Shown: positions 1 to 35,508 of the stretch, piece after piece
Layout: every line of letters begins with the position of its first letter
How positions within the stretch are numbered: position 1 is the stretch's first letter
Assembly (NCBI GenBank): GCA_019118935.1
Contig: DWXY01000059.1
Location: 1-35,508, forward strand
Reading direction: 5' to 3'
DNA length: 35,508 bases
Source: Candidatus Oscillibacter pullicola
Lineage (GTDB): Bacteria > Bacillota > Clostridia > Oscillospirales > Oscillospiraceae
Notes under the pieces: model-generated
Databases searched by the model: none
What the model was told of the DNA's origin: nothing
Seen by the model: only the letters and a program-made list of their open reading frames with translations
Translations under genes and position numbers: made by a program

Positions 1-483
1 CTGCTTCTGGCCGCCGGAGAGCTGGATGGGATAGGCGCCGGCCCGGTCCTGGAGGCCCACCCGGTCCAGCAGGGCCAGGGCCTTTTTCTCCGCCTCGCCC
101 TTGTCCATGTGCTTGACCTGGATAGGGGCCAGGGTCATGTTGTCCATAATGGTCATGTGGGGGAAGAGGTTGAAGTGCTGGAACACCATGCCCATCTTCT
201 GGCGGTGCTCGTCGATGTTCACTTTCACCATTTTGCCCTCGGCATTCTTCATCTTCTTTTTGGTGATGTCCACCCCATCGAAGAGAATGGAGCCGCCGGT
301 GGGCTCCTCCAGCAGGTTCAGGCTGCGGAGGAACGTGGACTTGCCGGAGCCGGAGGGGCCGATGACCACCACCACGTCTCCCCGGTCAATGTCCACGGTG
401 ACGCCGTCCAGAGCCTTGATGGCGCCTTTGTTATAGTATTTCTTCAGGTCCTTGACCTGGATCAGACTATCTCCGATCGCCAC
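1..483 (-). CDS. Polar amino-acid ABC transporter ATP-binding protein (partial, C-terminus off the left edge)
   Basis: This is the ATP-hydrolysing subunit of an amino-acid importer of the GlnQ/HisP type. The 161 visible codons hold Walker A (GPSGSGKST, about residue 39), the Q-loop region (VFQHFNLFPHMT) and the signature LSGGQKQ right at the window edge; Walker B and the H-loop lie outside. The start is a GTG at 483: an in-frame ATG is absent, and AAAGGAG sits about 8 bases upstream, inside the end of the permease gene. The reading frame overlaps the permease by 17 bases, so the two genes are translationally coupled. Family assignment is firm; the amino acid carried cannot be read from the sequence. 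Confidence 0.93.
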   Translation of the reverse strand, partial: MAIGDSLIQVKDLKKYYNKGAIKALDGVTVDIDRGDVVVVIGPSGSGKSTFLRSLNLLEEPTGGSILFDGVDITKKKMKNAEGKMVKVNIDEHRQKMGMVFQHFNLFPHMTIMDNMTLAPIQVKHMDKGEAEKKALALLDRVGLQDRAGAYPIQLSGGQKQ

Positions 484-1243
484 GGCTCATTCTCCTTTCG
501 AAGTAGGCAATGATCTTGCTGGTGGGGAACGTCAGGCAGAAGTACACGCAGGCAGCCACCACAAGCGGTTCCGCAATGCGGTAGGTCGCGCCCTTGATGG
601 AGGAAACCGCGTACATGATCTCCTGAACGCCGATGGTATAGCAGATAGAGGACTCCTTGATGATGGTGACGAACTCGTTGGCGATGGCAGGCAGGATATT
701 CTTGATGGCCTGCGGCAGAATCACGAACCGCATGTTCTGCACCTGGCTGAGTCCCAGGGACCGCGCCGCCTCCGTCTGGCCGCCGTCGATGGACTGGATG
801 CCGGAGCGGATGATCTCGGAAAGATAGGCTCCGGAGTTCAGGGACAGGGCAATCACGCCCGGGAGGAACCGTTCAAAGCGAATGGTCCCGAAGATCTTGA
901 AAGAGGGCAGATCAATATCTCCGAACACCACATAATAGACCATGAAAAGCTGAACCAGCATGGGGGTGGCCCGGAAGACTTCCACGTAAACCGTGGCGAT
1001 GAAGCTGAGGGGGTTGAATCTGCTGAGGACCATCAGCGCGCCCTGTTCCCGGAGGTGGCCGTCCTTGGTCAGCCCCAGAAAGCGAAACGGCCGCACATTG
1101 GACAGCCGCATGATGGCCAGAAGCAGTGCCAGGACAAAACCGAAAATCACGGTCAGCAGGGAGAGGGAGACGGTACAGATCAAGCCCTCTTTGAAAAGGT
1201 CTATGTACTCCCAGGTTCTTTCGAAACCGGCGGCTGTGAACAC
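467..1243 (-). CDS. Amino-acid ABC transporter permease (HisM/GlnP family)
   Basis: A 258-residue inner-membrane permease of the polar amino-acid importer family. Hydrophobic segments follow an N-terminal stretch beginning FTAAGFERTWEYIDLF. The cytoplasmic coupling loop reads EAARSLGLSQVQNMRFVILP, the EAA motif that docks on the ATPase; the family motif AYLSEIIRSGIQSI precedes it. The start is GTG at 1243 with AGAAGGAGG about 8 bases upstream. The gene lies between the binding-protein gene (93 bases upstream, with a strong hairpin in the gap) and the ATPase gene (17-base overlap). One permease only, so a homodimer is expected. Confidence 0.95.
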   Translation of the reverse strand: MFTAAGFERTWEYIDLFKEGLICTVSLSLLTVIFGFVLALLLAIMRLSNVRPFRFLGLTKDGHLREQGALMVLSRFNPLSFIATVYVEVFRATPMLVQLFMVYYVVFGDIDLPSFKIFGTIRFERFLPGVIALSLNSGAYLSEIIRSGIQSIDGGQTEAARSLGLSQVQNMRFVILPQAIKNILPAIANEFVTIIKESSICYTIGVQEIMYAVSSIKGATYRIAEPLVVAACVYFCLTFPTSKIIAYFERRMSRGDRR

Positions 1244-1289
1244 GGGCGGTTCCTCCTTCTATCTTTCCAGAATATATGAGAAAGCGGCC

Positions 1290-1321
1290 AATTCCTCCCT
1301 GCGCAGCCGCAGGGAGGAATT
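1290..1321 (-). terminator. 14-bp perfect hairpin between binding-protein and permease genes
   Basis: AATTCCTCCCTGCG and its exact reverse complement are separated by four bases. On the minus strand no T-run follows, so this is unlikely to stop all transcription. Such hairpins after periplasmic or lipoprotein binding-protein genes commonly stabilise the upstream message or let only part of the transcripts continue; that role is inference. Confidence 0.7.
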
Positions 1322-1336
1322 GAAGGTTTTACAAGC

Positions 1337-2260
1337 TTACTGAACGGCCTCGCCGTTTTCGTCCACCAGGCCCTCGATGATGTCGCCGGAAGCCAGCTCG
1401 TTGGCCGTAAGCACATACTGATCGAAGGAGCCATCCTCCTTGGCGGCGGCGATGGCGCGGTTTACACCCTCCAGCAGAGCGGCGTTGCCCTTGGTGACGC
1501 CCACCACGGAGCCCTCGGCGTCATAGGGGACCTCCAGCACCAGGCACAGCTCGGGATACTGGGTGGCATAGCTCTCGGCCACCATGGTCTCGATAAAGGC
1601 GCCGTCCAGCTTGCCGGTCACCAGCTCGGCGATGATGTCGGGCACCTTGGACAGCTCGATGATATCAGCGTCCGGGGTGTTCTCATGGGCCAGATCCGCC
1701 TGGATGGAGCCTACCTGAGCGCCGATCTGATAGTCGGCATTGTTGGCGTCCTCCAGAGAGGTGAACAGGTCCTTGTTGGACTCCACGCACACGAAGGACT
1801 GGCCGCCGGTGATGTAGATGTCAGAGAAGTCCATGCTGTCGGCACGCTTGGGATCGGGGGAGTATCCGGCCATGCCCAGGTCCACGTTGCCGTTCTGCAG
1901 CTCCATGATGGTGCCGTCAAAGTCCATGGGAATGATCTCCAGGGACAGGCCCAGGTAGTCGGCGATATACTGGGCCAGATCCATATCAAAGCCGGCCAGC
2001 TGAGGATCGCCGTTCTCATCAATGGCGTAGAACTCATAAGGGGCAAAGTCCGGGCTGGTGGCGACGGTGAGCTTCCCGTCCTCCACGGTGGTGATGGCGG
2101 CCTTCAGCTCGTCGTCGGTCATGGCGGCGTAGTCCACGGTCTCCTCGGTGCCGGCGCCCTCGCCGTCGGCGGTGTCGTCCGCAGCGTCGTCGCTGCCGCC
2201 GCAGGCCGTGACGGACAGGGCCATGGCCAGCGTCAGAATCAATGCAAGAAACTTCTTCAT
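1337..2260 (-). CDS. Amino-acid ABC transporter substrate-binding lipoprotein
   Basis: A 307-residue extracellular solute-binding protein, family 3 (PF00497 type). It starts with a lipoprotein signal: basic MKK, hydrophobic core, and VTACGG as lipobox with the cysteine near residue 20, followed by an Asp/Glu/Gly-rich linker. The mature domain shows typical family stretches such as DFAPYEFYAIDENGDP, AGFDMDLAQYIADYLG and NVDLGMAGYSPDPKRAD. The ATG at 2260 is chosen because AAAGGGAG lies just upstream; the longer in-frame reading would begin before the signal peptide. It is the first gene of the importer operon and has a promoter and repeated boxes upstream. The ligand is a polar amino acid by family; which one is unknown. 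Confidence 0.95.
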   Translation of the reverse strand: MKKFLALILTLAMALSVTACGGSDDAADDTADGEGAGTEETVDYAAMTDDELKAAITTVEDGKLTVATSPDFAPYEFYAIDENGDPQLAGFDMDLAQYIADYLGLSLEIIPMDFDGTIMELQNGNVDLGMAGYSPDPKRADSMDFSDIYITGGQSFVCVESNKDLFTSLEDANNADYQIGAQVGSIQADLAHENTPDADIIELSKVPDIIAELVTGKLDGAFIETMVAESYATQYPELCLVLEVPYDAEGSVVGVTKGNAALLEGVNRAIAAAKEDGSFDQYVLTANELASGDIIEGLVDENGEAVQ

Positions 2261-2355
2261 GGTATCGCAATCTCCCTTTTTCATACTCCCGCGGTCGCGG
2301 GGCGGTTTTCTCTGAATTTCCAGGAGAGGAAGCACCTCCCGCCGGAACATGCCTT

Positions 2356-2384
2356 ACCTTATCACGTTCCCTCCTTCTTGTCAA
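2356..2384 (-). promoter_or_regulatory. Probable sigma-A promoter of the amino-acid transporter operon
   Basis: TTGACA (2384-2379) is followed after 17 bases by TAAGGT (2361-2356), with TG one base before the -10 (extended -10). The -35 is perfect and the -10 is weak. It leaves a leader of about 90 bases before the binding-protein start. Confidence 0.6.
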
Positions 2385-2402
2385 TAGATTTTCGTGTAAA
2401 AA

Positions 2403-2532
2403 TGAATATTTATTTGCTTGTATTGGTGAAGTGTTCCATTTTATCCGGTTCAATCCCTGAGAAACAGCCCAAAATTTGTGAATATTTCCAGTGTGGATGT
2501 ATATTGCAGGTGAATAAAAGAGTGAATATTCA
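2403..2532. promoter_or_regulatory. AT-rich upstream segment with four TGAAT boxes (possible operator)
   Basis: TGAATATT occurs at 2403-2410, 2479-2486 and 2523-2530; TGAATAAA occurs at 2511-2518. The last TGAATATT extends into the 10-bp palindrome TGAATATTCA. The segment is far richer in A+T than its surroundings and lies directly upstream of the transporter promoter. TGAAT is the half-site of ArgR boxes, which would fit an amino-acid importer, but the spacing (76, 32 and 12 bases) is not the standard paired-box arrangement. Confidence 0.4.
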
Positions 2533-2549
2533 GATCCGCCCGCAAAGAG

Positions 2550-2582
2550 GGCGGGGAGGCCGCTTTTTCCGGCCTCCCCGCC
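2550..2582 (-). terminator. Probable terminator of the rubrerythrin gene
   Basis: A 13-bp GC-rich stem (GGCGGGGAGGCC paired with GGCCTCCCCGCC plus one further pair) with a 7-base loop lies 13 bases past the rubrerythrin stop codon. The downstream T-run is short (CTCTTT on the minus strand), so termination may be imperfect. Confidence 0.6.
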
Positions 2583-2595
2583 TTGGGATCCCGAT

Positions 2596-3207
2596 TCATT
2601 TTTTCAGCACCGCATCGCCGAAAGGCGCCATCTCCAGCCGCACGAAAAAGCCCTGGTCGTGCTGGCACACAGGGCAGGCCTTGGGGGCTGCCGTCCCCTC
2701 GAAGATATAGCCGCAGTTCAGGCACATCCAGGCGCACTGGACGTCGGAGACGAACAGCTTTCCCTGTTCCAGCAGATCCGCCAGCCGGCCGAAGCGGTTG
2801 CCATGGGCCTCCTCGATCTCCGCGATCTTGTGGAAGGAGGCCGCCACAGCGGAAAATCCCTCCTGCTGGGCCACGTCGCCGAAGGTCTTGTACACCGGGT
2901 CGTGCTCCTCGTACTCGTTGTGCTGCGCCTTGCGGAGCAGCTCCTTCACATCGTTGGTCAGGTCCACGGGATAGGTGCCGTCGATGGCCACAGTCTGGCC
3001 CTCCACCTCTTTCATGTGGTTGTAAAAAATCTCCGCGTGCTCCTTCTCCTGGTCCGCCGTGAAGCGGAACACCGCCTCCACCACGTGCAGCTTCTGCTGG
3101 CGGCAGACGGAGGCGGCAAAGGTGTAGCGGTTCCGGGCCTGGCTTTCGCCGGCAAAGGCCCGCATGAGGTTTTTCAGGGTCTCGCTGTTCTTCAGATCCA
3201 CAGACAT
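2596..3207 (-). CDS. rbr: Rubrerythrin
   Basis: A 203-residue non-haem iron peroxidase that reduces hydrogen peroxide in the anaerobic cytoplasm. The N-terminal ferritin-like domain carries the diiron ligands: Glu21 (AFAGESQARNRY), an ExxH at 54-57 and a second ExxH at 132-135. The C-terminal rubredoxin-like domain has CLNC at 162-165 and CPVC at 178-181. The start ATG at 3207 has AGGAGG seven bases upstream; a longer in-frame reading would run back through the terminator of the neighbouring gene. The gene stands alone between two terminators. It supports an anaerobic lifestyle with oxidative-stress defence. Confidence 0.97.
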   Translation of the reverse strand: MSVDLKNSETLKNLMRAFAGESQARNRYTFAASVCRQQKLHVVEAVFRFTADQEKEHAEIFYNHMKEVEGQTVAIDGTYPVDLTNDVKELLRKAQHNEYEEHDPVYKTFGDVAQQEGFSAVAASFHKIAEIEEAHGNRFGRLADLLEQGKLFVSDVQCAWMCLNCGYIFEGTAAPKACPVCQHDQGFFVRLEMAPFGDAVLKK

Positions 3208-3278
3208 ACGGATTCCTCCTGTTTTCGGTGAGATAGGGGTATTTTCCCTCCGACAGGGGACGGCTATACCTGAATGGC

Positions 3279-3316
3279 AAAAAACAGGCCCTGTGTCTGG
3301 TAGACACAGGGCCTGT
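3279..3316 (-). terminator. Intrinsic terminator of the Na/Pi cotransporter gene
   Basis: A perfect 15-bp stem (ACAGGCCCTGTGTCT and its complement) with a 3-base loop is followed on the minus strand by TTTTTT. It begins just past the cotransporter stop codon and separates it from rubrerythrin. Confidence 0.92.
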
Positions 3317-3326
3317 CCGCTTTTTG

Positions 3327-5075
3327 TCATGCCTCGGGGAGATGGTATCTCTTCCGGTCGCGCCGCAGGTCCTCGCCGAAGGCGCCGCCGGCCTTCACCT
3401 CCTGCAGGTAGGCGTGACGGCCGGGGCCGCCGGAGCGCTCTTCAATGACGCTGACGGCGATGTTGGAGCAGTGGTCGGACACCCGCTCGATGTTGGTCAG
3501 CAGGTCGCTGAGCACAAAGCCCATCTGGATGGTGCACTGGCCCGACTGAAGCCGCTGGATATGGCGGCTTCGGATCTCCTCGATCAGCTGGTCGATGGTC
3601 TCCTCCAGAGGCTCCACCCGGCGGGCGGTCTCCACGTCCGCCGCCTGGAAGCTGCGGAGGGTCAGGTCCAGGATGTCATCCAGCGCGGAGAGCAGCACCT
3701 GCAGCTCCTCCCGGGCGCTGTCGGAGAACCGGAGCTCCTTGTCGTGGAGCTCCTGGGCGGACTCCTGGATGTTCACGGCATGGTCGCCGATCCGCTCGAA
3801 GTCCCCGATGGCGTGGAGCAGGCGGGAGACGGTGCGCATGTCCTGCATGGACAGCCCGTGCTGAGAGACCTCCACCAGGTAGCTGCTCAGCCGGTCCTCG
3901 TAAATGTCCAGCTTGTCCTCGTTCTGCAGGATCTGGGTCTCCCGCTCCCGGCTGTACTGGGAGAGCTGGTCCGTCGCCAGGCAGATGTTCTCCCGGGCGG
4001 CTTGTCCCATGCGGCCTGCCACGGCAACGCTCTCGCTGACCGCCGCGCCGGGGGTCCGCAGCAGCAGGGGATCCAGGAAGGCGAAGCTCTCGCCTGCCTT
4101 TTCCGTCCGGACCAGTCTCCGCGCCAGCTTTTCCAGCTGGCGGGAGAAGGGCAGGAGCAGGATGGTGGTGAACACGTTGAAGGCGGTGTGGCAGAAGGCG
4201 ATGCCCACGGCCCCCACGACCTGATTCATAAAGGCAAAGTGGAAGATCAGGTCGCCGCCGTAGAACAGGATCAGGCACACGGCGGTGCCGATGACGTTGA
4301 AGGAGATGTGGACCACCGCCACCCGCTTGGCGTTGCGGTTGACGCCGATGGAGCTGATGAGGGCCGTGACGCAGGTGCCGATGTTCTGCCCCATGATGAT
4401 GGGGATGGCCATGCCGTAGGTGATGGAACCGGTCATGGCCAGGGCCTGCAGAATGGCCACGGAGGCGGCGGAGGACTGGATGATCCCGGTGAATACCGCG
4501 CCCACCAGCACGCCCAGCAGGGGATTTCGGAAGGCGGTGAGAAGACCGGCGAACTGGGGCATCTCCGCCAGGGGGCTGACGGCGCCGCTCATCAGCTCCA
4601 TGCCGTACATCAAAATGGCAAAGCCCATCATGATGCGCCCCACGTCCCGGCGCCGCTGGCGCTTGGAGCCCATGATCAGCAGGATGCCGGCCAGAGCGAT
4701 CAGGGGGGAGAAGTTCTCCGGCTTCAGAAGATTCACAAAGACGTTCTCGCTCTCGATGCCTGTGAGGGACAGAATCCACGCCGTCAGGGTGGTGCCGATG
4801 TTGGAGCCCATGATGACGCCGATGGTCTGTCCCAGCTCCATGACGCCGGAGTTCACCAGGCCCACCAGCATCACCGTCATGGCGGAGGAGGACTGGATGG
4901 CGATGGTGATGCCCGCACCCAGCAGCAGGCTCTTGAAGGGGTTGGAGGTCATGCGCTTGAGCATCCGCTCCAGCTTGCCGCCGGCCATCTTTTCCAGGCT
5001 CTTGGACATGACGGTCATGCCGTACAAGAAGAACGCCAGGCCGCCGCAGAGGGTAAAGACGGAGAAAATGTCCAT
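3327..5075 (-). CDS. Na/Pi cotransporter family protein with C-terminal PhoU-like domain
   Basis: A 582-residue membrane protein of the bacterial Na+/phosphate cotransporter II family (YjbB/NptA type). Two inverted transport repeats are marked by the glutamine-serine signatures IQSSSAMTVMLVGLVNSG and IQSSAASVAILQALAMTG, each preceded by GMTVMSKSLE or GMELMSGAV-like helices. From about residue 340 the protein is soluble and helical (IGDFERIGDHAVNIQESAQ, NIERVSDHCSNIA), which is the PhoU-like metal-binding bundle. The start ATG at 5075 has AAGGAAAG upstream; the longer reading includes non-conserved residues. It has its own promoter and terminator. Phosphate is the family substrate; a regulatory role of the PhoU part is inference. 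Confidence 0.92.
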   Translation of the reverse strand: MDIFSVFTLCGGLAFFLYGMTVMSKSLEKMAGGKLERMLKRMTSNPFKSLLLGAGITIAIQSSSAMTVMLVGLVNSGVMELGQTIGVIMGSNIGTTLTAWILSLTGIESENVFVNLLKPENFSPLIALAGILLIMGSKRQRRRDVGRIMMGFAILMYGMELMSGAVSPLAEMPQFAGLLTAFRNPLLGVLVGAVFTGIIQSSAASVAILQALAMTGSITYGMAIPIIMGQNIGTCVTALISSIGVNRNAKRVAVVHISFNVIGTAVCLILFYGGDLIFHFAFMNQVVGAVGIAFCHTAFNVFTTILLLPFSRQLEKLARRLVRTEKAGESFAFLDPLLLRTPGAAVSESVAVAGRMGQAARENICLATDQLSQYSRERETQILQNEDKLDIYEDRLSSYLVEVSQHGLSMQDMRTVSRLLHAIGDFERIGDHAVNIQESAQELHDKELRFSDSAREELQVLLSALDDILDLTLRSFQAADVETARRVEPLEETIDQLIEEIRSRHIQRLQSGQCTIQMGFVLSDLLTNIERVSDHCSNIAVSVIEERSGGPGRHAYLQEVKAGGAFGEDLRRDRKRYHLPEA

Positions 5076-5152
5076 AGCTGCGCTTTCCTTTCCCAGTATT
5101 CCAGGCCGGCCGCACGGCCGGTCCGATTCTGTCATGTATACTGCGCTCCAAC

Positions 5153-5181
5153 ATTATATATGCAAACCGGCACGCTGGAAA
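5153..5181 (-). promoter_or_regulatory. Probable sigma-A promoter of the Na/Pi cotransporter gene
   Basis: TTTCCA (5181-5176), 17-base spacer, then a perfect TATAAT (5158-5153), 78 bases before the start codon. An AT-rich stretch precedes it. Confidence 0.7.
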
Positions 5182-5279
5182 GAGGATTTCTAAGATTTTG
5201 TAAAATTTGCGTAAAAACATGGTAAAACGCAAAAAGGCAGCACGGATTTCTTGTGCAAAACCACTTCCGCCAAGAGGAA

Positions 5280-5309
5280 ACCGCCGCCCACCTTTTGGTG
5301 GGCGGCGGT
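5280..5309 (-). terminator. Probable terminator of the patatin-like gene
   Basis: A perfect 13-bp stem (ACCGCCGCCCACC and complement) around a 4-base loop, ten bases past the patatin stop codon. The T-run on the minus strand is only TTT, so it is a strong hairpin with a weak tail. Confidence 0.65.
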
Positions 5310-5318
5310 CTGCTGCTG

Positions 5319-6203
5319 TTATTCCGGCGTCCCGGCGGAAGACGCCTCTCCCGTCCAGAAGTCCCGCACCGCCTCCGCAGCCCGGCAGCCGGCGAAGAAG
5401 CCGTCCTGCCAGAGGGCCAGGATCTTCTGCCGGTCCCGCTCCGTGCGGGAGAAGCCCCGGGTGTCCGCCGGCGCGATCACCAGCACCCGGCCCTCCCGCT
5501 CCAGGGCGAACAGCTCCTCCCGGCACTGGTTGTAGCGCTCCGCCCGGGTCCGCAGGTCCTCCAGAAAGGCGGGGTATTTGCGGTACACCCGCCGGAACAG
5601 GGGCATCAGCTGTTCCGGCTCTTTCCGATAGCTCCGCTCCCGGGTCAGGACCACCACCACCCGGTCGCAGCCCGCCTCCAGCGCCCGCTTCCAGGGAATG
5701 GCGTCGGAGCAGCCCCCGTCCAGATAGGGGTCGCCGCCGTCCAGCCGGATGGGCTGGAACAGCACGGGCATGGCGCAGGTGGCCTGGAGCAGGAGGAAGC
5801 TGGCGTCCCGCCGGGGGACCTCCCGGTACTCGGCCCGGCCCGTCGGCAGGTTGGTGACCACCGCCTCCACCTGGCCGGGATACGCCTCGAAGGTGTCGTA
5901 GTCAAAGGGCACCAGCTCGTTGGGAATGGTCTCGTAGGCGAACTTCAGCCCGAAGTAGCTGCGGTTCCGGGGATCAAGGAAATTCCCCCAGCCCATGTAC
6001 CGCCGGTCGTTGGCGTAGTGCATCAGCAGCTGGAGATTCCGCCGCTTCTGCCGGGAGAGGTAGCTGACGCCGTAGGCGATCCCGGCGGAGACGCCGATGG
6101 TGTAGTCCGGCATGGGCAGTCCCTCGTTCAAAAAAGCGTCGCACACGCCGGAGGAGAAAATCGTCCGCAGCGCGCCGCCCTCCAGCACCAGACCTGTTTT
6201 CAT
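5319..6203 (-). CDS. Patatin-like phospholipase family protein
   Basis: A 294-residue serine lipid hydrolase of the patatin fold, close to the YjjU/RssA bacterial group. The oxyanion-hole glycines are in LEGGALRTIFSSG near the N-terminus, the nucleophile elbow GVSAG has Ser39, and the second catalytic residue is Asp162 in the DGG motif (LDGGCSDAIPW). No signal peptide is visible, so it should act in the cytoplasm or at the inner membrane face. The start ATG at 6203 follows AAAGGAAGG. It lies 85 bases after the methyltransferase gene on the same strand and may be co-transcribed with it. Substrate unknown. Confidence 0.92.
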   Translation of the reverse strand: MKTGLVLEGGALRTIFSSGVCDAFLNEGLPMPDYTIGVSAGIAYGVSYLSRQKRRNLQLLMHYANDRRYMGWGNFLDPRNRSYFGLKFAYETIPNELVPFDYDTFEAYPGQVEAVVTNLPTGRAEYREVPRRDASFLLLQATCAMPVLFQPIRLDGGDPYLDGGCSDAIPWKRALEAGCDRVVVVLTRERSYRKEPEQLMPLFRRVYRKYPAFLEDLRTRAERYNQCREELFALEREGRVLVIAPADTRGFSRTERDRQKILALWQDGFFAGCRAAEAVRDFWTGEASSAGTPE

Positions 6204-6288
6204 GGGGCAGTCCTTCCTTTCTGTATGTGCATGATCTTCCAGCAGTTTTTCATCCGGGCCTGCCGCGCCGCGCCGGTTTTCTGCGCGG

Positions 6289-7026
6289 TCACTCCGTCCG
6301 CTTCCGGGCGGAGACCAGCAGCATCATGGGGCGGCGGAGCTCGTCCCGCATTCCCGGCTGGTCCAGCATCCGCGCCGGCGGCTGGGGCTCCACCACCCGC
6401 AGCAGCTGGAATCCGCCGGTGAGCAGGCCGTCCAGATAGGTGGTGAGGGTGCGGTGGTACTTGGTCACATCCTCCCCCAGAAAGCGGGCGGTGCGCCGTC
6501 CCTCCTCGAAGTACCGGTCCACCGGGAAGTGGAGGGGCGTGCCGTCCGGGCCGTAGTACCAGTCCTGGGGACCGGCGGCGGTGAAGATGGGGTGCTCCAC
6601 GGAAAACACAAAGTCCCCGCCGGGCACCAGGCACTGCCGCACCCGGTTCAGAAAGTCCGTGAACGAGGGGAGGTAGTGGATGGCCAGGGAGCTGAGGACC
6701 ACGTCGAAGCTCTCCGGCGGGAACTCCACGGCCCCCATGTCCCCGCGGAGATAGGTCACCTGCGGGGCCGCGGTCTTCTCCCGGGCCACAGCCAGCATCT
6801 TCTCCGACAGATCCACGCCTGTGACGGATGCGGCGCCGTGCTCCGCCGCGTAAATGCAGTGCCAGCCATAGCCGCAGCCCAGGTCCAGCACCCGCTTCCC
6901 GGCAAAGTCCGGCAGCAGGGGCTCCAGGGACTCCCACTCCCCGGCGCCGGCCAGTCCCAGGCGGGAGCGGTCCATCTGGCTGTATTTTTCAAAAAACGTC
7001 TCGTTGTCGTAAAGACTCTTCTTCAT
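6289..7026 (-). CDS. Class I SAM-dependent methyltransferase
   Basis: A 245-residue Rossmann-fold methyltransferase. Motif I, VLDLGCGYGWHC, binds SAM; the acidic end of the second strand is VTGVDLSEKMLAVA; motif IV-like DVVLSSLAIHYL follows. The ATG at 7026 has AGGAG nine bases upstream; the longer reading starts in an AT-rich intergenic stretch and is not conserved-looking. The C-terminal third (MMLLVSARKR at the end) resembles generic cytoplasmic small-molecule methyltransferases. The substrate cannot be told. It diverges from the DUF1538 gene. Confidence 0.9.
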   Translation of the reverse strand: MKKSLYDNETFFEKYSQMDRSRLGLAGAGEWESLEPLLPDFAGKRVLDLGCGYGWHCIYAAEHGAASVTGVDLSEKMLAVAREKTAAPQVTYLRGDMGAVEFPPESFDVVLSSLAIHYLPSFTDFLNRVRQCLVPGGDFVFSVEHPIFTAAGPQDWYYGPDGTPLHFPVDRYFEEGRRTARFLGEDVTKYHRTLTTYLDGLLTGGFQLLRVVEPQPPARMLDQPGMRDELRRPMMLLVSARKRTE

Positions 7027-7133
7027 CCTGCGCACTCCTGTCAAGGTGATATGGTACAGCATAGCACAGATCGGAGAAAAAAGGAATCTTCCGGCCACCT
7101 GTAAAGATTTTGTGAATTTCTTGTTTTTCGGCA

Positions 7134-7163
7134 CTGCCAACCCGCTTTTTATGATATTATGAT
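7134..7163 (+). promoter_or_regulatory. Possible promoter of the DUF1538/PII-like operon
   Basis: CTGCCA (7134-7139), 18-base spacer, TATGAT (7158-7163). The -10 matches five of six bases and lies about 40 bases before the chosen start codon. The whole stretch 7150-7190 is AT-rich, so alternative -10 elements exist. Confidence 0.45.
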
Positions 7164-7205
7164 TATATCTATATAAATTGTATGAATTTTGGAGAGGTGA
7201 TGAGA

Positions 7206-8753
7206 TTGCCGTGGAAAAGACAGAAACAGTGGCAGGAACGTCTGGGAAGAAGCAAAACCATCCTTTGGGAAAAGCTGCGGGAGGCGCTGGCCTCCGTGGT
7301 CCCCATCACGGTGATCGTGCTGATCCTCAGCTTCACAGTCGCCCCCATCCCGCCGGAGACGCTGCTGGCCTTTCTGATCGGTGCCGTCATGGTCATCCTG
7401 GGGATCGGCCTGTTCTCCCTGGGTGCTGACACCGCCATGACCCCCATCGGCGAGCGGGTCGGCGCCGCCATGACCCGGTCCCGCAAGCTCTGGATCGTGG
7501 CCGCCGTGGGCTTTCTGATGGGTGTCATCGTCACCGTGTCGGAGCCGGATCTGCAGGTGCTGGCCCAGCAGGTGCCGGGTGTGCCCAATGCCATCCTGGT
7601 GGGCGCCGTGGCTGTGGGTGTGGGCATCTTTCTGGTGATCGCCATGCTGCGCATTCTGTTCTGCATCCCGCTGAACCGGATGCTGGTGTTTTTCTACATC
7701 ATCGTGTTTGCCGTGGCCTTTTTTGTGCCGGAGGACTTCCTGGCCATCGCCTTTGACTCCGGCGGTGTTACCACGGGCCCCATGACTGTGCCCTTCATCA
7801 TGGCCCTGGGCGTGGGCGTGGCCTCCATCCGCAGCGACGAGAACGCTGCCCAGGACAGCTTCGGCCTGGTGGCCCTCTGTTCCGTGGGACCCATCCTGGC
7901 GGTGATGGTGCTGGCCCTGATCTATCCGGGCGCGGGCGTCTACACCCCGGTGGAGATCCCCTCCGTGGCGGACAGCCGGGCCCTGTGGCACGTGTTCCAG
8001 GTGGAGCTGCCGGCGTATCTCAGCGAGGTGGCGGTGTGTCTGGCCCCCATCGCGCTGTTCTTCGCCATTTTTCAGGTGGTGTCCCTGAAATTAAAGAAGA
8101 AAAAGGTATTGAAAATTGTCATCGGCATCCTGTATACTTATTTGGGTTTGGTCCTGTTTCTCACGGGCGCCAACGTGGGCTTCATGCCGGCGGCCAGCTA
8201 TCTCAGCCGCCAGATCGCCGGCCTGTCCTTCAACTGGATCCTGATTCCCATCGGAATGCTGATGGGCTGGTTCATCGTCCAGGCGGAGCCCGCGGTCCAC
8301 GTGCTGAACAAGCAGGTGGAGGAGATCACCTCCGGTGCCATTCCCGGCAAGGCCATGAGCACCAGCCTCTCCATCGGCGTGGCGGTTTCCATCGGCCTGG
8401 CCATGGTGCGGGTGATGACCGGGATCTCCATTTTCTGGCTGGTGGTGCCGGGGTATCTGGCCGCCATCACCATGTCCTTTTTCGTCCCCAAAATCTTCAC
8501 CGCCATTGCCTTTGACTCCGGCGGCGTGGCCTCCGGTCCCATGACGGCCACCTTTCTGCTGCCCTTTGCCCAGGGCGCCTGCGAGGCCTTGGGCGGCAAT
8601 GTGGTGACGGACGCCTTCGGCGTGGTGGCCATGGTGGCCATGACGCCGCTGCTGACCATCCAGATGCTGGGCCTTATGTATCAGTTCAAGATGAAGAGAG
8701 CCGCTCAGGAGACGCCTCCCACCCCGGTGGACGAGGAGATCATCGAGCTGTGA
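7206..8753 (+). CDS. DUF1538 domain-containing membrane protein, internally duplicated
   Basis: A 515-residue polytopic membrane protein made of two DUF1538 halves. The signature FDSGGVTTGPMT near residue 183 recurs as FDSGGVASGPMT near residue 436, a period of about 253 residues. Other pairs also align: SEPDLQVLAQQV with AEPAVHVLNKQV, and FGLVALCSVGPILAVMVL with FGVVAMVAMTPLLTIQML. The halves are joined by the basic stretch LKLKKKKV. The start is uncertain: TTG at 7206 is best placed behind GAGAGGTGATGAG, but ATG at 7200 or 7182 are in frame. The next gene is a PII-like regulator. A transport function is inferred from topology and duplication; no substrate is established by the sequence. Confidence 0.92.
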   Translation: MPWKRQKQWQERLGRSKTILWEKLREALASVVPITVIVLILSFTVAPIPPETLLAFLIGAVMVILGIGLFSLGADTAMTPIGERVGAAMTRSRKLWIVAAVGFLMGVIVTVSEPDLQVLAQQVPGVPNAILVGAVAVGVGIFLVIAMLRILFCIPLNRMLVFFYIIVFAVAFFVPEDFLAIAFDSGGVTTGPMTVPFIMALGVGVASIRSDENAAQDSFGLVALCSVGPILAVMVLALIYPGAGVYTPVEIPSVADSRALWHVFQVELPAYLSEVAVCLAPIALFFAIFQVVSLKLKKKKVLKIVIGILYTYLGLVLFLTGANVGFMPAASYLSRQIAGLSFNWILIPIGMLMGWFIVQAEPAVHVLNKQVEEITSGAIPGKAMSTSLSIGVAVSIGLAMVRVMTGISIFWLVVPGYLAAITMSFFVPKIFTAIAFDSGGVASGPMTATFLLPFAQGACEALGGNVVTDAFGVVAMVAMTPLLTIQMLGLMYQFKMKRAAQETPPTPVDEEIIEL

Positions 8754-8791
8754 GCGGTCCGTCCGACATCGTAAAGAGAGGAGAGACCGCC

Positions 8792-9463
8792 ATGCAGGGC
8801 GTCGATTTGTTCATCACCATCACCGACCGCAGCCGGGCGGAGCAGTTCGCCGCCTGGTTCCGGACCCACGGGATCTCGCTGGTGCTGACGGCTCTGGGCC
8901 AGGGCACCGCCACCACGGAGGTGCTGGACTTCCTCGGCCTGGAGGCCACGGAGAAGGCCGTGCTGTTCTGCGTGTCCCCCCGGTCCCCCCGGCTGGTGCG
9001 CCAGGCGGCCCGGGACCTGTGGCTGGACGTGCCCGGCCAGGGCGTTTTGATGACTGTGCCGGTGAACAGCATCGGCGGATCCACCGCCAAGGAATATCTG
9101 CTGCATGAACAGGAGGGAGAAGCTGCTATGGAACGGGAGATCACTCACGATCTGATCGTGGTCATTGCCAACCAGGGATCCACGGACCTGGTGATGGACG
9201 CCGCCCGGGAGGCGGGCGCCACCGGCGGCACCGTGATCCACGCCAAGGGCACCGGCACGGATCTGGTGCGGAAGTTTTTCGGCGTGTCCATCGCGTCGGA
9301 GCAGGAGATGGTCTTCATCCTGACCCGGAGCGAGGCGAAGAAGCCCATTATGAAGGCCATCATGGCCAACGCGGGCATCCAGAGCGCCGCCCAGTCCCTG
9401 GTGTTCTCCCTGCCGGTGGGCGATATCGCCGGCCTGCGGGAGCTGGAGCAGCCCGAGACCTGA
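8792..9463 (+). CDS. PII-like (GlnB-superfamily) regulator with two tandem domains
   Basis: A 223-residue soluble protein 38 bases after the DUF1538 gene. The second half, from about residue 110, has a recognisable PII core: THDLIVVIANQGSTDLVMDAA, then GATGGTVIHAKGTG corresponding to the T-loop/nucleotide-binding GxGTVIxxRG region. The first half is a diverged copy: LGQGTATTEVLDFLGL aligns with AKGTGTDLVRKFFGV, and GQGVLMTVPVNSIGG with AQSLVFSLPVGDIAG. The ATG at 8792 follows AGAGGAG; a GTG at 8750 would overlap the upstream stop but has no clear ribosome site. By analogy with GlnK/AmtB it probably gates the DUF1538 protein in response to a nucleotide or other ligand. Confidence 0.88.
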   Translation: MQGVDLFITITDRSRAEQFAAWFRTHGISLVLTALGQGTATTEVLDFLGLEATEKAVLFCVSPRSPRLVRQAARDLWLDVPGQGVLMTVPVNSIGGSTAKEYLLHEQEGEAAMEREITHDLIVVIANQGSTDLVMDAAREAGATGGTVIHAKGTGTDLVRKFFGVSIASEQEMVFILTRSEAKKPIMKAIMANAGIQSAAQSLVFSLPVGDIAGLRELEQPET

Positions 9464-9476
9464 CTTGCATTCCGGA

Positions 9477-9507
9477 GCGGCCCGCGCTTGACGCGGGCCG
9501 CTTTTTT
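9477..9507 (+). terminator. Intrinsic terminator of the DUF1538/PII-like operon
   Basis: A perfect 10-bp GC stem (GCGGCCCGCG and complement) with a 5-base loop is followed by TTTTTT, just after the PII-like stop codon. Confidence 0.93.
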
Positions 9508-9715
9508 CCGCCGTTTCTGCCGTTTCCATTTTTTCCGGCAAAAGCCCCCGGATTTTTTCCGCTTTTTCGAAAATCCCTGCTATTTTGTGTTGGTTTTTGA
9601 ATTTTTTGCAAAACCTTGGGTATCTCGACAGATTCAGACAGAATCCCGCCCGGCCTTTGTGTATGATAAGGGCAGTCCCCAGATCTTGTGGCGGTTTAGA
9701 AAGGATGAATACCAA

Positions 9716-9877
9716 ATGCAGAAGGTCTCCAAGGAATATCTGTTGCTCTTCAACGCCATCACCGATGCGGAGGAATCCCTGCGCCGGCTCCAGGCCCGGC
9801 TGATCGATGCGCAGCAGAAGGCGGAGGAGCTCTTCATCACAGATGATGAAGCCGATCCGCTCTCCCGAAACATATAA
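9716..9877 (+). CDS. Small hypothetical protein, 53 residues, helical
   Basis: The ORF begins at ATG 9716 behind AAAGGA about ten bases upstream and ends before a clear terminator, so it looks like a stand-alone gene. The product starts MQKVSKEYLLLFNAITDAEE and has regularly spaced Leu/Ala and alternating charges through RLQARLIDAQQKAEELF, suggesting one amphipathic helix or short coiled coil, with an acidic, polar tail. TATGAT at 9662 could be its -10 but no good -35 is visible. I do not recognise a family. Small helical proteins of this size occur beside many Oscillospiraceae genes, and no function should be assigned. Confidence 0.6.
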   Translation: MQKVSKEYLLLFNAITDAEESLRRLQARLIDAQQKAEELFITDDEADPLSRNI

Positions 9878-9929
9878 GGTTCCCGCCGGACGGGGCCGCC
9901 GTTTTACCAGCGTCCGGCAGCGTCTCAGC

Positions 9930-9967
9930 GGGGTCCACCGGTTTCGGCCGGCGGACCCCATTTTTTT
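9930..9967 (+). terminator. Intrinsic terminator after the small ORF
   Basis: A 12-bp stem with one mismatch (GGGGTCCACCGG against CCGGCGGACCCC), 6-base loop, then A followed by seven Ts. Confidence 0.9.
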
Positions 9968-10000
9968 GTTGCTTTTGCCCGTGCATGGGCGGCGGCCATG

Positions 10001-10009
10001 TGGTATGAT
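10001..10009 (+). promoter_or_regulatory. Possible extended -10 promoter of nfo
   Basis: TGGTATGAT is an extended -10 element (TG, one base, TATGAT) 69 bases before the nfo start. No convincing -35 hexamer lies at the right distance. Confidence 0.45.
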
Positions 10010-10077
10010 AGAGTGCAAACTCCTCCCGCCTTCCGGCGGATGCGGAGCAGTACAGACCGAGAGAAGGAGGCGCCGCC

Positions 10078-10911
10078 ATGCTGTACATCGGCTGCCATCT
10101 GTCCTCCTCCAAGGGCTTTGCGGCCATGGGCCGCCAGGCGCTGGAGCTGGGAGCCAACACCTTTCAATTCTTCACCCGCACCCCCCGGGGCAGCCGGGCC
10201 AAGGACCTGGACCCGGCGGACGCCGCGGCCCTGCGGGACCTGCTGGCCCGGCATGGCTTCGGCCCCATCGTCGCCCACGCCCCCTATACCCTGAACCTCT
10301 GCGGCGCAGAGGAGAAGAACCGGATATTCGCCCGGGAGACCATGGCGGACGACCTGGCCAGGCTGGAGCATCTGCCGGGGCAGTATTACAACTTCCATCC
10401 CGGCAGCCATGTGGGGCAGGGGAGCGAGGCCGGCATCGCGTTCATCGCGGAGGGGCTCAACGCCATCCTCCGGCCGGGCCAGTCCACCACGGTCCTGCTG
10501 GAGACCATGGCAGGCAAGGGCAGCGAGGTGGGCGGCCGCTTTGAGGAGCTGCGGGCCATTCTGGACCGGGTGGAGCTCTCCGACAAGGTGGGCGTCTGCC
10601 TGGACACCTGCCACGTGTCCGACGGGGGATACGACATCATCCACGACCTGGACGGGGTGCTGACGGAATTTGACCGGATCATCGGCCTCCGGCGGCTGAA
10701 GGCGATCCATTTGAACGACAGCAAGAATCCCCCCGGCAGCCGCAAGGACCGCCACGCCTGCCTGGGGGAGGGAGCCATCGGACTGGAGGCGCTGGGGCGG
10801 ATCGTCCGCCATCCGGCGCTGAAGGGCCTGCCCTTCTGTCTGGAGACCCCCAACGACCTGCCCGGCTATGCCCGGGAGATCGCCCTGATGCGGGAGATCG
10901 CGGAGGCGTGA
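10078..10911 (+). CDS. nfo: Deoxyribonuclease IV (endonuclease IV, AP endonuclease)
   Basis: A 277-residue TIM-barrel base-excision-repair enzyme that cuts DNA 5' of abasic sites with three zinc ions. Metal-ligand motifs appear in the family order: HAPY (His near 67), NFHPGSH (His near 109), [13 protein letters not shown] (Glu), CLDTCHV (Asp and His), IHLNDSKN (His), DRHACLGEG (Asp, His) and CLETPND (Glu). The N-terminal [12 protein letters not shown] is also typical. The start ATG has AGAAGGAGG eight bases upstream. The GNAT gene follows after 42 bases and probably shares the transcript. Exonuclease III lies further along the window, so both AP-endonuclease families are present. Confidence 0.96.
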
Positions 10912-10953
10912 TCCCCGGCCGCGCGCGACAACTGCTTTGAGGAGGACAACACG

Positions 10954-11346
10954 ATGGAATATCGGGTGGACGACCGCTCTCTCACGCCGGAGGGATTTCT
11001 GGCCTTTGTGGATCAGGTCTGGCCGGGGGACTACGATGTGGAGAAGACCCGGTCCGCCCTGGCGCGGACCCTGAACATCACCGCCCGGGACAGCGGACAG
11101 CTGGTGGGCTGCCTGCGGATCCTCACCGACGGCTGCTTTTTCGGCACCATCACGGAGCTGCTGGTCCTTCCGGCGTACCAGCGGCGGGGCATCGGCAGCC
11201 GGCTGCTGCAGCTGGCCGGGGAGCACACCCCCACGCGGCTGTACTTCGGTGCCCAGCCGGGGGCGGAGGGCTTCTATGAGAAGAACGGCTGCCGCCGGAG
11301 TCTGCCGTCCTATATGATCGAACCCCAGGAAGACGGCGCTCCGTAA
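10954..11346 (+). CDS. GNAT family N-acetyltransferase
   Basis: A 130-residue acetyltransferase using acetyl-CoA. The core motif A reads ITELLVLPAYQRRGIGSRLL, with the pyrophosphate-binding QRRGIG; motif B includes YFGAQPGAEGFYEKNGCRR. The preceding strand GQLVGCLRILTDG matches the family. The ATG at 10954 has GAGGAGG nine bases upstream. It is the second gene after nfo and is ended by a bidirectional terminator. The size and FYEKNGF-like ending resemble small amine or aminoglycoside-type GNATs, but no substrate can be inferred. Confidence 0.92.
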   Translation: MEYRVDDRSLTPEGFLAFVDQVWPGDYDVEKTRSALARTLNITARDSGQLVGCLRILTDGCFFGTITELLVLPAYQRRGIGSRLLQLAGEHTPTRLYFGAQPGAEGFYEKNGCRRSLPSYMIEPQEDGAP

Positions 11347-11354
11347 AAAAACAG

Positions 11355-11387
11355 AAGTCCCGGCCCTAAAAAGGGCCGGGACTTTTT
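11355..11387. terminator. Bidirectional terminator between GNAT and Vat-like genes
   Basis: A perfect 13-bp stem (AAGTCCCGGCCCT and complement) with loop AAAA; TTTTT follows on the plus strand. On the minus strand a seven-T run follows after a short gap. Genes converge on it from both sides. Confidence 0.92.
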
Positions 11388-11400
11388 GGCACGCAGGCGC

Positions 11401-12081
11401 TCACTCCGCCATTCCCAGGCGCTGCCGGATTGCGGACCGCACCGCGTCCAGATCCGGGTCACACAGCAGGGGCACGGCCTCCGCCAGCTCTGCGGGGGGC
11501 AGGTCCCACCACCGCCACGCCAGAAGCATCTGGACCAGATCCTCCGGGAACCGCTGCTTCAGCACGCGGACCGGGTTGCCGCCCGCCACGGTGTAGGCGG
11601 GCACATCCTTCGCCACCACGGAGCGGGCCGCGATGATGGCGCCGTCGCCGATGTGGACCCCCGGCAGGATCACGCTCTCCCGTCCGATCCACACGTCGTT
11701 GCCCACCACGATGTCCCCCTTCCGGGGCAGCTGGTCCAGGTGGGGCGGCGCCAGCGCGGCCCACGCCCCGCCGAACACCTGGAAGGGGTAGGTGCTGACG
11801 CTGCTGGTCCGGTGGTTGGCCGGGCCCATGATGAACTGGGTCCCGGCGGCGATGGAGCAGAACTTGCCGATGATGAGCCGGTCCCCGAACTCCGGATAGT
11901 TGAACAGGACGTTGTTCCGTTCAAACCCCGCAGGATCCACCGGATCGTCGTAGTAGGTGTAGTCCCCGATCTGGATGTTCGGGGCCGTCACCACATTTTT
12001 GATATAGCAGGATGTGCCGTATTCGTTGGGAAAAACCGCGTCGGGGTCCGGCAGGCCCAGCGCGCGGATGGTATCATTCAT
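11401..12081 (-). CDS. CatB/Vat-type xenobiotic O-acetyltransferase (left-handed beta-helix)
   Basis: A 226-residue hexapeptide-repeat acetyltransferase closely following the layout of the Vat/CatB group. It has IGDYTYYDDP, GDRLIIGKFCSIAAGTQFIM, the catalytic histidine in PANHR, the STYPF stretch, KGDIVVGNDVWIGRESVILP, and IGDGAIIAARSVVAKDVPAY followed by AGGNPVRV. RFPEDLVQMLLAWRWWDLP is the C-terminal helix typical of streptogramin and chloramphenicol acetyltransferases. The ATG at 12081 has CGGAGGAG upstream. Many chromosomal members have unknown substrates, so antibiotic inactivation is plausible but unproven. A small basic ORF lies just upstream on the same message. Confidence 0.92.
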   Translation of the reverse strand: MNDTIRALGLPDPDAVFPNEYGTSCYIKNVVTAPNIQIGDYTYYDDPVDPAGFERNNVLFNYPEFGDRLIIGKFCSIAAGTQFIMGPANHRTSSVSTYPFQVFGGAWAALAPPHLDQLPRKGDIVVGNDVWIGRESVILPGVHIGDGAIIAARSVVAKDVPAYTVAGGNPVRVLKQRFPEDLVQMLLAWRWWDLPPAELAEAVPLLCDPDLDAVRSAIRQRLGMAE

Positions 12082-12098
12082 AGGATCTCCTCCGTTTT

Positions 12099-12170
12099 TT
12101 ACTGCATCGACCACTTCCTCTCCCGGCGGACTTCCGTGGCCACCGCACGCTTCTTTCTGATCTCCCTCAT
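12099..12170 (-). CDS. Possible 23-residue leader peptide upstream of the Vat-like gene
   Basis: On the minus strand an ATG at 12170 with AGAGGAG six bases upstream opens a 23-codon frame, MREIRKKRAVATEVRRERKW then SMQ, ending in TAA 17 bases before the acetyltransferase start. It is very basic (RKKR, RRERK). It sits between the promoter at 12230-12258 and the resistance-like gene, the position of translation-attenuation leader peptides of inducible antibiotic-resistance genes. A hairpin with stem CCGGCC/GGCCGG lies between promoter and leader. The frame may also be chance; only the ribosome site and position support it. Confidence 0.4.
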   Translation of the reverse strand: MREIRKKRAVATEVRRERKWSMQ

Positions 12171-12229
12171 GGCGGTCTCCTCTTTTCACAGAACCTCTCT
12201 CCGGCCAAAGGGCCGGTTGTTTCGCGGCC

Positions 12230-12258
12230 ATTGTACCACGGCCGGGCCCGGCTGGCAA
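12230..12258 (-). promoter_or_regulatory. Probable sigma-A promoter of the Vat-like gene
   Basis: TTGCCA (12258-12253), 17-base spacer, TACAAT (12235-12230); each hexamer matches consensus at five of six. The transcript would have a leader of about 140 bases containing a hairpin and the small ORF. Confidence 0.75.
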
Positions 12259-12259
12259 G

Positions 12260-12299
12260 AAAAACGGCGGCAGGCCCCCCGGATGGGGACCCGCCGCCG
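12260..12299 (-). terminator. Intrinsic terminator of the MacAB-like operon
   Basis: A long stem (CGGCGGC... with ...GCCGCCG, 12265-12299, inner mismatches) followed by TTTTT on the minus strand, 25 bases after the permease stop codon. Its T-run abuts the -35 of the next promoter. Confidence 0.85.
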
Positions 12300-12323
12300 G
12301 AAGGAGCGGATGCGGGTGGCGTC

Positions 12324-13523
12324 TCAGTCATACCGCAGCGCGTCGATGGGATTCAGCACCGCGGCCTTTTTGGCGGGGAGGTATCCAAAGGCGATGCCGA
12401 TACCCGCGGAGACGCCAAAGGCGATCAGGACCGCCGCCATGCTGGGGCTGACGGTGATGGGGGTGTCCGGCATGACGTTGGCAACGATCGCCGTGGCCGC
12501 CGCCGAGAGGGCGAAGCCCAGGGCGATCCCCAGTACGCCGCCCAGGGAGGAGGTGGTGGCCGCCTCGATGACGAACTGGCGCATGATGGCGCTCTCCCGG
12601 GCCCCCAGGGCCTTGCGGATGCCGATCTCTCTCGTCCGCTCCGTAACGGACACCAGCATGATGTTCATGATGCCGATGCCGCCCACCACCAGGCTGATGG
12701 CCGCGATGCCCGCCAGGATGTAGATGACCATGTTCACCATGGAGTTCATCTCCTCCACCATCTCCGCCATGCTGGTGACGGTGTAGGCGTCGTCATCCTC
12801 AAAAATCTGGTAGAGGGCATCCTCCAGGGTGGTCTTGGCCTCGGCGATGTGGTCCGTGTCCTGGACCGTAATGGTGTAGCTGGAGATGGTGCCGGTGAAG
12901 CTGAGCCGGGCCGCGGTGGAGTAGGGGACGAACACGCAGTCGTCGGTGCCGCCCTCCTCCAGCTCGGAGCCCTCCATGGCCATGACCCCCACGATGGTGA
13001 AGGTGGTGCCCCCCACCTTCAGGGTCTGGCCCACGGCGCTGCCGCCGTAGTAGGCCTGGTTCAGGTACTGCCCGACGACGCAGACCTTTTTCCGGCCGGT
13101 CATGTCCGTGTACTGGAGTCCCCGGCCCTGGGCGATCTCATAGCCCTTCATAGAGAAGTAATCCTCGCTGACGCCGGTGATGGAGGTCGCGCCCAGGGTG
13201 TCGCTGCCAACCTTGGCAAAGCCGGTCATGGCGACCGTGGGGGAGATCTGCTTGAATATATCGCTGTTGTCCTCCACCAGCTGGTACATCTCCTCCTCGG
13301 AGACGGTGCGGGAGGAGCCCCGGCCGGCGATCATCACCGTCAGGGAGTCGGTGCCCATGTCGGCAAAGCTGTCCTCGATGTAGCCCTGCATCCCGTTGCC
13401 CAGGCCCACGATGACGATGACCGCGCACACGCCGATGATGATGCCCAGCATGGTGAGGAAGGTCCGCATCTTGCTGCTGAGGATATTCTGGACCGCCATC
13501 TGAAAGGTCTCGGCCAGATTCAT
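12324..13523 (-). CDS. MacB-like ABC transporter permease (FtsX/MacB_PCD type)
   Basis: A 399-residue permease. An N-terminal membrane helix (MRTFLTMLGIIIGVCAVIVI) follows the amphipathic MNLAETFQMAVQNILSSK; the large extracytoplasmic MacB-type domain runs to about residue 265. Three C-terminal helices follow, the first after the cytoplasmic TERTREIGIRKALGARESAI, the typical FtsX-family loop. The end PAKKAAVLNPIDALRYD is highly characteristic of the family. The start overlaps the ATPase stop by four bases (ATGA), indicating translational coupling. With the ATPase and HlyD-like adaptor it forms a three-part export or mechanotransmission complex of the macrolide/peptide/lantibiotic-export type; the cargo is unknown. 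Confidence 0.94.
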   Translation of the reverse strand: MNLAETFQMAVQNILSSKMRTFLTMLGIIIGVCAVIVIVGLGNGMQGYIEDSFADMGTDSLTVMIAGRGSSRTVSEEEMYQLVEDNSDIFKQISPTVAMTGFAKVGSDTLGATSITGVSEDYFSMKGYEIAQGRGLQYTDMTGRKKVCVVGQYLNQAYYGGSAVGQTLKVGGTTFTIVGVMAMEGSELEEGGTDDCVFVPYSTAARLSFTGTISSYTITVQDTDHIAEAKTTLEDALYQIFEDDDAYTVTSMAEMVEEMNSMVNMVIYILAGIAAISLVVGGIGIMNIMLVSVTERTREIGIRKALGARESAIMRQFVIEAATTSSLGGVLGIALGFALSAAATAIVANVMPDTPITVSPSMAAVLIAFGVSAGIGIAFGYLPAKKAAVLNPIDALRYD

Positions 13524-14257
13524 ACCGCCTTCCCCCTTCCGGCGAGATTGGGAGTCACCACTGCCTCAGGCGCACTGGCGTCCCCGTCGTAGACCACATG
13601 GCCGTCCTCCAGCCGGATAATCCGCTGGGCCTGGACGGCGATGGAGTTGTCGTGGGTGATGAGCACCACGGTGTTCCCCGCGGCGTGGAGCTGCTGCAGC
13701 ATGGTCAGCACCTCCCGGCCCGTGTGGGAGTCCAGGGCGCCGGTGGGCTCGTCGGCCAGGATCACCGCCGGGTCCCCGGCCAGGGCCCGGGCGATGGACA
13801 CCCGCTGCTGCTGGCCGCCGGAGAGCTGCATGGACTTGTGATTCAGTTTATCGCCCAGTCCCACCATCTCCAGGGCGATCCGAGACCGTTCGTGCCGCTC
13901 CGGCTTGGGGATGCCGGCGTACATCAGGGGCACCTCCACATTCTCCTGCAGCGTCAGCTTGGGCAGCAGGTTGTACTGCTGAAAGATGAAGCCCAGCATC
14001 TTGTTGCGGATGGCGGCCAGCTGGTTTTTGTCCATCTGGCCCACGTCCTGGCCGTCCAGCAGATAGGTGCCGGAGGTGGGCACGTCCAGGCAGCCGATGA
14101 TGTTCATGCAGGTGGATTTGCCGGAGCCGGACTGGCCCACGATGGCCACGAACTCCCCCTTTTGAATTTGAAAGGAGATGCGGTCCGCCGCCTTGACCGT
14201 GGTGTCACCCATCTGGTAGTACTTGCACACCTCCCGGAATTCGATCAGACTGCTCAT
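13520..14257 (-). CDS. MacB/LolD-like ABC transporter ATP-binding protein
   Basis: A 245-residue ATPase. Walker A is GQSGSGKST, Q-loop FIFQQYNLLPKLT, signature LSGGQQQRVSIARAL, Walker B AVILADEPTGALD, and the H-loop histidine is in VLITHD. The YNLLPKL and DEPTGALDS stretches identify the MacB/LolD subgroup, which couples ATP hydrolysis to FtsX-type permeases. The gene start shares one base with the adaptor stop (TGATG) and its end overlaps the permease start by four bases, so the three genes are tightly coupled. The ATPase is separate from the permease, as is usual in Gram-positives. Confidence 0.96.
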   Translation of the reverse strand: MSSLIEFREVCKYYQMGDTTVKAADRISFQIQKGEFVAIVGQSGSGKSTCMNIIGCLDVPTSGTYLLDGQDVGQMDKNQLAAIRNKMLGFIFQQYNLLPKLTLQENVEVPLMYAGIPKPERHERSRIALEMVGLGDKLNHKSMQLSGGQQQRVSIARALAGDPAVILADEPTGALDSHTGREVLTMLQQLHAAGNTVVLITHDNSIAVQAQRIIRLEDGHVVYDGDASAPEAVVTPNLAGRGKAV

Positions 14258-15996
14258 CAGAAGCCTCCCGGCATACCGCCGCCCATACCGCCTCCGCCGG
14301 AGGGCATCCCGCCGCCGCTGGGCATTCCGCCGGCCATGCCGCCCATCATCATGCCGCTGTCAGAGGAGGACGAGGATGCCGTCTGGATATAAGCCACCGT
14401 GTCCCCCTCCTGCAGGCCGGAGGTGATCTCGATGTAGCTGTCATCGCTGACGCCGGTCTCCACGGACACGTAGACATAGCCCTCCGGGGCCTCCTGGTCC
14501 AGGGCATTGGCGGCGCTGGGGGAGTCGGCGGTGATCAGCACCGTGTCGCCCCGGTTCACGGCGGCGCTGGGGATCGCCAGCACATCGTCCGCCGAGGAGA
14601 TGACGATCTCCGCGTCCACGTTCATGCCCGGCAGCAGGCCGTCGGTCTCGTCGATGCGGACGGTGACCGGGTAGGTGGTGATGCCGCCGGAGGTGGTGCC
14701 TGCCACGGACACCTCCGTCACCACGCCGGTATAGGTCTGGCCCTCCACGGCGTCGGCGGTGATCTGGACCTCCTGGCCCACCTCCACGGAGCTGATGTCC
14801 AGCTCGTCGATGGACATGGTCATCTCCAGATAGCTCAGGTCGTAGATGACGCACAGGGTGCTGTCGGAGCCGCCCTCGATGTTGTCCCCGGCCTTGGCGG
14901 TCTTGGTGACCACGGTGCCGGAGATGGGCGCGGTGACAGAGTAGTCCTCCAGGTTCTCCTGGGCGTTTTCCAGGCTGGTGGCAGCGTTGCTGACGCTGAT
15001 GCGGGCGTTTTCGATGGAGTTGTCCACCGTGTCGCCGGTGATGGTGCAGATCCGGTCCCCGCTGGCGATGGTGTCGCCCACCAGCCAGTTGAAGCCGCTG
15101 ACCTTGCCGGAGGTCTCCGCCGTGATGACGCTGCTGGCCCCCACCTTGATGGACGCCTGGCCGTAGCTGGAGTAGCTGCCGATGACGGCGCTGGCAGTGT
15201 AGTCGGAGGTCAGAAGGCCGGGGTTGGTCAGCCGCACCCGGACCGTGGTCAGCGGCACGCCGGTGGACACCGCCGCGGAGGAGCTGGACACCGCGGTGAC
15301 CGTTCCGGTGAGGGTCCCGGCGAAGCCGTCGATAAAGACCGTGGCGGTCTGGCCGATGTAAAAGTCGCCGCTGTCGGCATAGGTGAAGGAGAAGTCGATG
15401 TACATGTTCTCGTCCGCCACGATCTTGAGAAGCTCCGTGCCTGCGCTGACGCTGTCCCCCTCGTTGACATACACCTCACTGACGGTGCCGGTCAGGTCCG
15501 CCTCGGGATACTTGGCCTTCACCGCCTGCTCATAGGAGGTCTGGGCCTGACGGTAGCTGTTCTGCGCCTGGGTCTGGCTGCTGGCCGCGTCGGAGGAATC
15601 GATGGTATAGAGCAGCTGCCCCTCCTCCACCTGGTCGCCCTTTTCAAAGGTATCGCTGAGGATCTCGCCGGAGACCAGCGTATTGACGGTATAGGAGTCC
15701 GCCGGCTCCAACGTGCCGCTGGAGGAGAGGGAATTGGTGATGGAGCGGCGCTCCACCGATGCCTCCTGATACGCCGCCGCTGCGGAGGCCGTCTGTCCGC
15801 GGCCCTTCCAGACCACCACGCCGCCTGCGATGGCCACCACCAGAAGCAGCGCCAGCGCCTTCCGTTTCCGCCCCTTCCACAGCGTCTTCCAGCCGCCGCG
15901 GAGACGGCCCCCTTTGGGAGAGGGAGCTGCTCCGGCGGGCTCCTGCTCCCCCACGGAGATTGCTTCCGTCTCCCGGTCCAGTCGTTTTTCGCTCAT
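14257..15996 (-). CDS. HlyD/MacA-like efflux adaptor with Met/Gly-rich tail
   Basis: A 579-residue periplasmic-adaptor-type protein anchored by one N-terminal helix (ALALLLVVAIAGGVVVW, after a long polar cytoplasmic segment). The lipoyl/barrel-sandwich halves are LEPADSYTVNTLVSGEILSD and GTVVTKTAKAGDNIEGG; EVSVAGTTSGGITTYPVTV and DGLLPGMNVDAEIVIS are the beta-barrel part. A helical hairpin with SSQTQAQNSYRQAQTSYEQA lies early. The last 35 residues are unusual, almost only Met, Gly, Pro and Ser (GMMMGGMAGG and repeats). The start ATG at 15996 has AAAGGA upstream. It is the first gene of the export operon. Confidence 0.92.
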   Translation of the reverse strand: MSEKRLDRETEAISVGEQEPAGAAPSPKGGRLRGGWKTLWKGRKRKALALLLVVAIAGGVVVWKGRGQTASAAAAYQEASVERRSITNSLSSSGTLEPADSYTVNTLVSGEILSDTFEKGDQVEEGQLLYTIDSSDAASSQTQAQNSYRQAQTSYEQAVKAKYPEADLTGTVSEVYVNEGDSVSAGTELLKIVADENMYIDFSFTYADSGDFYIGQTATVFIDGFAGTLTGTVTAVSSSSAAVSTGVPLTTVRVRLTNPGLLTSDYTASAVIGSYSSYGQASIKVGASSVITAETSGKVSGFNWLVGDTIASGDRICTITGDTVDNSIENARISVSNAATSLENAQENLEDYSVTAPISGTVVTKTAKAGDNIEGGSDSTLCVIYDLSYLEMTMSIDELDISSVEVGQEVQITADAVEGQTYTGVVTEVSVAGTTSGGITTYPVTVRIDETDGLLPGMNVDAEIVISSADDVLAIPSAAVNRGDTVLITADSPSAANALDQEAPEGYVYVSVETGVSDDSYIEITSGLQEGDTVAYIQTASSSSSDSGMMMGGMAGGMPSGGGMPSGGGGMGGGMPGGF

Positions 15997-16219
15997 ACCG
16001 TGCCAATCCTTTCCGTACCTCCCCCTCCGGGAAGGGTTCTGGTCCCAAGGTAGCATGGAAAGCTAAAATCAATCTGAAAAAATATTTAAAAAAGTTTTGA
16101 TTTTTGTCACTTTTATAGTACATTTAACTCGATTTAAACCTTAAAAATACCTGAAATTATTTTGTTCAGTCTGGTGGATCCAAACAGATCCCGCCATTGG
16201 AACCGCCGTTCTTCTGCGC
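15997..16219 (-). promoter_or_regulatory. AT-rich upstream region of the MacAB-like operon
   Basis: The stretch 16050-16165 is strongly AT-rich compared with the flanks and must hold the operon promoter. Candidate elements on the minus strand are GTGACA followed after 18 bases by AATATT, and a TATAAA further upstream. None is convincing enough to fix the start site. No gene is visible here. Confidence 0.4.
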
Positions 16220-16264
16220 AAAAACAACAAGAGGACAGCGGTTTTATCCGCTGTCCTCCTGTTG
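16220..16264 (-). terminator. Intrinsic terminator of the thiE-HAD-thiD operon
   Basis: A 17-bp stem with one mismatch (core GAGGACAGCGG and complement, 6-base loop) followed on the minus strand by TTTTT, 12 bases past the thiD stop codon. Confidence 0.92.
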
Positions 16265-16276
16265 TCTGCAAACTGG

Positions 16277-17086
16277 TCAATCTGCCTTTTCCGCACAGTA
16301 GACGCTCTTCAGGTCGAACATGTGGTTCATGGGCCCGGAACCGCGGCCCAGGTCCAGCATAGCCCCCAGGGCGCCGGAGATGTATGCCTTGGCCCGCTCC
16401 ACCGCCGTGTCCAGGTCAAAGCCCTTCGCCAGATTGGAGGCGATGGCGCTGGACAGGGTGCAGCCGGTGCCGTGGGTGTTGGGGTTGTTGATCCGCTTTC
16501 CGTGGAACCACTTGCCGCTGCCGCTGCGCCACAGCAGGTCGTCGGCGTCGTTGATCTGGTGGCCGCCCTTGCACAGCACGGCGCAGCCGTACTGCTCGCT
16601 GATGGCCCGGGCCGCCGCCTCCATGTCCGCGGCGCTGCGGATCGTCATGCCAGAGAGGATCTCCGCCTCAGGGATGTTGGGGGTCAGTACCGTGGCCAGG
16701 GGCAGCAGGAGCTCCTTCAGGGCGGAGACCGCGTCCTCCGTGATGAGCCGGTCCCCGGAGGTGGCCACCATCACCGGGTCCACCACCAAATTTTTGGCCC
16801 CATACTCCTTCAGCTTGGCCGCGATCACCCGGATCAGCGGAATGCTGGACACCATGCCGGTCTTCACCGCGTCGGGGAAGATGTCCGTGAACACACAGTC
16901 CAGCTCCTCCGCCAGAAAGTCCGGCGTGCACTCCACGATGCTCTTGACGCCGGTGGTGTTCTGAGCCACCAGGGCCGTCACCGCACAGGTGGCGAACACG
17001 CCGTTGGCGGTCATGGTCTTGATATCTGCCTGAATGCCGGCGCCTCCGCTGGGATCGGTCCCAGCGATCGTCAATGCTGTCTTCAT
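16277..17086 (-). CDS. thiD: Hydroxymethylpyrimidine/phosphomethylpyrimidine kinase
   Basis: A 269-residue ribokinase-fold enzyme that phosphorylates HMP and HMP-phosphate to HMP-diphosphate for thiamine synthesis. The N-terminal TIAGTDPSGGAGIQADIKT is the ThiD signature; NLVVDPVMVATSGDRLI and the anion-hole/catalytic NTHGTGCTLSSAIA follow. The ATG at 17086 has AAAGGAAG upstream; the longer frame is unsupported. It is the last gene of the thiamine operon, 113 bases after the HAD gene. That gap holds two hairpins without T-runs and a weak TTGATA/AAACAT pair that could be a second promoter. Confidence 0.96.
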   Translation of the reverse strand: MKTALTIAGTDPSGGAGIQADIKTMTANGVFATCAVTALVAQNTTGVKSIVECTPDFLAEELDCVFTDIFPDAVKTGMVSSIPLIRVIAAKLKEYGAKNLVVDPVMVATSGDRLITEDAVSALKELLLPLATVLTPNIPEAEILSGMTIRSAADMEAAARAISEQYGCAVLCKGGHQINDADDLLWRSGSGKWFHGKRINNPNTHGTGCTLSSAIASNLAKGFDLDTAVERAKAYISGALGAMLDLGRGSGPMNHMFDLKSVYCAEKAD

Positions 17087-17199
17087 ATCGATGCTTCCTT
17101 TCCTGATGTTTCTTTGGCATTGAAGTTTTATCAAGCGGCGGAAGGTGGTGCCCCCGATCCGCCGCCGGAAGCGGCCAAAAGGCCGCTGGTCCCCGTCTT

Positions 17200-17838
17200 T
17201 TACGGCTCCCAGTCCCCCAGGTCCCGGACGTACCAGTCCGCAAGGTCCTGGATCGCCGCCTGGTCCTCTTCGGCAGAGGCGTCCCAGACGCCGCAGACCC
17301 GGAAGCCCGCCTCATGGGCGGTCCTGGCGGCGTGGAGGGCGTCCTCAAACACCACCGTCTCCGCCGGAGCGGTCCCCAGACGGCGGGCGGCCTCCAGATA
17401 GATGTCCGGCCGGGTCTTGCCGCCGTACTGGACACAGCTGACGGCGAAGCGGAAGTGCTGCCACAGTCCCAGCCGCTCCATGGCGGAGCGGGCCTGGAAC
17501 GCCTCGCTGGCGGTGGCGATGCAGCAGGAGATGCCGGAATCCGCCAGCCGGGCCAGCAGCCGGTCCGCCCCGGGCTTCATGGGCACCCGAGACCGGTACT
17601 CCTCCGTCACCAGGTCGTTGAGGGTGTCCATCAGCTCCTCCGGGGTCGCGGAGAGGGCGAAGCGGTCCCGCAGATACTCCGCCGCCTCCCGGCGGCCCAT
17701 CTCCTTCAGGTCCCGGGCCAGATCCTCCGGCGGGTCGCCGCCATACCGGCGCACCAGGTCCACCGGGGCCTTCTGCCAGATGTACATGGAGTCCGTCAGG
17801 GTCCCGTCCAGGTCAAAGATGGCGCCCCGGATGTTCAT
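17200..17838 (-). CDS. HAD-superfamily hydrolase embedded in the thiamine operon
   Basis: A 212-residue HAD subfamily IA phosphatase. Motif I is FDLDGTLTDS (nucleophile and acid/base aspartates), motif II the Thr/Ser of CIATAS, motif III Lys of GGKTRPD and motif IV TVVFEDALHA. A helical cap follows motif I. The start overlaps the thiE stop by four bases (ATGA), so it is translationally coupled to thiamine-phosphate synthase. A role in dephosphorylating thiamine phosphate or HMP/HET phosphates is a reasonable inference. Alternatively it is a housecleaning phosphatase. It resembles the HAD protein at 20557-21216 (see findings). Confidence 0.93.
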   Translation of the reverse strand: MNIRGAIFDLDGTLTDSMYIWQKAPVDLVRRYGGDPPEDLARDLKEMGRREAAEYLRDRFALSATPEELMDTLNDLVTEEYRSRVPMKPGADRLLARLADSGISCCIATASEAFQARSAMERLGLWQHFRFAVSCVQYGGKTRPDIYLEAARRLGTAPAETVVFEDALHAARTAHEAGFRVCGVWDASAEEDQAAIQDLADWYVRDLGDWEP

Positions 17839-18476
17839 CGGGCGATCTCCTCCGAGAGCCGCAGCAGCTCCTCCGCCGCGGCCTTCACGTCGGTTTTTGC
17901 GAACAGGGCGGAGACCACCGCCACGCCGTCCAGACCGCAGTCCCGCAGCTCCAGGATGTTGTCCCGGCTGATGCCGCCGATGGCCACCACCGGGATGTCC
18001 ACCGCCGCCGTGATGGCCCGGATGGTCTCCCGGGAGATGGGCGTGGCGTCCGTCTTGGTGCCGGTGACGAAGGCCGCGCCCACCCCCAGGTAGTCCGCCC
18101 CCGCCGCCTGGGCGGCCAAGGCCTCCTCCACCGAGTGGGCGGAGACGCCGATGACCTTGTCCGGCCCCAGCAGCTCCCTGGCCCGGCCCGCCTCCAGATC
18201 CTCCTGGCCCACGTGAACGCCGTCAGCTCCCACTTGGGCGGCGATCTCCACATTGTCGTTGATGATGCTGACGGCGCCCTTCTCCCGGCACAGGGCCACG
18301 AACCGCTCCGCCTCCGCCAGGAAATCCGCCTGTCCCAGGTGCTTTTCCCGCAGCTGGACGATGCCCGCCCCGCCGTCGACGGCCGCCGCCACCTGGCGGA
18401 GCAGGCCCTCCGTGTCATGGGTCCAGGCCCGGTCCGTCACGGCATACAGCCGCAGCCGCTTGGGGTCGATCTTCAT
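17835..18476 (-). CDS. thiE: Thiamine-phosphate synthase
   Basis: A 213-residue TIM-barrel enzyme that joins HMP-diphosphate and hydroxyethylthiazole phosphate into thiamine phosphate. Family motifs appear in order: LRLYAVTDR, GIVQLREKHL, IINDNVEIAAQVGADGVHVG, GVSAHS, YLGVGAAFVTGTKTDA (phosphate-binding, usually xTxTK) and VVAIGGISRDN. The ATG at 18476 follows AGAGGATGGAGAG. It is the first gene after a TPP riboswitch and terminator on the same strand, and is coupled to the HAD phosphatase gene. Confidence 0.96.
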   Translation of the reverse strand: MKIDPKRLRLYAVTDRAWTHDTEGLLRQVAAAVDGGAGIVQLREKHLGQADFLAEAERFVALCREKGAVSIINDNVEIAAQVGADGVHVGQEDLEAGRARELLGPDKVIGVSAHSVEEALAAQAAGADYLGVGAAFVTGTKTDATPISRETIRAITAAVDIPVVAIGGISRDNILELRDCGLDGVAVVSALFAKTDVKAAAEELLRLSEEIAR

Positions 18477-18496
18477 ATCTCTCCATCCTCTCTGTC

Positions 18497-18534
18497 AAAA
18501 AAACCGCGGACATACCAAGAGCGGTCGTCCGCGG
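18497..18534 (-). terminator. Riboswitch-controlled intrinsic terminator before thiE
   Basis: On the minus strand CCGCGGAC pairs with GTCCGCGG across a 15-base loop and is followed by seven Ts, just downstream of the TPP aptamer and 20 bases before thiE. This is the expression platform: TPP binding should favour termination. The upstream arm could alternatively pair with CGCGGGCU in the aptamer. Confidence 0.9.
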
Positions 18535-18542
18535 CTGTGCGC

Positions 18543-18632
18543 CTCATGATTTCCCTACGTTGGCATGATCCACATCAGGTAAAGGGTCAAGGCCTGGCTG
18601 GCCTCCTCTCAGCCCGCGCCAGCGGGCTCCCC
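18543..18632 (-). promoter_or_regulatory. TPP riboswitch (thiE operon)
   Basis: The minus-strand RNA shows the THI-box landmarks in order: GGGGAGCCC, the apical stem, GGGCUGAGAGGA, GACCCUUUACCUGAU, GUGGAUCAUGCC and ACGUAGGGAAA. CUGAGA and the ACCUGAU/AUGCC elements are the pyrimidine- and pyrophosphate-sensing parts. One deviation: AUCAUGCC replaces the usual AUAAUGCC. A terminator follows directly. I could not draw a convincing closing P1 helix. Confidence 0.94.
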
Positions 18633-18647
18633 ATTTTCTCGCCTCTC

Positions 18648-18676
18648 ATCATACGCCTTTTTCCCGGGAAATGCAA
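18648..18676 (-). promoter_or_regulatory. Probable promoter of the thiE operon
   Basis: TTGCAT (18676-18671), 17-base spacer, TATGAT (18653-18648), placing the transcript start shortly before the TPP aptamer. Confidence 0.65.
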
Positions 18677-18717
18677 GCAAAACCGCCCGCTGCACAAATC
18701 TTTACACAAGATGCCGC

Positions 18718-18747
18718 TTGACAAATTCCCGCGGGCGGTGTCATAAT
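18718..18747 (+). promoter_or_regulatory. Probable promoter of the thiW-thiM operon
   Basis: A perfect TTGACA (18718-18723), 18-base spacer, CATAAT (18742-18747), about 14 bases before the plus-strand TPP aptamer. Its -35 lies 42 bases from that of the divergent thiE promoter. Confidence 0.8.
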
Positions 18748-18760
18748 AGAGCCGACAAAA

Positions 18761-18845
18761 ACAGGGGAGCCCTCACGGGCTGAGAGGAAGCGGACCGCTT
18801 CGACCCTTTACCTGATGTGGGTAATGCCACCGTAGGAAGTTATGT
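18761..18845 (+). promoter_or_regulatory. TPP riboswitch (thiW-thiM operon)
   Basis: The plus-strand RNA carries GGGGAGCCC, a short apical stem, GGGCUGAGAGGA, an AGCGGACCGCU hairpin, GACCCUUUACCUGAU, GUGGGUAAUGCC and ACCGUAGGAAG. This is a complete THI box of standard length. A terminator follows 15 bases later. Confidence 0.95.
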
Positions 18846-18859
18846 ACGAGCATCCGGCA

Positions 18860-18893
18860 CGGCGGGCACCCCCTCAGGCGCCCGCTGTTTTTT
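18860..18893 (+). terminator. Riboswitch-controlled terminator in the thiW leader
   Basis: CGGCGGGC pairs with GCCCGCTG (one G-U pair) over a 12-base loop and is followed by TTTTTT. It lies directly after the TPP aptamer and about 270 bases before thiW, so the riboswitch should act by premature termination. Confidence 0.88.
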
Positions 18894-18991
18894 ACTTTGA
18901 GACGGAAGGGATGTGCATCGGCGAAAACAACATCCGGCGCCCCGGGAACCACCGGGAGCGGGCTGAGGGGGAGCGCCCTGGGCCCGGGCCG

Positions 18992-19115
18992 GCAAAACAG
19001 CGATGGGAAGCCGTGTTCCGGCGTGAGAGGAGGCCAGAAAGCCTCGACCGATTTTCCACAGCAGGCGGATGACCGCCTGCCGACCTTGCGTGGCAAGGGG
19101 AAAACGCTGTTTTGC
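18992..19115 (+). ncRNA. Unassigned structured leader RNA element before thiW
   Basis: Between the TPP terminator and thiW lies a segment that folds as one closed domain. GCAAAACAGCG (18992-19002) pairs perfectly with CGCTGTTTTGC (19105-19115). Inside are TGGGAA/TTTCCA (19004-19009 with 19053-19058), GAGGC/GCCTC around 19029-19045, the 8-bp hairpin GCAGGCGG/CCGCCTGC (19061-19080) and CCTTGC/GCAAGG (19084-19097). GTGAGAGGAGGC...GCCTCGACC recalls the TPP P3 region, but the pyrophosphate-binding half is absent. I cannot assign a known class. It could be a second riboswitch or processing element acting on thiW. Confidence 0.5.
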
Positions 19116-19161
19116 GCCGTTTTCTCCCTGCAAATTCTGATGGATCAAAGGAGAGTTCTGT

Positions 19162-19677
19162 ATGAAAACCAATTCCAAGAAGCTGGCCCTGGCAGGCGTG
19201 CTGTGCGCCGTGGCCGTGGTGGGCAGCATGCTCCAGTTCCCCGTATTCGGCAGCCAGTGCGCGCCGGTGCAGCACATGGTGAATGTCATCTGCGCCGTGT
19301 TCCTGGGCCCGGGCTACGGCGTGGCCGTGGCCTTCCTGGCCAGCCTGCTGCGCAACATCTTCCGTTTGGGCAGCCTGCTGGCCTTCCCGGGCAGCATGTG
19401 CGGCGCCCTGCTGTGCGGCCTGGTCTACTGGAAGACGAAAAATCTGCCCGCCACCCTGGTGGGCGAGGTGTTCGGCACCGGCATCATCGGCGGCCTGCTG
19501 TCCTATCCCGTGGCGGTGGCCTTCATGGGCGTGGTGGCCGGCTCCATCGCCTTTTACGCCTATGTGGTGCCCTTCCTGGTCTCCACGGTGGGCGGCTCCA
19601 TTCTGGCCGGCATCCTGGTGTTCACCCTCCAGAGGAGCGGCGCCCTCAAATCCATGCGGGCCGCGCTGGAGCATTGA
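19162..19677 (+). CDS. thiW: ThiW, ECF transporter substrate-binding (S) component for the thiamine thiazole moiety
   Basis: A 171-residue, very hydrophobic membrane protein. The N-terminal KKLALAGVLCAVAVVGSMLQ is typical of ECF S components, where small Ala/Gly residues contact the T component. VFGSQCAPVQHMVNVICAVF and GPGYGVAVAFLASLLRN are characteristic ThiW stretches. Five to six membrane helices fit. The start ATG has AAAGGAGAG upstream. It follows the TPP riboswitch and is 24 bases before thiM. ThiW is predicted in the literature to take up hydroxyethylthiazole; ECF ATPases and T component must be encoded elsewhere. Confidence 0.92.
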   Translation: MKTNSKKLALAGVLCAVAVVGSMLQFPVFGSQCAPVQHMVNVICAVFLGPGYGVAVAFLASLLRNIFRLGSLLAFPGSMCGALLCGLVYWKTKNLPATLVGEVFGTGIIGGLLSYPVAVAFMGVVAGSIAFYAYVVPFLVSTVGGSILAGILVFTLQRSGALKSMRAALEH

Positions 19678-19701
19678 TCCCAACTGTGAAAGGGTCCTTC
19701 C

Positions 19702-20496
19702 ATGCTTGATTTCACCCGTCTGGACGAGGTCCGCCGCCGGCGGCCCCTGATCCACTGCGTCAGCAATATCGTCACCGCCAATGACTGCGCCAATCTGGCC
19801 CTGGCGGTGGGCGCCAGCCCCATGATGGCCCAGGCACCGGAAGAGATGGAAGCCATCTCCGCCGTCAGCGACGTCACGGTGCTGAACACCGGCACCCCGG
19901 ATGCGGAGAAATTCCGGGCCTGCCGGATCTGCGCCGCCTCCGCCCGTCATCCGGTGGTGCTGGACCCGGTGGGGGTAGGCGCCAGTCCCTGGCGGCTGGG
20001 ACAGGTCCGGGCGCTGCTGGACCTGTTCACCCCGTCCATCCTGCGGGTGAACCTGGGGGAGGCCCGGGCCCTGCTGGGCACGGACGGGCAGGAGCAGGGG
20101 GTGGACAGCCCGCTGCCCGCCAGCCGGGAGGCCCGGCGGGACACCGCCATGGATCTGGCCCGGCGCCGCGGGACGGCGGTGCTGCTCTCCGGTCCGGAGG
20201 ATCTCATCACCGATGGGGCGCGGATCTGGTGTGTCACCGGCGGCAGCGGCCGGATGTCTCTCGTCACCGGCACCGGCTGTATGCTGTCGGTGCTGTGCGG
20301 CGTGTTCGCCGCCGTGGAGCCGGACGCCGCCGCGGCGGCCGCCCTGGCCTCCGCCTTCTGGAAGATCTGCGCCCGCCGGGCGGAGCGCCTGGCCGCAGGC
20401 CGGGGCAGCGGCAGCTTCCGCACGGCGCTGCTGGACGCCGCCAATACGCTGACGGCCTCTGACGCCGCCCGGGAGGCGGAGATGCTGGCCCTCTGA
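19702..20496 (+). CDS. thiM: Hydroxyethylthiazole kinase
   Basis: A 264-residue ribokinase-like enzyme that phosphorylates salvaged hydroxyethylthiazole, giving the thiazole substrate of ThiE. Signatures are RPLIHCVSNIVTANDCAN, GASPMMAQAPEE, the substrate-binding PVVLDPVGVGAS, ILRVNLGEARAL and the anion hole SLVTGTGCMLS. The ATG at 19702 has GAAAGGG upstream. Being 24 bases after thiW, uptake and kinase are co-expressed under TPP control. A Gly-Ser stretch near the C-terminus is normal for the family. Confidence 0.97.
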   Translation: MLDFTRLDEVRRRRPLIHCVSNIVTANDCANLALAVGASPMMAQAPEEMEAISAVSDVTVLNTGTPDAEKFRACRICAASARHPVVLDPVGVGASPWRLGQVRALLDLFTPSILRVNLGEARALLGTDGQEQGVDSPLPASREARRDTAMDLARRRGTAVLLSGPEDLITDGARIWCVTGGSGRMSLVTGTGCMLSVLCGVFAAVEPDAAAAAALASAFWKICARRAERLAAGRGSGSFRTALLDAANTLTASDAAREAEMLAL

Positions 20497-20500
20497 CAAA

Positions 20501-20543
20501 GAAGCCCGCCCGGTCCTGACGGACCGGACGGGCCTTCTGTTTT
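20501..20543. terminator. Bidirectional terminator between thiM and the HAD gene
   Basis: A stem of about 15 bp (GAAGCCCG...CCGGTCC against GGACCGG...CGGGCCTTC, one bulge and one mismatch), TGAC loop. T-rich tails follow on both strands (CTGTTTT and CTTCTTTG). Confidence 0.85.
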
Positions 20544-20556
20544 GCGGAGCAGGCGA

Positions 20557-21216
20557 TCACTCCAGCTCCCGGGTCTCGAACATCTCCTCAAAGGAGCGGA
20601 TATAGTAGTCCGCCAGCCGGCGGATCTCCTCCTGGTGCGCCTCCTCCGACGCGTCGTACACCGCCGCCACCCGGAACCCGGCGGCCTTGGCGGTCTGAAT
20701 GGCATGGAAGGCGTCCTCAAACACCACCGTGTCCTTCTTGTTGGACTGAAGGCGGCGCATGGCCCGCTCGTAGATCTCGGCGCTCTCCTTTTTGCCGACG
20801 CCCACCTCCGCCACGGTGATGAGGCCCCGGAAGTAGTGGTCGATCCCCGCGTGGCGGAGGGCCGCTTCCGCCAGGGGGCGGTCCGTGGCGGTGGCCACAT
20901 ACATCCACACGCCCTCCATCTTCAGAAGGGACAGGAACTTCTCCACGCCGGGCTTTGCCTGGACCTCATTCTGATAGAAATCCGCAACCCGGCCCACCAC
21001 CCGGCCGATCAGCTCCTCCTCCGTCTGGGGGAGGTGGTAGTGCTCCTTGCAGTAGGCGATCCCGTGCCGGAGGGAGAGGGTCTTCAGCATCTCGTCGGTC
21101 TCCGGCTCGGGCTCGATGCCAAGGCCCCGCAGGACGCTGGTACCCAGGTCCCGCCAGATGGGCATGGAGTCCAGCAGGGTGCCGTCCATATCAAAAATCG
21201 CGCTTTGCAGTCTCAT
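20557..21216 (-). CDS. HAD-superfamily hydrolase, subfamily IA
   Basis: A 219-residue phosphatase. Motif I FDMDGTLLDSM, motif II YVATATD, motif III Lys of VGVGKKESAE, motif IV TVVFEDAFHA. The ending AGFRVAAVYDASEEAHQEEI closely parallels AGFRVCGVWDASAEEDQAAI of the HAD protein in the thiE operon, so the two are probably paralogues. The ATG at 21216 has AAAGGAG upstream; the longer frame overlaps the divergent gene and is rejected. It has its own promoter. Substrate not determinable; beta-phosphoglucomutase-like or general sugar phosphatases are the nearest families. Confidence 0.93.
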   Translation of the reverse strand: MRLQSAIFDMDGTLLDSMPIWRDLGTSVLRGLGIEPEPETDEMLKTLSLRHGIAYCKEHYHLPQTEEELIGRVVGRVADFYQNEVQAKPGVEKFLSLLKMEGVWMYVATATDRPLAEAALRHAGIDHYFRGLITVAEVGVGKKESAEIYERAMRRLQSNKKDTVVFEDAFHAIQTAKAAGFRVAAVYDASEEAHQEEIRRLADYYIRSFEEMFETRELE

Positions 21217-21249
21217 GGGAACTCCTTTCGTCTGTTGCCGATAGTCCTT

Positions 21250-21279
21250 ATTGTACCACCGGCACAGGCAAAAGCGCAA
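21250..21279 (-). promoter_or_regulatory. Probable promoter of the second HAD gene
   Basis: TTGCGC (21279-21274), 18-base spacer, TACAAT (21255-21250), with TGG before the -10 giving an extended -10. Confidence 0.6.
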
Positions 21280-21309
21280 TGAAAACCCCATGAAAAGGAG
21301 GAAAAATTC

Positions 21310-21810
21310 ATGCGTCTCTTTCTGGCCATCCAGCTGTCCCCCGCGGTGCGGGAGGCGCTGCTGACCGCCCAGGACGCCCTGCGCCGCCAGGGGAGGGGCT
21401 CTTTCCCGCCGCCGGAGAACCTGCACCTGACTCTGGCCTTCCTGGGAGAGACAGAGGACCCGGCCGGTGCCCGGGCGGTCCTGTCGCAGGTATCCTGCCG
21501 CCCCTTCTCCCTGGCGGTGGGCGGCCCGCCGGGGCATTTCGGCGACCTGTGGTGGGCCGGTGTTCGAGCAGATCCGGCCCTGGAGGAGCTGGCCGTGTCC
21601 CTGCAGGCGGACCTCCGCTCCCGGGGCTTCTGCCTGGAGGACCGCCCCTGGCTGCCCCACATCACTCTGGTCCGCCGCTGGCGGGGCGAGGCCCCGCAGG
21701 TGACCGTCCCCCACGCGAAAATGGTGGTCCGGCAGATCTCCCTCCTGCGGTCAGACCAGATTGACGGCAAACGGGTCTATACAGAACTCTCCTACAAATC
21801 CCTGCGTTAA
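21310..21810 (+). CDS. thpR: RNA 2',3'-cyclic phosphodiesterase (2'-5' RNA ligase family)
   Basis: A 166-residue member of the 2H phosphoesterase superfamily. The N-terminus MRLFLAIQLSPAVREAL is typical of ThpR. The two catalytic HxTx motifs are HLTL (in NLHLTLAFLGE, about residue 40) and HITL (in WLPHITLVRR, about residue 119). It opens 2',3'-cyclic phosphate ends of RNA. The start ATG has AAAAGGAGG upstream. The gene stands alone, divergent from the HAD gene and closed by a terminator. Confidence 0.95.
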   Translation: MRLFLAIQLSPAVREALLTAQDALRRQGRGSFPPPENLHLTLAFLGETEDPAGARAVLSQVSCRPFSLAVGGPPGHFGDLWWAGVRADPALEELAVSLQADLRSRGFCLEDRPWLPHITLVRRWRGEAPQVTVPHAKMVVRQISLLRSDQIDGKRVYTELSYKSLR

Positions 21811-21845
21811 AAAACAGCCGGCACCTAACGGTGCCGGCTGTTTTT
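21811..21845. terminator. Bidirectional terminator after thpR
   Basis: A perfect 15-bp stem (AAAACAGCCGGCACC and complement) with loop TAAC, ending in TTTTT; the mirrored A-run gives a T-run on the minus strand. Confidence 0.92.
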
Positions 21846-21864
21846 GCAGCGGAAAGGGGGGCTA

Positions 21865-22149
21865 GGGGAAAACCTAAGGTTTTCCCCAGTTCGTTCGCCG
21901 TTGGCGAACGAAGAAATTTCAATCATTTTCGCCGCGGCGTGTACGTGGCGAAAATCCCTTGACCCGTGCGCCCTAGGCGCACACACCAGTGACGCGGCGT
22001 CACTGGTGGTGGGGGAGGTCGAGGGGAAACAGCCGAAATGCCGCCAGCGGCGGAAAAAGTGAGGCTGTTTCGAGGCAGCGGCGCGATTGGCGGCCCGAAC
22101 AGGGCCGGGAATCGCAATGCCGCAACGGTGTCAGCCCGCTCCCCCTCGA
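21865..22149. repeat. Cluster of seven consecutive palindromes downstream of metG
   Basis: No gene lies in this stretch; it is almost wholly made of unrelated inverted repeats. They are: GGGGAAAACCT (21865-21887), TTCGTTCGCC (21890-21912), ATTTTCGCC (21925-21955, 13-base loop), GTGCGCC (21966-21982) and CACCAGTGACGC (21984-22008). Next comes GAAACAGCC (22026-22071) with inner CCGCC/GGCGG, then GCGATT plus GGCCC (22083-22115). In each case the named arm is followed by its reverse complement. TCGAGGGG (22019-22026) also matches CCCCTCGA (22142-22149) as an outer pair around the last two. It could be a structured RNA from the metG 3' region, a non-autonomous palindromic element or a protein-binding array. 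Confidence 0.85.
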
Positions 22150-22154
22150 AGCCC

Positions 22155-24134
22155 TCAGCACAGCTTCGCGCCCGCCGGGATGGAATCATCCACCATGATC
22201 AGGTGCAGGCACTCCTCACCGTGCTCCGTGTGGACGGCGGAGATCAGCATGCCGTTGCTCTCCAGGCCCATCATCTTCCGGGGCGGCAGGTTCACAATGG
22301 CGATCAGCGTCTTGCCCACCAGATCCTCCGGCTCATACCACTTGTGGATGCCGGAGAGGATCTGCCGGTCCACGCCGGTGCCGTCGTCCAGGGTGAAGCG
22401 CAGCAGCTTCTCGCTCTTCTTCACCGCCTCGCAGGCCTTCACCTTTACCGCCCGGAAATCGGACTTGCAGAAGGTGTCGAAGTCCACCTTCTCCGTCAGC
22501 TGGGGCTCCACCTCGACGGCGGGCAGGGCGGCCTTCTTGGCCTCGGCCTCCGCGGCCTCCAGCTCCTCCAGGGCCTTGTCCATGTCCAGCCGGGGGAACA
22601 GGTTCTCCCCCTTGGTGACGGCGGCCGTCTCCGGCAGGACGCCCCACTCCGCCGCGGCGTCCCAGGTCCGACTCTCCGCAGGGGCGCCGATCTGGGCGAA
22701 GAGCTTCTCACAGCTCTCCGGCATGAAGGGCGTCAGCAGGATGCCGCAGATGCGTGTGGCCTCCAGCAGGTTGTACAGCACGTGGGCCAGCCGCTTGCCG
22801 TTGGCCTCCATGTCCTTTGCCAGGGCCCAGGGGGCGTTCTCGTCGATATACTTGTTGGCCCGCTGGATGACCTTGAACACCTCGTCCAGGGCCTTGTGGG
22901 GGGCAAAGGTCTCCATGTCCTCCTCATAGACGCTCCGCAGGCCCTCCGCCAGTGTCCGCAGCTCCTGGTCAAAGGGCTGGGGCTCTGCGCAGGTCCGGCA
23001 CCCGGCGGGCAGCGCTCCGCCGAAGTACTTGCCCACCATGGCGGTGGTGCGGGAGACCAGATTGCCCAGGTCGTTGGCCAGATCCGTGTTGATGGTCTGG
23101 ATCAGCAGCTCGTTGGAGAAGTTGCCGTCGGAGCCGAAGGGGAACGTCCGCATCAGGAAGAACCGCAGGGCGTCCACGCCGAACTTCTCCGCCAGGATAT
23201 AGGGATCCACCACGTTGCCCTTGGACTTGGACATCTTGCCGCCGTCCAGCAGCAGCCAGCCGTGGCCGAACACGTGCTTGGGCACCGGCTCGCCCAGGCT
23301 CATCAGCATGGCGGGCCAGATGATGGAGTGGAACCGGACGATCTCCTTGCCCACGATGTTGACGCCGGGCCACCAGCCCTTGTCGTAATCGTGATAGCGG
23401 TCGTTGTCATAGCCCAGGGCCGTGATATAGTTGCTGAGGGCGTCCACCCACACATAGACCACGTGCTTGGGATCGAAGTCCACCGGAATGCCCCAGGAGA
23501 AGCTGGTGCGGGAGACGCACAGGTCCTCCAGGCCGGGGTCCAGGAAGTTCTTCACCATCTCGTGGACGCGGCTGCGGGGCTGGAGGAAGTCGGTGTTCTC
23601 CAGCAGGTCCCGGATCCGGTCGGCGTACTTGCTCAGGCGGAAGAAGTAGGCCTCCTCCTCCGCGTCCTGCACCTCCCGGCCGCAGTCGGGGCACTTGCCG
23701 TCCACCAGCTGGCTCTCGGTCCAGAAGGACTCGCAGGGGGTACAGTACTTGCCCTTGTAGGTGCCCTTGTAGATGTCGCCCTTGTCGTACATCTTCTTGA
23801 AAATCTTCTGGACGCTCTCCACATGGTAGTCATCGGTGGTGCGGATGAACCGGTCGTTGGAGATGTTCATCAGCTTCCACAGGTCCTTGACGCCCCGGGG
23901 CCCCTCCACAATGTTGTCCACGAACTCCTTGGGGGTGACGCCGGCCTCCTTGGCCTTGGTCTCGATCTTCTGGCCGTGCTCGTCCGTGCCGGTGAGGAAC
24001 ATGACGTCCTCGCCCCGCAGGCGGTGATAGCGGGCCAGCGTGTCCGTGGCCACCGTGCAGTAGGTGTGGCCGATGTGGAGCTTGTCCGACGGATAGTAGA
24101 TGGGCGTTGTGATATAGAATTTTTTCTTTTCCAT
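22155..24134 (-). CDS. metG: Methionyl-tRNA synthetase with C-terminal tRNA-binding domain
   Basis: A 659-residue class I synthetase that charges tRNA(Met). The HIGH motif is HIGH at residues 20-23 and the KMSKS motif is KMSKSKGN at about residue 300. The zinc-knuckle region contains CTPC and CPDC. The anticodon-binding helical domain follows, then a charged Glu/Ala linker, and from about residue 555 the EMAP/Trbp111-like OB-fold (FDTFCKSDFRAVKVKACEAV, VNLPPRKMMGLESNGML), giving a dimeric enzyme. The ATG at 24134 has AAAGGAGAG upstream. The leader is only about 60 bases, too short for a T-box. Confidence 0.98.
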   Translation of the reverse strand: MEKKKFYITTPIYYPSDKLHIGHTYCTVATDTLARYHRLRGEDVMFLTGTDEHGQKIETKAKEAGVTPKEFVDNIVEGPRGVKDLWKLMNISNDRFIRTTDDYHVESVQKIFKKMYDKGDIYKGTYKGKYCTPCESFWTESQLVDGKCPDCGREVQDAEEEAYFFRLSKYADRIRDLLENTDFLQPRSRVHEMVKNFLDPGLEDLCVSRTSFSWGIPVDFDPKHVVYVWVDALSNYITALGYDNDRYHDYDKGWWPGVNIVGKEIVRFHSIIWPAMLMSLGEPVPKHVFGHGWLLLDGGKMSKSKGNVVDPYILAEKFGVDALRFFLMRTFPFGSDGNFSNELLIQTINTDLANDLGNLVSRTTAMVGKYFGGALPAGCRTCAEPQPFDQELRTLAEGLRSVYEEDMETFAPHKALDEVFKVIQRANKYIDENAPWALAKDMEANGKRLAHVLYNLLEATRICGILLTPFMPESCEKLFAQIGAPAESRTWDAAAEWGVLPETAAVTKGENLFPRLDMDKALEELEAAEAEAKKAALPAVEVEPQLTEKVDFDTFCKSDFRAVKVKACEAVKKSEKLLRFTLDDGTGVDRQILSGIHKWYEPEDLVGKTLIAIVNLPPRKMMGLESNGMLISAVHTEHGEECLHLIMVDDSIPAGAKLC

Positions 24135-24197
24135 GGGATTCTCTCCTTTAAAACGGCGGCTCCGAATGGAAGAGCGCCGGTATTTGCCTGAACTATT

Positions 24198-24226
24198 ATT
24201 ATAGTTGGAAAATCCAAAAAATACAA
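24198..24226 (-). promoter_or_regulatory. Probable sigma-A promoter of metG
   Basis: TTGTAT (24226-24221), 17-base spacer, perfect TATAAT (24203-24198), 64 bases before the start codon. Confidence 0.7.
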
Positions 24227-24297
24227 GTGAAGAAGCAAAAAAGAGGCCGCTGGATCGTCAAACAGGCCGCCACACAAACCGCCTCTCCTCGTGGGGA

Positions 24298-24326
24298 TTG
24301 TATTTTCCGCAAAACTTCGATACAAT
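24298..24326 (+). promoter_or_regulatory. Probable sigma-A promoter of the exonuclease III gene
   Basis: TTGTAT (24298-24303), 17-base spacer, TACAAT (24321-24326), 39 bases before the start codon. It diverges from the metG promoter. Confidence 0.7.
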
Positions 24327-24364
24327 AGGAACGCTGTATGATTTTCACAAGGGAGGATGCGCCC

Positions 24365-25120
24365 ATGAAACTGGTATCCTGGAACGTCAACGGCCTGCGG
24401 GCCTGCCTGAACAAGGGCTTTCTGGACTTCTGCGCCGTGGCCGATGCCGATATCATCTGCCTGCAGGAGACGAAGATGCGCCCGGAGCAGGCGGAATTCG
24501 ACCTGCCCGGCTATCACCGCTACTGGAACAGCGCCGACAAGGCGGGCTACTCCGGCACCGCGGTGTTCACCCGGCGCCAGCCGCTGAACGTCGCCTATGA
24601 CTTCGGCATCGACGAGCACCGCCACGAGGGGCGGGTCATCACGGCGGAGTACCCGGACTTCTATCTGGTGTGCTGCTACACCCCCAACTCCAAGGACCAG
24701 CTGGCCCGGCTGGACTACCGCATGGCCTGGGAGGACGATATCCGGGACTATCTGCTGGAGCTGGACGCCCAAAAGCCCGTGGTGTACTGCGGGGACCTGA
24801 ACGTGGCCCATGAGGAGATCGACATCAAGAACCCCGGCCCCAACCGCCGCAACCCCGGCTTCACCGACGAGGAGCGGGAGAAGATGACGAAGCTCCTCTC
24901 CAGCGGCTTTGTGGACACGTTCCGCTACCTGTACCCGGACAAGGCCGGAGCCTACTCCTGGTGGAGCTACCGCTTCAATGCCCGGAAGAACAACGCCGGG
25001 TGGCGGATCGACTATTTTATCGTCTCTGACCGGCTGAAGAGCAAAATCAAAAACGCCGACATCTGGAGCGAGGTGCTGGGCAGCGACCACTGCCCGGTGG
25101 TGCTGGATCTGGACATCTGA
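24365..25120 (+). CDS. xth: Exodeoxyribonuclease III (AP endonuclease, Xth family)
   Basis: A 251-residue exonuclease/endonuclease/phosphatase-fold enzyme of base-excision repair. Family motifs: VSWNVNGLRA, ICLQETK (metal-binding Glu), RVITAEYPDFYLV, YCGDLNVAHEEIDI (catalytic Asp/Asn), WSYRF..ARKNNAGWRIDYF and the terminal LGSDHCPV (catalytic Asp-His). The ATG at 24365 has GGGAGG about nine bases upstream; the longer frame begins before the ribosome site. It complements endonuclease IV found earlier in the window. Confidence 0.96.
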   Translation: MKLVSWNVNGLRACLNKGFLDFCAVADADIICLQETKMRPEQAEFDLPGYHRYWNSADKAGYSGTAVFTRRQPLNVAYDFGIDEHRHEGRVITAEYPDFYLVCCYTPNSKDQLARLDYRMAWEDDIRDYLLELDAQKPVVYCGDLNVAHEEIDIKNPGPNRRNPGFTDEEREKMTKLLSSGFVDTFRYLYPDKAGAYSWWSYRFNARKNNAGWRIDYFIVSDRLKSKIKNADIWSEVLGSDHCPVVLDLDI

Positions 25121-25145
25121 CGGGCAAATTTTGTGACATTTGCCG

Positions 25146-25174
25146 TCGACATTTCCGCCGGATCGGCGTATAAA
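25146..25174 (+). promoter_or_regulatory. Probable sigma-A promoter of the LarA-family gene
   Basis: TCGACA (25146-25151), 17-base spacer, TATAAA (25169-25174); five of six matches in each hexamer, 60 bases before the start codon. Confidence 0.75.
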
Positions 25175-25233
25175 GAGGATGACATCAGCAGCGGCCCTGA
25201 TAGGGCCCTGTGCCAAAACAAGGAGTGACCCTC

Positions 25234-26529
25234 ATGACAGAACCCATGAAATACGGACAGACGGAATTTGAAGTTCATCTACCCCCGGAGCTGATCGCCG
25301 CGGAGCTGGAGCCCAACCAGGTGGATCTGCCTCAGCGGACCACGGCGGAGCACATCCGCTGGGCCCTGGACCATCCCATCGACTCCGCCCCTTTGAAGGA
25401 ACTGGTGAAGGCCGGCGACAAGGTGTGCGTCATCATCTCCGACGTGACCCGCCGCTGGCAGGCGCCGGACACCTATCTCCCCATCCTGATCGCGGAGCTG
25501 GAGGCCGCCGGCGTCCGGGATGAGGACATCCTCATTCTCTCCGCCACCGGAACCCACCGCCGCCAGACAGAGGAAGAGCACATCGGCCTGGTGACCAAGC
25601 CGGTGTACGACCGGATCCGGGTGGAGGACCACGTCTGCACGGACCAGGACAACCTGGCCTATGTGGGCACCACCAGTCGGGGCACCCCTGTCTGGCTGGA
25701 CAAGCGGGCCCTGGCCTGTGACAAGATCATCCTCACCGGCGGCGTGGTGTACCACTTCATGGCGGGCTTCGGCGGCGGCCGCAAGAGCATCCTGCCGGGC
25801 ATCGCCGGCCGTGAGACCATTATGAAAAACCACAACCTGGCCCTGAATCCCGGTATCGGCAGCGGTTCCAACCCCAACGTCCGCAGTGCCAACATGAACG
25901 CCGCCAACCCGGTCCACGCGGACATGATGGAGGCCTGCTCCATGGTGAACCCCACCTTTTTGCTGAACGTGGTGGTGAATGACGAGCAGGAGATCATTGC
26001 CGCCTTTGCCGGCAACTGGGTCACCGCCCACCGGGCGGCCTGTGATCTGGTGGACCGGATGTACGGCGTGCCGGTAAAGGAGAAGACTCCTTTGGTCATC
26101 GCCAGCGCCGGCGGCTATCCCAAGGACCTGAACTTCTACCAGACCATCAAGACCCTCTCCAATGCCCTGGAAGTGATGGCCAACGGCGGCACCCTCATCC
26201 TGGTGACCAAGTCGGAAGAGGGCTTCGGCAGTGAGGACACCCAGCGGCAGATCGCAGGCTTTGCCACCATGGAGGAACGGGAGAAGGACCTGCGGGAGAA
26301 CTTCTCCATCGGCGCCTTCATTGGCTACCTCTTTGCCGAGAGTGCAGAGAAGTACCATGTCATCGCTGTCACCGGTATGGCCCAGGAGGACTTCGGCACC
26401 GCCAGGATCCACGTGGTCAAGACCCTGGACGAGGCACTGGAGCTGTCCCGCCGTCTCAACGGCGGCCGGGACCTGCGGGCCACGCTGCTGCCCCATGGCG
26501 CCAACACCCTCCCCAAATTCCAGGAATGA
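25234..26529 (+). CDS. larA: LarA-family nickel-dependent racemase
   Basis: A 431-residue protein of the lactate racemase family, which uses the nickel-pincer nucleotide cofactor to racemise 2-hydroxy acids. Counting from the ATG at 25234 (AAGGAG upstream), key residues fall at the same numbers as in Lactobacillus plantarum LarA: His108 (TGTHRR), His174 (VVYHFMAGFGGGRK), Lys184 (covalent cofactor lysine) and His200 (MKNHN, nickel ligand). The usual DxTRP segment is instead SDVTRRWQAPD, so substrate recognition may differ. larB, larC and larE are not in the window. It has its own promoter and terminator. Racemase chemistry is well supported; lactate as substrate is not. Confidence 0.9.
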   Translation: MTEPMKYGQTEFEVHLPPELIAAELEPNQVDLPQRTTAEHIRWALDHPIDSAPLKELVKAGDKVCVIISDVTRRWQAPDTYLPILIAELEAAGVRDEDILILSATGTHRRQTEEEHIGLVTKPVYDRIRVEDHVCTDQDNLAYVGTTSRGTPVWLDKRALACDKIILTGGVVYHFMAGFGGGRKSILPGIAGRETIMKNHNLALNPGIGSGSNPNVRSANMNAANPVHADMMEACSMVNPTFLLNVVVNDEQEIIAAFAGNWVTAHRAACDLVDRMYGVPVKEKTPLVIASAGGYPKDLNFYQTIKTLSNALEVMANGGTLILVTKSEEGFGSEDTQRQIAGFATMEEREKDLRENFSIGAFIGYLFAESAEKYHVIAVTGMAQEDFGTARIHVVKTLDEALELSRRLNGGRDLRATLLPHGANTLPKFQE

Positions 26530-26535
26530 CGCCCT

Positions 26536-26577
26536 GCAGGCCGGGAAGCTGAGACCGCTTCCCGGCCTGCGCCTTTT
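26536..26577 (+). terminator. Intrinsic terminator of the LarA-family gene
   Basis: A perfect 14-bp stem (GCAGGCCGGGAAGC and complement) with a 7-base loop, then GCC and TTTTT. Confidence 0.92.
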
Positions 26578-26595
26578 TGGCAGCGCGACGGCGCC

Positions 26596-27492
26596 TCAGC
26601 TCAGCAGGGCATTCATCTCCTCGATCTCCAGGTCCTGGAGGGCCCAGTTGATGCCGTAGCCCACCACCTTGCTCAGATCCCGCACCTGCTGGTCGATGTC
26701 CCGTGTGGTGACCATGAAGGCCTCATGCTCCCCCCGCAGCCGCTCCTCATCCACCTTTTCCACGCCGGACTCCTCCAGAATGTCCGCCGCCAGGGTGGCG
26801 GAGTCCACTACCGTGGGCACGCCGATGGCGAACACCGGCACCCCCAGGGTCTCCTGATTCAGGGCCGCCCGGTGGTTCCCCACGCCGGAGCCGGGGATGA
26901 TCCCCGTGTCACTGAGCTGCACCGTGGCGCACACCCGCCCGCACCGGCGGGAGGCCAGGGCGTCGATGGCCAGGACCATGGCGGGCTGGACCTCCGCCAC
27001 CAGGCCCCGCACCGCCTCCGCGGACTCCACGCCGGTGGTGCCCAGCACGCCGGTGCGGAAGGCCGACACCGGCCGGAACCCGGCAAACTGCTTCGGCATG
27101 GCGGAGAGCAGGTGCCGGGTGATCAGCACGCTGTCCAGCGCCAGGGGGCCCACGGCGTCCGGCGTCATGGCCGCATTGCCCAGGCCCACCACCAGGGCGG
27201 AGCCCTCCGCCGGCAGCAGGGCCTTCAGCTCCGTGCCCACGGCCCGGACCGCCCGCTCGAAAAAATCCGCCTTCCGCTGCCAGAAGGTGGTGAGGTCAAT
27301 GGTGAAATAGCTGCCCTGGGGCTTCCCCAGGGCCTCCTCGCCCCGGTGGTCCAGGATGTCCACCCGGGTGACGGGGTATCCCTCCAGCTTGCTCTTGGTC
27401 GCCTTCACCCCCATGAGGCGGGTGGTCCGCTCCGCGGACTCCTGCCAGAGCTCCCGGGCCTCCAGGGCCAGGTCGGTACGTTTCATGAACAA
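26596..27492 (-). CDS. gpr: GPR endopeptidase, spore germination protease
   Basis: A protease of about 298 residues that degrades small acid-soluble spore proteins during germination; made as a zymogen in the forespore. Family stretches: RTDLALEAREL, GVKATKSKLEGYPVTRVDIL, VVGLGNAAMTPDAVGPLA, GTTGVESAEAVRGLV, VLAIDALASRR and SDTGIIPGSGVGNHR. The start is uncertain: GGGAGG is nine bases before a TTG at 27492, but 15 before the ATG at 27486, so TTG is preferred. A forespore (sigma-G) promoter is expected; TGTATA upstream is a weak -35-like match only. It diverges from rpsT, its usual neighbour in Bacillus. It is the best evidence that this organism sporulates. Confidence 0.95.
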   Translation of the reverse strand: MFMKRTDLALEARELWQESAERTTRLMGVKATKSKLEGYPVTRVDILDHRGEEALGKPQGSYFTIDLTTFWQRKADFFERAVRAVGTELKALLPAEGSALVVGLGNAAMTPDAVGPLALDSVLITRHLLSAMPKQFAGFRPVSAFRTGVLGTTGVESAEAVRGLVAEVQPAMVLAIDALASRRCGRVCATVQLSDTGIIPGSGVGNHRAALNQETLGVPVFAIGVPTVVDSATLAADILEESGVEKVDEERLRGEHEAFMVTTRDIDQQVRDLSKVVGYGINWALQDLEIEEMNALLS

Positions 27493-27593
27493 TGCGAACC
27501 GCCTCCCAAACACAAAATCTAGTGGTCTGCTCCCTAGGTTTTGCGGTAGGCGGCACGATATACAATTTTAGCCCGAAAAATATAAAAAAAGGC

Positions 27594-27622
27594 TTGCTTT
27601 TTGCGCCGTTCCCTGTTAAAAT
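27594..27622 (+). promoter_or_regulatory. Probable sigma-A promoter of rpsT
   Basis: TTGCTT (27594-27599), 17-base spacer, TAAAAT (27617-27622). Confidence 0.75.
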
Positions 27623-27635
27623 ATCATTCTGCATG

Positions 27636-27653
27636 GTGGGAACTGGTTCCCAC
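27636..27653 (+). promoter_or_regulatory. Hairpin in the rpsT leader
   Basis: GTGGGAAC and GTTCCCAC pair perfectly across two bases (effectively a 4-6 base loop) in the 5' leader, 18 bases before the AAGGAGGTG ribosome site. It could be a site of S20 autoregulation or simply a 5'-stabilising hairpin. Confidence 0.5.
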
Positions 27654-27685
27654 AGTCAAATTTTCTGCCTAAGGAGGTGTTTGGT

Positions 27686-27949
27686 TTGCCGAATATCAAG
27701 TCTGCCAAGAAGCGCGTTCTGATCGCCGAAGTGCGCAACGCCCGTAACAAGGCCGCGAAGTCCGAACTGAAGACCGCCATCAAGAAGTTCGAGGCTGCTG
27801 CCGCAGAAGGCAATCGCACCGAGGCCGATGGCGCGTACAAGGTTGCAGTGAAGAAAGTCGATCAGGCTGTTGCCAAGGGCATTCTGCACAAGAATACGGC
27901 CGCTCATCGCAAGAGCGCCATGACCCTGAAGCTCAACAAGATCGGCTGA
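27686..27949 (+). CDS. rpsT: 30S ribosomal protein S20
   Basis: An 87-residue basic, all-helical protein that binds 16S rRNA. PNIKSAKKRVLIAEVRNARN and the ending AAHRKSAMTLKLNKIG are diagnostic. The start is TTG at 27686, seven bases behind a near-perfect AAGGAGGTG; the alternative ATG at 27677 would overlap the ribosome site. Non-ATG starts are common for rpsT and can limit its translation. Own promoter and terminator. Confidence 0.98.
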   Translation: MPNIKSAKKRVLIAEVRNARNKAAKSELKTAIKKFEAAAAEGNRTEADGAYKVAVKKVDQAVAKGILHKNTAAHRKSAMTLKLNKIG

Positions 27950-27962
27950 TCATATCGGGCCG

Positions 27963-27991
27963 AAAGGACATCCGTTCGGATGTCCTTTTTT
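27963..27991 (+). terminator. Intrinsic terminator of rpsT
   Basis: A stem of about 11 bp (AAAGGACATCC with GGATGTCCTTT, loop GTTC) running into TTTTTT. Confidence 0.93.
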
Positions 27992-28047
27992 GTTTTTCTG
28001 GCCAGGGGTCTTTTCCCGATTCTGGCCCTTTTCTTTTCCGCAGGGCG

Positions 28048-28056
28048 TGTTATAAT
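28048..28056 (+). promoter_or_regulatory. Probable extended -10 promoter of the tatD operon
   Basis: TGTTATAAT: a perfect -10 with the TGn extension, 40 bases before the tatD start. No good -35 hexamer is present, as expected for this promoter type. Confidence 0.6.
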
Positions 28057-28095
28057 CGTCCGTAGGATCAAAATTCTGCCGAAGAGGTGACTGCC

Positions 28096-28872
28096 ATGCC
28101 GCTGTTCGACACCCACGCCCACTACAACGACGACGCCTTTGACCGGGGCCGGGAGGAGCTGCTGGACGCCCTTCCCGCTGCCGGGGTGGGCGCCGTGGTG
28201 ATCCCCGGGGTGGACGTGGAGAGCTCCCGCTCCGCCCTGGCTCTGGCGGAGGGCCGGCCCTGGCTGTTCGCCGCCGCGGGAATCCATCCGGAGGACTGCG
28301 CCGGCTGCACGGACGCGGATTTTTCCGTCATCCGGGACCTGTGCCGGGAGAAAAAAGTGGTCGCCATCGGGGAGATCGGCCTGGACTACTACTGGGCGGA
28401 GAATCCGCCGAAGGAGTTCCAGCAGATGGTGTTCCGCCGTCAGCTGAAACTGGCGCTGGAGCTGGACCTGCCGGTGATCATCCACGACCGGGAGGCCCAT
28501 GGGGACAGCCTGGAGATCGTGCGGGAGTTCCCCGGGGTCCGGGGCGTGTTCCACTGCTTCTCCGGCAGTCCGGAGATGGCGGAGGAGCTGTTGAAGCGGG
28601 GCTGGTATCTGGGCTTCGACGGCCCCGTTACCTACAAGAACGCCCGCCGGGCGCCGGAGGTGGTCGCCGTCACGCCCCTGGACCGGATCGTGGTGGAGAC
28701 GGACGCGCCCTACATGAGCCCGGTGCCCAACCGGGGCAGGCGGAACGACAGCCGGAACCTGCCCTACATTGTGGAAAAGCTGGCGGAGTGGAAGAGCATC
28801 TCCCCAGAGGAGATGGTAGAGCACACCTGGAACAACGGCCTGCGGCTGTTCGGGCTGGAGGGAAAGGTATGA
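28096..28872 (+). CDS. tatD: TatD family metal-dependent hydrolase
   Basis: A 258-residue TIM-barrel DNase-like hydrolase. Metal-binding motifs: FDTHAHYND near the N-terminus, GEIGLDYYW (Glu), IIHDREAHGD (His), FHCFSGS (His) and ETDAPYM (Asp). The ATG at 28096 has GAGGTGA six bases upstream; a GTG at 28087 falls inside that site. Its stop overlaps the next gene by four bases, and a TatD-linked radical SAM gene follows. TatD proteins act as 3'-5' exonucleases or deacylases in different systems. Confidence 0.95.
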   Translation: MPLFDTHAHYNDDAFDRGREELLDALPAAGVGAVVIPGVDVESSRSALALAEGRPWLFAAAGIHPEDCAGCTDADFSVIRDLCREKKVVAIGEIGLDYYWAENPPKEFQQMVFRRQLKLALELDLPVIIHDREAHGDSLEIVREFPGVRGVFHCFSGSPEMAEELLKRGWYLGFDGPVTYKNARRAPEVVAVTPLDRIVVETDAPYMSPVPNRGRRNDSRNLPYIVEKLAEWKSISPEEMVEHTWNNGLRLFGLEGKV

Positions 28873-29780
28873 GACGCCTGCTGCCTGCAATTTTGGCCTG
28901 CCTGCTGTTGGCGGGCTGCGGCGCTCCGGCGGAAACGGCGGGGACCACCGCAGAAAACTCGTCAGAAGCCCTGCCGAACTCCGCTCCGGCGGAGATTTCG
29001 GAAACCACTGTGAAAAAGGCATTGGAAAACCTGCCGGAGGCGATGGAATCCGCCCCGGCGGAACCCTTCTGCGCCCCTGCTGTGATGTCGGTGGGGCAGA
29101 CGCCGGAGGAGGACTGTGACCTGCCCACGGAATCCGTCTCCCTGTACGACTGGCCCGCCTCCGGCGAACCGCTTGCCCTGCTGGCGGAACTTCCAATGGC
29201 CCTCTACGGCGTGGCAGACGGGGAAGAAGCTCCCCACATGCTCTTCCGCTGGGGCGATACGCTGACGGAGTTTCCGGACTGGACGATTTACACCCCAAAA
29301 TCCGTGACGCCGGAGCTGCTGGCCCTGGACCTGGACGGTGACGGCGCCCTGGAGCCGGTGGTCCTCTGTTACCGGGGTGGGACCCAGGTATGTGTCTATG
29401 ACCTGCATGTATTGCAGCAATCGGACAGCATCCTGACAGATTACCGCCTTCCGGAGACATTGTATGAAGAGCAGCTCTCGGCTCTGCTGACCTTGGGCGG
29501 CAGTGGTGAGACGCTGACCATCTCCCTGGGAGATCAATCCATCGAGGCGGCTCTGCCGGAGGGGGTGCAGGCGGAGACTTTGGAACACCTGTGGACCGGA
29601 GCATTCGTCTCCTGGCAGGCGGAGGATGGCACCTTGCGGCTTGTGGATCAGGCGGCGCTTCCGCCGGAAAGCAGCACGGCGATCTCCACTGTGTATCTGG
29701 CCGCACTCTCCGCCCGGGTCTCCTTTTCAGACGGCCAGTTCGCCCTCTCGGACTTCACACTGCAATCCAAACTTTCCTGA
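28869..29780 (+). CDS. Hypothetical lipoprotein in the tatD operon
   Basis: A 303-residue protein with a clear lipoprotein signal: MRRLLPAILACLLLAGC, lipobox LAGC. An acidic, Ala/Pro/Ser/Thr-rich linker follows to about residue 70. The body has no domain that I recognise, but LLALDLDGDGALEPVVL near residue 155 matches the Ca-binding/FG-GAP type DxDxDG loop seen in surface beta-propellers and VCBS-like proteins. The start ATG overlaps the tatD stop (ATGA), so the two are co-translated, and the radical SAM gene follows 25 bases later. Outer-face membrane anchoring is inferred. The pairing with TatD may be incidental. Confidence 0.88.
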   Translation: MRRLLPAILACLLLAGCGAPAETAGTTAENSSEALPNSAPAEISETTVKKALENLPEAMESAPAEPFCAPAVMSVGQTPEEDCDLPTESVSLYDWPASGEPLALLAELPMALYGVADGEEAPHMLFRWGDTLTEFPDWTIYTPKSVTPELLALDLDGDGALEPVVLCYRGGTQVCVYDLHVLQQSDSILTDYRLPETLYEEQLSALLTLGGSGETLTISLGDQSIEAALPEGVQAETLEHLWTGAFVSWQAEDGTLRLVDQAALPPESSTAISTVYLAALSARVSFSDGQFALSDFTLQSKLS

Positions 29781-29805
29781 GTTTTTCACACAAGGAGCGA
29801 TTTTT

Positions 29806-30429
29806 ATGGAAAAAGGCTTTACCATCACCTATGAATACGGGGACAACCTGTATGTGAACCCCACCAACCGCTGCAACTTCAACTGCGCGTTCTGCCTGCG
29901 GCACAACCAGAGCTCCGGCGGCAGCATCTACACCCACAACCTGTGGCTGAAGCGGGAGCCCACCAAGGAGGAGATCCTTTCCTCCATCGAGAGCTGGGAC
30001 CTCTCCCAATACAAGCAGCTGGTGTTCGTGGGCTTCGGCGAGCCCACCTACCGGTTCGACGACATCTGCTGGGTCATCGACCAGATGAAGGCCCACGGCA
30101 CCAAGATCTTCACCCGGATGGACACCAACGGCACCGGCTCCCTCATCAACGGCCGGGACATCGCGCCGGACTTCGCCGGCCGGTTCGACATGGTGTCTGT
30201 GTCGCTGAACACCGACACGGCGGAGAAGTACAATGCCCTGTGCCACCCTCAGCAGGAGAACGCCTACCAGGCCATGAAGGACTTCACGAAGGAGGTCCGG
30301 AAGTACGTGCCCACCGTAATGATGACCGTGGTGGACACCATCCCGAAGGAGGAGATCGAGAACTGCCGGAAGATCTGCGAGGAGGAGATCGGCGCCACCT
30401 ACCGGGTGCGGGAATACATCGCGGACTGA
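29806..30429 (+). CDS. TatD family-associated radical SAM protein
   Basis: A 207-residue small radical SAM enzyme. The cluster-binding CxxxCxxC is CNFNCAFC near residue 24, preceded by LYVNPTNR; VFVGFGEPTYRFDD corresponds to the GGE-like SAM-contact region and MDTNGTGSLINGRDI follows. The size and motifs match the family known for its link to tatD (TIGR04038 type), and tatD lies two genes upstream. No SPASM or other extra domain is present. The ATG at 29806 has AAGGAG nine bases upstream. The reaction and substrate of the family are not established. Confidence 0.92.
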   Translation: MEKGFTITYEYGDNLYVNPTNRCNFNCAFCLRHNQSSGGSIYTHNLWLKREPTKEEILSSIESWDLSQYKQLVFVGFGEPTYRFDDICWVIDQMKAHGTKIFTRMDTNGTGSLINGRDIAPDFAGRFDMVSVSLNTDTAEKYNALCHPQQENAYQAMKDFTKEVRKYVPTVMMTVVDTIPKEEIENCRKICEEEIGATYRVREYIAD

Positions 30430-30443
30430 CGAATGCCGGAAAA

Positions 30444-30476
30444 AGAGACGCCCGCAAGGGCGTCTCTCTGCTTTTT
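30444..30476. terminator. Bidirectional terminator between radical SAM and exporter genes
   Basis: A perfect 10-bp stem (AGAGACGCCC and complement), loop GCAA, with CTTTTT on the plus strand and TTTTT directly after the stem on the minus strand. Confidence 0.93.
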
Positions 30477-30482
30477 CCGATC

Positions 30483-31232
30483 TTATGTATGGAACACCAC
30501 GGACTTCACAATGATGCTGACGCCGCCCAGCAGGAAGAGGACGATGGCCCCCTTCTGGAGTTTTCCCTCTTCCAGCCGGGGCCCCAGCCAAGCGGCCAGC
30601 GCCAGGGCCAGCACCGCCGCGGGCAGGGAGGCCAGGCCGAACAGCAGAACCTGCCGTGTCAGCAGTCCGGTGACCGCGTAGACCACCAGCCGCACCGCGT
30701 TCTCCCCGAAGAAGAGAAAGCACATGCTGCCCTTGAACTCGTCGTAGTCCCTGGCCGTCCGTTGGAGATAGGCCACGATAAACAAATTGATGCCGAAGAG
30801 GCCTGCGGAGACGCCGGAAAAAGCCGACACCACCAGCCGCAGCCAGGGCCGGTCCTCCCGCTCCGGCCGGATGGACCGGAGATTCCGCGTGGCCATCTCC
30901 AGGCCCAGGAACACCACGATCACGCCCAGCACCGTCTTGATGACCCAGGGCAGGGAGAACCGCAGCAGCAGCGTGCCCGGGATGATGCCGCAGAGGTTCA
31001 CCGCCAGCAGGGGCAGGATCTTCCGCCACTGGAAGCTGCGGCGGTTCTTCCAGGTGATCCAGGCGTTCACCGGGCAGTCCAGCAGCAGCGTGCCCGGGGT
31101 GATGACCACGTTGTCCAGGCCCATGGACAGGATGGGTGCGGAGATCAGGGGATTGCCGAAACCGATCAGCCCCTTGACCAGATAGGCCAGCAGCTGCGCG
31201 GCGAAAATAAACAGTGCAGTCGAAAGCGTCAT
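30483..31232 (-). CDS. TSUP family transporter (sulfite exporter TauE/SafE-like)
   Basis: A 249-residue polytopic membrane protein with about eight helices in two halves. The N-terminal FIFAAQLLAYLVKGLIGFGN and the second-half VSAFSGVSAGLFGINLFIVA are the paired TSUP repeats; CPVNAWITWKNRRSFQWRK is the typical cytoplasmic loop after the first repeat. Family members carry sulfur- or carbon-containing anions; the substrate cannot be told. The ATG at 31232 follows GGGAGGG. TATAAT at 31267-31262 is its likely -10. It diverges from rpsF. Confidence 0.9.
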   Translation of the reverse strand: MTLSTALFIFAAQLLAYLVKGLIGFGNPLISAPILSMGLDNVVITPGTLLLDCPVNAWITWKNRRSFQWRKILPLLAVNLCGIIPGTLLLRFSLPWVIKTVLGVIVVFLGLEMATRNLRSIRPEREDRPWLRLVVSAFSGVSAGLFGINLFIVAYLQRTARDYDEFKGSMCFLFFGENAVRLVVYAVTGLLTRQVLLFGLASLPAAVLALALAAWLGPRLEEGKLQKGAIVLFLLGGVSIIVKSVVFHT

Positions 31233-31331
31233 CGTGTGTTCCCTCCCAGCTTTTCACTCTCATTATATACCACATTTCCGGCGGAAAGGGAACGGCATTC
31301 TGCCGCGGGCACGAAAAAAATGAAGTTTTCC

Positions 31332-31359
31332 TTGACATTTCCAGAATTTCCGATATAAT
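31332..31359 (+). promoter_or_regulatory. Strong sigma-A promoter of rpsF-ssb-rpsR
   Basis: Perfect TTGACA (31332-31337) and perfect TATAAT (31354-31359) with a 16-base spacer, the best consensus match in the window. Confidence 0.9.
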
Positions 31360-31390
31360 AATAGGGCTTGCAGTCTGCAGGCATATCCTT

Positions 31391-31411
31391 GCTCCCATCC
31401 CGAATGGGGGC
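31391..31411 (+). promoter_or_regulatory. rpsF leader hairpin, possible S6:S18 binding site
   Basis: GCTCCCAT pairs with ATGGGGGC (one G-T pair) around the loop CCCGA, 15 bases before the ribosome site. rpsF leaders in many bacteria bind the S6:S18 complex through a hairpin with an exposed CCG; this loop contains CCG. The match to the full motif is not verified. Confidence 0.4.
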
Positions 31412-31436
31412 CATTTGTCCAGAAGGAGGTGCAAAT

Positions 31437-31733
31437 ATGGCAAAGGTTTCTGCCAATTATGAGGTCGTGTATATCATCGACCCTGCACAGGGTGAGGAGA
31501 ACATCGCCGCGCTGGTGGCCAAGTTCAAGACCCTGGCTGAGCAGAATGGTTCCGCTGTGGAAGTGGAAGAGTGGGGCAGCCGCAAGCTGGCTTATCCCAT
31601 CAACTACAAGACCGAGGGTTATTACGTCCTGATGACCTTCACCAGCGAGCCTTCTTTCCCGAAGGAGCTGGACCGTGTTCTGCGGATCACGGACGGCATC
31701 ATGCGTTCCCTGATCGTCTGCAAGGGCGAGTAA
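31437..31733 (+). CDS. rpsF: 30S ribosomal protein S6
   Basis: A 98-residue protein of the ribosomal platform that pairs with S18. ANYEVVYIIDPAQGEENI, the central EWGSRKLAYPINYKTEGYYV and the final DRVLRITDGIMRSLIV are family hallmarks. The ATG at 31437 has AGAAGGAGGTG upstream. First gene of the conserved rpsF-ssb-rpsR operon; ssb follows after 12 bases. Confidence 0.98.
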   Translation: MAKVSANYEVVYIIDPAQGEENIAALVAKFKTLAEQNGSAVEVEEWGSRKLAYPINYKTEGYYVLMTFTSEPSFPKELDRVLRITDGIMRSLIVCKGE

Positions 31734-31745
31734 GGGGGCATTGAC

Positions 31746-32198
31746 ATGCTCAACAAGATCATCATCATGGGTCGTCTGACCCGGGACCCCGAGCTGCGCC
31801 GCACCGGAAGCGGCACCGCCGTCACGTCCTTCTCCCTGGCCGTGGACCGGGACTTCAAGTCCCAGAGCGGCGAAAAGGAGACCGATTTCATCGACGTGGT
31901 GGCCTGGCGCAGCACTGCGGAGTTTGTCAGCAAATACTTCACCAAGGGCCGCATGGCCGTGGTGGAGGGCCGGCTGCAGATCCGCGACTGGACGGACAAG
32001 GACGGCGGCAAGCGCAGAAGCGCCGAGGTCGTCGCCGACAACGTCTACTTCGGGGATTCCAAACGGGACGGCGCCGGCGATTTCGGCGGTGCGCCCACTT
32101 CTTACAGCGCCCCCATGGGCGGCCGCAGCGCCGCACCGATGGGCGGACAATCCGATTTCGCCGAGATCGGCGAGGAGGACGGCGAACTGCCGTTCTGA
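31746..32198 (+). CDS. ssb: Single-stranded DNA-binding protein
   Basis: A 150-residue OB-fold protein protecting single-stranded DNA in replication and repair. MLNKIIIMGRLTRDPELR, FSLAVDRDF and DFIDVVAWRSTAEFVSKYF are SSB hallmarks. After about residue 108 a Gly/Ala/Ser/Pro-rich linker leads to the acidic tip EEDGELPF, the docking peptide for partner enzymes. Ribosome site AAGGGGG. Placed between rpsF and rpsR as in most Bacillota. Confidence 0.98.
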   Translation: MLNKIIIMGRLTRDPELRRTGSGTAVTSFSLAVDRDFKSQSGEKETDFIDVVAWRSTAEFVSKYFTKGRMAVVEGRLQIRDWTDKDGGKRRSAEVVADNVYFGDSKRDGAGDFGGAPTSYSAPMGGRSAAPMGGQSDFAEIGEEDGELPF

Positions 32199-32223
32199 CT
32201 TTTGATAAAGGAGGAACCATTTC

Positions 32224-32475
32224 ATGGCTTTTGATCGTGAAGCGAGACCCGCTCGCCCCAACCGCGGCAAGCGCCGCAAGGTCTGCCAGTTCTGCGCGGA
32301 CAAGTGCGAGCATATCGATTACAAAGACGCCGCCAAGCTGCGCCGCTTTGTCTCTGAGCGTTCCAAGATCCTGCCCCGCCGGACCACCGGCACCTGCGCC
32401 ATGCATCAGCGTCAGCTGACCGAGGCCATCAAGCGCGCCCGGCAGATCGCTCTGCTGCCCTACGTCACCGACTGA
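32224..32475 (+). CDS. rpsR: 30S ribosomal protein S18
   Basis: An 83-residue basic protein and partner of S6. It is the zinc-ribbon (C+) form: CQFCADKC near residue 21, with the further cysteine in [28 protein letters not shown] and the end IALLPYVTD are diagnostic. Ribosome site AAAGGAGG nine bases before the ATG. Last gene of the operon. Confidence 0.98.
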
Positions 32476-32494
32476 GGCAGATCGTGACTGAACA

Positions 32495-32529
32495 AAAGCT
32501 CCCCCATCCGCTGGATGGGGGAGCTTTTT
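32495..32529 (+). terminator. Intrinsic terminator of rpsF-ssb-rpsR
   Basis: A perfect 15-bp stem (AAAGCTCCCCCATCC and complement), loop GCT, ending in TTTTT. Confidence 0.95.
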
Positions 32530-32586
32530 CTTTCAACCAGGCGCCGGGCAGAGCGGCCTGCTTCTCTGTGAAACAGATCTTTTTCC

Positions 32587-32615
32587 TTGTGTTTCTCCCC
32601 GTTTCATGCTAGGAT
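32587..32615 (+). promoter_or_regulatory. Possible promoter of the AEC transporter gene
   Basis: TTGTGT (32587-32592), 17-base spacer, TAGGAT (32610-32615). Modest consensus match, 36 bases before the start codon. Confidence 0.5.
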
Positions 32616-32650
32616 AGACTGCGTCTTTGTCTTGTGGAGGGAAATGTTTT

Positions 32651-33571
32651 ATGGCAATCCTGCTGTTTCAACAAATCGCACAGCTCTTTCTCTGTATCAT
32701 TCTGGGCTGGCTCCTGGTCCGCCTGCGCCTGCTGAAGCCGGAGGACAGCCGGGTACTCTCCGTGGTGTGCCTGTATCTGGTCACCCCCTGCGTCATTGTG
32801 ACGGCGTTCCAGATCGACCGCACGCCGGAGCTGCTCCACGGCCTGGCCCTCTCTCTGGGAACAGCCATCGGCATCCATGTGTTCCTGTTTGCCGCCGTGG
32901 CCCTGCTGCGGCGCCCCCTGCACCTGACGCCGGTGGAGCAGGCGTCTGTGATCTATCCCAACTGCGGCAACCTCATCATTCCGCTGGTGACCGCTATCCT
33001 GGGGCGGGATTGGATCATCTTTGCCAGTATGTTTCAGCTGGTGCAGCAGTTTCCCATGTGGACCCACTGCCGGATCCTCCTCAGCGGGGAGCGTTCCATC
33101 TCCCCCAAAAAGATCCTGCTGAATGTGAACATCCTCTCGGTCTTTGCGGGCGTGATCCTGTTCCTGGGCAACGTGTCCCTGCCCTCCGTGATCGAGGGCA
33201 CCATGGAATCCATCGGCGCCATGATCGGCCCCATGAGCATGTTCGTCGCCGGAATGCTGATGGGGGAGCAGGATCTGAAGGCGGTCCTGCGCATCCGCAG
33301 CATCTGGAAGGTGGCCTTCCTGCGGCTGATCGCCATTCCGCTGGTGGTCCTCTGCATCCTGAAATACTCCGGCCTGGCCGCCCTGGTCCCCAGCGGGTCC
33401 TCCATCCTGCTGGTGAGCCTGCTGGCCGCCTGCGCCCCCGCCGCCTCCAATGTCACCCAGATCGCCCAGGTCTATGGGCACGAGGGGGACTACGCCAGCG
33501 CCATCAATGTGCTCACATCCCTCCTGTGCATCGTGACCATGCCGCTGATGGTGCTGCTGTACCAGCTGTGA
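32651..33571 (+). CDS. AEC family transporter (auxin efflux carrier-like)
   Basis: A 306-residue membrane protein with about ten helices. The N-terminal FLCIILGWLLVRLRLL and LSVVCLYLVTPCVIVTAFQI are typical of PF03547, and VIYPNCGNLIIPLVTAILG is the characteristic broken helix. A second-half helix reads SMFVAGMLMGEQDL; AACAPAASNVTQIAQVYG near the end is the family's conserved closing motif. The ATG at 32651 has GGAGGG eight bases upstream. Bacterial members export or import small carboxylates such as malate; the substrate here is unknown. Convergent with the hydrogenase gene. Confidence 0.93.
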   Translation: MAILLFQQIAQLFLCIILGWLLVRLRLLKPEDSRVLSVVCLYLVTPCVIVTAFQIDRTPELLHGLALSLGTAIGIHVFLFAAVALLRRPLHLTPVEQASVIYPNCGNLIIPLVTAILGRDWIIFASMFQLVQQFPMWTHCRILLSGERSISPKKILLNVNILSVFAGVILFLGNVSLPSVIEGTMESIGAMIGPMSMFVAGMLMGEQDLKAVLRIRSIWKVAFLRLIAIPLVVLCILKYSGLAALVPSGSSILLVSLLAACAPAASNVTQIAQVYGHEGDYASAINVLTSLLCIVTMPLMVLLYQL

Positions 33572-33588
33572 CCGGACACGGCCGCGTG

Positions 33589-33634
33589 AAAAAGCACGGA
33601 GGGCCGCCCAAAGGGCGGTCCTCCGTGCCTTTTC
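33589..33634. terminator. Bidirectional terminator between AEC and hydrogenase genes
   Basis: A 16-bp stem with one G-T pair (GCACGGAGGGCCGCCC with GGGCGGTCCTCCGTGC), loop AAA; CCTTTT follows on plus and TTTTT directly on minus. Confidence 0.93.
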
Positions 33635-33650
33635 CGTTGACAGGGTATTC

Positions 33651-35174
33651 TTATCGCTCTTCCACGTCTTTCAGACGGTCCACATAGGGGCTGGCGGTGC
33701 TGCTGACCTCCGCGGCCTCCTTCTTGAACTTCTCCACATTCAGAGTGCTCTCCCGCACGGGGGTGATGGTGCCGGCGCCGGCCACGCAGCCGCCGGGGCA
33801 GCCCATGCCCTCCAGCAGATAGCCGTTGCGCTTGCCGGCCTTGGCCATCATCAGCATCTTCTTGCACTCCCGCAGGCCGTCGCCGTACTCGATCTGCACC
33901 TCCCGGGTGGGGTCGATGTGCTTGATGGCCTCCACCACGGCAGCGGCCACGCCGCCGCCCACCGCGAAGCCGCGGCCCATGGAGGTGCCCTCGTTCAGGC
34001 CGTCCTCCGGGTCCGCCTCCAGGGTGTTGAAGTCGATGTTCTTGGCATCGAACATGCCCTGCAGCTCCTCAAAGGTCAGCACGTAGTCCACGTCGGAGCG
34101 GACAGATTTCCGGTTGGCCTCCAGCTTCTTGGCGGCGCAGGGCCCGATGAAGCAGATCCGGGCATCCGGATGGTCCTTCTTCACCATGCGGGCGGTGATC
34201 ACCATGGGGGTGAGGGCCATGGAGATGCAGTCCTTGAACTCCGGGAACAGCTTCTTGGCCATGACGGACCAGGCGGGGCAGCAACTGGTGCCCATGAAGG
34301 GCAGCTTCTCCGGCACCTCCGCCAGGAAATCCTTGGCCTCCTCCACGGTGCACAGATCCGCGCCGATGGCCACCTCCACCACATCGTCAAAGCCCAGGAT
34401 GCGCATGGCGGCCTTCAGCTTGGCGGGCGTGGCGGCCTTGCCGAACTGGCCCACAAAGGCGGGGGCCACGCAGGCGATGACCTTGGAGCCGCGGTTCATG
34501 GCGTTGATGACCTGGAAGATCTGGCTCTTGTCCGCGATGGCGGCGAAGGGGCAGTTCACCAGGCACATGCCGCAGGAGACGCACTTGTCGTAGTTGATCT
34601 TGGCCCGGCCCAGATCATCGGATTCGATGGCGTCCATGCCGCAGGCGGCGGCGCAGGGGCGCTCGATCTTGCTGATGGCATGGTAGGGGCACTGGTTGAA
34701 GCACCGGCCGCACTTGATGCACTTGTCCTGGTCGATGTGGCAGTGCTTGTCCTTATCCAGATAGATGGCGTCCTTGGGGCACACGTTCATGCAGGGATGG
34801 GACAGGCAGCCCTGGCAGCTGTCCGTGATCCGGATCTGCTTGGGGGGGCAGGCATTGCAGGCAAAGGAGATAATATTGACCAGGGGCTCCTCAAAATATT
34901 TGTCGTCGGCTGCGGCCGCCTCCTGGATGCCGGCGCTGACGGGCGTCTGCTCGCCGGCGGGCTGCAGGCTCATGCCAAGGGCCAGCCGCACCCGCTCCTG
35001 GACGATGGCCCGCTCCAGAAACACGTCGTGGCGGTGGCGGGCCACCTCTCCGGGAACGATGGTGTAGGGGATCATGTCCACCCGCTTCAGGTCCCCGCCC
35101 TCATAGGCCAGGCGGGCCACTTCGGTGAAGACATTGCGGCGGATCTCATCCACCGCGCTGTGTACGCCTCTCAT
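33651..35174 (-). CDS. [FeFe] hydrogenase, group B type, with ferredoxin-like clusters
   Basis: A 507-residue iron hydrogenase that evolves or oxidises H2 with ferredoxin. N-terminal cysteine clusters: CQGC...C...C (120-132), CIKCGRCFNQC (152-162), CAAAC (174-178) and CVSCGMCLVNC (198-208). The H-cluster signatures are L1 TSCCPAW (296-302), L2 GPCAAKKLE (344-352) and L3 MGCPGGC (457-463), the group-B versions. The start is ATG 35174 because GGAGG lies eight bases upstream; the ATG at 35189 has no ribosome site. Maturases HydE/F/G are not in the window. It is a lone transcription unit. Confidence 0.95.
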   Translation of the reverse strand: MRGVHSAVDEIRRNVFTEVARLAYEGGDLKRVDMIPYTIVPGEVARHRHDVFLERAIVQERVRLALGMSLQPAGEQTPVSAGIQEAAAADDKYFEEPLVNIISFACNACPPKQIRITDSCQGCLSHPCMNVCPKDAIYLDKDKHCHIDQDKCIKCGRCFNQCPYHAISKIERPCAAACGMDAIESDDLGRAKINYDKCVSCGMCLVNCPFAAIADKSQIFQVINAMNRGSKVIACVAPAFVGQFGKAATPAKLKAAMRILGFDDVVEVAIGADLCTVEEAKDFLAEVPEKLPFMGTSCCPAWSVMAKKLFPEFKDCISMALTPMVITARMVKKDHPDARICFIGPCAAKKLEANRKSVRSDVDYVLTFEELQGMFDAKNIDFNTLEADPEDGLNEGTSMGRGFAVGGGVAAAVVEAIKHIDPTREVQIEYGDGLRECKKMLMMAKAGKRNGYLLEGMGCPGGCVAGAGTITPVRESTLNVEKFKKEAAEVSSTASPYVDRLKDVEER

Positions 35175-35240
35175 TCTTTTTTCCTCCATTGTTCACCGGG
35201 CAGTCGCATTCTGAACCCGGCTACTTAGAATTGCGGAACT

Positions 35241-35269
35241 ATTATATCGGAAACACCGGCTGTTTGCAA
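35241..35269 (-). promoter_or_regulatory. Probable sigma-A promoter of the hydrogenase gene
   Basis: TTGCAA (35269-35264), 17-base spacer, perfect TATAAT (35246-35241), 66 bases before the chosen start. Confidence 0.75.
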
Positions 35270-35338
35270 GAACAAGTCGCCGGAAAGTCCTGGGCCGGCC
35301 GGATCTTTATATCTTTTTCACGCATTTCGCGCAAGACA

Positions 35339-35384
35339 GCGTGCGGCGGAGGACGCCTGGTCATGGACGCCCTCCGCCGCACGC
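35339..35384. terminator. 14-bp perfect hairpin near the right edge
   Basis: GCGTGCGGCGGAGG and its complement flank an 18-base loop. Neither side has a good T-run, so it may be a weak terminator of a gene beyond the window or a leader structure of something starting at the edge. Confidence 0.5.
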
Positions 35385-35404
35385 AGAGAGAAAGGAAATG
35401 AAAA

Positions 35405-35485
35405 ATGAAAAAAGAGAGGGGGGATCAGCGATCCTTCTTGGAGGATATCTGTATGATACCCCCAAAATCTAAAAACAACCTTTAA
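35405..35485 (+). CDS. Doubtful 26-codon ORF at the right edge
   Basis: An ATG at 35405 with AAAGGA eight bases upstream opens a 26-codon frame (MKKERGDQRSFLEDICMIPP then KSKNNL). The same stretch has nested inverted repeats (GGATC/GATCC; GGGGG/CCCCC), so it could equally be a structured RNA or the leader of a gene beyond the edge. No family is recognised. Confidence 0.2.
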   Translation: MKKERGDQRSFLEDICMIPPKSKNNL

Positions 35486-35508
35486 AAAGTTTGAACAGTT
35501 TATGAAGT

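Follow-up and report, generated by a model that had tools for sequence, protein, structure and literature searches.

A relative of the TPP aptamer as a riboswitch candidate in the leader of thiW

The leader of thiW in the window (the whole 35,508-nt stretch of Candidatus Oscillibacter pullicola DNA that was analysed) contains, 3' of a TPP riboswitch, a second structured RNA element that is related to the TPP aptamer: it has kept the pyrimidine-sensing arm, it lacks the pyrophosphate-sensing arm, and it has an additional hairpin on its 5' side. We consider it probable that this element is a cis-regulatory RNA that has its ligand-gripping half in common, probably through descent, with the TPP aptamer, and that it provides thiW with an input separate from TPP. 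Its sequence and gene context suggest that the element is most likely an undescribed riboswitch candidate whose ligand would be a thiamin metabolite that carries the pyrimidine but is not TPP, with HMP-PP as the first candidate. No description of such a thiW RNA was found in the open-access literature searched.

The initial annotation had proposed a structured domain at 18992..19115, behind a TPP aptamer and its terminator. The aptamer (RF00059) and, by reading, the terminator do precede the domain (Table 1), and both reading and predicted folds reproduce the 11-bp perfect helix that closes it (18992-19002 with 19105-19115, here called P1) and an 8-bp perfect hairpin within it (19061-19068 with 19073-19080); the further hairpins at 19010-19022, 19030-19045 and 19084-19098 are likewise present in the sequence and in predicted folds. 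While the helices stood, the limits did not: they omit a 5' hairpin (hairpin A, 18959-18986) and an alternative pairing strand (19118-19131), and the element is wider than first given, spanning 18957-19115 plus the alternative strand up to 19131. None of 200 shuffles was as stable as the 136-nt fold (z -3.09), and one of 200 was as stable as the fold of the 286-nt leader (z -3.58). Rfam returned no credible family for 18890-19165 at E values up to 10; the only overlapping matches were to unrelated families, scored far below the gathering thresholds, and two lay on the opposite strand. In 20 relative loci, too, no Rfam match to the element reached a gathering score. The minus strand of the window carries another TPP aptamer, a divergent one, 5' of thiE (18535-18642; 48.4 bits, under the Rfam gathering score).

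Table 1. Features of the thiW leader and neighbouring genes in the window.
Feature	Position	Strand	Evidence
TPP riboswitch aptamer, head of thiW leader	18753..18855	+	RF00059, 64.3 bits, above gathering score
Terminator-like hairpin and T run 3' of TPP aptamer	18861..18895	+	By reading
Hairpin A, loop GGAGCG at 18970-18975	18959..18986	+	9 of 10 pairs vary on both sides; loop GGAGC in 41/41 rows
Domain closed by P1 (18992-19002 with 19105-19115)	18992..19115	+	Reading; P1 partner-swap test
TPP-like pyrimidine arm	19004..19050	+	Model R1 match to same arm in both window TPP aptamers
P2 of the arm	19004-19006/19048-19050		
P3 of the arm	19010-19013/19019-19022		
T-loop UGAGA of the arm	19024-19028		
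P3a of the arm	19030-19034/19041-19045		
Variable inner helices (19052-19057/19099-19104, 19061-19080, 19084-19098)	19052..19104	+	Predicted folds
Alternative helix, 19093-19106 with 19118-19131, 13 of 14 pairs	19093..19131	+	Reading; shuffle comparison in thiW leaders
thiW ribosome site GGAGA	19150..19154	+	By reading
thiW, ECF transporter S component for thiazole precursor	19162..19677	+	TIGR02359, 152 bits, above cut-off
thiM, hydroxyethylthiazole kinase	19702..20496	+	PRK09355/NF006830, 242 bits, above cut-off

Conservation was assessed in thiW loci that were collected by similarity of the ThiW protein, with no use of the RNA, and of which the best 80 of 354, a set skewed toward close ThiW relatives, were kept. 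A 26-nt core (19005-19030) is identical in 72 of these 80 loci, and in 72/72 the sequence GGAGC[GU], the loop of hairpin A, is found no more than 110 nt upstream of the core. Among the eight loci that lack the core, four have a TPP aptamer only, three have neither (by reading), and one is on a contig that ends 78 nt upstream of thiW. Hairpin A is the best-covarying part of the element. Changes on both sides were found at nine of its ten pairs and at three of the five pairs of P3a (64 of 73 located elements), and for these two helices none of 500 shuffles reached any of five measures of covariation, which fell clearly when the partners were slid; the structure was drawn from the same sequences that were tested, and the shuffles ignore relatedness. 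P3 covaries in three of four pairs in a wider set that includes divergent copies (n = 41), its first pair being GC in 29, CG in 11 and UA in one. P2 never varies and is therefore without covariation support. The inner helices differ in length and sequence from locus to locus. As hairpin A, P3 and P3a covary, the core is conserved among thiW leaders and Rfam gives no match, the proposal of an unassigned, structured and conserved leader element is borne out. By reading, near relatives have in the region 18934-18992 a GGC/GCC helix and a CCCGG/CCGGG hairpin around hairpin A, and distant copies have neither. Pairing is also possible between the GGAGC loop and the P3 loop (UGUUY), as in a kissing contact; both loops are nearly invariant.

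The outer positions of P1 show several pair types among loci, and P1 was examined by exchanging partner strands between them. P1 measured 4.15 bp with its own partner versus 2.52 bp with foreign strands, and it reached 5 bp or more in 49 of 121 cases with its own partner versus 8.4% with foreign strands. An earlier duplex test, in which the own strand beat 95% of foreign strands in 25/121, was weak, as CAGCG is common to most P1 strands.

The initial annotation had noted a likeness to one half of a TPP aptamer, and computation recovered it. When a covariance model built from the element alone (R1) was run on the window, the best two matches after the element itself were the P2-P3-P3a arms of both TPP aptamers (E 0.009 and 0.17). 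Genome-search matches of models of the element split into a strong and a weak group, and all 31 weak matches examined are TPP riboswitches; five of these came from the R1 search and were identified by reading, and 26 came from the class and phylum searches (25 identified through a sequence test and L178 on visual inspection). By sequence test, the TPP pyrophosphate arm is present in 25 of the 26 weak matches versus 0 of 19 strong matches, and the corresponding sensor arm, P4-P5 (ACCUGAU..GG.UAAU.CC..CGUAGG), was not found by reading in 19050-19115. In the E. coli TPP aptamer, the HMP ring is recognized by the T-loop 39-43, the G19-G42-A47 triple and a contact of A41 to G18-C48 (PMC3764141). 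The equivalent positions of the element (19005-19007, 19024-19028 and 19047-19049) are invariant in 41/41 aligned rows, which were picked among model and core matches in a way that favours invariance at such positions, with the E. coli numbers placed by alignment. In place of G16-C50, a pair that in E. coli meets a residue of the junction leading to the second arm, 28 rows have U-G and 13 lack the U. A change at this pair together with invariant HMP-ring positions is what would be expected if the pyrimidine grip was kept and the pyrophosphate arm was gone.

Alternatively, the near-absolute conservation could result from contact with a protein, with the RNA serving as a protein-binding or processing element that senses no metabolite. 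The sequence is indeed unusually rigid, with 26 nt unchanged in 72 loci, but the kinship with a metabolite aptamer and the presence of a riboswitch-like alternative helix (see below) argue against this explanation, which we regard as improbable.

Judged by sequence and predicted structure, the element is neither a TPP riboswitch nor, going by the description of that class, a thiS-motif riboswitch, though it lies in the territory of both. It shares P2, P3, the T-loop UGAGA, P3a, the GA before CC and the association with thiamin genes with the TPP riboswitch (THI element, RF00059), but it lacks the P4-P5 pyrophosphate arm, has an extra covarying 5' hairpin and a variable insert inside P1, and is not matched by the RF00059 model (18890-19165, E ≤ 10). 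The thiS motif, an HMP-PP riboswitch, likewise precedes thiW and other HET-P genes, in many cases with a TPP riboswitch ahead of it; it is described as a small aptamer embedded in the stem of an intrinsic terminator with a U run, working by a logic in which thiazole supply is raised when HMP-PP accumulates (PMC6478431). Set against that description, the element is a multi-helix domain with no terminator 3' of it in the window, and no T run following P1 or the alternative helix was found by reading at 19115-19145. TPP-class variants that favour thiamin or TMP are mentioned in one sentence, cited as unpublished, of PMC9481103. By that brief description, such variants would likewise keep the pyrimidine pocket and alter the phosphate side, but they are classed as TPP riboswitches, whereas the element is not recognized by the TPP model. 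As is generally expected of a riboswitch, a conserved, covarying candidate aptamer is found here in the leader of a related gene.

Among 394 genomes of the order, 37 contain the element by model R1 (the model matched 42, five of them through TPP riboswitches only). Model R2 gave strong matches (≥62 bits) in 18 of 391 genomes at the class level and in 6 of 398 at the phylum level, and a search with an exact pattern, allowing up to three mismatches, found the element in 3 of 299 phylum genomes, this genome among them. The first recognized downstream gene in 120 non-identical loci besides that of the window (71 gathered via ThiW and 49 via RNA searches) is thiW in 114, thiM in three and a gene for a PhnD-like binding protein in three; for the loci from RNA searches, thiW is downstream in 43/49. 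At one of the three thiM loci, L137, a weaker ThiW match precedes thiM.

TPP aptamers frequently accompany the element. A loose test detected a TPP-like pattern within 700 nt upstream in about 92 of 121 loci, and scans of L119 and of 27 of the remaining 29 loci (28 in all) added at least four (L020, L032, L061 and L130), with L119 doubtful. Some loci, for example L118, L121, L122, L163, L164, L115 and L116, have no Rfam TPP match ahead of the element. In L096 and L104, two TPP aptamers precede the element by sequence test, suggesting three sensors in a row. The gene order is TPP-thiM-thiE-element-thiW in L036, L043, L052, L065 and L067 and TPP-thiC-element-thiW in L121 and L122, and we infer that each of these seven TPP-headed clusters is a single transcript. 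Since the element is located just before thiW in these clusters, an extra input that acts on thiW alone would be expected to be something other than TPP. These arrangements bear on the alternative that the element is a second TPP sensor, in which the 5' hairpin would grip the phosphates instead of the missing arm and the tandem would sharpen the response to TPP. Such a sensor would account for the retained pyrimidine arm and for the loci with no Rfam TPP match ahead of the element, and TPP riboswitches that respond to one ligand are known to occur in tandem (PMC9481103). However, in the seven clusters TPP aptamers already head the upstream genes and the element adds an input before thiW, and none of the contacts that the second arm is known to make with TPP is present; we consider a second TPP sensor unlikely.

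We favour a ligand order, proposed from sequence, in which HMP-PP, or HMP or HMP-P, would come first and thiamin or thiamin monophosphate second, with TPP, hydroxyethylthiazole (HET) or a protein less likely. HMP-PP or its precursors are placed first because the kept pocket suits a pyrimidine and because of the logic of the thiS motif. In the mechanism that we envisage, the pyrimidine arm would still hold the aminopyrimidine (HMP) group, the 5' GGAGC hairpin would stand in for the lost arm, and ligand binding would close P1 and release the strand 19118-19131 from its alternative partner, so that thiazole import would track the supply of its reaction partner, HMP-PP. Our tentative proposal, somewhat short of an even chance, is that this class retained from the TPP aptamer the half that grips the pyrimidine, shed the one for the pyrophosphate and acquired a separate 5' hairpin with which it would sense HMP-PP (or HMP, HMP-P). 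ThiC, the usual source of HMP, scored above its cut-off in 31 of 56 element genomes, some of which are incomplete, and was not found in 24/56, this genome among them, which counts against HMP-PP. For ThiG, 26/56 pass Pfam's low cut-off and 7/56 are full scale (>290 bits), the matches below full scale being weak stretches that were taken for other barrel proteins. With full-scale ThiG in few and ThiC in 31/56, most element genomes probably import thiazole and many make HMP, which speaks for the favoured reading. If the proposal is correct, RNA would have arrived twice, independently, at a solution to the task that the thiS motif performs, and the element would be a naturally occurring modular aptamer whose ligand changed through the exchange of an arm. 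Such a family, with one arm retained and the other replaced, would show ligand specificity evolving by modules, and this one would explain the control of thiazole import in gut Clostridia seemingly without thiazole synthesis. The element is also a short, invariant RNA that is open to direct testing.

Pairing of 19093-19106 with 19118-19131 excludes P1 and the inner helices, and this alternative helix is a conserved feature of thiW leaders. It beats the shuffle mean in 65 of 68 thiW leaders (median z -1.37, with 20 below -2 and the window at -1.7), and by reading its letters differ between loci while pairing is kept (for example GGGGAAAACG/CGTTTTCTCC, GTGGGTGGC/GCCATCCAC, GGAAGCG/CGTTTCC and GAGGGAGGC/GCCGCCCTC). 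The initial annotation had suggested a different switch, in which TTCTCC (19122-19127) pairs with the GGAGA of the thiW ribosome site (19150-19154). Both sequences are present, but their pairing as a conserved anti-SD design was rejected: the median z was +0.22, and 43 of 67 leaders (67 of the 72 thiW leaders) lay above the shuffle mean. CTCC occurs in 32 leaders versus 16.3 expected, an excess that the alternative helix also explains.

The direction of the putative switch is indicated differently by folding and by physiology. In 67 thiW leaders whose start sites were placed by means of the ThiW match, predicted openness of the ribosome site was greater without P1 in 22/67 and greater with P1 in 6/67 (Wilcoxon p 0.005, uncorrected for relatedness), a small mean shift (0.377 vs 0.328) in a test run without a shuffled control. 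A first accessibility test on 119 loci, in several of which the start sites were wrong, gave no effect (0.018 vs 0.020 for the control). Crude folding thus leans toward OFF, which fits HMP-PP badly, while physiology says ON for HMP-PP. An OFF switch would suit a sensor of HET, or its phosphate, that shuts off thiW, the ligand type suggested by the initial annotation; the nearly exclusive link to thiW and thiM and the simplicity of feedback on import also speak for such a sensor. Against HET stands the identity of the conserved half, which is the one that binds the pyrimidine and which keeps all of the listed positions of the pyrimidine grip, and we regard a HET sensor as very improbable.

This genome carries a second copy of the element (L115:2202-2310; G000:C114:12701-12809), 5' of a PhnD/p37-like ABC transporter, an arrangement found in three genomes including this one. 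The PhnD-like protein at this locus matches PF12974 and scores exactly at the cut-off for CypI (thiamin-binding lipoprotein family), and the transporter may carry a thiamin-related compound; a structure comparison of the protein singled out no substrate. Five PhnD-like homologues were found in 245 genomes, three with the element and two without it, the latter also counting against the favoured reading. A contig labelled Bacteriophage sp. (L188, MT837401.1), which may be a mislabelled bacterial contig, encodes a PhnD-like homologue with 47% identity. A third TPP aptamer in this genome (L182:4807-4913, minus strand, G000:C90; 52.8 bits) precedes a cluster that, from reading of its proteins, is tenA- and thiXYZ-like (HMP-type ABC transporter).
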